From Astropecten irregularis (Eukaryota; Echinodermata; Asteroidea; Paxillosida; Astropectinidae), in the NCBI GenBank assembly GCA_963971285.1, contig OZ020248.1, positions 20,667,873-20,731,872 on the forward strand: 64,000 bases of DNA. Direction: 5' to 3'. Under the pieces are notes generated by a model. That model worked only from the letters and a program-made list of their open reading frames with translations. It was not told the origin of the DNA and made no database searches. This document shows, piece by piece, positions 1 to 64,000 of this stretch (within the stretch, counting starts at the first letter, position 1; each line of letters opens with the position of its first letter). The position numbers were made by a program, and so were the translations under genes.

Positions 1-387
1 TTTGATAGATGCTCACCTCTGAATCCAGAACATCATCAGTGAGCCAGGTTTCAGTCAATGCAAAGAAATGAAACAAACCTAGAGGCTGAAGTTGTGCTAA
101 CATCGAACTGTGCAGGATATCCAGCTTTTCAGACTTCTTACATTCTGAAGATAAACTTGAAGGCATTTATGACTTGAAGGCCTTTCATGATGATCTGTAG
201 ATGACTCTGAAGATTCTGGTCCAGGGTTTACTTCAATGTCACCAGCCAGGATAATATTGAAGCAAGATGTAGTGTTAGCATAGTAAGGGATGTAGGTCTT
301 GGAATATCTCATTTTACTGCCATTAACAGCATTACTGCCCTTCACTGACCTGGATGAGCATACTGAGGTGATATGATTTGGGCTCAA
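1..387 (-). mobile_element. CR1-like LINE fragment: ORF head with 2A-like peptide and start of AP endonuclease
   Basis: The minus-strand reading frame carries the motif GDIEVNPGP followed about 20 residues later by VYLQNVRSLKS, which is how the AP-endonuclease domain of CR1/L2-type LINEs normally begins. Further downstream (about 1-85), in another frame, ALTETWLTDDVLDSEV is readable; this is the conserved endonuclease block with the catalytic Glu of TETW. A frameshift lies between the two parts (about 95-110), so this copy is dead. The element runs off the window edge, so length and reverse transcriptase cannot be judged. Lys-rich coding-like sequence continues on the far side of the MITE at 405-688, which suggests the MITE landed inside the LINE. 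2A-like sequences at this position are known from CR1-like LINEs of sea urchins and other invertebrates. Confidence 0.8.
217..240 (-). other. 2A-like ribosome-skipping motif DIEVNPGP
   Basis: These 24 nucleotides encode DIEVNPGP, an exact match to the D(V/I)ExNPGP consensus of 2A-like peptides, at which ribosomes skip one peptide bond between Gly and the last Pro. It is preceded by a hydrophobic stretch (CFNIILAG), as usual. Its place just before the endonuclease agrees with known LINE 2A sites, where it would release a short N-terminal leader from the polyprotein. Activity is inferred from the motif alone. Confidence 0.8.
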
Positions 388-404
388 GTTTTGGCCGAGT
401 TGTC

Positions 405-688
405 CAGGCGCGGTTCTAGAGTAAAAATTTTGGGGGGGCTAGAAGAGTCTTTTTTTGGGGGGGGGGGGCTAGAAGACCCAATATTTTGGGTTCTAACACT
501 CGCTTCTGCTAGACGTCGGAAAACGTGCACATATATAGCCCACACAACGCGTTTTTTATATTGGCGCTTAATAACTGAAAAAAATCCAGTATTTTCAAGA
601 TTTTTTTTTTTTCACTTGCATTTTTTTTGGGGGGCTAGACAAAATTTTTGGGGGGCTACAGCCCCCCCCCCCCGTAGAACCGCGCCTT
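405..688. mobile_element. hAT-type MITE, 284 bp, with 8-bp target duplication
   Basis: The ends are inverted repeats: CAGGCGCGGTTCTAG on the left and TAGAACCGCGCCTT on the right. The flanks are the 8-bp direct repeat GAGTTGTC (397-404 and 689-696). CAGGCGCGG-type ends and 8-bp duplications are typical of hAT elements. The inside is very G-rich near both ends (long G and C runs) with no coding capacity. The clean target duplication shows insertion after the flanking LINE. Confidence 0.8.
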
Positions 689-1199
689 GAGTTGTCCACC
701 TCTTGGAACAGTCATTTGATACTTCTTGTAATATCTTGGTTTCCTTCTTAAAGGATTTTTTTTATTTCATTTTTTATACAAAACCCAAACCCACTGGCTA
801 CAGTCAAACATGACAAATAGTGCCAGTGGGAAATAAAACAATCTCTCACAAATACAACTCAAGGAAGAGGGCAAGCACAGCAAAATTTTGATCTTTAGCT
901 TTCTTTCATTTCTCTAGAATGTCTTGGCTTACTTGTCGAGCAGAACCAAATGTCTGAAGACAATTACCTAATGCTATCTTCTCACAGTCAGAGAGTGAAA
1001 GCGTGGATAGGTTGGTAATAAAACTCTCACTATGATGGACCAAATTTTTCCTCTGTGTGGAAAGGGATTGATTCTTGAGATTTGAGCGAAAATGGGCAAA
1101 TATTTTATTTTCTCCTTTGTTTGAATCTTTTTATTGGAAAAGATTGGGTTTATGGGTTTCCTAGGCATGGTAACAACATACAACTGACAATCTCTTTTG

Positions 1200-1890
1200 T
1201 GTAGTTGTGTGGCTCTGAAAAGAGCTGTTGGTGTTGTTTAAAGGATGCTGGAAAAGAAGAGTTAAAGCTTTCGCTTCCGCTTCTGTCCTCTCTTGGTGGG
1301 TCGCTCTCTCAGGAAGTGGGTCAGCAGCTTTCCCCCGGTGTTAGCTTCTTCGGGTACTATGAGGTGTCCACGGATTTGCTCGAGAGCCTCCTTGCGCCCG
1401 CATGCTAGGTCAGTGTCAATCTCCCGCTTCCAACTTTCAAACTGCTTGCAGCTAATGATGGTTAGCTGTTTCGCAGCCCCCTTGATCAGTACCTTCTCCC
1501 AGGCGGACTCAATTTCCGGGAAGGATTTTGAGTCCTTTGGGAAGGTGGGCCCGGCACTGAATGGAGTGCACAGATTCCACCTTTTCCACAGCGGTCTTCA
1601 GGGATTGAAGGTTACGGTCGATAGATACTTTTCTAGCAACGCAGGCTTGGAGAGGCACCGCAAGTTTCCTGACGAATTGGTAGTCCTCTTGTTCAAGCTT
1701 GGTTCGGCTGTCTTGGGTTCTTCTTCTCTTTTTCTTGGCTGGTGAAGATGGTTGCGGTGGCTTGGTCAGGATTGGGGCTTTTATAAGCGACTGGCTAAGC
1801 TGGTATTCCAACTTGTGGGCCAGGTCGGTGTAGTATTCGCCATCTGCGTCTGATTCGTCAGTCTCTGGTACAACCAGCTGGGCGCACTGA
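1200..1890 (-). mobile_element. Unidentified repeated ORF family, copy A
   Basis: The minus strand encodes a Lys/Arg-rich, probably nuclear protein of unknown family. Readable blocks, from N to C terminus, are TDLAHKLEYQLSQSLIKAP, a basic patch PSSPAKKKRRR, the segment LAVPLQACVARKVSIDRNLQ, and a basic C-terminal tail. The same blocks recur in copies B (2.8-3.5 kb) and C (3.9-4.5 kb), which is the main evidence that this is real coding sequence. The copies share about 60 bp of trailing sequence beginning ATTGGAAAAGATTGGGTTTATG, so the repeat unit includes a 3' untranslated part. This copy is degraded. I do not recognise the family; an ORF1-like protein of a retroelement is one possibility. 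Confidence 0.55.
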
Positions 1891-1965
1891 AGTTTGGTTG
1901 CCGCAGTTCAGGCTGCCGGGAGTGCATGAGGACGGGATGATACCCACGGATCTCCTTGACGTTGT

Positions 1966-2259
1966 TCAGCCTGAATTGGAGACAGATTCTGTCGAGAAGT
2001 CCCTCGGGTGTTCTGGTTCGGAAAAGTGCGGACATGGACATCTTGTCCCACGTCGGGAAAAAACCATCGCCCCTCTCCTGGTGGTGCCGGGGTTGAGAGC
2101 AGGACGTGCCGTCTGATGGGTAAGGTTGGTGCCCACATGCACAACCGACTCTCTCACATCCTCCAGGTGCAGACGATTCAAGAACAAGGCGTACGCCCCC
2201 TTGTCCATCTTCATGCCAAAATCTACGCTCATAGCCTTGTGCACTGACTTGTGAAGCAA
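1966..2259 (-). other. Open reading frame of unknown identity upstream of copy A
   Basis: A 97-codon open frame on the minus strand (contains MKMDKGAYALFLNRLHLEDV). It directly precedes the copy A coding blocks and could be an upstream part of the same element, or chance. No domain is recognised. Just upstream (2253-2280) the DNA resembles about 25 bp of the LINE at 260-285. Confidence 0.25.
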
Positions 2260-2278
2260 AGATGTAGTGTTAGCACTA

Positions 2279-2542
2279 CTATGATATTGATAATTCAGCT
2301 TGGTTCATGTTTGTGGGAGAATGTCTAAGTCTCAAGTGGGCTAGTTCCATCTTGGTGGCTTCCAAATAGTTCTCAAGAATATTATTCTGAGTGGTTTGGG
2401 GGAGCCAAGTAGATGGTGGTTTGAAAGGCCACTGTTTGTGAACTTTGTGTTGCATTAAAAATGCAATTCTCATACGTCTTTGATATTTATGGATATCATG
2501 AATAAGTGACAAACGGGTTGGTTTGGGTTGGGGTGGGAACAA
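2279..2542 (-). other. Possible LINE-type reverse transcriptase leader fragment
   Basis: An 87-codon minus-strand frame rich in Trp, Pro and Gln with the block WPFKPPSTWLPQTTQNN followed by LENYLEATKMELAHL. This resembles the linker that precedes the reverse transcriptase domain in some retroelements of aquatic animals, but no catalytic motif is present. The family is not certain. Confidence 0.3.
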
Positions 2543-2789
2543 ATTTCAAACCTTTACCTAGTGCAATCTTCTCAGAGTCTGAGAGTGATAGTGTGGATAG
2601 GTTGGTAATGAAACGTTCACTGCAGTGGACCAAATTTTTCCCCTGTGTGGCAAAGGATTTATGTTTAAGATTTGAGTGGTGGTGGACAAATCTTTTGTTT
2701 TTTTTCCTTTATTCTTCTCTTTTTATTGGAAAAGGTGGTGTTTGTGGTTTTCCTGGGCATAATAACAACAGACATCTCTACACTCTTTC

Positions 2790-3514
2790 GTGAAACTGTG
2801 TGGCTCTGAAGAGAGCCGTTTGGGTTGTTTGGTGGTGCCGGAAGGTTTACTAGTGCTTTCTCTTTCTCTTGACTCCTCTCACTGGCCGCTCTCGAAGAAA
2901 GTGGGTCAACAGCCTATTCCCGGTCTTGGAGTCTTCGGGGACCACCGGATGCCCGCGGATCTGCTCCATCGCCTCCTTACGCTTTGCCGCCAAGTCGGTA
3001 TCAATTTCTTGTCTCCAGGCTTCGTGCTGCTTAAGGCTGATTATGGTCAGCTGTTTGGCCGCACTGGTGAGAACCTTCTCCCAGGTGGTCTTGATTTCCT
3101 GACGGATCTCAAGACCTTTGGGAGGCGTGGGAAGGGGAAATTGGCATTTCAGAGAGTGCACTGGTTCCACCTTCTCCACCACAGTTCTCAAATGGTGGAG
3201 GTTACGATCTATTGATACCTTCTTGGCAACTAACGCTTGGAGGGGCAGGGCGAGTCCGCGGACAAACCGGTAGTCCTCGTCCGACAGACAGTTTCGTTGG
3301 TGGCTGTTGATCTGGGTTTCTTGGCTTTCTTGGCTGGCAGATGATCGTCTTCTGGTCCGGTTAAGATGGTCCCTTCTAGTAAGGTTTGGCTGAGTTTTCT
3401 GTCTAACTTGTGGGCCAATCCTCTGTAGAAAACTTTGTTTTCCGAGTCAGTTTTGGGAATGGTAGGCTGGGCGCATTGGATGGGAGACGATGGTGGAGTA
3501 CTAGTTCCAGACAT
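2790..3514 (-). mobile_element. Unidentified repeated ORF family, copy B
   Basis: This copy keeps an ATG at 3514 opening MSGTSTPPSSPIQCAQPTIP, which probably marks the true N terminus of the family. Later blocks include a Lys-rich patch (PAKKAKKPRS), VEKVEPVHSLKCQFPLPTPP, AAKQLTIISLKQHEAWRQEI and a basic end (RPVRGVKRKRKH). The blocks align with copies A and C in the same order. Degraded. Function unknown; the basic patches suggest nucleic-acid binding (inference). Confidence 0.55.
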
Positions 3515-3529
3515 TGTGATGTAAGAGCA

Positions 3530-3745
3530 TAGATACCTGTAATGTTCTTTACAAAGTCCGGTAGATTTTGCGGTGGAGCACCGATGTAGAACTGCCGTAT
3601 TTTATTGACGTAGACTGCAAGATTGGTCAGTCACGACTGACCATTTGGTGTCTGGGCATTGTAGTCTTACATATTCCACAATATCCAATGATTCTAGTGC
3701 CTGGATCAAACTGTCCATATCATCCTGGCGGCCGATGGTAAACGG
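3530..3745 (-). other. Coding-like stretch upstream of copy B
   Basis: The minus strand reads MDSLIQALESLDIVEYVRL and, nearer copy B, RQFYIGAPPQNLPDFVKNI, leading toward the start of copy B. It may be a 5' portion of the same element. No family match is recognised. Confidence 0.3.
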
Positions 3746-3899
3746 AGAAGGGAAGAGTTAACCATTATTATGAGATTATTATTATGTTTTATCTTTTTAT
3801 TAGAAAAGATTGGGTTTATGGGTTTCCTAGGAAGACAACAACAGACAACTGACAAATCTCTTTTGTAAAGTTGTGTTGCTCCGTTGGAGTTGTTAGCTT

Positions 3900-4500
3900 T
3901 GGATGCTGGTAAAGTTCAAGCTTCCGCTTCCACTTCAATCCTTTCTTCGTGGTCTGTTCTCTCAGGAAAGGTGTCAGCAACTTTCTGCCTGTGTCAGCCT
4001 CTTCGGAAACTACAAGGTGGTCGTGGATCTGCTTGATGGCCTTGCAGCCGATTATTGTCAGCTGTTTCGAAAGCTCCCTGTACCTCCTTCTCCCAGTCGG
4101 ACTCAATATTCGGTCGGATTTTGAGCCCTTTGGTAGGAGTGGGAAGATGGGTCCGGCACTGAATGGAGTACTCGGATTCCACCTTGCCCACGGTGGTCTT
4201 GAGAGATTGAAGGTTATGATCAACAGACACCTTCCTACCAATACAGGCTTGGAGAGGCACGGCAAGCTGGCGGACAACGAATCTGTAGTCTTCTTCAGCT
4301 AACTTGTTACGGTTGCTGTTGGTTCTCCTCTTCTTCTTGGCTGGTGAAGATGGCTCTGGCTTGGTCAGAATTGGGGCTTTCAACAAAGATTAGCTGAGGT
4401 GATATTCCAACCTATGGGCCAAATCTGTGTAATACTCGCCGTCTGAATCAGATGGTCAGTTTCAGGAACGACCAACTAGACGCATTGAAGTGGAGAAGAT
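3900..4500 (-). mobile_element. Unidentified repeated ORF family, copy C
   Basis: Third copy of the family at 1.2-1.9 and 2.8-3.5 kb. The same order is visible: TDLAHRLEYHLS, APILTKPEPSSPAKKKRR, VVRQLAVPLQACIGRKVSVD, TVGKVESEYSIQCRTHLPTP and a basic tail. It is shorter than A and B in its middle part. All three copies lie in the same orientation within 3.3 kb, implying local duplication or repeated nearby insertion. Degraded. Confidence 0.55.
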
Positions 4501-4553
4501 GGTGGTGTAGCGGGATGCAGCTTATTCTTAACCTACAACATTTTTATTCGTCT

Positions 4554-5010
4554 TTAGTACAAGTCTTTGTTTGTACGATCAATTAAGAAGAAAAAAATTT
4601 CCCCTGTCCAATGTTTTGAACAAATACCTGAGTGAGAGACCCGGCACTGATATGGTGCATTTAAATATATCTTATCTACCGCTTCCAAGAACGGTCCAAC
4701 ATCGAGGTTATTGTACCACACGTGAAAGTCCTGCATAGTGCACGCATACGTTTTTCGCACCACGATTTACTGGCAGAACTTATACTCGGCCTCTGTGATG
4801 TTTTCATTTTTGAGCGCGCTATAGAAATTGTCATGTGGGGGTAGCACTGAGCTTTATAATTTCTCCAAGTTATCCATCCACTCATAGGGGAAAAAACCCT
4901 TTTCCTGCTCGATGTCGTAGGCTTTTAGGAATGTAGAGTAATTATAGCCCGATGCTAAATGATTGGTAAAGTCAAGGAATTTGAGTTTCAACATTTTAAG
5001 CGCCATATAA
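4554..5010 (-). mobile_element. Polinton/Maverick-like fossil: protein-primed family B DNA polymerase fragment
   Basis: Readable pieces such as LKFLDFTNHLASGYNYSTFL, GFFPYEWMDNLEKL and DFHVWYNNLDVGPFLEAV match the conserved region of protein-primed B-family DNA polymerases carried by Polintons and related virus-like elements. It is a short, broken fossil. The piece at 5720-6157 has the features of the upstream Cys-rich region of the same polymerase type and orientation, so the two may come from one element split by later insertions. Age cannot be measured without relatives. Confidence 0.72.
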
Positions 5011-5029
5011 TAATAATATTTATATTACT

Positions 5030-5226
5030 GATTCAAAATGTGCATTGTGCCACTTCTTGATGTTGGTAAGTGGTCTTGGTCAAATGAGTGATGTGCAATC
5101 CTTCGACGCCAGTTCTATGTATTCACAAGGTGCGATAAGGTATTGAACCTTGCGGAAAGTCATGACTGGGATAGTTCGGTAAATCATCAAGCATGTGCAA
5201 TCATTGCAGCTGATTATATCGGCTTA
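5030..5226. repeat. Duplicate of sequence at 7230-7437, interrupted by a MITE
   Basis: About 190 bp, beginning ATGTGCATTGTGCCACTTCT and ending at GGCTTA, match 7230-7437 closely (for example GCGGAAAGTCATGAC and TAGTTCGGTAAATCATCAAG in both). The homology stops exactly where the 391-bp MITE begins. The 7.2-7.4 kb copy lies beside the FLYWCH exon, so this is probably a second, decayed copy of the end of that gene. Confidence 0.75.
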
Positions 5227-5617
5227 GGGCGCCCCTTTTTATAACTGTGGTTCTCATTTCTTTTTCACCTTGAGGGAGGGTCGGTCGGTCGGACAAAAAA
5301 AAGTTTGGTGGGGAAAAAATCTCGCTGAATACACAAAAACCTTCAGAAAATGATGAGAAATGTTCATTGTATTCACTGTAATCTCGTTTGAATATTTTTT
5401 TTATCATTTCTGTGATAGAAAGTATACAAATGTAAGCCTATTGGCAACATTTGTCTACAGAAATTTTGGAAATTTTAATTTTTTTTCTTAAATTTATATT
5501 ATGTCATGCTGGATAGGGTCGGCGGCCAAAAAAAAGTGTTTTTTTTTTTTTTTTCGGTCGGAGCCTAAAATATGGGTCGGTCGGAAATGAGAACCACAGT
5601 AATAAAAAGGGGCGCCC
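5227..5617. mobile_element. MITE, 391 bp, PIF/Harbinger-like (3-bp TTA target duplication)
   Basis: The first and last 34 bp are inverted repeats with one mismatch, starting GGGCGCCCCTTTTTAT. The flanking trinucleotide TTA is duplicated (5224-5226 and 5618-5620). A 3-bp TTA duplication with G-rich ends points to the PIF/Harbinger group. The interior contains GGTCGGTCGG-type blocks near both ends and no ORF of note. It sits inside the duplicated block at 5030-5226. Confidence 0.75.
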
Positions 5618-5719
5618 TTATGGCCAAACCCCCAATGTAAATTTTGTTCATACAGTCACAAGACATGGCTACAACTTCTGATGGATACTCAGCTACAAAC
5701 CCCATCCTATTCCTGACTC

Positions 5720-6157
5720 TCACACTGCAGAAGTGCCTGTCCACTCCTTGTGGAAAGCATGTTCATCATTTCTCTTAGCGGGCACCTTTTCTTGGATTAA
5801 TCCTTTATATGTCTGGCTCGTACGCTGTTGCTTATTTGGAGCACTGCAGAAGTGCCTGTCCACTCCTTGTGGATAGCACTTGTGTTGTAACTGCACCATT
5901 TCATTACAAGCGCCACATAATTTTTTGATGCATGAAGGTTTTCCGTGCTTTAAAGTGATGACGGTGCCTACATATGCGTCGCAAATTTTACATCTGTAAA
6001 ATGTCTTACACACTGTATTATTTCCTATCACCCTAGTCCTATGGTTATTGAAACAAACATTATCTTTGAAATTCCTGTTACATTTATTACAGTGTACCCT
6101 ATTTGTGGTTAAGCGTTTACACACTGAGGTCATTTTAAGACACATCATTTGGTCCAC
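5720..6157 (-). mobile_element. Polinton/Maverick-like fossil: Cys-rich region of the DNA polymerase
   Basis: A 145-codon frame with a dense Cys/His pattern (CNKCNRNF, CFNNHRTR, FYRCKICDAYVG, LCGACNEMVQLQHKCY). This pattern, ending in HxCY, is characteristic of the zinc-rich region in front of the exonuclease domain in protein-primed B-family polymerases of Polinton-like elements. Fossil fragment. A 33-bp direct repeat (5725-5757 and 5845-5877, TGCAGAAGTGCCTGTCCACT...) lies in its 3' part. Confidence 0.65.
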
Positions 6158-6429
6158 ACTGTGTCATAACACTGTTTCTTAAGGAGAGCTGAAAAATAAG
6201 GAGAAAAGAATACAAACAAAAATTAATATTGTTAATTTATCATAAGAGAAATAGATTAAGCTACAAATAGAGGGGTATAAAGTAACGCATTTTAAGGTTT
6301 AAAAAGAACAAGAAATTCAAAAGAAATTAAATGGAGAGTGAAAGGAAAATGTGGAACAAGTTGAAGAGATTTGTAGAGAAAAAAAAAAGAGATATAACAG
6401 ACTCCAAACATAATAAAAAATATTAATCT

Positions 6430-6974
6430 TTTTGTGACACACTGCCACAACACCAGACAGGAATTTCTCCTTCAACATTCTCACATGTTTGTTTCTGGCC
6501 GCTAGCTGTTCAGGCAAGATCCTCATGAAGTGCGTTTTCTCCTGGCCTGTGGTGGTGATGTTGATAGTAGAAGCTCCCTTCTTAGTGACAGTTTGTGTCA
6601 TGGGAGCATCAAATGTCATGGGGACCTTGTCCATGTTGACAATCTTGTCTGCTGTCAAGGCCAGCCTCGTGATGTTGCGCTTGGTGAAGTCATGGAAGTT
6701 TCTCATCAGGTCCTCCCACTGGTCCGACAGACACTGTTGTACGTTGTCATACGGAGAGGCCATGCCGCATGAAGCGGTGACACCAAGCAGGACCGCCGAC
6801 GAAGTTGCTGTCGCAGCGATGGCAAGTCACCTCATGCGCCCTTGCTAGGATAATAACGGTGCTCAATCCCCAACCCGTCTTGCCGAGCACGAACTCCTTC
6901 AGGTCTAGCTCCAGTTGGTGCCAGTGTGCTTTCATACCTCTAATGGCCTTCATCTTGCTGAGAAGCTTGGACAT
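6430..6974 (-). pseudogene. Pogo/Tigger-type transposase fragment (Tc1/mariner superfamily)
   Basis: The upstream frame (6747-6974) shows a CENP-B-type helix-turn-helix ending (SLMxW-like pattern, here WCHRFMRHGLSV). The next frame (6430-6763) shows the start of the DDE domain, with the first catalytic Asp in IVNMDKVPMTFDAPM, then TVTKKGASTINITTTGQEKT and KEKFLSGVVAVCHKK. These blocks match pogo-like transposases in order and spacing. The two parts lie in different frames and the C-terminal catalytic acids are missing, so the copy is dead. Confidence 0.8.
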
Positions 6975-7397
6975 CAGAATCTTGTTCTTCCATCTCGTCT
7001 ACATTGAATTCTCTTTCAACATCACTGACAATGTTCAATTCCACATCCTTCTCATCATCTTGACTGTTGAATTAACTCCTTTGACAGAATATTGTGAGTT
7101 CAACATTGTGAATTCAATCAAGATTGTCAATCCCCCGTTAACAATCTTCTGCCCATGACCTGTGTTGTCACAGTCACAGGGAATAGGGATGAGGTCATTA
7201 ACATGTTCCTGGATGTATTGGGACTGATTCACAATGTGCATTGTTCCACTTCTTGATGTTGGCAAGTGGTCACAGTCAAATTCATCCGATACGAGTGATG
7301 TGCAATCCTTCAACGCAAGTTCCATGTATCCACAAGGTTTGATAAGGTATATCCTGAACCTTGCGGAAAGTCATGACAGGGATAGTTCGGTAAATCA
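6975..7397 (-). other. Spacer with open frame, end of FLYWCH-type gene copy
   Basis: A minus-strand frame at 7035-7325 (DCTSLVSDEFDCDHLPTSRS) has no recognised domain. The segment 7230-7437 is duplicated at 5030-5226. 7000-7160 is AT-rich with repeated TTGAATT/AATTCAA words. It may be 3' sequence of the FLYWCH gene. Confidence 0.3.
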
Positions 7398-7705
7398 TCA
7401 AGCATGTGCAATCATTGCAGCTGATGGTAGCGGCTTATGACCAGCGTTGGAGTTATTTCCACTCTGGATAACAGAGACTGCACACTGCTGGGACTTGCCC
7501 CATAAGCTGCAGGCCCATATGGATCTTGATGCCGATTCCGCATTCTTCCGCCATCTCTTGGTGTAGGTGTAGCCTCGAGTGTCCACAAGGATTGGCTTTC
7601 CTCGCTGGGTCCCTTTTGGGATTATCCAATACTTGACAACTTCTTCTTGGCCGGCATCTTCAATCTCAGGAACTGGGGCGTCCTCTAAGCTATTAAAGCT
7701 CCTCC
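7398..7705 (-). CDS. FLYWCH-type zinc-finger exon
   Basis: The frame reads EVVKYWIIPKGTQRGKPILV, then DTRGYTYTKRW, IWACSLWGKSQQCAVSVI and GHKPL. This is the FLYWCH layout: RGK..L...GY.Y......WxC.......C.A.v......H. The two Cys and the His expected for zinc binding are visible; the final His of the usual HxH is not (GHKP). The frame is open for about 100 codons. FLYWCH domains bind DNA or protein and are much amplified in marine invertebrates, often next to transposon-derived modules. The preceding acidic exon (7693-7911) overlaps in another frame, so either an intron or a frameshift separates them. Confidence 0.7.
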
Positions 7706-7911
7706 ATTGTCAAAGCTGCCGGTGACATTGAACGAGTCCTCATCACTGGAAAGTACACTTTACTGTCTTCTTCTATCACATCAGAAATAACTTCAGCAGG
7801 AGATAGTTCAGGAGAGGTTCTAGTACTCTCTCCTGCTGGAATTGGAACCTCAGTGATGGAATTGGAGCAGAGAGTATAGTACCATGATTGCAGCTCGGAA
7901 GAGTCATCCAT
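7693..7911 (-). CDS. Acidic Ser-rich exon upstream of the FLYWCH exon
   Basis: A 72-codon frame starts at an ATG (7911, MDDSSELQSWYYTLCSNSIT) and contains PAEVISDVIEEDSKVYFPVM. It is low in charge balance and rich in Ser/Glu, a linker-like composition common before FLYWCH domains. It probably belongs to the same gene. No domain recognised. Confidence 0.4.
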   Translation of the reverse strand: MDDSSELQSWYYTLCSNSITEVPIPAGESTRTSPELSPAEVISDVIEEDSKVYFPVMRTRSMSPAALTMEEL

Positions 7912-8176
7912 GAAGTGTTTGTAGTCGTCTTAATTGCTGCAAGATGCCACAGTAGGGCGGTAAACATAAAAGGTATTTATTATCTTTAAAAAAAACACTA
8001 TTATTATCTCAACTCCGAAACTCCCACTCACTCATGAAAACATTATTCCATGTGTGACAATGAGTCTGAAAATATACTGCAAACAATAATAACCATATTT
8101 TCACTAGATGTGACATGTCTTCAATAATAAATAAAGACATGGGGGATTGAATAATGAATGCATTTTATAGTCCGTG

Positions 8177-8345
8177 ATGGATATGGAAAAAAACTGTTAC
8201 TACGATCTGGACATTTTTATCAAGTTTTTTCTTGAGAGCTTCTGCAGGATGTTTTCCTCCAACAGGTTGGTCACATAACTGATCTAATTGCTCAAACATG
8301 GTACGGTAACGCCGCAATAATAATTCATAAGCTGCGTTGGAAATA
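8177..8345 (-). CDS. Exon-like segment, Myb/FLYWCH gene
   Basis: The minus strand is open over SNAAYELLLRRYRTMFEQLD and HPAEALKKKLDKNVQIVV. The helical, Leu/Lys-rich character and its position between the Myb-like and FLYWCH pieces support an exon of the same gene. No known domain. Confidence 0.4.
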
Positions 8346-8459
8346 TTATGAAGTTAGTTTATTAATTAACTCACTAACTCTCTTGAATCCCAGTTTGTAA
8401 TGAGGTTCTTGGTGATTCGGAACATTGCTGGTAACACTGCAACTCAACAGCTGGTGTCG

Positions 8460-8780
8460 TCACTTCCATTTAAGTTTTCCCACTCCCCGCTGCAAATGAT
8501 CTGAATTTTTGGTGACACCGCTCCTCTTTTTTTGGTTTATCCCTTTCTTATAGTCATGTTTCATGTTCTTCATTTTATTCTTGATCTCTTAACAGGTTCT
8601 TCTAAAACCCTTCTCGGACAATTGCAAAGAAATGCTGTTAAATACAGATGGTTCCGTCCAATTTCGTATCTCTTCGCTGGCTTATAAGTCAAGAAACATG
8701 GCAAGTTCCATCTCCGACCACATTTTCCCACACACAACAGACATGTCGTCTACACTTGTTTCTGGACAATCTTATTTGTA
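8460..8780 (-). pseudogene. Decayed Myb/SANT-like (trihelix) DNA-binding domain
   Basis: The minus-strand frame reads GKMWSEMELAMFLDL, ASEEIRNWTEPSVFNSISLQ, LSEKGFRRTC and EIKNKMKNMKHDYKKG. This matches the Myb_DNA-bind_4 pattern (W...E...fL.l....EI......n..vf..Is..L.e.G+.RT..qc+.K+K.lk..Y+k). Two in-frame stops interrupt it, at the positions of the usual L-W/A turn and of the Q-C pair before the third helix. It lies between other pieces of one multi-exon gene. Such domains occur in Harbinger-associated proteins and in FLYWCH-family genes. Confidence 0.6.
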
Positions 8781-8869
8781 CCTACAGGTAGCAGGCATGT
8801 ATATCTTTTCATGTTCCCCAATTTGTGTGGATGTACAAGTATCATGTCCATACCATGCTTTTTGAAAAA

Positions 8870-9120
8870 TTAGTACTGTTCCCTATACCTGCCCTTGCTT
8901 TGCAAACTACAAACCCTCATTGCAAGGCATTCATGGACATTGAGGGCTCTTGGCAATGCCTCTTCCCACAGCTTTTTCACAGCATCTTTTTCAGGATGAT
9001 CATCTAAATCCTTAAGATAAGTGAAAAGCAGAAGAGAACATCATCTTCTCCACTCTCTGAACACAGCCGCTGCACTTCACTCATGATAGGCAACACCCTC
9101 CTATTTACATAATGGTCGTT
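8870..9120 (-). pseudogene. Decayed exon, helical segment of the Myb/FLYWCH gene
   Basis: The minus strand reads VNRRVLPIMSEVQRLCSESG in one frame and, after a one-base shift, HPEKDAVKKLWEEALPRALN and CLAMRVCSLQSKGRYREQY. Coding character is clear but a frameshift is needed, so this is probably a pseudogene exon. Function unknown. Confidence 0.4.
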
Positions 9121-9275
9121 ACTTATAAAGTTTTTTGACTCAAGACGGCGGTGAGTTGGGAGGGGCATGGTCCAGTCAAGTCCCCATGTATTGACGGGTC
9201 TCCCACAAAAATGAGTAACAACGTTACAATCAAGTGCGCAGTATGAATATCAGACTCAAACATAATGTTACTTAC

Positions 9276-9390
9276 CCATTTCAGGCAGTGGAGCGACTTG
9301 TCCCCACATGGGGTCGTTGCCAGCGAGGGCATCCAGCCTTGCCCACTCCTCGGCCGCATTAAAATCGTTTCCAAAAAATTGCTGAGCCAT
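9276..9390 (-). CDS. First exon of the Myb/FLYWCH-type gene
   Basis: An ATG at 9390 opens MAQQFFGNDFNAAEEWARL, followed by DALAGNDPMWGQVAPLPEM, and the frame ends in a good donor (G|GTAAG at 9275-9271). A diverged copy of the same exon lies at 16462-16558, which shows that this is a conserved first exon of a repeated gene or element family. The upstream 150 bp (9400-9550) are purine-rich with repeats of GAAGATGG/GACGGT. Confidence 0.6.
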
Positions 9391-9559
9391 TTTTTCAAGT
9401 ACGGGTTAATATGGTGAAGGTGAAGATGGAGACGCCGGAACTAAGCGAGAGTGAAGACGGTGGTAAAGACGACGGTAGAAGCTGACGGTGAAGATGACGG
9501 CAAAGTTGGTAGTAGCAATTCGGTCGGTGGGTAAGATGGGTCTTGATGTCCATTTCGAC

Positions 9560-10037
9560 CGTCTTTTATGCGTTTTGCCGAAAATGTGTTAGTTGAATTT
9601 CCCGTGAACTGAGCGCTTAATTACGCAACAGGTATCAGTGACCAGTATCATATTCTTGCAACGTTTCTACTCGGTTGTTGAGTTGTTAATCCCTGGCACG
9701 GGAGCCAATAAGAAGTTCCCTTTTTGTTTTCCTTTTTTTTCTTTTTTTTCTTTTTAGTAAGTTTGTTGGTGCGTGGGGTGCATAGGGTGCGTGATATTTT
9801 ATTTTACAAAAGTTTCATCCGTGACGCTAACCTAAGCAAGCGTCGTCCACATCCCTCACGGCTTCATCAATGGCCGGTATCATCGTTTTAAGACACTCCC
9901 ACTCCCTCATCGTGAGGTTAATCCCTCGTCTGGAGCCAAAGGGAAGCCAGCCTTTTTGATCTGATGATAATCTCTTATTTTCACGTAAGTTTCATCCCGA
10001 AACTTTTCAACAACAACGTACCTATTATCCCAACACC
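9560..10037. promoter_or_regulatory. Intergenic region between divergent first exon and ORF
   Basis: The minus-strand exon at 9276-9390 and the plus-strand ORF at 10038 point away from each other with about 480 bp between them, so a shared promoter is possible (inference). CCTCACGGCTTCATC and CCCTCATCGTGAGGTTAATC occur at about 9855 and 9910, and a T-rich tract at 9720-9755. No TATA box is evident. Confidence 0.25.
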
Positions 10038-10619
10038 ATGCTCGGCCGAACACCGAGAACAGACATTTTCCGAGATGAAAAATGCTTTTCCATGTACCAC
10101 ACGTCTCCAGATTTGGACGCTAAGATTAAGAACAAGGCAAGCAAATCGAGAAATGCCAGTCAAGTCATTCAAGTGCAGCAGAAGCTGAAGAAGATCAAGA
10201 AAAAGAAACGAGTCCCAACTTCGTCGTGGGCATCATCGGAAGTCGACTTTGAAGATGAGTCAATTTCACCATCAAAAAGACGGTTTTAACCACTTCAGCC
10301 TGCCTTACAATATCACCAGATATCCCCACGGAATCCAGCGATGCTGTCTGTGTCCATTCCACTCAGTCATGGGTTCCCAGCTTTGGACTATGGTGTGGAG
10401 ATGATGAAGCCCAAGACAGCTACCTTGCACCATAAGCATGGCCGCCACTCAGACTCATCATCAGGAAGTGATTCTGACCTAACTGATTCCTGTCTGTTCA
10501 TGTACAGACACCAGAGATCAAGCACCACCTTGGCAGAGCCATATCCTCCCTTCAAGTCAAGCAAGAGAGAGCCTGAGAACGGCCTTCCTAGCTCCCCGCA
10601 GAAGAAGAGTAGTTTGTAA
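10038..10619 (+). CDS. Unidentified Ser/Lys-rich protein, one in-frame stop
   Basis: An ATG at 10038 opens MLGRTPRTDIFRDEKCF; the same frame runs to the TAA at 10617-10619 and is broken only by a TAA at 10287-10289 (194 codons in total). Features are a basic helix with KLKKIKKKKR, an acidic SSEVDFEDES patch followed by SPSKRR, a SDSSSGSDSDL Ser/Asp run, and a C-terminal SPQKKSSL. The composition suggests a nuclear phosphoprotein. I do not recognise a family. Either a single nonsense change or a small intron explains the stop. It is one of the few plus-strand coding candidates in the window. Confidence 0.45.
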
Positions 10620-10705
10620 GTTATACCCAGCTGGCGTCACCTACCGGGATGATTCTAGGAAAACTTCAAACCAAGGAACCTGAGATAAATCTAAAACTAA
10701 ATCTA

Positions 10706-11493
10706 AGTGATTTCATACCCTTTTCAAGGGCCTCAAGCCGCTTGACAATATCTTGCTGACAAAATGTGTTTTTAATTGAACACATGCATTCAATGTTCCT
10801 TTTCAACTTTTTGTTTATTTGTTACACACATACAATTTAAATCACACAGTTAGAAAAAACAAATTGCATTTCAAAATTATTCAGTTAGAAAAAATAAATT
10901 GTATTTCAAAATCCAAAACATTAATAATAAAAATAACACATAGTTTGCTAAAGATTTACACAGAGCTTCAAACCTTCAAAGCAAGGAACCCCAGATAAAT
11001 CTAAATGGCACCAACTCATGAATGTTTCATCTAGTGAGGGTGAATTTGAGCCGTGCGACAAGCGCATCATGCGGACTCCTTCCAAGCAGCATTGGCAGAA
11101 CAAAAGTTCACCGTGTCAAAAGGTTACTCACGACGTCTACCCTTGTTTGACTTTATGGCAGTGTTTGACAGTTAATTAGTGTAAGTGATTTCATACCCTT
11201 TCCAAGGGCTTCAAGCCGCTTGACAATATCTTGCTGACAAAATGTGTTCTTAATTGAACACATGCATTCAATGTTCCTTTTCAACTTTTTGTTTACTTGT
11301 TGTTAGATTTACGTTTACAGACATACATGTACAATTTAAATCACACAGTTAGAAAAAACATGTTGCATTTCAAAATTATTCAGTTTGAAAAACAAACTGC
11401 ATTTCAAAATTATTCAGTTAGAAAAAACAAATTGCATTTCAAAATCCAAAACAATAATAATAAAAATAACACATAGTTTACTAAAGATTTACT
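10706..11493. repeat. Direct duplication of a ~250-bp AT-rich block
   Basis: The block beginning AGTGATTTCATACCCTTT (10706-10962) recurs at 11182-11493 with about 90 percent identity by eye, including TTGACAATATCTTGCTGAC and repeated GTTAGAAAAAACAAATTGC. The second copy has an extra internal AAATTGCATTTCAAAA unit. Partial relatives occur at 12715-12800, 12925-12960, 14150-14353 and 16344-16437, so this is a local repeat family. Confidence 0.75.
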
Positions 11494-11532
11494 TTATTAA
11501 AAAGAAGGAAAAAGGTTTGTACAAATTTAATA

Positions 11533-11556
11533 TCACACACACACACACACACACAT
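11533..11556. repeat. (CA)n microsatellite
   Basis: About twelve CA dinucleotides in a row inside AT-rich DNA. Confidence 0.9.
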
Positions 11557-11714
11557 ATTTTGAAAAAAAAAACATTCGTAAAAATATAACTTAAGGAAGA
11601 ATGTTTACAACCATTACATTGCATTGTCTGAATGTCCATTATACTGTTGTTAATAAAAATGAATTTTGAACTTCTTTGATCCATTTTTCAACTCATTCCT
11701 CAAGCCTATCAAGC

Positions 11715-11960
11715 CTAAACTTGTTGTAAAATAAATTCTTTCAGCATATCTAAATTCGAATCATTCTCTAATATATCTAAAACTAAAAATAAAGTGAAAT
11801 CAATCATAGCATTGTCAGGGTGGCCGTAATATTGTGTTAAAGGATATGAATTTTTCACTTCTTCGCCCCACTTTTGTACCCATTCTTCAAGTCTATCTTC
11901 ACTGAGCTCATCCAACATTTCTCTAAGGTACCAGTCAAGTAAGATTTCCTTATCTACCAT
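11715..11960 (-). CDS. Unidentified acidic 81-aa ORF with a decayed tandem copy
   Basis: An ATG at 11960 opens MVDKEILLDWYLREMLDELS; the protein is acidic and Trp/Tyr-rich (EEWVQKWGEEVKNSYPL) and ends MLKEFILQQV. The next 120 bp downstream (11600-11714) contain a degraded second copy: NELKNG, KKFKIHFY and YNGHSDNAM correspond to RLEEWVQKWGEEVKNS and YYGHPDNAM. Duplication with retained similarity suggests selection or recent origin. No family recognised. It could be an accessory protein of the neighbouring Polinton-like fossil or a gene of its own. Confidence 0.4.
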   Translation of the reverse strand: MVDKEILLDWYLREMLDELSEDRLEEWVQKWGEEVKNSYPLTQYYGHPDNAMIDFTLFLVLDILENDSNLDMLKEFILQQV

Positions 11961-12012
11961 GCAACATATGTGATGGAATTGCGAAGGATTGTCAATTTTA
12001 CACCCTACGCAC

Positions 12013-12376
12013 TCAGAAGGTCTCTATAAGGACGTGATCTGTCACATGGATACCGAGTGCCTGTCTTTGCATGATATCAATCTTCTTGGATTTTGGGGGA
12101 ATAGTGCCATTTCTGATGGCTTCAACAAATTTGGATTCCAGATCGTTCAACATGTCCTTAGCCGAGTCTTGGAACGTGTAGGTTGGTGTAGTAGGACTGA
12201 CGTGGAGGTCGTAGACGGCCGAGATGAAGTCCACAAATGATGTGATTTTCTTGTCTGTTTATAAATCGTTGGGCCTCTAGACGTTGTGTAGGAGTGGGCT
12301 GGTAACATTCTGGTGTGAGGATGGGAAATCTGTCAAGCAAACCTTGTCCTTCATAGAGTACTAGATGTTTTGCCAA
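12013..12376 (-). CDS. Unidentified coding region in two overlapping frames
   Basis: One frame (12158-12376) reads HLVLYEGQGLLDRFPILTPE and TPTQRLEAQRFINRQ; the next (12013-12234) reads FISAVYDLHVSPTTPTYTFQ and SKFVEAIRNGTIPPKSKKID. The join near 12230-12245 looks like a one-base shift in a single gene. No domain recognised. Confidence 0.35.
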
Positions 12377-12509
12377 GGGTGGGAGTCAATTAAAATCAGC
12401 CACAGACCTATGAGGATTAAACAGTTGCTACATGTATTTATGCCAACTTGATACAGTAGGAATAATTATAAACTGTACAAGAGTGTTGAGTATCTATTGC
12501 ATGACTTAC

Positions 12510-12697
12510 CGTCATCAGCTGTGCATATGCAGAAGTTGTCTTCATCATAATCGTCGTACTTTATGACTGCCTCTTTTTCAATGGAATCTGCTGCGCCGCA
12601 CTTGTTGATATTGACCTGATCGTTGGTTGGCCAGATCTCGTCCATGATCTTCTCTGCGATTCCTTTTTGAAAGAACATCTCTCCAGTAGTGGAGAAT
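12510..12697 (-). CDS. Exon of unidentified gene (acidic, Cys-containing)
   Basis: The exon is bounded by a T-rich acceptor (ACAATAG) at 12698 and a donor GTAAGT at 12509. It reads TGEMFFQKGIAEKIMDEIWP, NKCGAADSIEKEAVIKYDDY and DNFCICTADDG. Open throughout. Not recognised. Confidence 0.45.
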
Positions 12698-12952
12698 CTA
12701 TTGTAAAATAATTTATAGTTGGAAAAAACAAATTGCATTCCAAAATCAAAAACATTAATAATAAATATAGCACATGATAGTTTGCCAAATATTTACACAC
12801 ACCTCGGGGTTATGGGGTGAAAAGTTCTCTTTCGAAGATGATTGTAATCTTGTATTTTCTTCTATGTCTGAAGTCATTGATGCAGTTGTCAGTGGAGGGG
12901 TAGAGTCCTTGGGGCCTGCTGTTTAAGTGATTTCTTACAATTTTGGAGAGCC

Positions 12953-13222
12953 TCAAGCATCCTTTAATGTAGGCAATTGTTGGTGTAGTAATGTAGGCAA
13001 TTGTACGCAATTGTTTACGTGCAGGCATTGGCTCCATGAGATGGTGGAGGACGGTGCAACTCTTGGTGGTAATATCTTCTGAGCTGGCGGAGTTGGGGTT
13101 CGAACATGAAATGACTCAATGGACATGTCACTCACACTGTCATCATCAGATGTAGGGGCCTTTTCTCCCACGTGAGGAGTTGTGCGGATACCAGATGATG
13201 ACAATGTGGAGCCTGGTGGCAT
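12953..13222 (-). CDS. Unidentified Ser/Pro-rich 89-aa ORF
   Basis: An ATG at 13222 opens MPPGSTLSSSGIRTTPHVGE, then SDDDSVSDMSIESFHVRTPT. The Ser/Asp-rich and Pro-rich character suggests a disordered regulatory segment. Another frame just downstream (12810-12935) is also open. Not recognised. Confidence 0.3.
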   Translation of the reverse strand: MPPGSTLSSSGIRTTPHVGEKAPTSDDDSVSDMSIESFHVRTPTPPAQKILPPRVAPSSTISWSQCLHVNNCVQLPTLLHQQLPTLKDA

Positions 13223-13229
13223 TGGTGTA

Positions 13230-13590
13230 GATGCTTACAGTAGCATTGATGATCCAATCATTAGTACTTGTTGATGATTCCTGCATAAACAATTTTTTTA
13301 ACATTAAGCAGCAATGCTTTAGTAAATTGACATCACTCACACAATATGTCAGCAATTCTTCTTGTGAATCAAAGGGCATACCCCCGGTATTCTTTTATTT
13401 GTGATCTTCGTACCAGGCTTGAAATTTGGCTCTCCAATACCTCCGACAATGAATCGGGAATCTTTTATTCAGGAGTGGCCCTATTTTGATTTTCATTAGC
13501 TCTAATGCTCTAGTTTGGCAGAAAGAAACTCCTTTCAATTCAGTTAGTCTAAATTGAAGAATTCCCACAAAATGATTGTTTTTCATATGA
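13230..13590 (-). mobile_element. Polinton/Maverick-like fossil: DNA polymerase exonuclease region
   Basis: AKFQAWYEDHK followed closely by FDSQEELLTYCVSDVNLLKH matches the exonuclease III block (YCxxDV) of protein-primed B-family polymerases from Polinton-like elements. Short and broken. It is the third such polymerase piece in the window and could derive from the same family as 4.5-6.2 kb. Confidence 0.7.
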
Positions 13591-13679
13591 GGACCTACCG
13601 CTTGACTTTTCTTGAATGACTTTTGATGTAGCACTTGACCGTGCTGCGCAATGTCCTCCGGCCCAAGCCGAGTTCTTAC

Positions 13680-13767
13680 CTCTCCATTCAAGAATACCTT
13701 TACTATTCATACGCATCACTACAAAGGTAGATGCAGATGATCCAAGCTGCAAGACCCAATCCTTTGC
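13680..13767 (-). CDS. Small exon, unidentified
   Basis: The exon lies between a polypyrimidine acceptor (TATTTAG) at 13768 and a donor (GTAAGA) at 13679, reading AKDWVLQLGSSASTFVVMRM and NSKGILEWRG. Not recognised. Confidence 0.4.
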
Positions 13768-13951
13768 CTAAATAGGGGGAGAAAATGAGTTGTATCCTGC
13801 GGTTTAATATGTACAACAGCTTGATAAAGAAGTGATTGGAAAACAACTAGCACAGCCAATATGATACAGTTAAGTTCAGTATCAGGTGCAATACTTAATT
13901 ATTGTGGCAGCCATGTGTCTAGAGCAGACATTTTCTCTGGATCGGTCTGCA

Positions 13952-14140
13952 TCACCTTTCTCTGAGACCACACTTCTCTAGAGACATCTTCAGTCCAAAT
14001 TCTGCAAGACGATCAAGAACCCTCATGAATCTCTCTTCCATCTGGTCCACAGATCGACCAAATATGATGAGATCATGCACAAGTGCTTCGGTCATTAGAG
14101 ATGCCAAGAAACTTAAAGATTTACATTTCTCCATAACCAA
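13952..14140 (-). mobile_element. Ty3/Gypsy-type reverse transcriptase scrap (fossil)
   Basis: The segment DLIIFGRSVDQMEERFMRVL followed by DRLAEFGLKMSLEKC is the region after the catalytic DD of Ty3/Gypsy reverse transcriptases. About 190 bp only; no LTRs, integrase or gag are seen nearby. A broken fossil, apparently old. Confidence 0.7.
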
Positions 14141-14259
14141 TTTATTTCAACATTTGTTTTTCATTTGTTAGTTACAAATTACACATATACAATTTTAACA
14201 GCAAATACATTTCAATATTGCAGCTTTAACAACAAAAACATTTATTATGCACAGTTAGA

Positions 14260-14353
14260 GAATTTGGTAAAATAAAATTTACATTTCCAAATAAAAACAA
14301 ATTGCATTTCAAAACAAAAACATAATTTACATTTCAATTTAACAAAATTACAG
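14260..14353. repeat. 94-bp direct repeat, left copy, flanking the LINE
   Basis: This copy begins GAATTTGGTAAAATAAAATT and ends AACAAAATTACAG; it is nearly identical to 16344-16437. The two copies bracket the R2-clade LINE fragment. Confidence 0.8.
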
Positions 14354-14362
14354 ATATAACAT

Positions 14363-16343
14363 TTAACAGCAAAAACATTTCAAAAGTTGGTACCTACTGA
14401 GCTTAAGGCCACAATACTTATGTTTGCTACTGAGCAACGCACCTCGGGCACCGATCGGTATGCCCTCCACTGAGGTGGACGTAACTCCGAACTGGTTCTT
14501 GATGGCCGTAGAAATAGGGCCAGTGTTATACTTGGTACACTTACTAATCTCTGAATCCCTCAAGGTGTGTTTGTGGGCCTCGTACGGGACAGACACATCG
14601 GCTAAGAAGGCGTGGTTCCTTGCCTTGTCAATGACCACCAGATCGGGTCTTAAATTACCAGTGCTGGAGTAAACCAGGGGCTCAATATGCACTGACTCCT
14701 CGCCATACTGCCTAGACAAATAACGAGCAACCTGTTTACATACCTCATTGTGCCTACGCATCCTGGCTTGAAGCACTGAAGGGTAGCGCTGCAGGATGTG
14801 AGATGTGGTTTCGATGGCACCGTCACATATGTCTACAAGAGTTAGGGCCGCCTGTAAATGCGAAATTGTTGCGGCAGGGAAGAGTTTTAGCCCTGAGAGC
14901 AATGGCCTTAGTATACAGGTCGCCTTGCAGTATGGTAGGGTTGTCCACCCACGAGGAGGCTGCGGGATGGTCAAAGGCTAAGGAGCCTTGGCCTTGTTTG
15001 GTCTTCGAATGTTCGCCCAGCCTCCGCATAGTGGAATCATGAATATGGTGCTTAATGTGGGATTTATCGGCCTCGACATTCGTCAGCCCGAGGGCTCAGC
15101 TAAGACTCTTGGGCTCTTTCTGCACCGCTCTAGAGGCATACAGATGCTGGATGTCCCTATCCTTGGACTTAGCAAGTCTCGTCAGAGCACCGTGCCTGAG
15201 TCTATTGGCCAGACATGGGATGTCTGGGAGGCCAAGACCGCCCAAAGATACTAAGTGGTATTAGCAGAATTGGGAAGATGTACTATCGACCGCACTGACT
15301 TCATGATACATCTTTAAATTGCCTTAAGGGCACTAGCTGGGTAGATATTCATACCAAAATGATAAGTAAGCCTAGGCACAACGAATGACTTAATCAAGAT
15401 AAGCTTCTGCTGGGGCTTCAAGTAGGCACCCGAAATCGCTCCAAGCCAACGGTTGAGCGGTCCAATGAGGTCGTATTTGGACTTGCCGAGAGTACCGAAT
15501 TTCTGACCGAGATACTTGATGGTATCTGTCGCTAGTATGGCTGGGATGAATGTACCTTGGGCTTGCCATACTGACTCGGTCAAGGGCATAAGCTTCGAAA
15601 TATGCCGACCATGGATACGGTGTACCATTGTCGCCCCGAACACAGCTGACTTGAGTGCATTGATTTTCATAAACCAAGCCTCAAAGAACTTTTGGCACGT
15701 GTCAAGCAGTGTGGATAACCCGCATTTACTCTCGGCCATAAGTACAAGATCGTCCGCAAATGCCAGAGAGTTGAACTTCGCACCGCCCATCTCCAGGCCG
15801 ATATATTCGGGGAGCGAAACGACCAGCTCGTCCAAGACAAGATTGAAAATTCTAGGACTAAGTGGGCATCCCTGCTTTGACACCACACCTCATCGGAATA
15901 GGGTCCGATGTAGAGCTACCGGTTGTGATACGAGTCCTGACGCCGGTGTATAGATCATCAATGCACGAGATGAATTTAGCTGGAATATGTCTCTTAAGAG
16001 CTCTCGAGATAGAGCTATGGTGAACTGAGTCGAAGGCTTTCGACAGATCGAGAAACATGACGTAGTACGATTTGTTCTCATGCCTATACTTAGTGATGAG
16101 ATGGTCCAATAGGGACACATTCTTCAAACACCCATCGGCAGGTATGAAAGCTTTCTGCCTAGGGTTTAGAGCAGTAGCATCAGTCAACCTAGTGTTCAAT
16201 ACTCTAGTGTATAACCTCAAAAGGTAAGAGCAAATGGTTATGGGCCGCCATTTAGATATATCTGTTGGACCGGCCTCGCCCTTAGGAATAAGGATCGTGT
16301 TATTCAACTTTAATTGCTCAGGCACCTTGCTAGACTCGAACCA
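14363..16343 (-). pseudogene. R2-clade non-LTR retrotransposon fragment (RT plus restriction-like endonuclease)
   Basis: The minus strand reads, in order: EQLKLNNTILIPKGEAGPTD, SKWRPITICSYLLRLYTRVL, YYVMFLDLSKAFDSVHH (RT, D of motif A), a second frame with KQGCPLSPRIFNLVLDELV and FADDLVLMAESK (the catalytic YADD-type box), GLGLPDIPCLANRLRHGALT, a zinc-knuckle-like ICDGAIETTSHILQRYP...RRHN, and LRPDLVVIDKARNHAFLADV, the PD...D endonuclease motif of R2/NeSL-type LINEs. At least one frameshift separates the RT parts (about 15,886). The 5' end is truncated inside the RT domain, right at the 94-bp repeat. It does not lie in rDNA. Confidence 0.85.
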
Positions 16344-16437
16344 GAATTTGGTAAAATAAAATTTACATTTCCAAATAAAAACAAATTGCATTTCAAAACA
16401 AAAACATAATTTACATTTCAATTTAACAAAATAACAG
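16344..16437. repeat. 94-bp direct repeat, right copy, flanking the LINE
   Basis: Near-identical to 14260-14353. If it is a target-site duplication, it dates the LINE insertion as fairly recent, because the two copies differ at very few positions. Confidence 0.8.
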
Positions 16438-16461
16438 ACTCTAAAAAATAATGTTACTTAC

Positions 16462-16558
16462 TCATTTGACCCCACATGGGGACATAGCCAGCAAGGGCAT
16501 CCAGTCTCGCCCACTCCTCAGATGCATCAAAACTCTCGTTAATAAATCACTGGACCAT
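16462..16558 (-). pseudogene. Second copy of the first exon seen at 9276-9390
   Basis: Starts MVQ, then a TGA, then FINESFDASEEWARLDALAG and PMWGQM, ending at a donor GTAAGT. It aligns with the 9.3-kb exon (EEWARLDALAG, PMWGQ) but has a nonsense codon at position 4 and lacks the last 6 codons. The remaining exons of this copy are not visible; the LINE lies immediately downstream. Confidence 0.6.
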
Positions 16559-16789
16559 TTTTCTTATTATTGGGTCAAGAGTTGGACATTTTGGGCACTG
16601 TCATTCGGCGTGTTCCACCTCCATTTTGTTTCCTTATTTGTTTACAGTTCTTCAGGTACTTATCAAGCCATCCAATGCCAATCTTTCTTGTTTCTATCTT
16701 TGCATTTGTGTAACTTCTGGGTAGGGCATTAAAAATGCATGTGCATACACTTGATAGAGTACATTGAACTCGTACAACTTTCATGTAAA

Positions 16790-17560
16790 TTACTATTGGT
16801 ACCAGCATAGTGCCCCATGGTTTGTCATCCAGGATTTGTCCGTTACTGCAGTGAATCTCAAGGCATTGTTCCGTGTGAAAGCTGGTGTCATGTGTGGCCA
16901 CGCTGACACGCGGAACCGCCACAAGAATATAAGTGAAGAACTTGTGACTCTTCTATCTCTGCAACTCGTACCATCTCCTTGAATATTGCTGCTATGAGGC
17001 CGACATATCCTCGTTTGGCGCCTGTCTCTGTTGGTGATAGGCATCCGTGAATAGATCGAAGTGGAATTGGCCACTGGCTGATCACTCGCAGGAGGAATTT
17101 CCCCCACGGCAGGTTGCTGCGCTGTTCTTCGGTCGCGCAGGAGATACACGTCTCGTCAAGATTTTCCAGAAACCACTGGATGGGTGCTGGCTGGATCAGG
17201 AAAGGGCCGGATGCCGCTTTGGCCGTCAGAGATGCACCATCAATCATGCTGTGATGACCGACATGCTCCATTTCTGGTGACACTGGCAGTAGATCCTGGC
17301 TGTTGCCTATGGTTCTGTCCAGGGCCGCCTTGAGAGGATGATACAAGTAGCCGATGCATTGCGCCGTCCAGAAAGTAATCGAGGTATGACTTTGCTGCAA
17401 GACGCTTGGAGAGACAGGCCTCATTGTCGGCGGCTACATCCACACATCTCCTCACTTGCTGAATGACTCGCTGATCTCTCGGTCACAGGATGATGATGTC
17501 ATCCTGCATCGAGGAGTCGCAGAGTTGTCTGTTCGGAACCGCGGTCAGACGGACTGTGTC
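16790..17560 (-). CDS. Unidentified coding stretch, split by a hAT element
   Basis: All three minus frames are partly open. The longest (16888-17424) includes HPLKAALDRTIGNSQDLLPV and WFLENLDETCISCATEEQRS; another (17240-17560) includes DEACLSKRLAAKSYLDYFLD-like text, with RRCVDVAADNEACLSKRLAA visible. The same strand continues beyond the hAT element (18651-18760) with ADLRHKFEMWVAARRGALQY. GC content is higher than in the surroundings. Not recognised; at least one frame change or intron is needed. Confidence 0.35.
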
Positions 17561-17565
17561 CCGGA

Positions 17566-18642
17566 TAGGGCTGTGCATTCTACCCGGGTACTCGAAACCC
17601 GACCGAAACCATCGAGTACCCGGCTCCATTTTTCGATTCTATTACCCGTAAAAAAATTTTTAAAAATGCCCTTTTTCATAAAATACATCACTGACCTGCA
17701 AAATTGGTACTTTTTGCAATGTCAAAAGCAGATTATTTACCGCAAATCAGTACCAAAGCCGGCAGCGAGCCACATATCGACGCAGTCCGATCGCGATCTA
17801 CGGTACCGGACAACGCGACGCACCCCGGCCGCGATGTAGGCCAACATGTACCGACCAAAAATCCTACCGCGCACGGCAGATCATCGGAACCGACCGAGCC
17901 TACACCGTGCAATCGTGCATACTTACGTACGGTGTATACAGTATGTAGTCTTCCTGCCCACACGTGGTCGAGACTGGTGCACGTTGTTTTGACATCGTGG
18001 CTATTACGCGTGGTCGTGTGTGGGGCGGATACCAGTCATGGAACATTCGAGATTACAACGCTAACCATGTGCACAATGCATCATGTTTTACGTCTTAATG
18101 CGTTCGTCGCCCTAGGAATGTTTCTCACGTTATTTCTTAAGATCTAGCACATGTACGTGAAAAGTGTGTTTCTTCTAATTGGCCAACTTGACAAAATTAC
18201 CGACTGAAATTCAAGTAAGATTTAGCTGATCAAGAAAGTGCGATTTACGGGGTGGTCAGAATATTTTACGGGGATCACGCAACGAAATAACAACCCTGAC
18301 AATGCATACATCGTGTTTGATGTCGGTGTTCGATGTCGGAAAGAAAAAATCGCACTAAGTTTTGCTTGGCCTGTCATATCGGTAGAAATATCGTAAACTA
18401 AAATTTGGCACCACTAAAATTAGCCGAAATCCGCTAAAGGTCGGGGTGTTTTGGGGAGGGTCTGGTAATTTTCAGCACGCCTGGCTCGGAGCCCCGATAC
18501 GCTACTCACCTACGGCCTTTACGCAACATACTTCCGGGTTCTTAATTTCTTATGTTTTATATTATATCGCGGGTACCCGGGTACCCGCCCGTTTGGGCAA
18601 AGGGTACTCGGGTCCAAAATTACCCGTGAATGCACAGCCCTA
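17566..18642. mobile_element. Non-autonomous hAT element, 1,077 bp
   Basis: The ends are a perfect 15-bp inverted repeat TAGGGCTGTGCATTC / GAATGCACAGCCCTA, flanked by the 8-bp duplication GTCCCGGA (17558-17565 and 18643-18650). Subterminal regions carry repeats of CGGGTACCCG/GAGTACCC. No transposase is encoded. The core (about 17,760-18,540) is similar, in inverted orientation, to the core of the element at 39,700-41,149, though the terminal repeats differ. Confidence 0.9.
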
Positions 18643-18650
18643 GTCCCGGA

Positions 18651-21600
18651 GCACCAACTCTATCCGTAGACAACTTCTGCAGGTGGAGAGATACTGCAGA
18701 GCACCTCTCCTGGCAGCCACCCACATCTCAAACTTGTGTCGAAGATCAGCTTTTCATAAATCAACTTAAGAATCAATTTAGGAGAGAAATTTGCTCTCAC
18801 ACATGTCACAAACAAAAATCAAGTTTAAGCTGCAAATCCAAATCATTACATCAACATAAAACCTATTCATACAAAAAAAATAAAGAGAATATTTTGCTTT
18901 TGCTAATCCAAATTTAAACACATGTCCAATGTAAGAAAAACAGAATAATCAATATGCAACCTTTTGTTGGTCCTATTGAAAAAATTATAACTGTTTATAA
19001 CCTTTTGTTTGTCCTATCGAAAAAATTATACTATAATTTTTTTTTTTAATGACACCATTCTGATTTTTCCAATTTAATACCTTTCTTTCAATTCAGATTA
19101 AATATTAATTTATTGCACAAAAACATTTCTCGATCAAAACAATTTGCTTGAAAAACCACACAAATACTCTAAAATTTAAATTTCTTGTTACAACAGGATT
19201 AAACAAATTGATTTAGATTTTGGGTCATCTTGTACTATTTGTACCCAAGTTAACCCGAATCAAGTCATATTCCTGTTATTTCATACCTAAAACAACTCAC
19301 ACCCACCTTTACTTAATCATGATTTCAAACAATGATTTCAATCAAACAACACAGAAACAAATAAACTCAATTACTGCAACTAAAAACATCAATTAACACA
19401 CACACATAATGACAATCACTGCCAACTACATGTAATACAATGTACTGAGGATTCTGATGTGCAATCTACAGACACCACACCCTTGTATATTGATGTCATG
19501 ACATTCTCAACCTCTACAGTTCTATGAGATGGCTAATCTGTGGACATTTATTAAATAAGCTCTTCTTATGCTAATGAATTATAGTGAATTTGTGCTTTAT
19601 ACATACTATTCTTTTGTTCTGTCCTATCAAGATCCAACACACTACCCGAATACACCTGAATGATCACCTCAAAAACTCCCTTCCACCTTTCTTGGTTCCT
19701 ATCTCTGCTTTTTCCAAAACCATTTTCTGAATGTTGTCAATCTTCCACTTTTCCTTTTCCTCAGTCTCCAATACAGAAGCATTGCATTTATTTGTAGTAG
19801 AAAACATGCACTTAAAAACCTGATACAATTGGGCTTCTATACTAAATATATTTCCATTATTAGTAATATTGATCTCATGCAGTTCTATGTACATGTTTAT
19901 GTATCACCAACATTCTTTATCATTCAAACCTCATCATCTGTCATTTAGAGAATAACAATTGAATATACATTCAGAATGTTGGCAGTGCCCATATTTAAAT
20001 GTACTTACCACTATCACTCTGTTATTTGGAATTGGTTGCAAAACTGAGTAAACAATTGCAATGTCACTACTAGCAATACATGGGGTGCTATTGTATGGGT
20101 GAACTACATGTATCAGGTATAAAGTATGTTCACATAAATGGCAAGTGTTTACCTGTGTTCAAGTTCGTATCTAAAGATCTTTCACTTCTGCTTTCTACCA
20201 CATACAGCATAACTAGGCGAGTTACATTGCCAAGATTATCTTGGGTATTTTACAAGTGTGCAGCTTGACTTGTAGATTGTTTGAGATCATGGGTTCAGTG
20301 TGTTCTGTTGCTGTATTGTGTGGGACAAATTTGGCAAGGTGCTCATAAAATACAGCTTGGGTTGGGCTAGTATTGGTTGCCCTTTACTTTCATCAGTTAT
20401 AATTTGATTCAATGAGAGATTGTGTAACTTGGCTTGGTGCAAAGTGCACATTTCATGAGGTGTGTATTCATCTTATTTTATCCATTGAGAATGCATCACT
20501 TTGTTAATATCTAGTTTAGAATGAACATCAAGTCTGTGATCAAGTATTTCAGGTCATTGTCATTGTCAATATTCCTATAATGTGCAATGTATATGGAGAC
20601 ATGAATAAGATGCATAGATACTACATGATGTCATATTTATTTAACCAATGGATTAATTCAATTTCATGTCTAAGACAAACAGAAGGCAAAGTTTATTCCG
20701 AGACAATATTCTTTGAAGAGATACTATATTTGGTGTTAGCACCTGAACCCTGGAATGACCCAACATCAGGGTGTCACTGGGGCTTCAAACCTCAGCTGAC
20801 GGTTCAGGTTATGACCCATACTAAATGTATGTATATGTATCTTTGACTTTGAATTATTTAATCAAATCAATTTTAAGTATATGTGAATGTAGTTTATGCT
20901 GATATATGCCATTTGTAATGAGACTACAGCTGAAAATGCTCCACTCTGCCATTGCAAAATGCTCCTCACTGCTGAAATGTCAACCTACAAATGTACAATC
21001 TGGAAGGAATTGTTGAAGTCTTTCAAAAACTTTTCCTGAGAATTGTCATCCAGAGCTCTGACAGAGACCAACACAACACCTTGTGAAATAAATGATAGCT
21101 GCATGACAGACTCATATCCACATTTGCAATATGATGTACCAAGGAGATACATGATGATCATTGATCAGCAGCTACCAAGAACTGCCCTCACTTCTCTCAG
21201 GTGAAGAATGGTACATGAATCAACTTGTGCAGTTATGACAACTGACATCCAACATGAGTGGAACAAACATCCTCAGCCTGCACCCTCATCATCATCACTT
21301 TCACTCTCTCCAAGACAGCAGTGAATCTGTGCCAGGTACTGAGCTTGTGATGTGTTTCTTCTCATCAGTCAGAGATCTGTCAAGATATCAGATTTCAACA
21401 ATGTCACTGATTCTCTTCAAGACTGGTACAAGTGCCTAACTAACGTCCTGATGAAGAAGGCACAACTTTACTGCATGGGCCCATTGCAGGACTAGAAAGC
21501 ATTCAAGATGAAGTGAACTTGGATCATCATCATGGTATCCTCAACAACAACTTGTTGACTTGAGCAGTGAGCATCAACAGTGGAGTGGAGCACATGGCAA

Positions 21601-23570
21601 GTAACTCATTCATGAATCTTTCTTGTACATAATATTAATCAGCAAAGAGTTAACTGCTCCTCCAATGCAGTTTTAGTTCCAGAAACTTCCCAAAAGCTTG
21701 CACTTATTGGTTGCTATATTTTTTACAATGTTAGAAATATACAGATTGAATAAAGTGGAACAAATGAGATTACCATTAATTTTAAAACCAAGTATATTTT
21801 GTGACCAGTTCCCCAAAACCTAGATGAATAGCGCTCCACACTTGAGCTAAAAATAGCACCGGATCTCAGACAAACATTGCAACCATGCAAACGTGCGTGC
21901 GTGTACGTGTGCTCGTGCATATGTACACTACGTGTGTGAGACAATGTTTGTCTGACATCCATGCAGGATTTTGTGATGCCATTAGCGCGGAGTACTATTA
22001 GATTAACAGTTAATTATGTTGAGTTGTTGTGATTCTTCAACTGATATTTCCCCCTATACCCATTGCAGGAAGTGCACTTTGCCAATTTTGTCTGATTGTT
22101 GATACAGTAGGTCACATTGACTATTGCATGAAACATTTTTGTCAGCAATTTTCATGACATTGTTTTGTAGTTATAAGCACAAGTGGTGATTTTCTTTTCT
22201 CCGACTGCATTTTGTCATTGGCAACAGTTTACACTGAACAATTCTTGGCTCAATTTTACAGTAACACTGATGACACTTGCCATTTTCAACTTGTACAAAA
22301 ATGTATTTTTAAGTGGCATTGCATAATTCTACTCAAGGCAACTTTTTCCATCTTGAGATTGTGTGAAGAGATCAATGTAGTTGATGACATCTAGAATTAT
22401 TATGAATGCTATGATTATGCACATGTCACAAATGAACATTTATTTCAGGGCATTGTCAAATACTGAGCTAAAATATATTCACTATATGCACACAACCATT
22501 ACAATATTTGATTCCAGATTCAGAAAACAAGGTTAATGCTCTAGCTGTATCTTGTTCCTTGTCATATCATTCCAAACTGCCTTATAGCAGTGTTAAACAT
22601 GCTGACAAATGAGTTATTACCAAACTAGACCAGTAAGTACAAAAACCAATGAAATGTTCCTTACTATACAGACTCAACTATCCATTGATACATAATCATG
22701 TACATACATGTACAATATTGTACATTACCAAATGGCACTTATACAATCATACATTGTGGGGCTTGTTTAAAGTGAGGTTGTTCCTTTCAACATACTGTCA
22801 CACTGTTTCTCTTTGCTGTCATACAGCTGTGCCTTTTTCCCTGAAATCATTTTCTGTATTTTATTTTCAGCATCCAAACATGATTGTCAGATTTGAGCTT
22901 CCCAAGCTTTACATTCTAGGGACTTTTATCTAAGAATGTTTGCACCCAGGCTTCAATTTCATTTCCTTCTCTCTCTCTCTCTCTCTCTCTTTGCCACCTT
23001 GATCATGATGGTACCAGTCCTAGCAGCTACTCACACTCACTGGTTATTTTAATACCATCAACTACAGCTCAGCTTACTAGCTTGTTAAACAAGTTCCACA
23101 AGTCTTCAACTCTCTTCAATGTTATACAGTGAATTGTAGTACTGTTGACTGTGCACTTCGTGAATGCCACTTGTGGAAAGGGAATCTGTTTGTGAAGAAT
23201 CAGAGGTGACCTGAAAATATTACACCTTCTCCATATCTTTGGTGACATACTGTACCATTCAGACTTGCAGAATTTTCAGCAACTCTACCTCTACCAGGAC
23301 GTGGACCTTTTGAATAATAAAGTAATACATTGAAACACTTGAAAGAAGGCAACAATGAGTCAGGTGGTTCCTGATGATACCCCCACCTCTGAGTGGTAAA
23401 TACAAACAACCAGCAATGGATATTGTTGGTCTTTGGGGGACCTTTATACCACAAGTGTTTTCAGTTTTTAAGAAATAAAGAAACCTGTACATCACGTATT
23501 AAAAGAAATTGTGTGTTTTATCTTTAGGAATTACCATGACCATCTTTGTTGTTCTGTTTATTTTGTTTTT
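18651..23570. other. AT-rich DNA without recognised genes
   Basis: No open frame above 100 codons and no domain motif on either strand. Contents noticed: a 40-bp tandem pair at 18,960-19,035 (AACCTTTTGTTGGTCCTATT and a near copy); an inverted repeat CAGACAAACATTG ... CAATGTTTGTCTG at 21,867-21,955 around a GTGCGTGCGTGTACGTG stretch; a (CT)n tract at 22,966-22,991. Otherwise unremarkable, intergenic or intronic. Confidence 0.6.
22966..22991. repeat. (CT)n microsatellite
   Basis: About thirteen CT dinucleotides in a row. Confidence 0.9.
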
Positions 23571-23576
23571 TTTACT

Positions 23577-23581
23577 TTTAT

Positions 23582-23612
<31 letters not shown>

Positions 23613-23762
23613 GGTTGTGGTTGTTGTTGTTGTTGTTGTGGTTGTTGTTGTGGTGGTGGTTGTTGTGGTGGTTGTTGTGGTGGTTGTTGTGGTTGTTGTG
23701 GTTGTTGTGGTTGTTGTTGTTGTTGTTGCGGTTGTGGTTGTTGTTGTGGTTGTTGTTGTTGC
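23577..23762. repeat. GTT/GTG microsatellite, ~186 bp
   Basis: Trinucleotide repeat of GTT with frequent GTG interruptions and a single GCG. All reading frames through it are open (poly-Val, Leu/Trp, Cys/Gly or Gln/Pro-rich on the minus strand), which is a by-product of the repeat and not evidence of a gene. Confidence 0.9.
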
Positions 23763-25410
23763 AGGTAGAGCATTCACTTTGATCATGTATTTTTCAAAAT
23801 GCATTTCAAAAATAGAATATTTGTTATCTGTTTTGAGGGAAATTCATGTATGAAGATTGCATCAAGCAAAACAGTGTAATTGATCAGTGGGATATTGCCA
23901 TTGACATTCTCCTAATTCATAAATTATCAGGGAAGGGGGAAACTTGGCCTCATCCCCCACCAGGATTGGCAGGGAAATGCCACCACCCATGTATGAGAGA
24001 TTTACATGTAGAAAGAGCCCCATCAACTCCCCCCCCTCCCGCAATTCAGAAATTGTAAGAAAGTGAGAAAAGTTTATTGGTTCTTAATTCAAAGTAAATG
24101 ACAATGTGCCTTTTTATGCTTCAAAAAAGTATGATGAAATCCTCGTAAAATGTTTCAATATTTGCTGTGACCTAAAAACCTTTAGAAACCACCAGGCTTA
24201 TTGAGACAATGAACAATGTACATTGAATTTAATCTTGACAGATCCAGACCAGTAAATTGGTCCAAATCAGTCTGTGGAGCTCATTAATATTCTTTTTTAA
24301 AATCTTTTTTTATAAAAGCATTTGTTGGGCCATACATGGTAGAGTTTGGACTCTCACTTTTGAGCTGTGTTGATGAAATCAGGCCCTAAAGTTGCTCTAT
24401 TTATGCCATGTAGTGGAGGGGTACATTTTTTAGTTTGACACCAGTCAATTTGGCAGTTTTAGGGTCATTTTTCTTTGGATGGTCTTTTCTCAAAAAGTCA
24501 TTGGTTACCCTATAGGAAATTGAGAAGAAAATGAAAATTAACGTTATCAGCTTCATTTTGGTGTATGGCTTGATTGCCTTAGAAACTTGTGAGTATTTGA
24601 AATAATTGTTTGAAATTGGTCATTTGCATGGGAGTCTATGGGAAATTATTTACTGGTCTGAGTGTCTGCCGCCCTCTGTTGGGATGGGGACATAGTATGG
24701 TGCACTGTGTCCCTGGAGCTGGTACCCAGACTCCACAATGGAATTCCATATACGTACTGTATAATATCTCACATGTTGACTGAACGCGTGTTCATTTGCT
24801 TTGGAGTGTGGAAGTAACAAGTTAGGTGTTGCGTTGCCGATGTTGCTCAAGTTTTAATGTTCCTAAATGTTCTGGACAGTCGTTCTAGGTGCAAACATGT
24901 ATTTCCAGGTTGCGTTTAGTCACCTCCCGGAAGTCTATGGCCATGTCATGAATGTTGATAGTTGGTGACTGATGATGACCAGTCTCAGGAATGATCGAAT
25001 GGTTGTGGCCCAGGCTGCCACGCATCGCATGCACGGACAACGGACTTGTGGAGGTCATGAACGCAACAACATACAGTATACATGAACCTTGTGACAACAA
25101 AGTATTCCTTCAGTTTGAATGTGCAACGTGGGCCTGATGAGATACCAGCATACATGGAGTGCATTGAGTGCTATTAATTAGCTTGTTATGTGTACTTCCA
25201 AGATGCAAAGAGTAAGCTCCACGTCTACAGCAACTCAGTGGGTTTTGACTTCTTGCTAGCCTGGTCCCTTCCTCCATGCCTGGGCTAAGGAGTAAGGTAA
25301 GTACATGTACATGATGTATGGTGCTGCAGACAGGTAGGTCATTTATCATGTGTGCTGTATGCCTAGTACACCTGTTATATAATTTTTAGTAGGCAGGTAA
25401 CACTATTTTT
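23763..25410. other. Non-coding stretch
   Basis: No supported gene. Only short random frames are seen. Pyrimidine-rich patches (about 24,035 and 23,955) and a CCGCCCTCTGTTGGGATGGG segment at 24,669 are noted. Confidence 0.5.
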
Positions 25411-25416
25411 TAAAGT

Positions 25417-25631
25417 TATACACCGATCCAACGGCGCTAAGATGGTGGTAAAAACACCCGCCATTACTGGTGTGTCCCCACCCGTATTTTGTCTGGCAAC
25501 AGACGATGATTAGGGGACATACCCCCTGCAGTATAAAGTCTTCTGTTGCCGTAAAAAAAATATGGACGGGGACACACCAGTAACGGCGGGTGTTTTTTAC
25601 CTCCATGTTCGCGCCGTTGGATCGGTGTATA
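25417..25631. mobile_element. MITE, ~215 bp, long terminal inverted repeats, TA-flanked
   Basis: The left end TATACACCGATCCAACGGCG and the right end are inverted copies; pairing extends about 90 bp inward with few mismatches (for example TACTGGTGTGTCCCC on both arms), leaving a short unpaired centre. Both ends carry TA, consistent with a Tc1/mariner-type TA target duplication. Non-coding. Confidence 0.75.
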
Positions 25632-25684
25632 GGTGCAGCCGCTAAATGTAGGGCCTTCTCATTTATGATGTTATTTTTGTATAA

Positions 25685-26120
25685 GTGATACTTACAGAAA
25701 CAATCTGGCCACGGAGCGATATTAATTTTTTAAGTGGGGATGTTTCTAATGCGGAGATTTGCAGAAATTCTGCATCCGGAGGCTGCATCATTGTTGTCGC
25801 TTGTTTCATTTTGTCATCATTGACGTTGATAGTTCTTGTCTTCATAATTCTTGTCTTGGCTTCTACCTCAAGAACTGTATATAGCCTTGTTTTTATGTGA
25901 GCATTGATCAGCATTGATAGATTGATCAATTTTCATGTGTGTGAGTTTTTCTTTCATAAACAATGCTCTCAATTATGCATGACTCATCACCAAGCACAAA
26001 TCTTGTTGGATTTTTTCCTCCTCCTCCTGTAAGGACACAAGCCGGTACATGGTGAATGTAGGGTTTGTCCCCAGCTTGTTTTATGATTTCTTGTAGGTAA
26101 GGCATCTGTTTCAGTGTCAT
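25685..26120 (-). CDS. OB-fold domain exons (paralogue of 42659-43066)
   Basis: Two open segments: 25926-26120 reads MPYLQEIIKQAGDKPYIHHV and RFVLGDESCIIESIVYERK; 25690-25870 reads VEAKTRIMKTRTINVNDDK and SPLKKLISLRGQIVSVS and ends in a donor GTAAGTATC. FVLGDES..ES.VY parallels FALADETKAVACTVYN, and SPLKKLISLRGQIVSVS parallels SPVKKMLSVRGRVVSVS in the exon at 42.7-43.1 kb. Both belong to an OB-fold family of single-strand nucleic-acid-binding type found in transposon-like proteins. Splice phase between the two segments was not resolved. Confidence 0.55.
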
Positions 26121-26376
26121 AGGAATGAAGAAAAGAGAACAGATAATACTACATGGAGAAGGAGTTGTTTTTTTAGGCTGAATATTTTTAATTTAACACA
26201 CACTGAAAGTTTTTGAAGTTAATTTCCAGACACAAACTCAAACTAAGCCTACTTTGTAGTAAGTAGCCTAGTACTACTCATTGTAGTCCTTGCCACATGT
26301 CTGATGTGGCAGAGAAGAAATCTGCCAGTTACAATTGGCACGAGATGAAACTCTTTCTTTGACAACTCTTCCTTCT

Positions 26377-27168
26377 TTACAACTTTGGGATAGCTTGCTG
26401 GCTGAAGTATTTCCGGCTTGGTAACTGATATTTAGGATCAAAAACCTTCAGCATCTGTTTAAAGCCAGACTTCTCGACCACGTCGCCAATCCGTCCAAAC
26501 AAGTACCTCATCCAACCCAGTGCTTCTGTTGTCTTATCCTTCCTTCGGTTCTTTGAAGAGTTCCCATGGGTCACCCTGTGGACCCCGTTTTCGACCAGTC
26601 TTATGCACCGTATGTATTTCTTTGAAGATACATCATATGCCACACACCACGCGTTAGGGCAAACTGGTTTGCCATGGACAATAAAGTTGCTCCTCAGCTT
26701 TGTATCAACAAAATTACACTTGTCCCTTATGTTGTCAAGTATGAATTGCCGCTTCTCAGTGCTGTTAAGGCTCTGAACTTGCAGTTGGCAAAGTTCCACG
26801 TCTAACAAAGAAAGTGTTTTCATGCAATTGTTGCTACAACAATTTTCCTGCAGGACATGTATGGGATCTCTTTGAACCTTTTGACGCCTCTCATGCAAGT
26901 GACAGCCGATTGGCGAGTCGTCAAGCAGTGGTACAGTTCTGCTGCTACTTGGCTTAACTGGTGTTGATGAGGCTAACTCACAAAATGCTTCCTCCGGTGA
27001 CAAATAGCTGTCTGACTCTGGCTCTGATCCAGACCATAAAAGTGTGTCCGGCTCTGTTTCCGTCAGCTTGCTGCAGTTTGAAAGTTCCAAAGGATCAGGG
27101 TCTGTCAAATTTAGCTTGCTTGCAGTTTCAATTACTGCAAGTGATTCCGAAGAATCACTACAGTCCAA
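26377..27168 (-). CDS. Long exon of a transposon-derived family (possibly DUF7869-type N-terminal part)
   Basis: An uninterrupted 263-codon frame, the longest clean coding stretch in the middle of the window. The N-terminal third is acidic and Ser-rich (LTDPDPLELSNCSKL); a Cys cluster follows (QENCCSNNCMKTLSLLDVEL); then KCNFVDTKLRSNFIVHGKPV, CPNAWCVAYDVSSKKYIRCI, GVHRVTHGNSSKNRRKDKTT and ALGWMRYLFGRIGDVV. The C-P-N-A-W-C block and HGN...K...T.eAl.Wm are typical of the N-terminal region of large uncharacterised proteins in cnidarians and invertebrate deuterostomes that carry an RNase-H-like C-terminal domain. That domain is not found here. Confidence 0.55.
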   Translation of the reverse strand: MDCSDSSESLAVIETASKLNLTDPDPLELSNCSKLTETEPDTLLWSGSEPESDSYLSPEEAFCELASSTPVKPSSSRTVPLLDDSPIGCHLHERRQKVQRDPIHVLQENCCSNNCMKTLSLLDVELCQLQVQSLNSTEKRQFILDNIRDKCNFVDTKLRSNFIVHGKPVCPNAWCVAYDVSSKKYIRCIRLVENGVHRVTHGNSSKNRRKDKTTEALGWMRYLFGRIGDVVEKSGFKQMLKVFDPKYQLPSRKYFSQQAIPKL

Positions 27169-28029
27169 TGGCTATGTGTCTATTGTATTCAATGGATCTG
27201 CAGTGGATGTGACTGCCAAGCCTGTTTCTATGGTTCCATCACCACCATTTTTTATTATCCCGTCAGGAACAGACATAAATGATTAAAATATGAGCGTCTT
27301 AGTACATTGTGGCAATGGTACTTCAAAATTGAAAAAAGAGGAAGGGAAAGCATTAGAAGCAACAGGAACAACATGAAAAACAATCGTTAACAACAATTTT
27401 GTGGCGATTAGTTAGAATATGCAGAACCATATTATGAAGTTTCATAAGTTACAAATCTTGGTACAAAGGCCCATAAGGCTATCATGGAGGAATAAGAACA
27501 ATCAGATGACAGAATGTTGGTCTATGCATTCAAGGATTGCATTCAACAATGACTTCACACCCTTCTGAAATTCAGTTTTTGTAGACAACACACATAGAGA
27601 AGGGAACCTCACCCCTCGGTATACCAACTTACCAAGACACCACCTTCCTCAGTCTTCTGTAGCTCCTCAATTACATCTGTTACTCTCTGGCCTGGTTGGG
27701 CCAGTGTGACATTATTATGACAGACTATGAGACAGACCATTCCAAGCCTAGCCCTAAAATACATGAAAGAAAAATGGATAAGAAAAACTTACCTAAAAAA
27801 GGTGTCCAGTTTGCAGCATTTTGATGCTGCGACATTTAGCTGATCAAATTTCTTTTGCTTAATTCTTTTTTGATAAGGCATTTTGCAGCAAAGATCAACG
27901 TAGACATTACATCCGACACAAACACAAAGTCTAACTCATGAACCTCCCCTATAGGTGAGTAAGGGGGCGGGGCAAATCCCAATCGCCGAAGACCCTTGAA
28001 TTCTTTATGTTGCTTGTTTCAGTTGAAGT

Positions 28030-28230
28030 GAGCTACATTTTATTGTTCCAGTGCTGTGTTATGGCATTAGTTATTTCAACATGATCTCCTACAGTTACAG
28101 GAGTTTTGCTTTTGTCACGCCACAAAGCAACTCTACAGGTTGCGGACTTGCCTTTGATTGTGATGTTGCGTAGTGGCACGTCACGTCCCTTTAATACTGT
28201 TAGTACTTTCGGTATTTCTTGCTGTGGAAA
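28030..28230 (-). CDS. C-terminal OB-fold exon
   Basis: The frame reads QEIPKVLTVLKGRDVPLRNI, KGKSATCRVALWRDKSKTPV and TVGDHVEITNAI and ends at TAG. The pattern VPLRNITIKG...CRVALWRD....VTVGDHVEITN is that of the second OB fold of the same protein type. It lies upstream of the 26.4-27.2 kb exon and therefore probably ends a different gene copy. Confidence 0.5.
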
Positions 28231-28489
28231 TAATGTATTATAGAAGCTGTTAGTTTAATGCTCCTTGATATTGAAATGAACTTCTCCATAAGATTTGAAA
28301 TTAGTGAAAAGTAATACAAGGTAGTATGTTTGGTCACTTGCATGTGTATTGGAGATTAGACCTTAATGGCGCACTCTTTCTTGTCTTTTCATAGTAGAAG
28401 TACATGTATGTACTTTCCTTTATTATCAAGCTTCCTTTTTCCTTTTGGCTTATTTTTTTTTTTTAATAGAGAAACATTTGAAGTAAGGT

Positions 28490-28730
28490 GTTAATGTAAA
28501 TCATTCCGTGTCAATTCAACACGCTTTGGAACCCGACCGACTCGGATTTCAACGAAATTTGGTATGCTTATTGGCCTCCATGAGAAACCCCCAGAACCAA
28601 AATTTTATGTAATTTGGTCCATTACTTTTTGAGATACGGGTTAACGAACTTTTGACTAATTAGCACAATCTGTCGCATTCAAACAGCCATATCTCCAGAA
28701 GTAAAGAACCTACAGAAATAAATTTTACAT
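28490..28730. repeat. Probable dispersed non-coding repeat
   Basis: The block with CGACTCGGATTTCAACGAAA, TTGGTCCATTACTTTTTGAG and CAGCCATATCTCCAGAAGTA has the style of dispersed repeats found in many marine invertebrate genomes. No second copy in the window, so this is weakly supported. Confidence 0.25.
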
Positions 28731-28839
28731 CACTCTAAAGCTCTTATAATGGCCTTCATTGTACTTGTACAATAAAACCAAAATGTTTTCATGTACGACA
28801 AAAAAATTGCGTTAAAATTTGACCTTAATGACAATGGAT

Positions 28840-29600
28840 AATCTGGCTGGTAAGCTGAGGGTGGGTCCGGGTCATTGTCGGACCATGGAGGAAGAGTCTT
28901 GGATGTGGCCTTCTTCATAGTAAGCTTCTTCCGCTTTTTGGTGGGCTCAGGGATGTCGCTTATATCTGTTGAAGCCGCCCCCTCCTCTTCCACCTCCTCC
29001 TCCTCAACGTCTGTGCAGGCATCAGCTTCAGATGAGCTAGACCCCTGACGTCATGGCGTCATCCAAGAACTCGTCCTCGCTACCCGAGGAACTTTCCACT
29101 ACTGCCCTGTAGTGCTTCCTGCTCCGGGGCACGCCTGCCTCCTTAGCACTGGTGCGGAGAGCCGCTCGAACCTCCTGTTTTTCAGCTTCACGCTGCCGTC
29201 TCTTTTAGGCGGCATCTTGAGACTTTGGCAATGGTGCTTTCCCCTTTCCCACCTTCTTCTTCTTCCTTGGCATCTGCTCTGAAGAAGAAGAGCTGCCGAA
29301 CTCCTCACCCTTCCCAGACACCTCAGGCTGCCACTTCACTCTTCTCGGCTCAAACTCCTTGCTGCCGCTCTCTCCCCGCACATCCTTCTTCTTCTCCTTC
29401 TTCTTCTCCACCTTCTTCTTATCCACCTTTCTTTTTCTTCTTCTCTGTCTTGTTCTTCTCTTCGCCTTTATCTTTCTCCTTCTTCTCCTTCCTCTCCTTG
29501 TGCATCTTTTTCTTCATCCTCTTTCCTTCCTGCAACATCTCCTCTTCCGAACTGCAGAACTCCTCCGGTTCCTTTCTCTGCTATTTCTCTTTGCACTGCC
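28840..29600 (-). pseudogene. Lys/Glu-rich low-complexity coding region
   Basis: From high to low coordinate the minus strand reads EEFCSSEEEMLQEGKRMKKK, a long KE-rich run, MPRKKKKVGKGKAPLPKSQD, SSSGSEDEFLDDAMTSG, VEEEEVEEEGAASTDISDIP and EPTKKRKKLTMKKATSKTLP. The frame changes at least three times (about 29,427, 29,218 and 29,060), so either introns or frameshifts break it. Highly charged, probably disordered and nuclear. Not recognised. Confidence 0.4.
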
Positions 29601-29619
29601 TTCATCCATGACAGCAGCG

Positions 29620-30300
29620 ATGAAAATACGCTTCTCTTCTTTAGACATAGAATCTTGCAATGCCTGTACTTCTCTCATTATACTCAAAACACACTGTAGA
29701 CTAAGTCAAATACTGTAGTTATAGCTTGGATGTTCAACGATGAACTGGGGACGAGTGGCAATTTTTGCTCTTATTTATAGGAAAAATCACAGACCTATTA
29801 CACTAAATTATATAATATTATATAATTTTATTGAAGGTTTATTTCAATACTTTATTATGAAGCAATCTAAGCATCATTATATAAGAAAACATCAACAAAA
29901 GAATACTAATTTCACATAAGATACACCCCCCCTTGAGTGGAATATTCCACTGGCTTTTGAATGAACAAAGAGATTAGGTTTCAACATAGTGCAATTAGGG
30001 GACTGCTTGAAACACTGACAAGGGAATACAAACTTTACACACAATGCAGCTTTCATTCAGTGGAGTATTTGGCTTGCTTTTGCAAACAGTAAACAAAGTG
30101 ATTGGGTTTCAACACAGGGGAATTAGGGGTTGTATGGCCATCACAAGCCATAAACATAGTACAGTGCACATGCACAGGGGTATATCCAATAGACAGTATA
30201 CTACATGTATGCATGGAAAGCAAACTTACACCCAGTATACACTGCTTACATTAGCAAGGAGGAATTTCTCAATGTTTAGTGTGTACACAGCATAATTCCA
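29620..30300. other. AT-rich spacer before the minisatellite
   Basis: No gene. TTTCAACATAGTGCAATTAGGGG at 29,980 and TTTCAACACAGGGGAATTAGGGG at 30,108 form a diverged ~125-bp tandem pair. Confidence 0.5.
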
Positions 30301-30329
30301 GAACGACAATCAATCCTTCAAAAATCCTC

Positions 30330-32665
30330 CAATTCTATCATCTTTTTACCAGCCTGAATCCTCAAATCAGTCATTTAGTACTTACATTCAAGTACAACAT
30401 AAATCCTCCAATCAATCCTCCAGTACTTCACTTACTACCTGCCTGAATCCTCCAAAATCCTCCGGCACTTCATAAGTACTACAAATAAATCCTCCAAAAT
30501 CCTTCTTTGATTCAAACTCTAACCAGCCAGAATCCTCCACAATCCTCCAATATCATCATCTTACTACCAGCCTGAATCCTCCACAATCCTCCAATATCTT
30601 CATCTTACTACCAGCCTGAATCCTCCACAATCCTCCAATATCATCATCTTACTACCAGCCTGAATCCTCCACAATCCTCCAATATCATCATCTTACTACC
30701 AGCCTGAATCCTCCACAATCCTCCAATATCATCATCTTACTACCAGCCTGAATCCTCCACAATCCTCCAATATCTTCATCTTACTACCAGCCTGAATCCT
30801 GCACAATCCTCCAATATCTTCATCTTACTACCAGCCTGAATCCTCCACAATCCTCCAATATCATCATCTTACTACCAGCCTGAATCCTCCACAATCCTCC
30901 AATATCTTCATTTTACTACCAGCCTGAATCCTCCACAATCCTCCAATATCATCATCCTACTACCAGCCTGAATCCTCCACAATCCTCCAATATCATCATC
31001 TTACTACCAGCCTGAATCCTCCACAATCCTCCAATATCTTCATCTTACTACCAGCCTGAATCCTCCACAATCCTCCAATATCATCATCTCACTACCAGCC
31101 TGAATCCTCCACAATCCTCCAATATCATCATCTTACTACCAGCCTGAATCCTCCACAATCCTCCAATATCATCATCTTACTACCTGCCTGAATCCTCCAC
31201 AATCCTCCAATATCTTCATCTTACTACCAGCCTGAATCCTCCACAATCCTCCAATATCATCATCTTACTACCAGCCTGAATCCTCCACAATCCTCCAATA
31301 TCTTCATCTTACTACCAGCCTGAATCCTCCACAATCCTCCAATATCATCATCCTACTACCAGCCTGAATCCTCCACAATCCTCCAATATCATCATCTTAC
31401 TACCAGCCTGAATCCTCCACAATCCTCCAATATCTTCATCTTACTACCAGCCTGAATCCTCCACAATCCTCCAATATCTTCATCTTACTACCAGCCTGAA
31501 TCCTCCACAATCCTCCAATATCTTCATCTTACTACCAGCCTGAATCCTCCACAATCCTCCAATATCTTCATCTTACTACCAGCCTGAATCCTCCACAATC
31601 CTCCAATATCTTCATCTTACTACCAGCCTGAATCCTCCACAATCCTCCAATATCTTCATCTTACTACCAGCCTGAATCCTCCACAATCCTCCAATATCAT
31701 CATCTTACTACCAGCCTGAATCCTCCACAATCCTCCAATATCATCATCTTACTACCAGCCTGAATCCTCCACAATCCTCCAATATCATCATCCTACTACC
31801 AGCCTGAATCCTCCACAATCCTCCAATATCATCATCTTACTACCAGCCTGAATCCTCCACAATCCTCCAATATCTTCATCTTACTACCAGCCTGAATCCT
31901 CCACAATCCTCCAATATCTTCATCTTACTACCAGCCTGAATCCTCCAATATCTTCATCTTACTACCAGCCTGAATCCTCCACAATCCTCCAATATCATCA
32001 TCCTACTACCAGCCTGAATCCTCCACAATCCTCCAATATCTTCATCTTACTACCAGCCTGAATCCTCCAATATCTTCATCTTACTACCAGCCTGAATCCT
32101 CCACAATCCTCCAATATCTTCATCTTACTACCAGCCTGAATCCTCCAATATCATCATCTTACTACCAGCCTTCATCTTACTACCAGCCTGAATCCTCCAC
32201 AATCCTCCAATATCTTCATCTTACTACCAGCCTGAATCCTCCACAATCCTCCAATATCTTCATCTTACTACCAGCCTGAATCCTCCACAATCCTCCAATA
32301 TCTTCATCTTACTACCAGCCTGAATCCTCCAATATCTTCATCTTACTACCAGCCTGAATCCTCCACAATCCTCCAATATCTTCATCTTACTACCAGCCTG
32401 AATCCTCCACAATCCTCCAATATCATCATCTTACTACCAGCCTGAATCCTCCACAATCCTCCAATATCTTCATCATACTACAAGCCTGAATCCTCCACAA
32501 TCCTCCAATATCATCATCTTACTACCAGCCTGAATCCTCCACAATCCTCCAATATCATCATCTTACTACCAGCCTGAATCCTCCAATATCTTCATCTTAC
32601 TACCAGCCTGAATCCTCCACAATCCTCCAATATCATCATCTTACTACCAGCCCTAATCCTCCATA
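30330..32665. repeat. 44-bp minisatellite array, ~2.3 kb
   Basis: The unit is CAGCCTGAATCCTCCACAAT plus CCTCCAATATCATCATCTTACTAC, 44 bp. After irregular founder units (30,330-30,540) it repeats about 47-50 times with very low divergence. Two alleles of the unit, ATATCATCATC and ATATCTTCATC, alternate irregularly; at least five units lack the 10-bp ACAATCCTCC segment (for example near 31,940, 32,060, 32,140, 32,325 and 32,580). Strand composition is strongly pyrimidine-biased. The array ends at 32,650-32,700 with an inverted piece GGAGGATTCTGGAGGATTTG and then GGGTTAGGGTTAAC. Unlike a CRISPR array, the copies have no unique spacers. Confidence 0.95.
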
Positions 32666-32762
32666 GTCCTTCAATACCACCAGGAGGATTCTGGAGGATT
32701 TGGGAGGGTTAGGGTTAACGGGAAAACCCTTTTAATTATAAAAAAAAAATGACTAAGTCCAG

Positions 32763-33015
32763 CTAATTAAATATGCGTGAAGCTCTCCTCGGAAAACTAA
32801 AGCAGTTACAGCCATGAAACTTGGCAGAATTATTGTTTGTGTATAGGTATTAATTTTTGTTTAGGTTTTATAGTTGTGTACATTATTATGCAAATTAGCC
32901 TATTTAAATAAGCAAATTATGCACAAAGTGACCTAATTAAATATGCGCGAGGCTCTCCTGGGGTAACACAAGCACCTACAACCATGACATTCAGCACATA
33001 GATTGTTTGTTAACA
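32763..33015. repeat. Diverged ~172-bp tandem pair
   Basis: AATTAAATATGCGTGAAGCTCTCCT at 32,766 recurs as AATTAAATATGCGCGAGGCTCTCCT at 32,938, with matching ACAGCCATGA / ACAACCATGA and ATTGTTTGT further on. Probably two units of a dispersed repeat. Confidence 0.6.
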
Positions 33016-33362
33016 GATCTCTTCTTTTTTTTCTGTTGATTTTCAGTTTCTCAGCAACAATTTTCTTTATTCCTGCACTTTTCTGCTGATATAACTTGAG
33101 AAACGAGCTTCTATGTCTTCAAGCGTCTTCCAGGAATTGGTTTCTTGTGGGCTTCTCCATACTGTCTTAGTATTGCCTTGTCTTATTTAGGCTTCAAAGG
33201 AGAATGCCTTCAAAAGCCACTGTATTGGCTTTAGGCATCGTACACTTAAGATAATCAAGACCTGCAAACATACCCTCGGGAGCCAAGTTATCCTTGGGGC
33301 AAGTAGCTGTTTCTTACCTTATCAGTAATTGGTCGGTTTGGTAGAATGCAAACCCTCCCTTT

Positions 33363-33565
33363 TCAAACAAATTTTCTCAGACTTTTGGCAGATTCAAAGG
33401 CTTTGTGAGATTGAATGAGAAGTCTACCCTTAGAGGCTTTGGCAATGGAGAAGCCAACAACCAACTGGGGTACATCTGGATAAAGATCACTAATGTAATC
33501 TTTGAGTTGCTGCTGATTCAATAACAGAGGAACACTGCTTTCCCTCTCTGTCAAATCACTAGGTC
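33363..33565 (-). CDS. Exon-like ORF, possibly N-terminal part of an E3-ligase-like family
   Basis: The frame reads LNQQQLKDYISDLYPDVPQL and VVGFSIAKASKGRLLIQSHK and ends LRKFV at TGA. The arrangement L..y....yPdVP...vGfs.aKA.KGRLL resembles the N-terminal block of uncharacterised HECT-like proteins abundant in fish and lancelets. Weak. Confidence 0.3.
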
Positions 33566-33950
33566 CAGGCCTTCTCAGTTAGTGGAACACCTAGGAATTT
33601 AAGAAAACAATGATGTCAAAAGAAATACCGATTTTTACATGCTCATGTTATACTAATAAATTAATTTATGAAATACATACATATCCAGCTGGTAAATATT
33701 AATTACTTTCAGAGAAAAATAACAGCTTCATTCATCTGCATGATTATAATGCACTATACTTCATGTACATCATAACATGTACCGGTACATGTTATTTTAG
33801 TGGGACTTAATGTCAATACACATGCACAGATGTGTGCAACTGATGTATGTACAATTTAGGGCAACATTGGAAAAATGTGCTTTAATATTAACCAGAGATT
33901 CTCATGTAAAACTGAAAAATTGTAATTTAACAAAAAAGCTGTACATGGAT

Positions 33951-34836
33951 TAGTGCTGTGCATCAAAAACGGATTCACGGGCTCCCGCTTAAAATCTTGC
34001 CATCCGGTTTCAAAATTTCAAAAACGGAATACGAAACCAACATTTTTAAAAGTAGACTGACGTTTGCCTAATAAATAAACAACCCAAAAGTGTATACTGT
34101 ATAATACATACTTGAATTTCAGTCGTTTTGGGTCCATTTTGCCAAGCAGAAACAAACTTTTTGCAAACTTGATTAAACAAATATTGCGAACAGCCTTCCG
34201 AAAGCGACGATCGCTCGAAAGAAGACGTAAACGTATCGCGTACGATGCATCATGAACACCGCATGCCCACCACGTGGCCGCATGGCCCGGACCATGCAGC
34301 AGCAGAATTGCATCCAGAAAATTCCACGATGTGTAATGTGCGCCGCACCATTCAAAGCATACGTTGTACACCAGTACACAGTCGCCAATTCGCAATCAGG
34401 CCGGAAGTGCAAGCCTACATGCCGTACGTACAACGTGTGTATTTGGTGCATGCATTCAAGTTGCGCTCGGTACCGTGGATTTCGGCCGGCTTCAATGCAG
34501 ATTTTTCGGTAAGAAATGTGACATGTCACGCTGAGCAAGTTATGAAAGATTCTGACTGAATATTCTGTAAGGTTGCCGGCACCAAATCATCGCAAGATTC
34601 CCAAACACGCACGTAGATCGAGACCAGAAACTGAATGTATACGTCGGCGCAACGATCGTTGTAGCAATGTTTTACACACTCCTACATACAGCGCTATGCA
34701 TCATTTGATCATGCACATTATCGACACGTGCGTAATATAGCGCTATCATTCATTTTTATGAATCGGAGCTCGAGCAACCGCTTATTTTTTCAAAGCGTTT
34801 TCCGGTTTTCAAAAGCTCCGAAAATGCACAGCACTA
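33951..34836. mobile_element. Non-autonomous hAT element, 886 bp (empty-site version)
   Basis: The ends are TAGTGCTGTGCAT / ATGCACAGCACTA, flanked by the 8-bp duplication ACATGGAT (33943-33950 and 34837-34844). The element is almost identical to the one at 36406-37783 except for the 494-bp insertion in the latter. At the corresponding point this copy shows GTACACCAGTACAC, i.e. duplicated target bases around CAG. Confidence 0.92.
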
Positions 34837-35454
34837 ACATGGATGATGAGCTGCAAGTCAGCAATGGAATTTGAGTGAATAACTCAATAAAGTAGAAAGC
34901 AACACAAAATGTTGTGCCATCCAAGGACAAACAATTACGTGGACAATTCTCCAGCAGAAAAGGAAAACTTTAGAAATTTAAAACTGGACTTGATATTATG
35001 GAGAATATGTTGAAGCAATCTAACCTTAATTAAGGAAAAGTACCGGTAATTTGGGAGGAAATGATTGATTTTATAAGTATAATTCTTAAAATGTGGCATT
35101 TTAGTGTTAAAAAAAGAGGGAAATTTCATTCCCGCTACTACTGTGATTAGTTCAGGACTTATGGGAACAATTTTGTTAATGTCCCCACATAATAACTGAA
35201 CAGCACTAAAGATAACTATCCTCAGATAAAAAGCAGGAAATATTAATTAATGTGATTAAGGACAACAAACACAATAAAACAGCATGAATTGAGGTGAATG
35301 ACAAACGGATATTGTTTTGGGTGAAACTTCATGCGTGGCATGCAATGTTAAGTAGAATATTTAATTTGAGACCGTGACTTTTTGTGTGCTTTAGCAATGT
35401 AATCCTGTCACAGTCAGGTTCCACAAGTGCTGGTTAATCAGATACTTCATGTAC

Positions 35455-36045
35455 CGTGGAACGGCACTATAACAAACATTCCGGGATGCACTGAAATTGT
35501 TCGTTATAGTGGTTGTTCGCTATAGAGAGCGTGCACGTAACGTCACTTGACAGCTTATCGGCCATTTTGGACGGCACGCGTACGCACGCACGTCGCGTAT
35601 GCGCGCACGCGTAAGTACCAGATAGCATCATTATATGCACGCACTTCTGCGTCTGCGTACGCGTCCGGTTGATTTGCAAGCTATGCGAACACATGTGGGT
35701 TACATGGGTTATGCACTTGTCAATTGTAACCCGCAGCCCGGGGGACCCTGGACTAGCGGGGACTTAGCCGGGAACTTCCATATTGAAATTTGGAAACCCC
35801 CGGGTAGTCCCTGGTAAGTTTCTAGTCAAGTGCCACGGGGCGGGGACACTGTTTTCTTGGAACCCATGGGTAAGTCCCCGCCCCTGACCGCTGGGCATAA
35901 GTTGGAAGTCCCCACCCCCGCCCGCTGGGCATAAGTTGGAAGTTCCCACACAGTCCAGGCCCTGTAACGCCGGGCCTAATGTGGAAGTCCCTTCATTATG
36001 CCCCGGCAAAAGATTCCTTGCATAGTATGCCCTAAAACTAAGGCC
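35455..36045. repeat. GC-rich repeats between the hAT elements
   Basis: 35,455-35,620 contains palindromic GTTCGTTATAGTGGTTGTTCG and dense CGCACGC words. 35,880-35,995 is a degenerate tandem repeat of CGCTGGGCATAAGTTGGAAGTCCC (2-3 units). No gene is evident. TTTTCAACTT-type AT-rich DNA follows to 36,400. Confidence 0.5.
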
Positions 36046-36405
36046 ACTCGGTCATGCAACAGACAATAAGGTCACGTACCATTCATGATGTTTCAGTAGC
36101 TTTGTTCATTTTATTCTGTTCAACTTCTTTCATTAATCGATTAATTGGTTAGCAATTTACCAGTGCATTGTTTTTTTAAGCATTTTTTTTTAAACAGCTA
36201 GTTGTACGTATCAGCTAAGAGAACTTGTGAAAAGTACTGCTCAAACTGTTTCATTTGAAAAATATTTGGTCATATAGGTTTTCTCTTCCAAATTTTCATC
36301 ATCAGCCATCCACATAGGTGTAGCCACACCCCCCCCCCCATATTTTGTAACGACTGCATTTTTCCTTTCATATGTGCTTTTTCAACTAGGCTGCAAGCTC
36401 TGTAG

Positions 36406-37783
36406 TAGTGCTGTGCATCAAAAACGGATTCACGGGCTCCCGCTTAAAATCTTGCCATCCGGTTTCAAAATTTCAAAAACGGAATACGAAACCAACATTT
36501 TTAAAAGTAGACTGACGTTTGCCCAATAAATAAACAACCCAAAAGTGTATACTGTATAATACACACTTGAATTTCAGTCGTTTTGGGTCCATTTTGCCAA
36601 GCAGAAACAAACTTTTTGCAAACTTGATTAAACAAATATTGCGAACAGCCTTCCGAAAGCGACGATCGCTCGAAAGAAGACGTAAACGTATCGCGTACGA
36701 TGCATCATGAACACCGCATGCCCACCACGTGGCCGCATGGCCCGGACCATGCAGCAGCAGAATTGCATCCAGAAAATTCCACGATGTGTAATGTGCGCCG
36801 CACCATTCAAAGCATACGTTGTACACCAGGGGTGCGTTCCGCTTGTGCGAACATGTCTCAACGTTTGCGGCAACGTTTGCGTACAACCGGAACCGATTGT
36901 GAGCGCGCGTGGCACACAACCGTAAAATGGCGGTGTCCAGTCGTAACCAAGATGGCGTCGAATGCCTGCAGCCTCCAAAATAATTGATGAAATTTCTGAT
37001 AGTACTTGTACTGCAGCATATCATTAAGTACCAATTATCTATGGTGCAATTTGTGAAGTACTTGATAAATTTTCAATCTTAAAAACTGCAGTTTTTACTT
37101 TCGTCACAAAACAAATTACGTCGTCTGCTTACCGTTCTGCCATCTTGGAAATATCGACCATTTTTAAATGACACGCGAACATTCGCGAACATCTCAGAAA
37201 TATGTTCGCCGACTGTTGCTAACACCCGCCAACGTTAGCGGCGCACAAGTCGTTCCACCCGAAATTGTTTGCAAACGTTGGCAAACGGTGGCAACGTTCG
37301 CGCAAGCGGAACGCACCCCTGTACACAGTCGCCAATTCGCAATCAGGCCGGAAGTGCAAGCCTACATGCCGTACGTACAGCGTGTGTATTTGGTGCATGC
37401 ATTCAAGTTGCGCTCGGTACCGTGGATTTAGGCCGGCTTCAATGCAGATTTTTCGGTAAGAAATGTGACATGTCAAGCTGAGAAAGTTATGAAAGATTCT
37501 AACTGAATATTCTGTAAGGTTGCCGGCACCAAATCATCGCAAGATTCCCAAACACGCACGTAGATCGAGACCAGAAACTGAATGTATACGTCGGCGCAAC
37601 GATCGTTGTAGCAATGTTTTACACACTCCTACATACAGCGCTATGCATCATTTGATCGTGCACATTATCGACACGTGCGTAATATAGCGCTATCATTCAT
37701 TTTTATGAATCGGAGCTCGGGCAACCGCTAATTTTTTCAAAGCGTTTTCCTGTTTTCAAAAGCTCCGAAAATGCACAGCACTA
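36406..37783. mobile_element. Non-autonomous hAT element, 1,378 bp, carrying a nested hAT
   Basis: Same family and ends as 33951-34836, with its own 8-bp duplication CTCTGTAG (36398-36405 and 37784-37791). Identity to the other copy is very high (a handful of substitutions over about 880 bp by eye), so the family was recently active. The open frames in it (for example HPGPDHAAAELHPENSTM-like text) are shared with the other copy but have no known domain. Confidence 0.92.
36827..37320. mobile_element. Nested hAT-like MITE, ~493 bp
   Basis: The inverted ends CAGGGGTGCGTTCCGCTTG / CAAGCGGAACGCACCCC(T) are flanked by duplicated GTACAC (7 bp as TGTACAC). The interior has more paired GTTTGCGAACG-like words. 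It lies inside the hAT element at 36406-37783 and is absent from the sister copy. Confidence 0.85.
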
Positions 37784-38105
37784 CTCTGTAGTACAGCCAG
37801 AAGCCATGAACCACTTCAATATAATCATATATAATCATAAACATACCATCATGTAATGATTCAATAACGTGTTACAAATCGTTTTCGTCAAGATTCCCAT
37901 AAGTATTTTTTTCACATACTGCATGCGAGCATATTTGCATCAATACATTTCTGTTTTACTTTTTAATTGTATTTTTGTGTGTGTAATTGTATTCTTAACT
38001 TGTTTATATATTGTTTGATTTTTTATTGTATGCCACCATTACCCCCTGTGGGATAAAATAAAGATACTTAAACTTGAACTTCAACTTGAACATGAACTTG
38101 AATGT

Positions 38106-38310
38106 CTAGTCTGTAAGTATAATACTTTGTGTTTGCATTTTTAGCATAATACTACAGACCCTATTTGCAATTAGGGCATTTCCATTGCCCTCTTGGCTTT
38201 CTGCGTATTCCAACACACTCGAAATGGAACCATACATGTCTGCATTCTGGGCCATCACATTGCACCATTCTTCCATATTCCCCTTGTTGACATAGGCAGT
38301 ACACATTTTT
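38106..38310 (-). CDS. C-terminal exon of the DDE-like/PHD gene (tentative)
   Basis: The frame reads [20 protein letters not shown] and [20 protein letters not shown]. It follows the PHD exon in transcript order with a pyrimidine-rich acceptor region upstream. It has Trp and Cys but no known domain. Confidence 0.35.
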
Positions 38311-38614
38311 TTCCACTGTTATGAGAAATGCATGCAAATTATTACGATATATAATTAACCGGGTCTACATGACTGTTGACAGTATTAACTATTTGTTATT
38401 GATACAACTCAAATAAAAAATCTTGAATTGAAATCACAATTCTGACATGGGCACCAAATACATTATTTGTCATCAAATTAACCTCTAAATCTGCTCAACT
38501 GGACAAAGTTCAATATTTTAAAAAGATCACATGACACATTACTGCTCATAACTGCAGAATTTAACATATTACACATCATTTCAAGATAGTCTTGACATTT
38601 TCTGCAAGTACATG

Positions 38615-38850
38615 CACATACCTTGGCAATCAAGACATAGCCAGTTCATGTCTGGGGGGTCGTACAGAAGACCCAAGCATTCATAGTGGAAGAGCCCAGT
38701 AGCGCAGTTATCATCAGCACACTTCATCAGCTTCCCATCTGGGGATGGGGGTTGTCGACACCAGCAGCATGGATCTTGATTGGCCTCGATATCAGCTTGA
38801 TTACCGTTGTCTCTGATGTCCTCTGTTGGAAGGTTTTCTCCCTCTGAAAA
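38615..38850 (-). CDS. PHD zinc-finger exon
   Basis: The frame reads DPCCWCRQPPSPDGKLMKCA, DDNCATGLFHYECLGLLYDP and PPDMNWLCLDCQG. The Cys4-His-Cys3 spacing of a PHD finger is complete, including the Trp two residues before the last Cys pair. PHD fingers read histone H3 tails or bind other proteins. It lies downstream of the DDE-like exon on the same strand, and a C-terminal PHD finger is usual for that family. Confidence 0.75.
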
Positions 38851-39641
38851 TATTGTAGTGTACAAAAATGAGGTTCAATAATTTATTGGTTACATGAGTC
38901 TGTAAACATCCATATCTGATTAAGCTTTGACTTGACTTAAAGGGAATATACATCATTTGCTTTTGCTGTATTTTTTTAGTAATGGATGGAAGGGGGGCTG
39001 GATATATAGAGCAAATATAGTTACAATGAAATTTTTGAGGTTTTGGGTTCGAAAATGCTATAAAAACCAAAAAAACAAGAACAAACAAACAAACAATCAT
39101 TTTCCTGTAGTCTGGTACCCTAACTCCATTTGAGAAGAAACAGAGCAATTTACATTTGGGAATTGTAAGGTCAGGGAACCAGTTTCGCTGGCTTGTACCC
39201 GTTCATAGATGTGTAATCGATTGCAAACAAGTGCAATGGCCAATGGGGGCCAGTGTTTGAAAAACGCCAGTTTTTAATTGCAACGCTGGTCGGGCCAATC
39301 AGCATTGGAAATTGATACAAAAATACGACTTTTTTGAAAAGGACAGTACACCAGGTGCCATGATTTTACAGGATGCATGCTTTACACTGTCATTCACTAA
39401 CAGTCCAGCAAGGTATTTCAAAATGATTTGGTAGTTTTATTTTGTTGTTGTTTGCAAATGTATTTTCCCTTTAACTTTATTAGGTGGGGTAATATGGACC
39501 CCTTAAAACTTCTCAAATTTTCCAAAACGTTTATCACCATTATCAATGGTTTGTTCGGGTGAACAAAAACCCTATGTTCCACATCACAGCAGTAACCAAC
39601 TGTTAGGTTAAAGAAAAGAAAAAAAAACAAACACTCACGTC

Positions 39642-39691
39642 GACGTCTCCTTGTCTCAGCTGCTTTCCTTGCTCCAGCCTGGCGACGTCTT
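39642..39691 (-). CDS. Short exon part, basic helix, cut off from its gene by the hAT insertion
   Basis: RRRQAGARKAAETRRRR leads into a donor CGTGAGTG. Read across the hAT target site it continues YIEHLQRIQ from 41158 onward, i.e. it is the 3' part of the same exon. The basic Ala-rich helix is typical for the end of this protein family. Confidence 0.6.
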
Positions 39692-39699
39692 TGGATGCC

Positions 39700-41149
39700 A
39701 GGGCTCTCCCTTAACTTTTTTTTTCAGTCGCCAGCCGGACTACCCAGCCAGAGTTTTGGGTAGTCCGCCAGTTTTTTAACTCGCCCGCATATGTTTTATG
39801 CTATTTTTTTAATCAAACTTAAAATTGATAAAAAGACATTGTTATTTCAATTTCGGCAAACAAGTGTTACTGGTAACTACGTTATACTTTAGAGTTCATA
39901 TCTAGTTGAATCATTCAACCAAATGTCAGTATTTGTTTAAATTGATAAAAATGTACGCTAATTGCAAATATATTACACAATCACAACTAAAGTTGGAAGT
40001 CAACACTTATATATAAACAAAAGTGCACATCAGCTTCAGTTTTGCGCTAGCAAATGTTTTCTTGCACTTGAAAAAAAATTATTTAAAACAATTAATTATA
40101 TGTTTATTTTGGTTTAATTAATACAAATCAGTTTATTGGAAATATTAGAAGATTACTTGTAAAACGAGTATAACATTGCCGGGTATAATACCTGCAATTT
40201 AATATTATAAGAAATCAAGAACCCGGAAGTATGCTGCGTAATGGCTGTTGATGAGTACCATACCGGGGCGCCACGCCAGGTGTGGCGTGCTTAAAAGTTA
40301 CAACTGAATTGACCAGACCCTTCCAGAATACCCCGACTTTTAGCTGATTTCCGCTATTTTTAAGGGTGCCAAATTTTATTTTGCGCTATTTCTACCGACA
40401 TGACAGACCAAGCAAATCTTAGCGCGATCTTTTTTTCCGACAATGTCATGAACACCGACATGAAACACGATGTATGCATTGTCACGATTGTTATTTGTAT
40501 CGTTGCGAGATCCCCGTACAATTACAAATATTCTGACCGTACCGTAAAGCGCATTTTCGTGATCAGCTACATCTTACTTGAATTTCAGTCGGTAATTTTG
40601 TCCAAGAAGAAACACACTTTTCACGTACATGTGCTTGATCTAAAAACAAACGTCGTGAGAAAAATTCCTAGGGCGACGAATGCATAGAGAAGATGTAAAC
40701 ACGATGCATCGTGCAGTCAGCATGGTCATAATCTCGAATATTCTACGACTGGTATCCGACCCACACGGCCACACGTAAAAGCTACGATATCAAAACAACG
40801 TGCACCAGTCTCGACCACGTGTGGGCAAAGACTACATACACACCGTACGTACTGTGTGTGTGCACTGTGCAGGCTCGGTCGGTTCCGAAGATCTGCCGTA
40901 CGGGGTAGGATTTTTGGACGGTACGGAACATGTATATCGCGGCCGGGCAGCGTAAGTTTTCTTTTCGGCGGCGTATTTTTTTAGTCAATGTTTAAAAAAT
41001 AAGCGGCCGGGCATAGGAATATTTTGTTTTCTACACTTTATTTCAACAAAATTTGAGTCGCCCGCCGGACTACCGAGAGAAGGGTTTTGACTCGCCCGCC
41101 GCTTTTTTGAGTCGCATTTGGCACCCGGGCGACCGCTAAGGTCGAGCCC
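39700..41149. mobile_element. hAT element, 1,450 bp, inserted in the DDE-like gene
   Basis: The ends are AGGGCTCTCCCTTAAC ... GCTAAGGTCGAGCCC, with subterminal repeats of AGTCGCCNGCCGGACTACC in inverted orientation. The target duplication is TGGATGCC / TGGATGCG (39692-39699 and 41150-41157, 7 of 8). The core matches the element at 17566-18642 at about 85 percent in the opposite sense, while the terminal 150-300 bp do not match. No transposase. Confidence 0.8.
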
Positions 41150-41157
41150 TGGATGCG

Positions 41158-42259
41158 CTGAAGATGCTCTATGTACCATCTAACTTCATTGGTTGGCAAC
41201 AAGACTTTCTTTGCTAGTTCAGCAACTTCCTCATCTGATATACTTGTATTAAGGCCTTTGCGTTGATTTGTAAAGTCTTTGATGACTTGTGATGGGGGAA
41301 TGCGCATTTCGTTGTTTCCTCCATCTTTCCAATGCTGGATGGTTTCTTTTGCATTCTTGTAGTGCCCACTGCATGCTGACAATCCAACTTGATTGCATTT
41401 TTCACAGTTGTCGCTACCCCAAGTGGATGAGTCTGGAACGGGCAGTGGTACATATGTGAGTGGAGGGCCATTTGTATACCATTGCATATTTTGGTGGACA
41501 TCAGCACTGTCCTTACACACCTGGTGGGGGCAGTTGGGCTGGTAGCACGCGTGTAGGGCAAAGACGTATTGCTCAGGCAGTTCCTTCAGCATGTGGCTCT
41601 CTCGGACTTTCCACACACGCTCAAAGTAAGTGAATCGTTCTGGATTCTGTTGTCGGAGTAGATCCTTTGCCTTATGTGAACCCTTGAGAAATGTAGTTAG
41701 ATCTGCTCTCCTTGCTTGATACTCCTCAGCAGTAGTGTCCTGGCAGCCTTTAATGGTATGTAGTGTTGTTCCCATACATGGTGCATTTTTTATCCTGTCT
41801 ATGTACATCTCACATGCAGCATTCAAATTTCTAGTGAGCATTTCTGGGTCAAGCCCTTCCTCGTTGGAGTTGCTGCCTGTGAGAGTTGATGGTATGAATG
41901 CATTGGCATGAGCCTGTGCAATGCAACCATTCATCAGCTCCACTTTATTCAGGTAGCTTCCTCCACTGTGCCTTGTTGTAACGATGGTGCAGATGTGTCC
42001 TTGCTGCAAGTGTCTCTCTGCCCAGTGGAATTGAACTTCAACATGAGACGGCCCTTCATCGCTAGCTCCATCAACTCGGATGCACTCAACATCCTTGTTG
42101 ACATCAACGATGTTAGAATTGGTGATCATATGCAGGTCTGCAGCATGCTGTGGTGGATTTTTAGCAAATACAAAATGTGGCTTCACAACAGCTATGCATG
42201 TTGGTGGAGTTGTCTCTGTTTCCATGAAGAGATATGACGTGGTCTGGATAATGCTCGAA
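41158..42259 (-). CDS. DDE-like transposase-derived core exon
   Basis: An open frame of about 365 codons after an acceptor (TTTTTAG) at 42,260. Key blocks: NIVDVNKDVECIRVDGASDE, GPSHVEVQFHWAERHL, TIVTTRHSGGSYLNKVELMN, GCIAQAHANAFIPSTLTGSN, RFTYFERVWKVRESHMLKEL, HACYQPNCPHQVCKDS and CEKCNQVGLSACSGHY. VDGASDEGPSH and NKVELMNG have the shape of RNase-H-fold catalytic blocks with acidic residues. It is the same arrangement as in large uncharacterised proteins of corals, sponges and lancelets that end in a PHD finger. The exon is intact except where the hAT element interrupts its 3' end. OB-fold and PHD exons lie on either side. Confidence 0.65.
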
Positions 42260-42658
42260 TACCTAAAAACACATGATATTTTTATGCCTACCTTTATTAA
42301 AGTATAACCACGTAGATGTAAAAAAAAATGATAAGAAGGAAACACTACTTCCTGTTCCTTTTATATTGGAAAATACAAATTCTTATGTCAATTTGCAAAT
42401 GATGTCATACAGAAAAAAACCTTCAGTTAAATAACATGATTTCAAAGAATAAGTACCGAGGACTTTTAGAAAAGTTATCATGTACAAAGTCACAAATAAC
42501 ATTATTAAGCACACTGGAATAACTCAGTATGCAAATAATGCAGCATCCAGTACATGCAGATTTCTATGACAATCCAACAAACATCAATGTATGTACACAT
42601 ATCCTGAAATATACCATAACAAAAATGCCACAAATTGTGACAAATTACAAATACTTAC

Positions 42659-43066
42659 AGATACAACTCTCCCACGTACTGATAGCATTTTCTTTACCGG
42701 CGATTTGCTGACATTTTCAATGTCAACAAACTCCGCAGCTGACAAATTAACAAGCTCCTGTCCTCTCTTACAAATCTCATCAGGAACATCCACTTCACTA
42801 GTCTTGGTTACTCTTGTGTTGATCCCTATCTCCACTTGTGAATCCTTATTTGCACGCCTCTTCACTACACTATTGATTATTAGTAGTGATGCCCCAAGCT
42901 TCATTTTTGGCAGATGATTATCATTATATACTGTGCAAGCCACAGCCTTGGTTTCATCCGCTAAGGCGAATTTCCTATCATCACTTGCATCAATCCCAAC
43001 TACTTTAACTCGGATTTGAAGCACATAAGGCTTTGACTCAGTATTCAGATCTGCAAGTTTTGACAT
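42659..43066 (-). CDS. OB-fold domain exon with own start (first exon of the DDE-like/PHD gene)
   Basis: 408 nt, 136 codons, opening MSKLADLNTESKPYVLQIRV immediately after an acceptor-like TTCCAG and ending VVS at a donor GTAAGTATT. Blocks: DASDDRKFALADETKAVACT, VYNDNHLPKMKLGASLLIIN and SPVKKMLSVRGRVVS. The pattern matches an OB fold of RPA/Helitron-protein type that binds single-stranded nucleic acid. It is uninterrupted and therefore looks functional or recent. Paralogue at 25.7-26.1 kb. Confidence 0.65.
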
Positions 43067-43143
43067 CTGGAATGAAAAGATAAACAATAATACCTCATCA
43101 AAATTAACCAAGAGTATCACAAATGTAATACAGCCCTCACAAG

Positions 43144-43362
43144 CAGTGGCGTCACCAGACTTTTGAGTCTGGGGGGCACAAGGGGGACACTAGCAATTGT
43201 TGGGGAAGCACTTAAATAATATATATTATATTTTTTTTCACCAACCCAAATCTCAAATGGAAGGGCATGCAGGGGGGGGGGGGGGGCACGAGGTTTTCTA
43301 GGGAAGCACGTGCCACCCCTGCCCCCCTGCCCCCCCCTGCCAACCCCTTGGCGACGCCACTG
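43144..43362. mobile_element. hAT-type MITE, 219 bp
   Basis: The ends CAGTGGCGTCACCAGAC and TTGGCGACGCCACTG are inverted repeats; the 8-bp duplication is CTCACAAG (43136-43143 and 43363-43370). It has a G-run/C-run interior like the MITE at 405-688, but different ends. Confidence 0.88.
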
Positions 43363-43370
43363 CTCACAAG

Positions 43371-44500
43371 TCACATATACATCAGATGAAGGGAAAGTGG
43401 CAAACAACCAAAGACACAAATCAAAAAAGTCATAAGTACTCAATAATTTTCCAATGGAAGTTCCCCTTCCAATGGAAAATTGGCCTAGCCCTAACCAAAC
43501 CTTATATCCAGCCCTGTGTCTGGCTAATTGCCAATATTAATGTATGCATCTCTCAATAACCAATACCATACAATGTGTACATCTTTTGTGTTAACTCAAA
43601 CTGAACTCACTACCTTGGTAGTCACATGTATTAGGCCAAAAATGATGCACAATAAACACTCATCATGGCTTTGCCAATGTATGAAACCTTCAGAAGCATT
43701 CTGAAAAATCAAACTGTGGCATGCTGTGCAGTCACTGATACTGCACTGTCACTGATTAGTTTAGTTGACTTGAGTATTCTAAATTCGAAACCCTTCGATC
43801 CTTTCAAGTATGTAGACCTACTAAAACATCGATGAAGCCTACTCACACTTTACTCAAGAGTATTATCTCCGCAAAAGTGATATTTCTGACAAATGTCGCC
43901 ACACAGAAAACAATTCCCTGCAGCTGTGACACAATACAGGTTTTGTCAACTGGTCAATGCAACAGGGGCCTACACGAAGTAGTGGAGAGATCCGGGAGGG
44001 AACAAACTGCCAATTGCTGCCGATATCATGTCACAAATAGCCTACCAGTACCAGTTTCTTTTACAGACAACACTTGGGATTTAAGATATTTGGTTTATGA
44101 TCATTCCCTATAGACTATAATCTCTAGTAAGTAAATCATTATGCAAATAAAACTAAATAACTCACTTTGATTTGACTTGAGGATGGCCAGCCGCATGCAA
44201 ATCACAACAGTGCTAGTGCGTCATGTACTAGCACACGTCGTCGTCACTCATCAGACATGTCAGAGGGAGGCCGGCCGCGCCGCGCGCCGGACCGACGCGA
44301 CACGCAGAAAACTTTATAAAACTGGGGCCAATTTCACGGCGCTGCTAAGCACAAAAATGTGCCGGAGATAAAGAGCCCTAAAATTTGCACTTTTATGATG
44401 ACGTAATTGTGCACGTGATGACGTCACGATGAAGTACATACGCGGGACACTATTCGGGATGGTGGTCTAAGTATGTGCCAAGTATGAAGTTGATCGGAAG
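43371..44500. other. Stretch without recognised gene
   Basis: No domain found. A GC-rich segment at 44,200-44,340 (GGCCGGCCGCGCCGCGCG) and CRE-like TGATGACGTAA/GATGACGTCA words at 44,396-44,430 are present. Confidence 0.4.
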
Positions 44501-44605
44501 AAAAAAAAAATAACAAAAACAAAAGCTGTTCCGCTGCATGCGAAACAGCTAAAAAAAATAAGAAAAACAAAAGCTGTTCCGCTGCATGCGAAACAGCTAA
44601 TGAAA
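44500..44605. repeat. Tandem pair of 49-bp hairpin-forming units
   Basis: AACAAAAGCTGTTCCGCTGC followed by ATGCGAAACAGCTAA occurs twice in a row. Within each unit AGCTGTTCCGC pairs with GCGAAACAGCT around a TGCAT loop. Confidence 0.75.
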
Positions 44606-44922
44606 ACCAAATAAGAAACACAAAAACACATTACAAACAATTATGTTCAAAACCATCGTTTCAGAATACAAACTACCTAAACAAAAAACTAACCAAAAAA
44701 CAAAACCACACACACACCAACCCACACACCATCACCAACATACAACTAATACTCAGTCTCTAACACCGTATTACCAACAAACATAAACATTATAATAACC
44801 ATTCAAATTCATACATGAAAGAAAACAAAATACTGCTCATTTTATGACCAACAACACACTATAATTGAAGCTCAAAACAAATATTTCATATCACATCACA
44901 AATTACAAACAGTCATAACTTA

Positions 44923-46240
44923 CCGTGCATAATGGACAGTAAATCCTTAATTTGGGCAACTTCTTGAATTGTGGGTCTGCATCTGGGTGATGTGCCCGAT
45001 ATACTTGGAGAAGACTGCAGAAAATGCTGAGAACTTCCGCAAGGTATCCTTTTCTGTTCTCATCCGAGATAAGTGTAAGGAAGTTCTCAGCATGTGTGCT
45101 GCTGAACAGATCCCGTGCAAAGTTCCCCTGCATCATTAGTTTGGGTACCAAACCAATTGTTGCAGTGAGATGATCACTAAATAATTGATCAGCTGCATCA
45201 AACATTGGTTTTACGTCTTTCGTAATGTTCCAGGTTTGCTTGCGGGCGATCTCACAAGTTATTAGTTTCTTGAAGAAATTTCCCATATTTATGTCGGAAT
45301 GGGTGTCATCCATCAGTTTTTCCCTTGCATCAGACTTCAGAATTGGAACCGACTTCACCCTCCGTGAAACTTCTGCTAGATCTGCCGACGACAGATTGTC
45401 CGGGTTAACCTGTAGGTAGTGAGCTGCTGTCCTCATTTCCTCGTAGCTACGTGTTATAGAAAAGCTGCCCAGTTCAGCTTTGGCACCCTCCTTTGTTGCA
45501 TGGCACAATGTACAAATATATCTTGAACCGCTACCATGTAGCCCTGCATTTGATCTGTCCAAATTTTCATCGATCATGCTGTTGTAGAACTTCAGTTTAT
45601 GCCTCCTCCACACAGCACCAACATTCACAGCCATCTCTTAACCTCGCAAGACCTCTCGATCGTGTTCCATCCCTTCAAGCCAGGACAGCAGCAGATGCTC
45701 TATTATTTTCATCGGCTATTGCCTCAATCAGGGGCCGAGTGATGAATGTTGAGTCTGGGGCATCTGGCTCGTACACTGTTACCATCTCCCCATCCCTCTC
45801 TACCTCGCATTTAATCACTGCAAATGCAGCATGGAATGCCTTCCTCTGGTAACAGATGATCCCTTGTGGCTTTGGTTATGGAGATATCTCCCTTTCAATC
45901 CGCACCATCCTTGATGGTTGTCAAGATGCAATGGTCATCCTCAGGATCAAATCCCACTTTCTCCTCCATTCCTGCTGAGATCTTGGCATCCATCTCCTCC
46001 AGAGTCTTGCATTGGCAAGGGCCAAGCCACTCCATTCATGTTGGGGAAAGGGGTCTCTAGTCCTGGATGGTCCTCACAAATGAGATTCTTGGGTTCAAAT
46101 GACAGCTCCCCATACTCAACATGTGACTTCCCTACCTGAACAGGGTTGTGATGGATGACATTAAGGGATCTCCCTTGAAGATGTAGTTGTCTGAATCCTT
46201 TCACCACGTCACTGACATCTGAGTCATTGTTGCTGCAATG
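44923..46240 (-). pseudogene. RAG1L: RAG1-like transposase (RAG1L), catalytic core, fossil copy of a RAG-like DNA transposon
   Basis: Read against vertebrate RAG1 from memory, the blocks appear in the same order. KGFRQLHLQGRSLNVIHHNP and LEEMDAKISAGMEEK precede TTIKDGAD-stop-KGDIS, which lines up with VVKESCDGMGDVS (catalytic Asp 600 kept). KAFHAAFAVIKCEVERDGEM and PLIEAIADENNRAS line up with LCLMLADESDHET (Asp 708 kept). GSGSRYICTLCHATKEGAKA lines up with ASGSVYICTLCDATRLEA, and LGSFSITRSYEE, MMQGNFARDLF and SIFCSLLQVYRAHH follow the RAG1 zinc-binding region. The segment 44903-45634 is open for 243 codons; upstream there are a stop (TGA at the Gly after the first Asp), a frameshift after ADENNRAS and a TAA just before MAVNVGAV, plus a frame change near 46,010. 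Acceptor TTGCAG at about 46,236, donor GTAAGT at 44,922. The exon with the third catalytic residue (Glu 962) and any RAG2-like partner are not found here. Confidence 0.85.
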
Positions 46241-46375
46241 TTAAAATTAAGTGCAATTTTAAAACTCACAGCTAAATATGTCAGTATGGACAAGAAAGTT
46301 TAAAAAGCCTGGTAAAACTCACCATACAGGCACGGCATGGATGCCACTAAGTTTAATTTGTGAAGTATTGCAATG

Positions 46376-46690
46376 TCAACAAATATGAGTTGGGTGAACT
46401 AAATACGTTGTGAAAAAACTGTGGGAGTGGTTATTTAACGTACAGCGACTTTTTCCTGTATTGTAAAACAGTGTCTGTTTCACCAATCTCTGAAAGTTAC
46501 TTCTAGAGGAAGAAGATGGTGGAGACATGTCGGTCAATGGGATGTTCTGCTGAATGGGCCAGATGTATATCCTCTGTGTGCCGCATAATTTCAAATCTTT
46601 GGCAGAACATGGCCCAGAATGCGTTACCTCCAGTATGGATTGTGAGAGGGACCTTGGAGTCAGCAACTGAACTTATTCGCCGAGGGGAAG
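46376..46690 (-). pseudogene. E3-ligase-like family exon (downstream part)
   Basis: After an acceptor TTGTTGCAG the frame reads LLPLGE, a TAA, then VQLLTPRSLSQSILEVTHSG and RIYIWPIQQNIPLTDMSPPS. This resembles the FPxLgeGfELL......YIRPLQ..I.L block of uncharacterised HECT-type E3-like proteins (often named G2/M-phase-specific E3 ligase-like) that are multiplied in fish and lancelets. The in-frame stop and lack of a HECT domain nearby make it probably dead. Confidence 0.45.
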
Positions 46691-46740
46691 GAGCTGCAAC
46701 AACAAACAAACAAACATTCCGACAACACCAGCAAACAAAC

Positions 46741-46785
46741 ACCCCCCCCCCCCCCCCCAAAAAAAAAAAAAAAAAAAAAAAACGA
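46741..46785. repeat. Poly-C/poly-A tract
   Basis: About 18 C followed by about 22 A in a row, next to CAAACAAACA repeats. Confidence 0.9.
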
Positions 46786-47117
46786 AAGAAAAATATGAAG
46801 AGAACAACTGAATTACATGTACTTACAATTTTGAGTAGGAATACTAATTACAATAGAAAATAAAGTCACCTAACAGTTTTGTTGGAGTATCCAGTTTCTT
46901 AGGTTCATGTTGATATCCCTCTAAAAAGTTAACTTTCTTTTTTTATATGGTATTAAGATGGGATCGAAGTAATTATTATTATTCCACGGTTGTACGTATA
47001 ACTCGACAGTGTTTAGTCATACTTTAGTGTCTGGTGTAATGTGAGCCAGAAGAAGATACTTTCAACCTAAGGTTGATCCACTACTTGTATGCCCTATACT
47101 ATGATTATATGTACCTG

Positions 47118-47300
47118 AGAATTATGTCTTGGACATAATCTGAATCACCCTCCAGATCCAAATCGACACTGACCTCCCCAAGGCCATTTGCCTTGAGGAT
47201 GATCTTCTCCTCTTTCGTTGGCACTTCCTCTGTATCCCGTCCTGCCAGGCATACTAACGTCCTGTTGAACAGTTTGCATTTCTCTTTGAAAAAAGGAGAA
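47118..47300 (-). CDS. E3-ligase-like family exon (upstream part)
   Basis: The frame reads FNRTLVCLAGRDTEEVPTKE, EKIILKANGLGEVSVDLDLE and DSDYVQDIILR and ends at a donor GTACAT. The layout r.vcLagRd...vPt..Ek..L..aGLGe..v.f matches the region just before the FPxLgeGfELL block, which in this window is the exon at 46.4-46.7 kb. The two exons are therefore neighbours of one gene or gene remnant. Confidence 0.5.
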
Positions 47301-47699
47301 GTTAGTTGCGCAAAATGTAAGAATTCCTAATCATGAATGGAATTAATTTAATGAAGGTCTACTCATGCTTTCTTTAATAATGTCTTGGAAAAAAAAGCTT
47401 CGCGTTTTAACGTTTTCAGTATTCACCATTTAATACATTTTTAAGTATAGTGAGAAATGGGGAGACATGTAATTAAAACTTTAGAATTAGAAAAGAATAC
47501 AATGTCGCTTAGAAGTCAAATGAATGAGATCACTGGTTCAGTTTCAGGGTCATTGTCAAACAGGTTTATCTTTCCAAGCAATCTTTTGCTCTTTACCTGT
47601 CATTTCTTCACACTGCCTTGTTATTGCAGCTCTTTCATTGTGAACTCTTTAATACTCAATGACTGCTTGCACCTTTGTTGATGGTAAAACCTGTCAAGT

Positions 47700-48140
47700 C
47701 GCCTCTTGTTTTTGAATCTCTGTTGGCTGTCTGCCATTAAGAAACGTTGCCATCAATAATAACTCATGCAGGGAGGGTGAGTTGTAATATTGTTCAAGTT
47801 TCTCAAGCATCGTTTCTTTCATGGCCCTGATTTTGTGGATTTCTCAGTCTTGTGGTTGGATGACATTTTCCAGGTAGCTCAAAGTTGGTATTACACCAGA
47901 CAAAGTCACATAGGACTCCCCTGACAAAGACTCTGTGACGTCCTTGAAGGGCTTCAGAACTTGAACAATTTTCTCTGCAATGGCCACTTTTTTGTCGGAA
48001 AGATCCAGATCCTTCCGCTTGATTTTAACCAACAGGTTGCAAATAGGCTGTTGCTGCTTTAGTATGCATTCAAGCATATCGTGTGTCTAGCCATATCTTG
48101 TTGTCACATCCTGTATTAGTCTGTGGCCCGGGACCTCCAG
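47700..48140 (-). pseudogene. hAT transposase fragment (ZBED-like)
   Basis: KLEVPGHRLIQDVTTRYG is followed, after a stop, by DMLECILKQQQPICNLLVKI, KIVQVLKPFKDVTESLSGES and YVTLSGVIPTLSYLENVIQP. These are the RNase-H-region blocks of hAT/ZBED transposases (LiqDv.tRWnStf.ML.r, vL.pf...T..lSge.YvT.S.v.P). Only this central part is present, with a TAG at the usual WNST position. It is not demonstrably related to the non-autonomous hAT elements elsewhere in the window. Confidence 0.7.
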
Positions 48141-48960
48141 CTTCATCTGCTCTTCTACCAGGGAATATTTTGCCTCAGAAGACCTTTGAAAAATTGTTCC
48201 TTCTTCTTAAAGAGGACTGATTTTTTTTTTTTGATCTTTCTGTAGAGTCTCCCTCCTCCTGTAGGTGAGGGGGGGGGGCACTTTTCCCTCTTTTACCCTC
48301 CTGCACCCTCTTAATTCCCTTAAGTAAATTCTCTTCAAACTTTTGCTCCTTGAGAGTGATGTTGTTGTACGATGCTGACAACAGGAAAGCACTCAAAAGG
48401 CAGACGTTAATTAACATCAATTTCCTCCTCAAATCAGCATAGTTTACAATATTTTAAAGTCTCCTCTTCTTCCTTCCAGCCAAAATTTGTAATATAATTT
48501 GTCTATTGAACTTCATGGTGCCTGTAACTAAAATGAGCTGTACCAGACTAATTATTCAATCTGCACGGTATGGTATGTCGGGTATAAAACATCTGAACGT
48601 AAACAAACCAAAATGTTTTACGCAATTGAACAGTCAGAATAACTGAACATCTGAACATGCATCCACTTTTGTTGTTGCACACTCTATAGCACCAGTCTTG
48701 TTCCAAAACTGAAGGTAAACCTGAATGTTTCTCTTTGAACTGGAACTTTCACTGTTATTTCAGTGTTCTGGAGTGAAAAGAAGACAAAGAAATGATATAC
48801 TCTATCTAACTATAAGCTTTTGTAGAATTCCACCAATGCATATCTCTCAGTACACCCCCATTATCTTCACCCACTTCCACTGTTCAGTCTTCAGTATTTT
48901 ATCCATCGTATGACCTTATCGGGATTAGATTTTGGTTTCGGGAATGGAATCCACCAGACG
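48140..48960. other. Stretch without recognised gene
   Basis: Lys/Arg-rich minus frames at 48175-48432 look like chance translation of T/C-rich DNA. Nothing else is supported. Confidence 0.4.
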
Positions 48961-49015
48961 TTCTTCATGTGCGGCCATATGAAATGGTCAAAGGTTGTTC
49001 AGGTGATCGTTGTTG

Positions 49016-49292
49016 CTTACCCTGATTAATAATTTGCCCAACGATCTGCAGCATTCGCATATCATGCTCTTTGCCTTTTTTCCTGCGCTTCTCCTCTAAC
49101 TGCTCGGCACGTTCCAGACGCTGCCGTTCCCTTTCTGCAGCCTCCTCTGATGTAGCATGAAAGCTCTTCATGACTTTGTCAATGGCTGTCATCATCTTAT
49201 CTTCTCTACCCCTTTTTCTGGAGGTGCTGGCAGTACCACTACCAGCTGTAGATCCTTTACATGTGGATGGATTGCTGCAAGATGGTGTACTC
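49016..49292 (-). CDS. C-terminal exon of a Myb/SANT-like or Harbinger-associated protein
   Basis: The frame reads STPSCSNPSTCKGSTAGSGT, SRKRGREDKMMTAIDKVMKS and ERERQRLERAEQLEEKRRKK, and ends QIVGQIINQG at a donor GTAAGC. The Ser-rich linker plus a long Glu/Arg helix is typical of the tail of Myb/SANT-like DNA-binding proteins. The DNA-binding domain itself is not seen next to it. Confidence 0.4.
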
Positions 49293-49635
49293 TGCTTAGG
49301 TCAAGAATAAAAACAAAGTTTTAACACATTTAAGAGTGCGTGGAAGAAATATTCACAGGCGGCTTGGGTGGAATAATCTGGACTTTGATATGAAACATTA
49401 TGTAAAAAAAGTTCATTGTTCAAAATTGACAAAGCAAGGAAAGTGCTGTGCCGTCTGCCAATTTCCTTACCATCCCCCCAAAGTCTCACATATTTGAAAG
49501 ACAGTATGTCAAGAAGACGCGATGGATTAATATACCATCCAGTGGCTGTACATCGTGGCAACAAAATGGTGTTAAATTCTTCTAGGAATCTATGTTTGGT
49601 TTTCCTGACCTGTCTTGTTGATGGTTAAATTCCAG

Positions 49636-49805
49636 GAACTTTTTTTCGCATTTCAGCAAGAAGTCTTGTTCCACTCAAGTTTTCTGAAACGTATATTTCA
49701 TCTTCTGGACTAACTGGATGAAGATGTTTGTAAATCTGTTGCACATGTCTTTTAGTTTCTGGGGAATTATCTACTGTTGTGAATGTGCTACTGCTAGAAT
49801 TAATG
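49636..49805 (-). CDS. Terminal exon, unidentified
   Basis: The frame reads TVDNSPETKRHVQQIYKHLH, PVSPEDEIYVSENLSGTRLL and AEMRKKVPGI and then stops. It could end the gene whose exon lies at 50,189-50,935. Not recognised. Confidence 0.35.
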
Positions 49806-50188
49806 TCAAGATTCAGAAGTAATATTCACAATGTTCTCCTGAATCGTGACGGAATCTACAGCGTGCCTCTGCAATTCACACAGTAGAGCTTATTTATTAG
49901 GTAGTATCATACTTTGAAAAGAGACCAAAACAGAAATGTTCACAGATTTACGTATAACTTACAGGGTATGAAGATTGTGGTGGTAGAAATGCACCGTTAA
50001 AATGTTTCGGTCTGAAATGGTGGTATTTATCCAGAAATTATTAAAACAACAACTGAAAATCTTTTTGATCTTTTAAAAGATCAAAAATAAAAGAGAAAAG
50101 ACTTAAGAAATACTGCGGCTGTTTTTCACTGTTTTCTCAAAAAGTGGGCACCGTATTATTATGGGACTGAAATTTTCACAGATGACTG

Positions 50189-50935
50189 TTACTGTATCAT
50201 GAATCTGCCCATGAATCTGTATTCCTTTGATAAAAACCAAAGTATGATATTACCTTTAAGTAACTTATTGTTATCATGATCACCACTTTTAAATTTGCAG
50301 ACCAAAACAAGCAAAGCATCAATACTAATATAGTGTCTTTGTTGATCTTTTGCATTTGTGTCAAATGACTCGTTTACAAACACCTCATTTTTTGTCAGAC
50401 ATGCATCAGATTTCCAACCTTCTTTTTTGATGTGTTTGGAGAGTTTAATGTAGGTGGTTACCTGGTCAACTCCAACAAGAATATAGGATGAATCATGGAC
50501 TGGTATGTGCTCATCAACAACTACTTCAGGCTTCATTGAATTTCATGCATTCTTGTCCAGACTGAGTGTTACAGTAAAGAAATTTGGCAATTCATAACAC
50601 TGCCCATCTTGGATGGCATGCAAAGATTCATAACACATCTCACATAACACACAATGACATTGTCTCCTTACAGCTTTATCAATCATCTCATTCAGGGCTC
50701 TGCTAACATTTCCATTATGTCTCTTATTGACTGAGTCTTCATAAAACAAAACAGGGTCAATAGAGCATTCTACAGGATATATCTTTTGACACATGGGGCA
50801 TGTCCCATGCCCTTTAAATCCTGTTACAAACTTGTTGCTGTTATCGTGAAATTTCTCAAAAGCTTGTAGAATTTCTGCATCTCCATGCTCTTTCAGATAA
50901 TAACCTGCAACATTATTGGACAGCCAATCCCACAA
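50189..50935 (-). CDS. Cys-rich unidentified protein exon with a single in-frame TGA
   Basis: 249 codons in one frame from MWDWLSNNVAGYYLKEHGDA down to FKSGDHDNNKLLK, broken by one TGA at about 50,537-50,542 (LSLDKNA-stop-NSMKPEV). Zinc-binding pattern: GTCPMCQKIYPVEC, then CHCVLCEMCYESL and DGQCYELP. The second half holds VPVHDSS-like IPVHDSSYILVGVDQVTTYI and HYISIDALLVLVCKF. The only disruption is one stop in a long open frame. No family recognised; RING- or B-box-like is possible but unproven. Confidence 0.45.
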
Positions 50936-50939
50936 TTAT

Positions 50940-51165
50940 GCAACATGACTAACTTATATTAGTCAATTTGACTAATTTACACTGGTCCCTTGACTAGTTT
51001 ATACTTTTGACTAAATCCATAAGTGTCTCACTCTCACCTGACTAAACAATTAGTCAAATGACTAATACTGTTAGTAATTTAACACTGTAAATGACTAATA
51101 CTGTTAGTTAATTGACTTGTACAGTTAGTCATTCATATAAATACAACAAAAACATGGATATAATT
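50940..51165. repeat. GACTAA/TTAGTC motif-dense block
   Basis: At least twelve GACTAA or TTAGTC hexamers on both strands in about 220 bp, including TGACTAATACTGTTAGT twice. It begins within a few bases of the end of the exon at 50,935. No open frame. Confidence 0.7.
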
Positions 51166-51414
51166 TAACAAGGTATGAACACAAGAATCAAGTACATTTA
51201 GGTACATTTACATGTAGTTTATTTACATTTCAATTTATCCAAGAAATTAGTTTACACTTTGAACTAAGTCATGAGGTACATGCATGTATTTTCAAAGCCT
51301 TTGATAAAGATCCTGCTAGGATTGAAATGTCAGGCCCTCCTAACTCCAAGCAAAACAAAATGGCAATGAGGAAAGGGCACTTATGTGATCTATTTTAGAT
51401 ATCGGTTAAACCTA

Positions 51415-52793
51415 TCAAGAAGAGTAACTACGGACCGGTCTAGCTTGGATGAATCTTGAATGTTTAAAATGACTAAAAAGAGTTTTCTTGAGCCCAACCG
51501 GATAAACAATATTAAAAATATAGAATGGTGATAAATATACTGCTAAAGCTGTTAAAATGTTGTTGGAATTAGCTATTTTTATTCCATCAATTATGATCAA
51601 GAAGTCAGAGGTCTCTGCCAATTTGTCTTTGTCTCCTTGGATATGAGGATATCCATCTTCCTGTATCACAAAACATGCAAAGAAAAGGGTGAAGGGAAAT
51701 ATAATAAATCTTAAAGGTTGAAGCAAGGAAGTTACTATGTACTCATTCCATTTTGGATATTGGAATTGTGTTTGAACCCTGATGTACTGATGTATTGCAC
51801 AATACTTACAGACTCCTTTCCAAGAAGAAGGAGACAGCTGACCTTCTCCTTCAGTAAAGATGGAATCACCAAAGCTGCTACAACAAGGGTAGCACCTGAA
51901 GAAAATAACATGATACGCTTTGTGTTATGTATTGCAGCAGATGAGGTGTGGTGAGAGGAACTGACTGTCACTACATCCTGAAGATCTGCTTTCTTGATGA
52001 AACAGTTTATGTTCAGTTGTGTTTAATTTCAGACAAAGGTATAATATGCTGGCACTCACCTGTCCTGAAAATATCCCCATTAGATGAGGGATGCTGGCCA
52101 CAGTTATTTGCCTTACCTCACCTAAAGTCAATGATGCTATTGTTCTGAAATCAATCAAGAGTACATATAGGCCTATGTATGTATGTTTGCATGCATGCTC
52201 CTGACAACAACAAAACAACAAACAGCTGTGACTAGTGAATCTCAAAGATTATGACCAAAGGTTCAGATAAAAGACATCTTAGGAAGATCCTGAAAGGATC
52301 AAAATGTCTGGCTCTCCTTATCATGGGAATTATACATTTCAGGTCATTTAGGTCGATAATGGTTAATTCTTGTAGAAGATTATTGTATTGACACAAAACA
52401 ACAACGACAAACAAACAATTTTCACAAGACCAGGACATTTTGTGAAACTGCCAACTTGTAGGTCATCCACAATGTGCACCATAAGGTTCTGTCTAAACCA
52501 ATTGGAGTTAATTTTGCAATGCTGATATGTACTAACCTTTGCTCTGTAACTGTACCATGCTGGGTTTCAACTTCTGTAGATAAAAAATAAATACTTTATT
52601 TGCTATATAGTTATTCTGCACAAGAATTCTTAGTTTAGCATCTTACTTCAAATGTCAGCCACTGTGATAATATGATTACCTCCATGCTTCGGTTCCACCT
52701 GGGCTCCACCACTTGAATGCCTGATCTTATCGGCAATTTGCCTGTCTGTGTATACCGACCAAGCGCCCGCTCCTCTGAAAGGATTATCCTGGC
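51415..52793 (-). CDS. Multi-exon gene, 3' half; SAMD3-like C-terminus (tentative)
   Basis: Exons by splice signals: 52680-52793 (QDNPFRGAGAWSVYTDRQIA), 52537-52573 (VETQHGTVTEQ), 52060-52144 (TIASLTLGEVRQITVASIPH), 51810-51895 (GATLVVAALVIPSLLKEKVS) and the last, 51415-51660 (EDGYPHIQGDKDKLAETSDF ... FYIFNIVYPVGLKKTLFSHF, stop). Phases agree across the first three and again between the last two; the 52060 to 51895 join is out of phase, so a small exon may be missing. FLIIIDG....A...L...FYIFNIVYP resembles the C-terminal region of uncharacterised SAM-domain-containing-3-like proteins of fishes and marine invertebrates. The three micro-exons at 53.9-54.5 kb feed into it. Confidence 0.5.
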
Positions 52794-53844
52794 CTATACA
52801 TGTAATTAAACATTAAAATTTTAGCATCAATAAATATCTTGATCTGTTTAAATGGTAGTAACATTGTCACTATAAAACTTATTTCCTGAAATGGACTTGC
52901 CCCTCTTTAATTTTGATTTCCAGATGCAAATTCTGATTTGTATTAAATTATAAGAGGCCAGAGGGTTTCTTAAATAAACTGAGTTGTAAACTATAATTAT
53001 GCAAGAAAATAACACACAAAATAAAGCAAATAGGTAATCTGAGAACGATTACAATAAATTGTTAACTAAGAGCTAAGGAATAAAAGTAAGAATATTAAAA
53101 TGGTATACCTACTACACTGGGGTTGTTGAGGAATAAGCACACACATGATAATATAGATAACATAGGTAAGGTATAGTCAACAGAATGGTCAAGATACCAA
53201 CTGTGGCTACCTAAAGCACAGGCAAGGTCCTTGAGGAGGACATTTTATAGTCTCAGGGGAACATGTGGTGGTGAGAAAGACAGTTACTCTGCATGGGAAC
53301 AGCCACCCAGGCCTGGTAGAAAGGAATGTGGAATTTAGGGATTGAGATAAGGGTCAAGGGATGGTCAGAAAAAATGGTTACAACATCTAAACTACACACA
53401 TACACTGGAATACAATGAACTGGGTACATGTATGAATAATAGTAAGAAGGTTATCAAAGTCCTCCACATCTACACATTTTACGTGGAGCATTTTTTTATT
53501 TAGCATATTGGTAACCAAAGAAACCTATTTGAATGGCCAAGTTAAATTTGGTCAATTTCTTTGTTAGTTCAATATCTCCTATGTCATGCAGGGTCATGAA
53601 GTGCTAATCATTGATGTAGCTTGGAACTGTGGTATATCGTTTGCTACCTTAGTGTTCATGTGTCTTTGTTGGTTGGTTACAGTTTTACTATAGGCAGAGT
53701 TGCCTTGTAGTAGTAGCAGCTTCTCACTGTGTCTGTGAGTATAGCATTCAGGGGGTTTAGTCCTAAAGTTTTATTGGAATTTTTTCATGTCATGGAAAAC
53801 CTTCCCAAACTGCAAGTTCATGTGTGCTCGTTACTTCCTGCAAG
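52794..53844. other. Intron-like sequence without recognised features
   Basis: AT-rich, no open frame of note, inside the gene that spans 51.4-54.5 kb. Confidence 0.5.
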
Positions 53845-54540
53845 AAATACTCTCTTTCAAATTTGCCTATTGTAGTAAAATAGTCTAATTCTATTGATGT
53901 AACTTACGTTCTCGTCCATTCGTCCCGATCTTGTCAGCTGATGATCCAGAAGCTGTTAAGGAAAATGATGAAAATTAATATTGTTATTATTCCATTTAAA
54001 TTGCCTTCCATTGGTCTTTCATTTTTATTAAGGTGATATTATTGTTAATTTTCATGTTAATGTACGGCAAGCTGCATTTCTTCTTGGAATACTTGATACC
54101 ATCATTTTGAGAATTCTTTGTAAAAATTCCATCTCTTTCCAATTTGCCTATTGTAGTAAAATAGCATAATTCTATTGATGTAACTTACGTTCTCGTCCAT
54201 TCGTCCCGATCTTGTCGGCTGATGATCCAGAAGCTGTTAAGGAAAATGATGAAAATTAATATTGTTATTATTCCATTTAAATTGCCTTCCATTGGTCTTT
54301 CATTTTTATTAAGGTGATATTATTGTTAATTTTCATGTTAATGTACGGCAAGCTGCATTTCTTCTTGGAATACTTGATACCATCATTTTGAGAATTCTTT
54401 GTAAAAATTCCATCTCTTTCCAATTTGCCTATTGTAGTAAAATAGCATAATTCTATTGATGTAACTTACGTTCTCGTCCATTCATCCCGATCTTGTCGGC
54501 TGATGATCCAGAAGCTGTTAAGGAAAATGATGAAACTTAA
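53845..54540 (-). repeat. 281-bp tandem repeat carrying a triplicated 45-nt micro-exon
   Basis: The unit repeats at exactly 281 bp. Each holds a 45-nt exon between TTAACAG and GTAAGT: 53908-53952, 54189-54233 and 54470-54514. Only one phase is open in all three, encoding SGSSADKIGTNGRE (third copy M for T). That phase also fits the next exon at 52680-52793, which itself contains the similar IADKIRHSSGG. Differences between exon copies are one silent and one missense change. Confidence 0.75.
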
Positions 54541-54781
54541 TTCTGTAATTCCATTTTACTTTTACAATGGTCTATAACAACATAAATTTATTGGGAATGC
54601 GAGTCTAAGTTGCATTAAACATGCATGTATGGCATTCCTTCATACACCCCTAACCACGATAGCCAATTTGACCACAAATGAAACAACATTTAACATGTTT
54701 AAAGGGATGATGGAGGCGGTCAAACTTCCTATTTGAAGATGCCCCATCCGACACAAAAGCACAAACTATCATCCCTGCTGT

Positions 54782-55110
54782 CTACACATAATTCACACAT
54801 TCCCACAAACAGGGGAACAACTGGTCGACTGTAACACCAGTTGTGGGGTACACAGCAATTAGTGAATGAAGAGAACTGTTGATGCTTCGTACCATCACAA
54901 CTAACACATGGGTAGCTATTTCTGCTTCCTCCTCACCTCTGCATCGACGCTCAAAGCGCATTACCTCATTGGCAATTTCACCTACATCAGTGAAACCAAC
55001 AATCTGTCCTGACCTCACAGAAAAGACAAGTCCTGCCTTGATCTTCATCTCGTCAAAGAGGAGGAGGACATTGTTGCTATTTGCATCAGGAGTTGTATTC
55101 TCTTTAGTGC
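54782..55110 (-). CDS. P-element-like transposase exon (RNase-H-like domain)
   Basis: The frame reads TPDANSNNVLLLFDEMKIKA, GLVFSVRSGQIVGFTDVGEI, ATHVLVVMVRSINSSLHSLI and AVYPTTGVTVDQLFPCLWEC. FDEMkI..GLvf....G.ivGFtd.ge is the first catalytic block of P-element/THAP9-related transposases common in aquatic invertebrates, and ATHVLVfMVRgi.s....aYfpT.g...dQLfp..We follows as expected. Upstream coding sequence is out of frame. Confidence 0.65.
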
Positions 55111-55323
55111 AGTTTTTTTCAGTGGTTGTGAGAGATCGCTCTTCCCAGTAGCCTTTTCAAGCCTCGATGCTGCTGTCTTGGCTTTCTTCTGCACGCGGGC
55201 AGTTGCACCATCCAAGGCTCTGTTGTTGAGTTCATCAACATGTCTGCCCATGTCCAATTGCACCTCTTTACACATAGCTAGCAGTGATGAGCGAAGCTCC
55301 GTACTCCCAAACCGGTCTGTCAT
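55045..55323 (-). other. Basic helical ORF, unidentified
   Basis: A 92-codon frame, MTDRFGSTELRSSLLAMCKE and ARVQKKAKTAASRLEKATGK. It overlaps the preceding entry in another frame only at its end. Could be an exon or part of the tnp2-like protein. Not recognised. Confidence 0.3.
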
Positions 55324-55547
55324 CAGACATGAATCGCAGCAGCAGTCTTCAGCTCTTTTGAAGCACCTGGGTTGTCAAAGACCCCCATTACAACCCGCGC
55401 CTTCAGTGTAAAATTGGCCTCCGTGCTGCCATCGAAGCAAGGAACTCCTGAGTCTAGTTCCTCAAGCTCATCAATTAATGGGGTCATGTATGGGTTCATG
55501 TCTGTTGGCCCACTGGGACCTATATTAATGACAACAAGTTTTAACAT
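55323..55547 (-). CDS. tnp2-like (Transposase_21, EnSpm/CACTA-type) fragment
   Basis: The frame reads LVVINIGPSGPTDMNPYMTP, LIDELEELDSGVPCF, TLKARVVMGVFDNPGASKEL. The pattern GP.gP..mN.Y..PLiDEL..L..Gv ... kArv.....D.Pa.kel is the Transposase_21 block of EnSpm-like elements. The Cys-rich part that normally follows is not seen. Confidence 0.5.
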   Translation of the reverse strand: MLKLVVINIGPSGPTDMNPYMTPLIDELEELDSGVPCFDGSTEANFTLKARVVMGVFDNPGASKELKTAAAIHV

Positions 55548-55689
55548 TGCGATTAGTTATGAACAAGCTTTTATACGCATGATGTGTCATTAGTGTCATT
55601 CACAATTCCCATGACTGTGTCTTGTGAATAATTTCTGCAACTGGTTTATGATTCACAGTACATTCAGCATCTGACTAATCAACGACCAT

Positions 55690-57659
55690 GAATGCTTATA
55701 TACTGCTTATGTACATATTACTGAGATGATTTACTCGACAGCCACATGTAATTACTTTAGAATGTCTTAGAATATCAGGATTCCTGACAGACGCCCATGT
55801 AAATTCATTAATCCCCCTCCTCTGCCTCCCTCCATTTCTGTCCGCAGCGTGTTTAAACCATGGCTTGATGATGGCCTCGACCTGGTCAAAGGAGGCTGTC
55901 AATATCATTGCATTTTATGCATCACCGATTCTAGGGATCTTGAGGAGTGTCCAGCTTCAACTGCTTAATAGCGCTCCGCACCAATGTCTTAGAATATCAG
56001 GATTCCTTACAGATGCCCATGTAAATTCATTAATCCCCCTCCTCTGCCTCCCTCCATTTCTGTCCGCAGCGTGTTTAAGCCATGACTTGATGATGGCCTC
56101 GACCTTGTCAAAGGAGGCTGTCAATATCATTGCATTTTGTGCATCACTGATTCTAGGGATCTTGAGGAGTGTCCAGCTTCAACTGCTGAATAGCGCTCCG
56201 CACTAATGTCTTAGAATATCAGGATTCCTGACAGATGCCCATGTAAATTCATTAATCCCCCTCCTCTGCCTCCCTCCATTTCTGTCCGAAGCGTGTTTAA
56301 ACCATGACTTGATGATGGCCTCGACCTGGTCAAAGGAGGCTGTCAATATCATTGCATTTTATGCATCACTGATTCTAGGGATCTTGAGGAGTGTCCAGCT
56401 TCAACTGCTGAATAGCGCTCCGCACTAATGTCTTAGAATATCAGGATTCCTGACAGACGCCCATGTAAATTCATTAATCCCCCTCCTCTGCCTCCCTCCA
56501 TTTCTGTCCGCAGCGTGTTTAAGCCATGACTTTATGATGGCCTCGACCTTGTCAAAGGAGGCTGTCAATATCATTGCATTTTGTGCATCACTGATTCTAG
56601 GGATCTTGAGGAGTGTCCAGCTTCAACTGCTGAATAGCGCTCCGCACTAATGTCTAAGAATATCAGGATTCCTGACAGACGCCCATGTAAATTCATTAAT
56701 CCCCCTCCTCTGCCTCCCTCCATTTCTGTCCGCAGCGTGTTTAAACCATGACTTTATGATGGCCTCGACCTGGTAAAAGGAGGCTGTCAATATCATTGCA
56801 TTTTGTGCATCACTGATTCTAGGGATCTTGAGGAGTGACCAGCCTCAACTGCTGAATAGCGCTCCGCACTAATGTCTTAGAACATCAGGATTCCTGACAG
56901 ATGCCCATGTAAATTCATTAATCCCCCTCCTCTGCCTCCCTCCATTTCTGTCCGCAGCGTGTTTAAACCATGACTTTATGATGGCCTCGACCTGGTCAAA
57001 GGAGGCTGTCAATATCATTGCATTTTGTGCATCACTGATTCTAGGGATCTTGAGGAGTGACCAGCCTCAACTGCTGAATAGCGCTCCCCACTAATGTCTT
57101 AGAATATCAGGATTCCTGACAGATGCCCATGTAAATTCATTAATCCCCCTCCTCTGCCTCCCTCCATTTCTGTCCGCAGCGTGTTTGAACCTTGACTTTA
57201 TGATGGCCTCGACCTGGTCAAAGGAGGCTGTCAATATCATTGCATTTTGTGCATCACTGATTCTAGGGATCTTGAGGAGTATTCAGCTTCAACTGCTGAA
57301 TAGCGCTCCGCACTAATGTCTTAGAATATCAGGATTCCTGACAGATGCCCATGTAAATTCATTAATCCCCCTCCTCTGCCTCCCTCCATTTCTGTCCGCA
57401 GCGTGTTTGAACCATGACTTTATGATGGCCTCGACCTGGTCAAAGGAGGCTGTCAATATGATTGCATGTTATGCATCACCGATTCTAGGGATCTTGAGGA
57501 GTGTCCAGCTTCAACTGCTGAATAGCGCTCCGCACTAATGTCTTAGAATATCAGGATTCCTGACAGATGCCCATGTAAATTCATTAATCCCCCTCCTCTG
57601 CCTCCCTCCATTTCTGTCCGCAGCGTGTTTGAACCATGACTTTATGATGGCCTCGACCC
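55690..57659 (-). repeat. 222-bp tandem array made of a duplicated coding exon (about nine copies)
   Basis: The word AATATCAGGATTCCTGACAG recurs at 55771, 55993, 56215, 56437, 56659, 56881, 57103, 57325 and 57547, always 222 bp apart, with only a few substitutions per unit. On the minus strand each unit has an acceptor (ATTGACAG) and an exon reading SFDQVEAIIKPWFKHAADRN, GGRQRRGINEFTWASVRNPD, ILRH. In the last transcript-order copy (55696-55908) the frame continues SKVITCGC and a donor-like GTAATT follows; in the others it ends at TAG after RH. 222 is a multiple of three. Family of the exon unknown. Confidence 0.85.
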
Positions 57660-57950
57660 AGTTTTTCCCTTGCATCAGACTTCAGAATTGGCACTGACTT
57701 CACCCCCGAGAAACTTCTGCTACATCTGCCGACGACAGATTGTCCGGGTTAACCTGTAAGGTAGTGAGTTGCTGTCCTTGTTTCCTCGTAGCTACGTGTT
57801 ATATAAAAGCTGCCCAGTTCAGCTTTGGCACCCTCCTTTGTTGCATGGCACAATGTACAAATATATCTTGAACCGCTACCATGTAGCCCTGCATTTGATC
57901 TGTCCAACTTTTCATCGATCATGCTGTTATCTCTCACAACATCACATAAA
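57660..57950 (-). pseudogene. RAG1L: Second, partial RAG1-like copy
   Basis: About 285 bp match 45,317-45,585 at roughly 93 percent by eye, coding NSMIDEKLDRSNAGLHGSGS and RYICTLCHATKEGAKAELGS. A one-base change of frame follows SYEE...ATHYL. The homology begins abruptly at the end of the 222-bp array (57659/57660) and ends at 57,945, where ACAACAG of the first copy is replaced by GATAACAG, possibly a splice junction or a break. Dead fragment. Confidence 0.85.
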
Positions 57951-58047
57951 TGAAGCAACTGATGAGCATTTGCACTCATTTGCCTCTGTGATTAGAGAGT
58001 GACAAGCATCGTAGATAAATGTTTTAGCACTTATTCACAATGATTAA

Positions 58048-58242
58048 CTATTTTGGTAGTATTGCCGACTTCCTCTGAGTCAACTCATGATAGCCCCTGT
58101 TTGGAATATTATTGAATTGATCCAGAATGAAGATAATTTCATCGATATCATTGTCAGAGTATTGGCCAGCTATCTCTTTGCCATTCTCGAAGCAAACAAG
58201 AATTTCATCATTAAACATGCCATAGGCTAATATAGATTCCAT
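58048..58242 (-). CDS. N-terminal-type exon of a transposon-derived family
   Basis: ATG at 58242; MESILAYGMFNDEILVCFEN, QYSDNDIDEIIFILDQFNNI and RGYHELTQRKSAILPK, then stop. The acidic block followed by s..gYHELtq is a recurrent motif in large uncharacterised proteins of invertebrates. It is open and short; partner exons are not certain. Confidence 0.4.
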   Translation of the reverse strand: MESILAYGMFNDEILVCFENGKEIAGQYSDNDIDEIIFILDQFNNIPNRGYHELTQRKSAILPK

Positions 58243-58384
58243 AAGATACTAAATGTATCCCTCTTACATGTAGTCTCAACATGGTCACAGCCGCATTTGT
58301 TGCAGTTTGGGCAAGTTAATGAATACAGACTTTACAAATGTCTATTAAGACAGAAGAGGTGACATCTGCGATCATTCTAATTCA

Positions 58385-59052
58385 TTACCAAATTCGTCAG
58401 TGTCATCTTGGGTGATTGTAATCATCTCTATGGACTTAAAAAAGTCTATATATCCCTTCTTGTTTCCTTTCTTCACATCTTTCCATTGCTCATGATGATG
58501 AAGATAGTCTGTTGTTGTCCCATGTGGGAGATGATTGAGTATCTCATTGATGGAACCTGCTAGTGATGATTTTGTGACGGTTCAGGACTTGACTGTTATT
58601 TCTTCATCTGTTGCAATGACATACGTTATATTCTTTGGTGGGCTCATGTGTGTTTTAAGACAGTTTGTGTACATTTCTTTGTTTCTTTGGCCAATGGCGG
58701 TCATATGGTTGTCTTTCAACTTTTTACCACTCAAAGACTGGAATGGCATGTCTGCTTGTGGGTCGAGAAGAATTCCTGATTTCCGAATTAAACATCGACA
58801 TTTGTTTATCTCTTCTTCAAGTTTGGACGATCCAGATGAAGGGTCAGAGATCCCCATCCTTGAGTGTGCAGCCTTCCCGATGTTTCCAAGCTCATGGTAA
58901 TTACGGAGAGCGAGCATCCAGTCACCAGCATTCGGAACACCATTTGCCAGAATGGCTTTGACCTTTTTGTTGACATTCTCTAAGACAAAGTCTAGTCCTT
59001 CACCACTACTAGGATTTCCAGTGAAACTGAAGGACTCATTGGTAGCAACCAT
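58385..59052 (-). CDS. Transposon-derived protein exon (DUF6589-like, tentative)
   Basis: The frame 58582-59052 reads NESFSFTGNPSSGEGLDFVL, ENVNKKVKAILANGVPNAGD and WMLALRNYHELGNIGKAAHS; after a stop (TGA near 58,582) the next frame gives SSLAGSINEILNHLPHGTTT. The E..NK..K..l..GvP....W....RNy..L pattern is common to C-terminal parts of DUF6589-like and related transposon-derived proteins. Tentative. Confidence 0.4.
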
Positions 59053-59296
59053 GCATCTGACATCGTTGGAGTATTAAAATCTATCATGCATATCACATAT
59101 GTGAATAAGTTGATACTTGGGATGATTTCTTGCAAACCAAATAGGAGAAAACTTCTCCTTTCCTGCCATGATCAGTTTGTGTTTATTTCTCACAACCCAT
59201 TACGGAAGTTGGCTATTGCCTGGTTGTATACAAACATTTGTTCATAGATGAATTTGTAGTTGAGGTTCTGTATATTGTCCATAGCATCAGCAAAGT

Positions 59297-59525
59297 ACCC
59301 ATTCATCGTGCATGGTGTATATTGAGACACTTCAGGACATGGTCGCAGCAATTTGTGTGGAGAATTCCAGGTAGCTCCTCTCGAACATATTTGGCAAGCT
59401 GGTGGTGTCGGTCAGTGACCAACTTGCCAATACTCAGGTCAGCCTTCCGAAGCTTCTGTGCCATCCTCTTGAATCCTTCAAGTTCCATGTTATTGCTGTT
59501 CTTCACCTCGTTGCTCTATTTCAAT
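59297..59525 (-). CDS. DDE transposase exon 2 (LVTDRH block)
   Basis: The exon opens after AAATAG with SNEVKNSNNMELEGFKRMAQ and contains DLSIGKLVTDRHHQLAKYVR and EELPGILH. SNEV..SN.MELEGf and l.TDRH.q+ are hallmark blocks of a eukaryotic DDE transposase-like family in fish and invertebrates (superfamily name not fixed here); TDRH carries the second catalytic Asp. The start of the next block (DxWH) is disrupted. Confidence 0.65.
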
Positions 59526-59791
59526 GTTAAAAATGTGGCATAAAAAAAATAATGTAAACATACATGCTAACTTTGCATGTAAAATATATATACATGTAAA
59601 TCAAACTAAATGTTACAAGCCCAAATAAGGCGGATCCTTGACCAGGGCTGCTTGAATGACTGGTGCTGAATAAGGGTCTTTTTTGTTGCTTTTAAATTTT
59701 GTCATTGTGCACGCATCTCACTTTTAATGTAAACATATCTAAATTCTTTATTTTTTTAAACCAATTTGTTTTTAAAGTAAATATAAACTGA

Positions 59792-60055
59792 CCTGTACCA
59801 ACTGTATGTCGATGATTTTCTTCAGATTCAGTTCGACAGCAGTATAGGAGCCAAACTTGGCTGAATGGCCAGGGCTGTCTTCCCGACCATCTCCCCCAAT
59901 GGTCAGAGGAAGCTTGTCCGTCTTTAGCTTCTCTAGCAGCTTGCCCTGCTCTCCCTTCCATTTGCGCTCAACAGCAGGTTGCAGGAAGTTGGCCTGGTGG
60001 TAAAAGAAAGCTCTGTCCCCGATGGTGGCTATTTTCAAATTCTTAAACATTTTCA
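59792..60055 (-). CDS. DDE transposase exon 1 (GGDGREDSPGHSAKFGSY block)
   Basis: The frame reads MFKNLKIATIGDRAFFYHQA, NFLQPAVERKWKGEQGKLLE, TIGGDGREDSPGHSAKFGSY and LKKIIDIQLVQ, ending at a donor GTCAGT. DGR.DSPGHSAK.GSY with its Asp is the first catalytic block of the family in the preceding entry; QLVQ|SNEV joins the two exons in the expected way. Confidence 0.7.
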
Positions 60056-60431
60056 GTGTGCTGGAACAGCTTCCACCATGCTCACCTTTTCTTCAGTACA
60101 GTCAGCCATTGCGAAGCTCTGAGGCTCAGTTCTGCAATCCCTCTCTTGTTCCTCCGATTCTAATAACATATATTTATCAAAAGTTCATATTGTAAATATA
60201 TGCGTGTATCATCTTTGTACCAATCATCACCTGAAAAGGAAGCTGAACCGTTGAACAATTAAAATGCATGTTTAAGACTTTTTAGTCTTTGAACCTAATT
60301 TCATGAGCTGCCTCATCGGCAAATGAATGCCACTTAATTGTGCAACAATAATCTGCACTTACTTGGATCAAATTGCTGACAACTCTACCCCAACAACAAT
60401 TTTTGAGACAAGAAAAAACATGAAACTTTAC

Positions 60432-60690
60432 CCTGGTTTTTGGAAGCATAGTACAGCTTTTTCTGCAGATGCAGATTTAAGTCCCGCAGAGACTCGTTCT
60501 CTTTCTCCAGCTCCCTGATCATCTTCCTTTGCTTCTGTACAAGATGCTCCAAATTCCAGATCTCGGATGATGTTGAAGACTTCTCATCATCCGAACTGGA
60601 ATATGATGGCACACGTTTCATGGGCTTGGGGTGTTCTTCAGCCAGTGGTGCCATCCGTTTCTTTGCAATTATCTCAGTCAACCTGTTGTT
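60432..60690 (-). CDS. Coiled-coil exon
   Basis: The frame reads VPTKQLNNRLTEIIAKKRMA, a Ser/Asp patch SYSSSDDEKSSTSSE, then HLVQKQRKMIRELEKENESL and RDLNLHLQKKLYYAS, ending NQG at a donor GTAAAG. Clear heptad-rich coiled coil. This layout precedes BEN domains in many invertebrate proteins, but none is found downstream. Confidence 0.5.
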
Positions 60691-60709
60691 TAGCTGTTTT
60701 GTGGGAACA

Positions 60710-60985
60710 CTGTTAAAAAAATTGGGTGAATTTTGCCCAACTTTTTACCCAACATTGGTACAATAGTCAACATCCACATCTTTTGGGCAAAAAATGCCCA
60801 ACAGGTGTTGGGCAAACGTGTTTACCTCAAAATTTGGTAAAATTACAGACAGAACAGTTGGGCACTTTGAATTATCCATTAATTAGTTGGGTAAATGAAA
60901 AGAACCAATTGTTGGTCATTAATTAACCGAAAAACCGTTTATTAATTTTGACCAATTGTTGGTTATTTTTTTTCTCAATTATAGG
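60710..60985. repeat. TTGGGCA / CCAATTGTTGG motif-dense block
   Basis: TTGGGCAAAA, GCCCAACAGG, GTTGGGCAAAC, GTTGGGCACTT, AGTTGGGTAAA, CCAATTGTTGGT (twice) lie within 270 bp, on both strands, immediately next to the coiled-coil exon. Non-coding. Confidence 0.7.
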
Positions 60986-61330
60986 GTACTTTAGAAGACT
61001 CACATGTTGAGTAACATATTTTGCTCATTTTGTTGACCAATGGTTGGTGCTTGTGGAAAGTCTAAATAAGGAATACTTTGAAAGCCAGGCTTGTTCTTTT
61101 TTATATTTTATTACAAGCATCAAACTTCTCAACACTTTTAAACTAACATATTAAACTGTTTAAGCAAATCCTCTTTAATGGAACCTATAATTATTTCAGA
61201 ATTACATTATAACTTGAATCAATAAAAAATATGTTGATTCATGACTTGGTTTTCAATTGAATGTAAGCATATAATGCAAATTAAAATTTACATGTAAAGC
61301 TTGAAAGCAAAACCCTTTAGTCTACTTCAC
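60986..61330. other. AT-rich spacer
   Basis: Nothing recognised. Confidence 0.5.
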
Positions 61331-61379
61331 TCGTCTTACCTGTAGAGCCACTACTTATGCATATTTCCCAAGACCGTCA

Positions 61380-62640
61380 GGTATTCACGCTAAGAATAGA
61401 TACAACAGCGCCCCCTATTGACCTACCCACAGTGCCCCGCGGCATGTATGCCACGTAAGCGTCCTCTTTTCTCTTAGCGTCAGGGCGGGTCGGACGTGTT
61501 TACGTTCCATCCGTGATTTCACGCAAAAAGAGCTTTCTGTATTAAAGGTATTTTTTAACAACGTTTGTAGAGTTTTAGTGTTTCTTCTTGTGTATTGTTG
61601 TTGTGGTGCGAAACGATCAGATAGGGCCGGTCCCGCAAATACTGGGGTGCACAGCCACTCCCCAGTGCGGTCCGTGCTCTCGTGTACGGACTCCGCCGGG
61701 TACACCCCGTTACCCGGGCGGCAGTCCCCTGTCCGTCAGCCTCAGTCGGTCGGAGGCGCGGGCAGTTCCGTCGGCCCAGTCGGGACCTCACCCGGTCCCC
61801 GTCTGCGGTCAACTCGGACGGAACGAGAAAGGTACACGTAAGGTGCGGCTCTGCAAGGTTACCATAAAACAGCCATCCTATGCCAGAGCCAAACCAAAGA
61901 AGGGCGGTCGTCAGGGTAAACGCGGTTCGGCCGTGTTCCCTACACCCCCTGCACCTCCGGACCCGGGGCAGTCTCAGCCGACTGACCACCGAGGCTCCAC
62001 TGACAAGGTGCACCCTCCCGGCACGGTGGCGGATGCCACGCGCTGCCGGGACGGGTTTTTGGCCGGTCTCCCCGGCGCAACGCGCGCTCAACCCATGGGG
62101 CTCTGAGCGCCGTTGGCCGGGCGGGCTGTGGCCGCTGGGGTGACCCAACCTGGGCCTACCCCGGGCCGTCGGCCTCGCTCGTTTCGGGCTCTTCCCGGGG
62201 TTATCGGGGAGAGCCAAACTGAAGAAGGGCGGTCGTCAGGGTAAACGCGGTTCGACCGTGTTCCCTACACCCCCTGCACCTCCGGACCCGGGGCAGTCTC
62301 AGCCGACTGACCACCGAGGCTCCGCAGAGACGGACGGTGCACCTGGCCTTCCCAGCACGATGGCGAGTGCCACACACTGCCGGGATGGGTTCTTGCCCGA
62401 TCTCCCCGACCGCGCAACGCGCGCTTAGTCTACGGGGCTCAGGGCGCCGTTGGCCGGGCGGGCTGTCGTCGGTGCGGGTGGCCCAGCCTCCCGGACCGTC
62501 GACCTCGCTCGTCTCGGGTTCTTCGAGATTTATCAGTTGCTCCCGGGTCCTGATGACCCAGGCCGCAGCGGATCCCTTCCTCGGTCGCCCCGCGGGGCTG
62601 TCCGTCGAAAGATATAATAATATATTATATAATATAAAGA
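61380..62640 (+). repeat. GC-rich region with an internal ~320-bp direct duplication
   Basis: GC content rises sharply from about 61,600. The block with GAAGAAGGGCGGTCGTCAGG, GTAAACGCGGTTCG and TCTCAGCCGACTGACCACC occurs at 61,900-62,125 and again at 62,220-62,470. The plus strand has a frame containing KPKKGGRQGKRGSAVFPTPP and DHRGSTDKVHPPGTVADATR; the minus strand is open too (61555-62217). GC-rich DNA opens many frames by chance, so coding is not certain. A mobile-element gag-like or ORF1-like protein is one possibility. It ends at a TATAATATATTATATAATA stretch (62,612-62,632). Confidence 0.4.
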
Positions 62641-64000
62641 TTTAATAATAAATTAAAAAGTCAGACCGAAGATTACACGAATCTTCGCCGGGTTCGGTTA
62701 ACTGCATGTAGACCTACATGTATTTATCTGGCCGGTCCCGCCGCGGCAAATGCTGCAAGGGCGACGTCTTGTTTTCACAGGGTGAATTTTTAGCTAAGCC
62801 TTTTCAATCGGGTACGCACCATTGATCGGCAGAGCGATCCTGTGTTCCACGCTCAGTCACTCACGATCGTTGGTCGCGGTCGGGTGGCTCGGGACAAAGG
62901 AGTTTTGCCGCACGCAAGCTAGCTATGCGCCGGCGTCCCCTCCAGCTCTGAGCCTACACCAGTCTTTGTTTATTGTCTCTGGATAGGCCATTCAGCCATA
63001 AGCCCACGCTGCATGTACGTGTACATTGTACTAGGCAGCGTGTCCCTACTGCCGCCCAGGATTATCCCTGTTCGCCACTATCGTCTCATCCCTCAGAGTA
63101 TTTATCTGAAGTCGAGGGTGTGGCCTACTGCAGTGGTTTTTCTATTACAGAGTCGGAGCTTCGTCTCGTGCAAAAAACATGACTCGTTACAGTTCCCACT
63201 GAGGAGGAGCCTTCCATGTGGGACCACAGGTCATTTACGCGCAGCATCGACAGGCCCAGCGATTTCCGGCGACATGTTTTTCCCCGGCGATCCCGTTGGA
63301 CCAGGTGTGTCGATTGAATTCCCGGGTCCATGTCCACTGTTTAATGGCATGCTTACCCGTTTATGGAGCGCAATTATTATTGTTTCCCAACGGCGGGGGA
63401 TGTTTTAACTTTCTTTGTCAATGACAACAAAGGACAAGTGGGCAGCTGAATGAGAGGTGCTTTATGTCCAAGCGGCCCCTCATGGTCGAGGTCCGCAGTA
63501 CGCTGGGGATACGCTGGATAAGGCAGTCCCCTCCATCCATTGTTTGGGCGTCACCTCCTTGTTTCTCACGGAATACATGTATTGGGTTCCCGATTGTGAA
63601 GAGGAGTCAGCGATTCCTTGAGCACGCTGATTGCCCCTTTTTCACTGCAATTGTTGCTGCCTGTGTTTCCTCCCTTGCACCTTGGCCCGTTTGGGCAATG
63701 TGCTAGATTCTCCATCTCGGTCAGGGCGACTGCGATAGTCTCAATGCCCTTCCCCTGCTTGGACCTTTTCCATTTGCAGGGAAGCTCGAAGTTTTCAAGC
63801 TGGTTATAGCCAAGAGTTTGAGGACTACCGATGGGTTAAGCCTCAAGAGTCTCTCTGCCCTGGCACCCAATTTCGGTTCTGGGCAGATGCAGGCCATCTT
63901 TCATGGATCCCCGACGTAGCCCACTCGGTTCTACTCGTGGTATTTTGGAAGCCCAACAATCACCTCATCTTGTGCCTACCTCTGGCCAGGCTGTTTTTCT
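62641..64000 (+). other. GC-balanced, coding-like region of unknown identity
   Basis: Several plus-strand frames are open in turn, for example SITESELRLVQK (63,140-63,180), GPQVIYAQHRQAQRFPA (63,218-63,270) and KLVIAKSLRTTDGLSLKSLS (63,795-63,850). Composition and frame changes suggest a degraded element continuing past the window end. No family could be assigned with confidence. Confidence 0.3.

Follow-up and report, generated by a model that had tools for sequence, protein, structure and literature searches.

Probable remnants of two or more copies of a RAG-like (RAG1L/RAG2L) DNA transposon in a transposon-rich 64-kb stretch of genomic DNA

A RAGL (RAG1L/RAG2L) DNA transposon has most probably left decayed pieces of two or more copies in the 64-kb stretch of DNA analysed here (the window), in a transposon-rich region; a probability of roughly 0.9 is assigned to this reading. 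The largest piece is a RAG1L exon whose features support its being a dead copy; two smaller fragments of RAG1L were found in addition to this exon, the only one described in an earlier note on this DNA (Table 1). In their present state, none of the three pieces can encode a complete transposase. The vertebrate V(D)J recombinase arose from RAGL transposons, whose fossils help to trace the places and times of their activity; the dead copy with its two smaller scraps adds one case to the RAG1L fossils known from several groups of invertebrates.

Table 1. Coordinates of the RAG1L pieces in the window and of the motifs within the main exon; mouse numbers E662 and R848 are those presumed for the aligned positions
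Feature	Position	Strand	Remarks
RAG1L pseudogene exon (PreR, RNase H core, ZnC2 region)	~46232-44924	minus	aligns with 6b40 chain residues 147-532
Stretch with all five lesions, ~380 nt	45638-46018	minus	
Lesion-free open 3' part, 244 codons to next stop	45637-44906	minus	
DGAD	45909-45898	minus	last D equivalent to mouse D600 / amphioxus D701; TGA stop directly after
IADEN	45719-45705	minus	E equivalent to mouse E662 / amphioxus E764
YNSMID	45586-45569	minus	D equivalent to mouse D708 / amphioxus D811
ICTLC	45517-45503	minus	two zinc-binding Cys of ZnC2 (CTLC pair kept); zinc role after passages of PMC7204232 and general background
DDTHSDI	45310-45290	minus	H equivalent to mouse H795 / amphioxus H894
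KLMMQGNFARDL	45142-45107	minus	Met at position assigned to mouse R848
Fragment 2	57928-57659	minus	260/271 DNA identity to 45583-45314 (self-comparison)
Fragment 3, nonamer-binding and dimerization/DNA-binding region	9126-8778	minus	6b40 chain residues 16-134

The exon is preceded by AG at 46234-46233, read from the sequence as a putative acceptor, and followed by GTAAGT (GT at 44923-44922). In a phmmer search, its open 3' part matched amphioxus RAG1L (PDB 6b40) with E=7.5e-46 and vertebrate RAG1 chains with E=1.1e-19 to 6.8e-18 (mouse RAG1 ~1e-19), the next match being unrelated (E=0.63), and the Pfam family RAG1 (PF12940) was recognized in the same part (E=4.4e-23, 81.7 bits at a cut-off of 25). 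The upstream neighbour piece, 45875-45678, matched the 6b40 chain with E=6e-6, and a Pfam search with the two smaller exon pieces returned no family. The most upstream piece, when searched alone, gave weak unrelated matches only, with RAG1L absent from them. It lines up with amphioxus RAG1L once the pieces are joined, both in one query that also contained amphioxus letters and, independently, in a frameshift-aware alignment, and its match to a Connector-enhancer-of-KSR protein (E=0.077; 0.68 in the joined query) was discarded for this reason. Across frames, 153 of 379 residues of the whole exon (40%) are identical to amphioxus RAG1L, with a frameshift-aware score of 628, while 8 mononucleotide-shuffled controls, set against 401 of the 501 reference residues, scored 27-38. 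The RAG1-type peptide blocks listed in the earlier note are present at the place and in the order it gave; its RAG1-like assignment is borne out by the best matches, all to RAG1L or RAG1, and the better match to a non-RAG family that it had named as contrary evidence was not obtained.

The active site of amphioxus RAG1L consists of D701, E764, D811, H894, and E1063, as listed by Martin et al. 2020 (PMC7204232). An offset of 467, inferred from the alignments, converts these numbers to chain residues 234, 297, 344, 427, and 596, at which the amphioxus chain shows D, E, D, H, and E. Aligned codons for four of the five are kept in the exon, namely the equivalents of D600, E662, D708, and H795. The position that presumably corresponds to mouse E649 is occupied in the alignments by Thr, and by Val in amphioxus. 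Hydrophobicity at the position of R848 is tied to transposition in passages of PMC7204232; the Met found at the position assigned to R848 is of this hydrophobic, transposase-like kind. The earlier note took the block IADENNRAS for the Asp708 site. This block aligns instead with amphioxus E764 (mouse E662), the Asp708 site being YNSMID. Since both catalytic Asp residues are nevertheless kept, in DGAD and YNSMID, the note's title, which counted two of three catalytic Asp blocks as retained, turns out right by a different route, its second block having been mislabelled.

Five lesions were located in the exon by the frameshift-aware alignment: the reading frame shifts near 46018, 45842, and 45679, and it is interrupted by stop codons at 45897 (TGA) and 45640 (TAA). 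In the same alignment, the remaining ~715 nt (45637-44924) were free of lesions. The copy was thus correctly called dead in the earlier note, although with a count of three lesions, two frameshifts having been missed, and its 3' half was correctly described as the better preserved one, all five lesions lying in the 5' part. Were five lesions spread evenly over the aligned length, a lesion-free 3' part would arise with a chance of ~0.013, a value calculated for a boundary picked post hoc. At the protein level the broken part matches no less well (45% and 40% identity in two of its three pieces, vs 40% in the open part). The imbalance has three possible explanations: chance, a chimeric origin from two copies, and selection acting on the 3' part.

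All three RAG1L pieces lie on the minus strand, in an arrangement that does not follow the gene order. Fragment 2 contains an in-frame stop and two indels relative to the main exon (copy 1); the gene region of fragment 2 is present in the main exon as well, and the two therefore represent different copies. Over 271 bp they differ by 9 substitutions and the 2 indels, with pN/pS of 0.48 (Fisher p=0.39), a divergence compatible with neutral evolution, the data being too few to show or to exclude constraint. Fragment 2 abuts a 222-bp satellite (55761-57658, 8.5 copies, 97% matches), whose unit has a 48-codon minus-strand reading with no Pfam match.

Fragment 3, in which the boundaries of the nonamer-binding and dimerization/DNA-binding domains are those we take to apply, shares 35 of 115 residues with amphioxus RAG1L and scores 134, as compared with at most 42 in 30 shuffles. 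When it was read through and searched against PDB, amphioxus RAG1L was the sole significant match (E=4.1e-12; next 0.57), and vertebrate RAG1 was absent at E<=10; Pfam gave no match for a 53-residue piece of it. The names of its domains follow PMC7204232. The fragment is broken by two frameshifts and one stop, and it could derive from copy 1, copy 2, or a third copy. A broken peptide of the Myb/SANT type (Myb_DNA-bind_4) comes after it, and just upstream of the fragment, at 9276-9389 on the minus strand, lies an ATG-started exon-like stretch of 38 codons ending in GTAAGT, with no Pfam match.

No exon with the equivalent of Glu962 was found in the 64-kb window by tblastn with the amphioxus and mouse C-termini; the best match (E=0.073), to the amphioxus C-terminus at 58572, rose to E=0.87 in a second search and was dismissed as being at chance level. 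Neither the SEGNE motif nor the CTT* motif Cx2Cx3GHx4C occurs in the six frames of the window, and the absence of CTT* is expected if the last exon was lost. CTT* is common to nearly all invertebrate RAG1L, and therefore it is no marker separating RAGL_B from the others. The lack of the E962 part marks a broken copy, not a different family. For RAG2L, family profiles were applied to 93 of the 128 plus-strand ORFs of at least 48 codons in three regions (the 35 omitted being mainly overlapping or repeat ones), and no RAG2 or kelch match appeared among the 93. One match to a 6-bladed propeller (YqgU, E=0.095) was rejected as chance level for 93 proteins, and no PHD pattern was found in the window. 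Passages of PMC7204232 describe RAG2L as hard to detect. The catalytic Glu exon and the RAG2-like partner, both reported missing from the window by the earlier note, were accordingly not recovered by tblastn and motif searches or, for RAG2L, by the scan of 93 of 128 plus-strand ORFs and the PHD pattern.

Transposon ends did not stand out from controls either. The consensus of the terminal inverted repeats (TIR) was met with at most 2 mismatches 5 times in the window, with 3.58 expected and 28 of 100 shuffles reaching 5. Pairs of CAC ends flanked by exact 5-bp duplications numbered 5, 1, and 0 around the three fragments, compared with means of 2.8, 0.95, and 0.3 in 20 controls shuffled in two-base blocks; the closest agreement of a real pair was 11 of 18 positions, and 11 or 12 was reached by 19 of the 20 controls of the first fragment. 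Among the 25 of 58 inverted-repeat pairs listed near the exon, the pair 43415/50360 begins with CAC and matches at 14 of 18 positions. It was rejected as the transposon ends, such pairs, when duplication is not required, being at a chance-level count (2 vs 2.38 expected from 60 shuffles) and its flanks agreeing at 2 of 5 bases. The CAC-type terminal repeats with 5-bp target duplications whose search the earlier note had proposed thus showed no excess over controls in the window, and its placing of RAG-like transposons in this genome is supported by the gene fossils and not by transposon ends. The window offers no second full copy by which the ends could be located. With no ends or duplications beyond controls, no clear RAG2L, and no Glu962 exon, the transposon origin therefore rests on homology. 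Also weighing against the preferred reading are the lesion-free 3' stretch, longer than an even spread of lesions would predict, the lack of a RAG1L match for the most upstream piece by itself, and the lack of Pfam matches for the two smaller exon pieces and part of fragment 3.

A cut-and-paste mechanism is the likely mode of movement of the parent element: RAG1L with a RAG2L partner would have cut its CAC-type inverted repeats by DDE RNase H chemistry, and insertion would have produced 5-bp target duplications. This course of events is established for ProtoRAG and RAG. After arrival, which presumably occurred by transposition rather than by local duplication, the copies would have gained stops, frameshifts, and losses amid other transposon sequences, and a present function is probably absent. 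Neighbouring transposon domains recognized by Pfam comprise, from scans of 20 chosen ORFs, TNP-like_RNaseH_N at 54785-55156 and reverse transcriptase pieces at 15317-16457, and, in addition, the Myb_DNA-bind_4 domain mentioned above.

Several other elements of the window are worth recording. An ORF without Pfam match at 100-438 (minus strand) contains the peptide GDIEVNPGP, presumably a motif of the 2A type that occurs in some LINE elements. Two matches to the histone 3' UTR stem-loop (Rfam), at 2778-2822 (35.6 bits, gathering threshold 34) and, below the threshold, at 1187-1231 (27.9 bits), both on the minus strand, sit in two copies of one repeated region, the former starting ~30 bases past the stop of an ORF without Pfam match. 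A 44-bp minisatellite of 52.5 copies with a strong C-over-G strand skew occupies 30402-32676, and the repeated blocks at 33951-34836 and 36406-37783, 99.5% (424 bp) and 97.7% (469 bp) identical, are a recent duplication. A scan of the window found no tRNA.

Could the open 3' exon have been kept by selection in a non-catalytic RAG1L-derived protein, i.e., as a part of a partly domesticated host gene? Its 244 open codons, the AG and GT at the exon ends, and the freedom of the 3' part from lesions are what such a gene would offer, and the pN/pS value for copies 1 and 2 (0.48) points the same way, though not significantly. The five lesions lie upstream within the very same exon, however, the catalytic Glu part is missing, and the copy comparison covers just 271 bp (p=0.39), so that partial domestication is considered very improbable; RAG1L genes with other functions, such as sea urchin PlRAG1Lb, have been proposed in passages of Yakovenko et al. 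2023 (PMC9885083). A bolder version, in which the lesion-free 3' exon of ~238 codons is a domesticated non-catalytic part of a spliced host gene, amid clustered RAG1L relics and possibly in an animal group without reported RAGL, is very improbable as well. The opposite suspicion, that the gene is intact and its lesions are sequencing or assembly errors, draws on the crowding of the five main-exon lesions into one stretch of ~380 nt; yet in-frame stops account for two of the five, the other two fragments are broken too, and the window yielded no Glu exon, which leaves errors a highly improbable cause.

Transib is the accepted relative, with the DDE core in common, and the exon might in principle belong to a Transib transposase or to another RNase H DDE family. 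Transib was, nevertheless, absent at E<=10 from the searches with the open part, the 45875-45678 piece, and fragment 3, while RAG1L reached 7.5e-46, and fragment 3 was significant with RAG1L alone; the closer relationship to Transib that the earlier note would have counted against RAG1L was not seen. This absence is weaker evidence than it appears, because Transib 6pqn, which was in the searched library, matched in another search (E=0.0059) via a C-terminal segment that is missing from the window pieces. Passages of PMC7204232 put Transib at <22% identity to RAG1/RAG1L, as against the 40% of the exon to amphioxus RAG1L, and a Transib or other non-RAG1L transposase is judged extremely improbable. 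The decayed RAGL transposon remains the preferred explanation. The presence of three relics within 64 kb points to more than one insertion or to local duplication in the lineage, and the value of the find is modest unless its host belongs to a group from which RAGL has not been reported or the open exon turns out to be used.

RAGL elements have been published from echinoderms, amphioxus, a hemichordate, molluscs, a nemertean, and cnidarians, degenerate copies included, according to passages of Martin et al. (PMC7204232). In viral contigs, 6 pattern matches to the open part were obtained and none was confirmed as a relative. The open part is 39-40% identical to amphioxus RAG1L_B vs 29% to mouse RAG1, so the RAG1L of the window appears nearer to amphioxus RAG1L than to vertebrate RAG1; these identities, which concern amphioxus and mouse and not the families A (P. 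flava), C, and D, fit an affinity with RAGL_B. The combined match of the fragments to ProtoRAG/BbRAG1L of Branchiostoma belcheri (6b40, RAGL_B) starts in the nonamer-binding region and extends to the zinc region, and they share with it both Asp residues, the equivalents of E764 and H894, CTLC, and hydrophobicity at position R848. Unlike BbRAG1L, to which identity is ~40%, they are broken, and the C-terminal Glu part, CTT*, RAG2L, and terminal repeats were not found in the window. Core identity between new elements and earlier-known ones of amphioxus and sea urchin is >60% in passages of PMC7204232; at 40% to B. belcheri RAG1L, a close copy of amphioxus ProtoRAG is therefore unlikely.

LVRAG1L of Lytechinus variegatus, as described in passages of Kapitonov and Koonin 2015 (PMC4411706), likewise contains stops and frameshifts and has no identified terminal repeats, but it is adjacent to an intact-like RAG2L, of which none is seen in the window. 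The solitary RAG1L type II copies of sea urchins often form small clusters and are sometimes potential pseudogenes, according to passages of Yakovenko et al. 2023 (PMC9885083), and the pieces in the window resemble them, by description and not by sequence, in being clustered and multi-exon RAG1L, with no RAG2L seen among the 93 plus-strand ORFs scanned; the sea urchin copies are RAG1L without RAG2L. Vertebrate RAG1, finally, belongs to the same family and has the same block order, the window copy differing from it by its 29% identity in the open part and by Met in place of Arg at 848.
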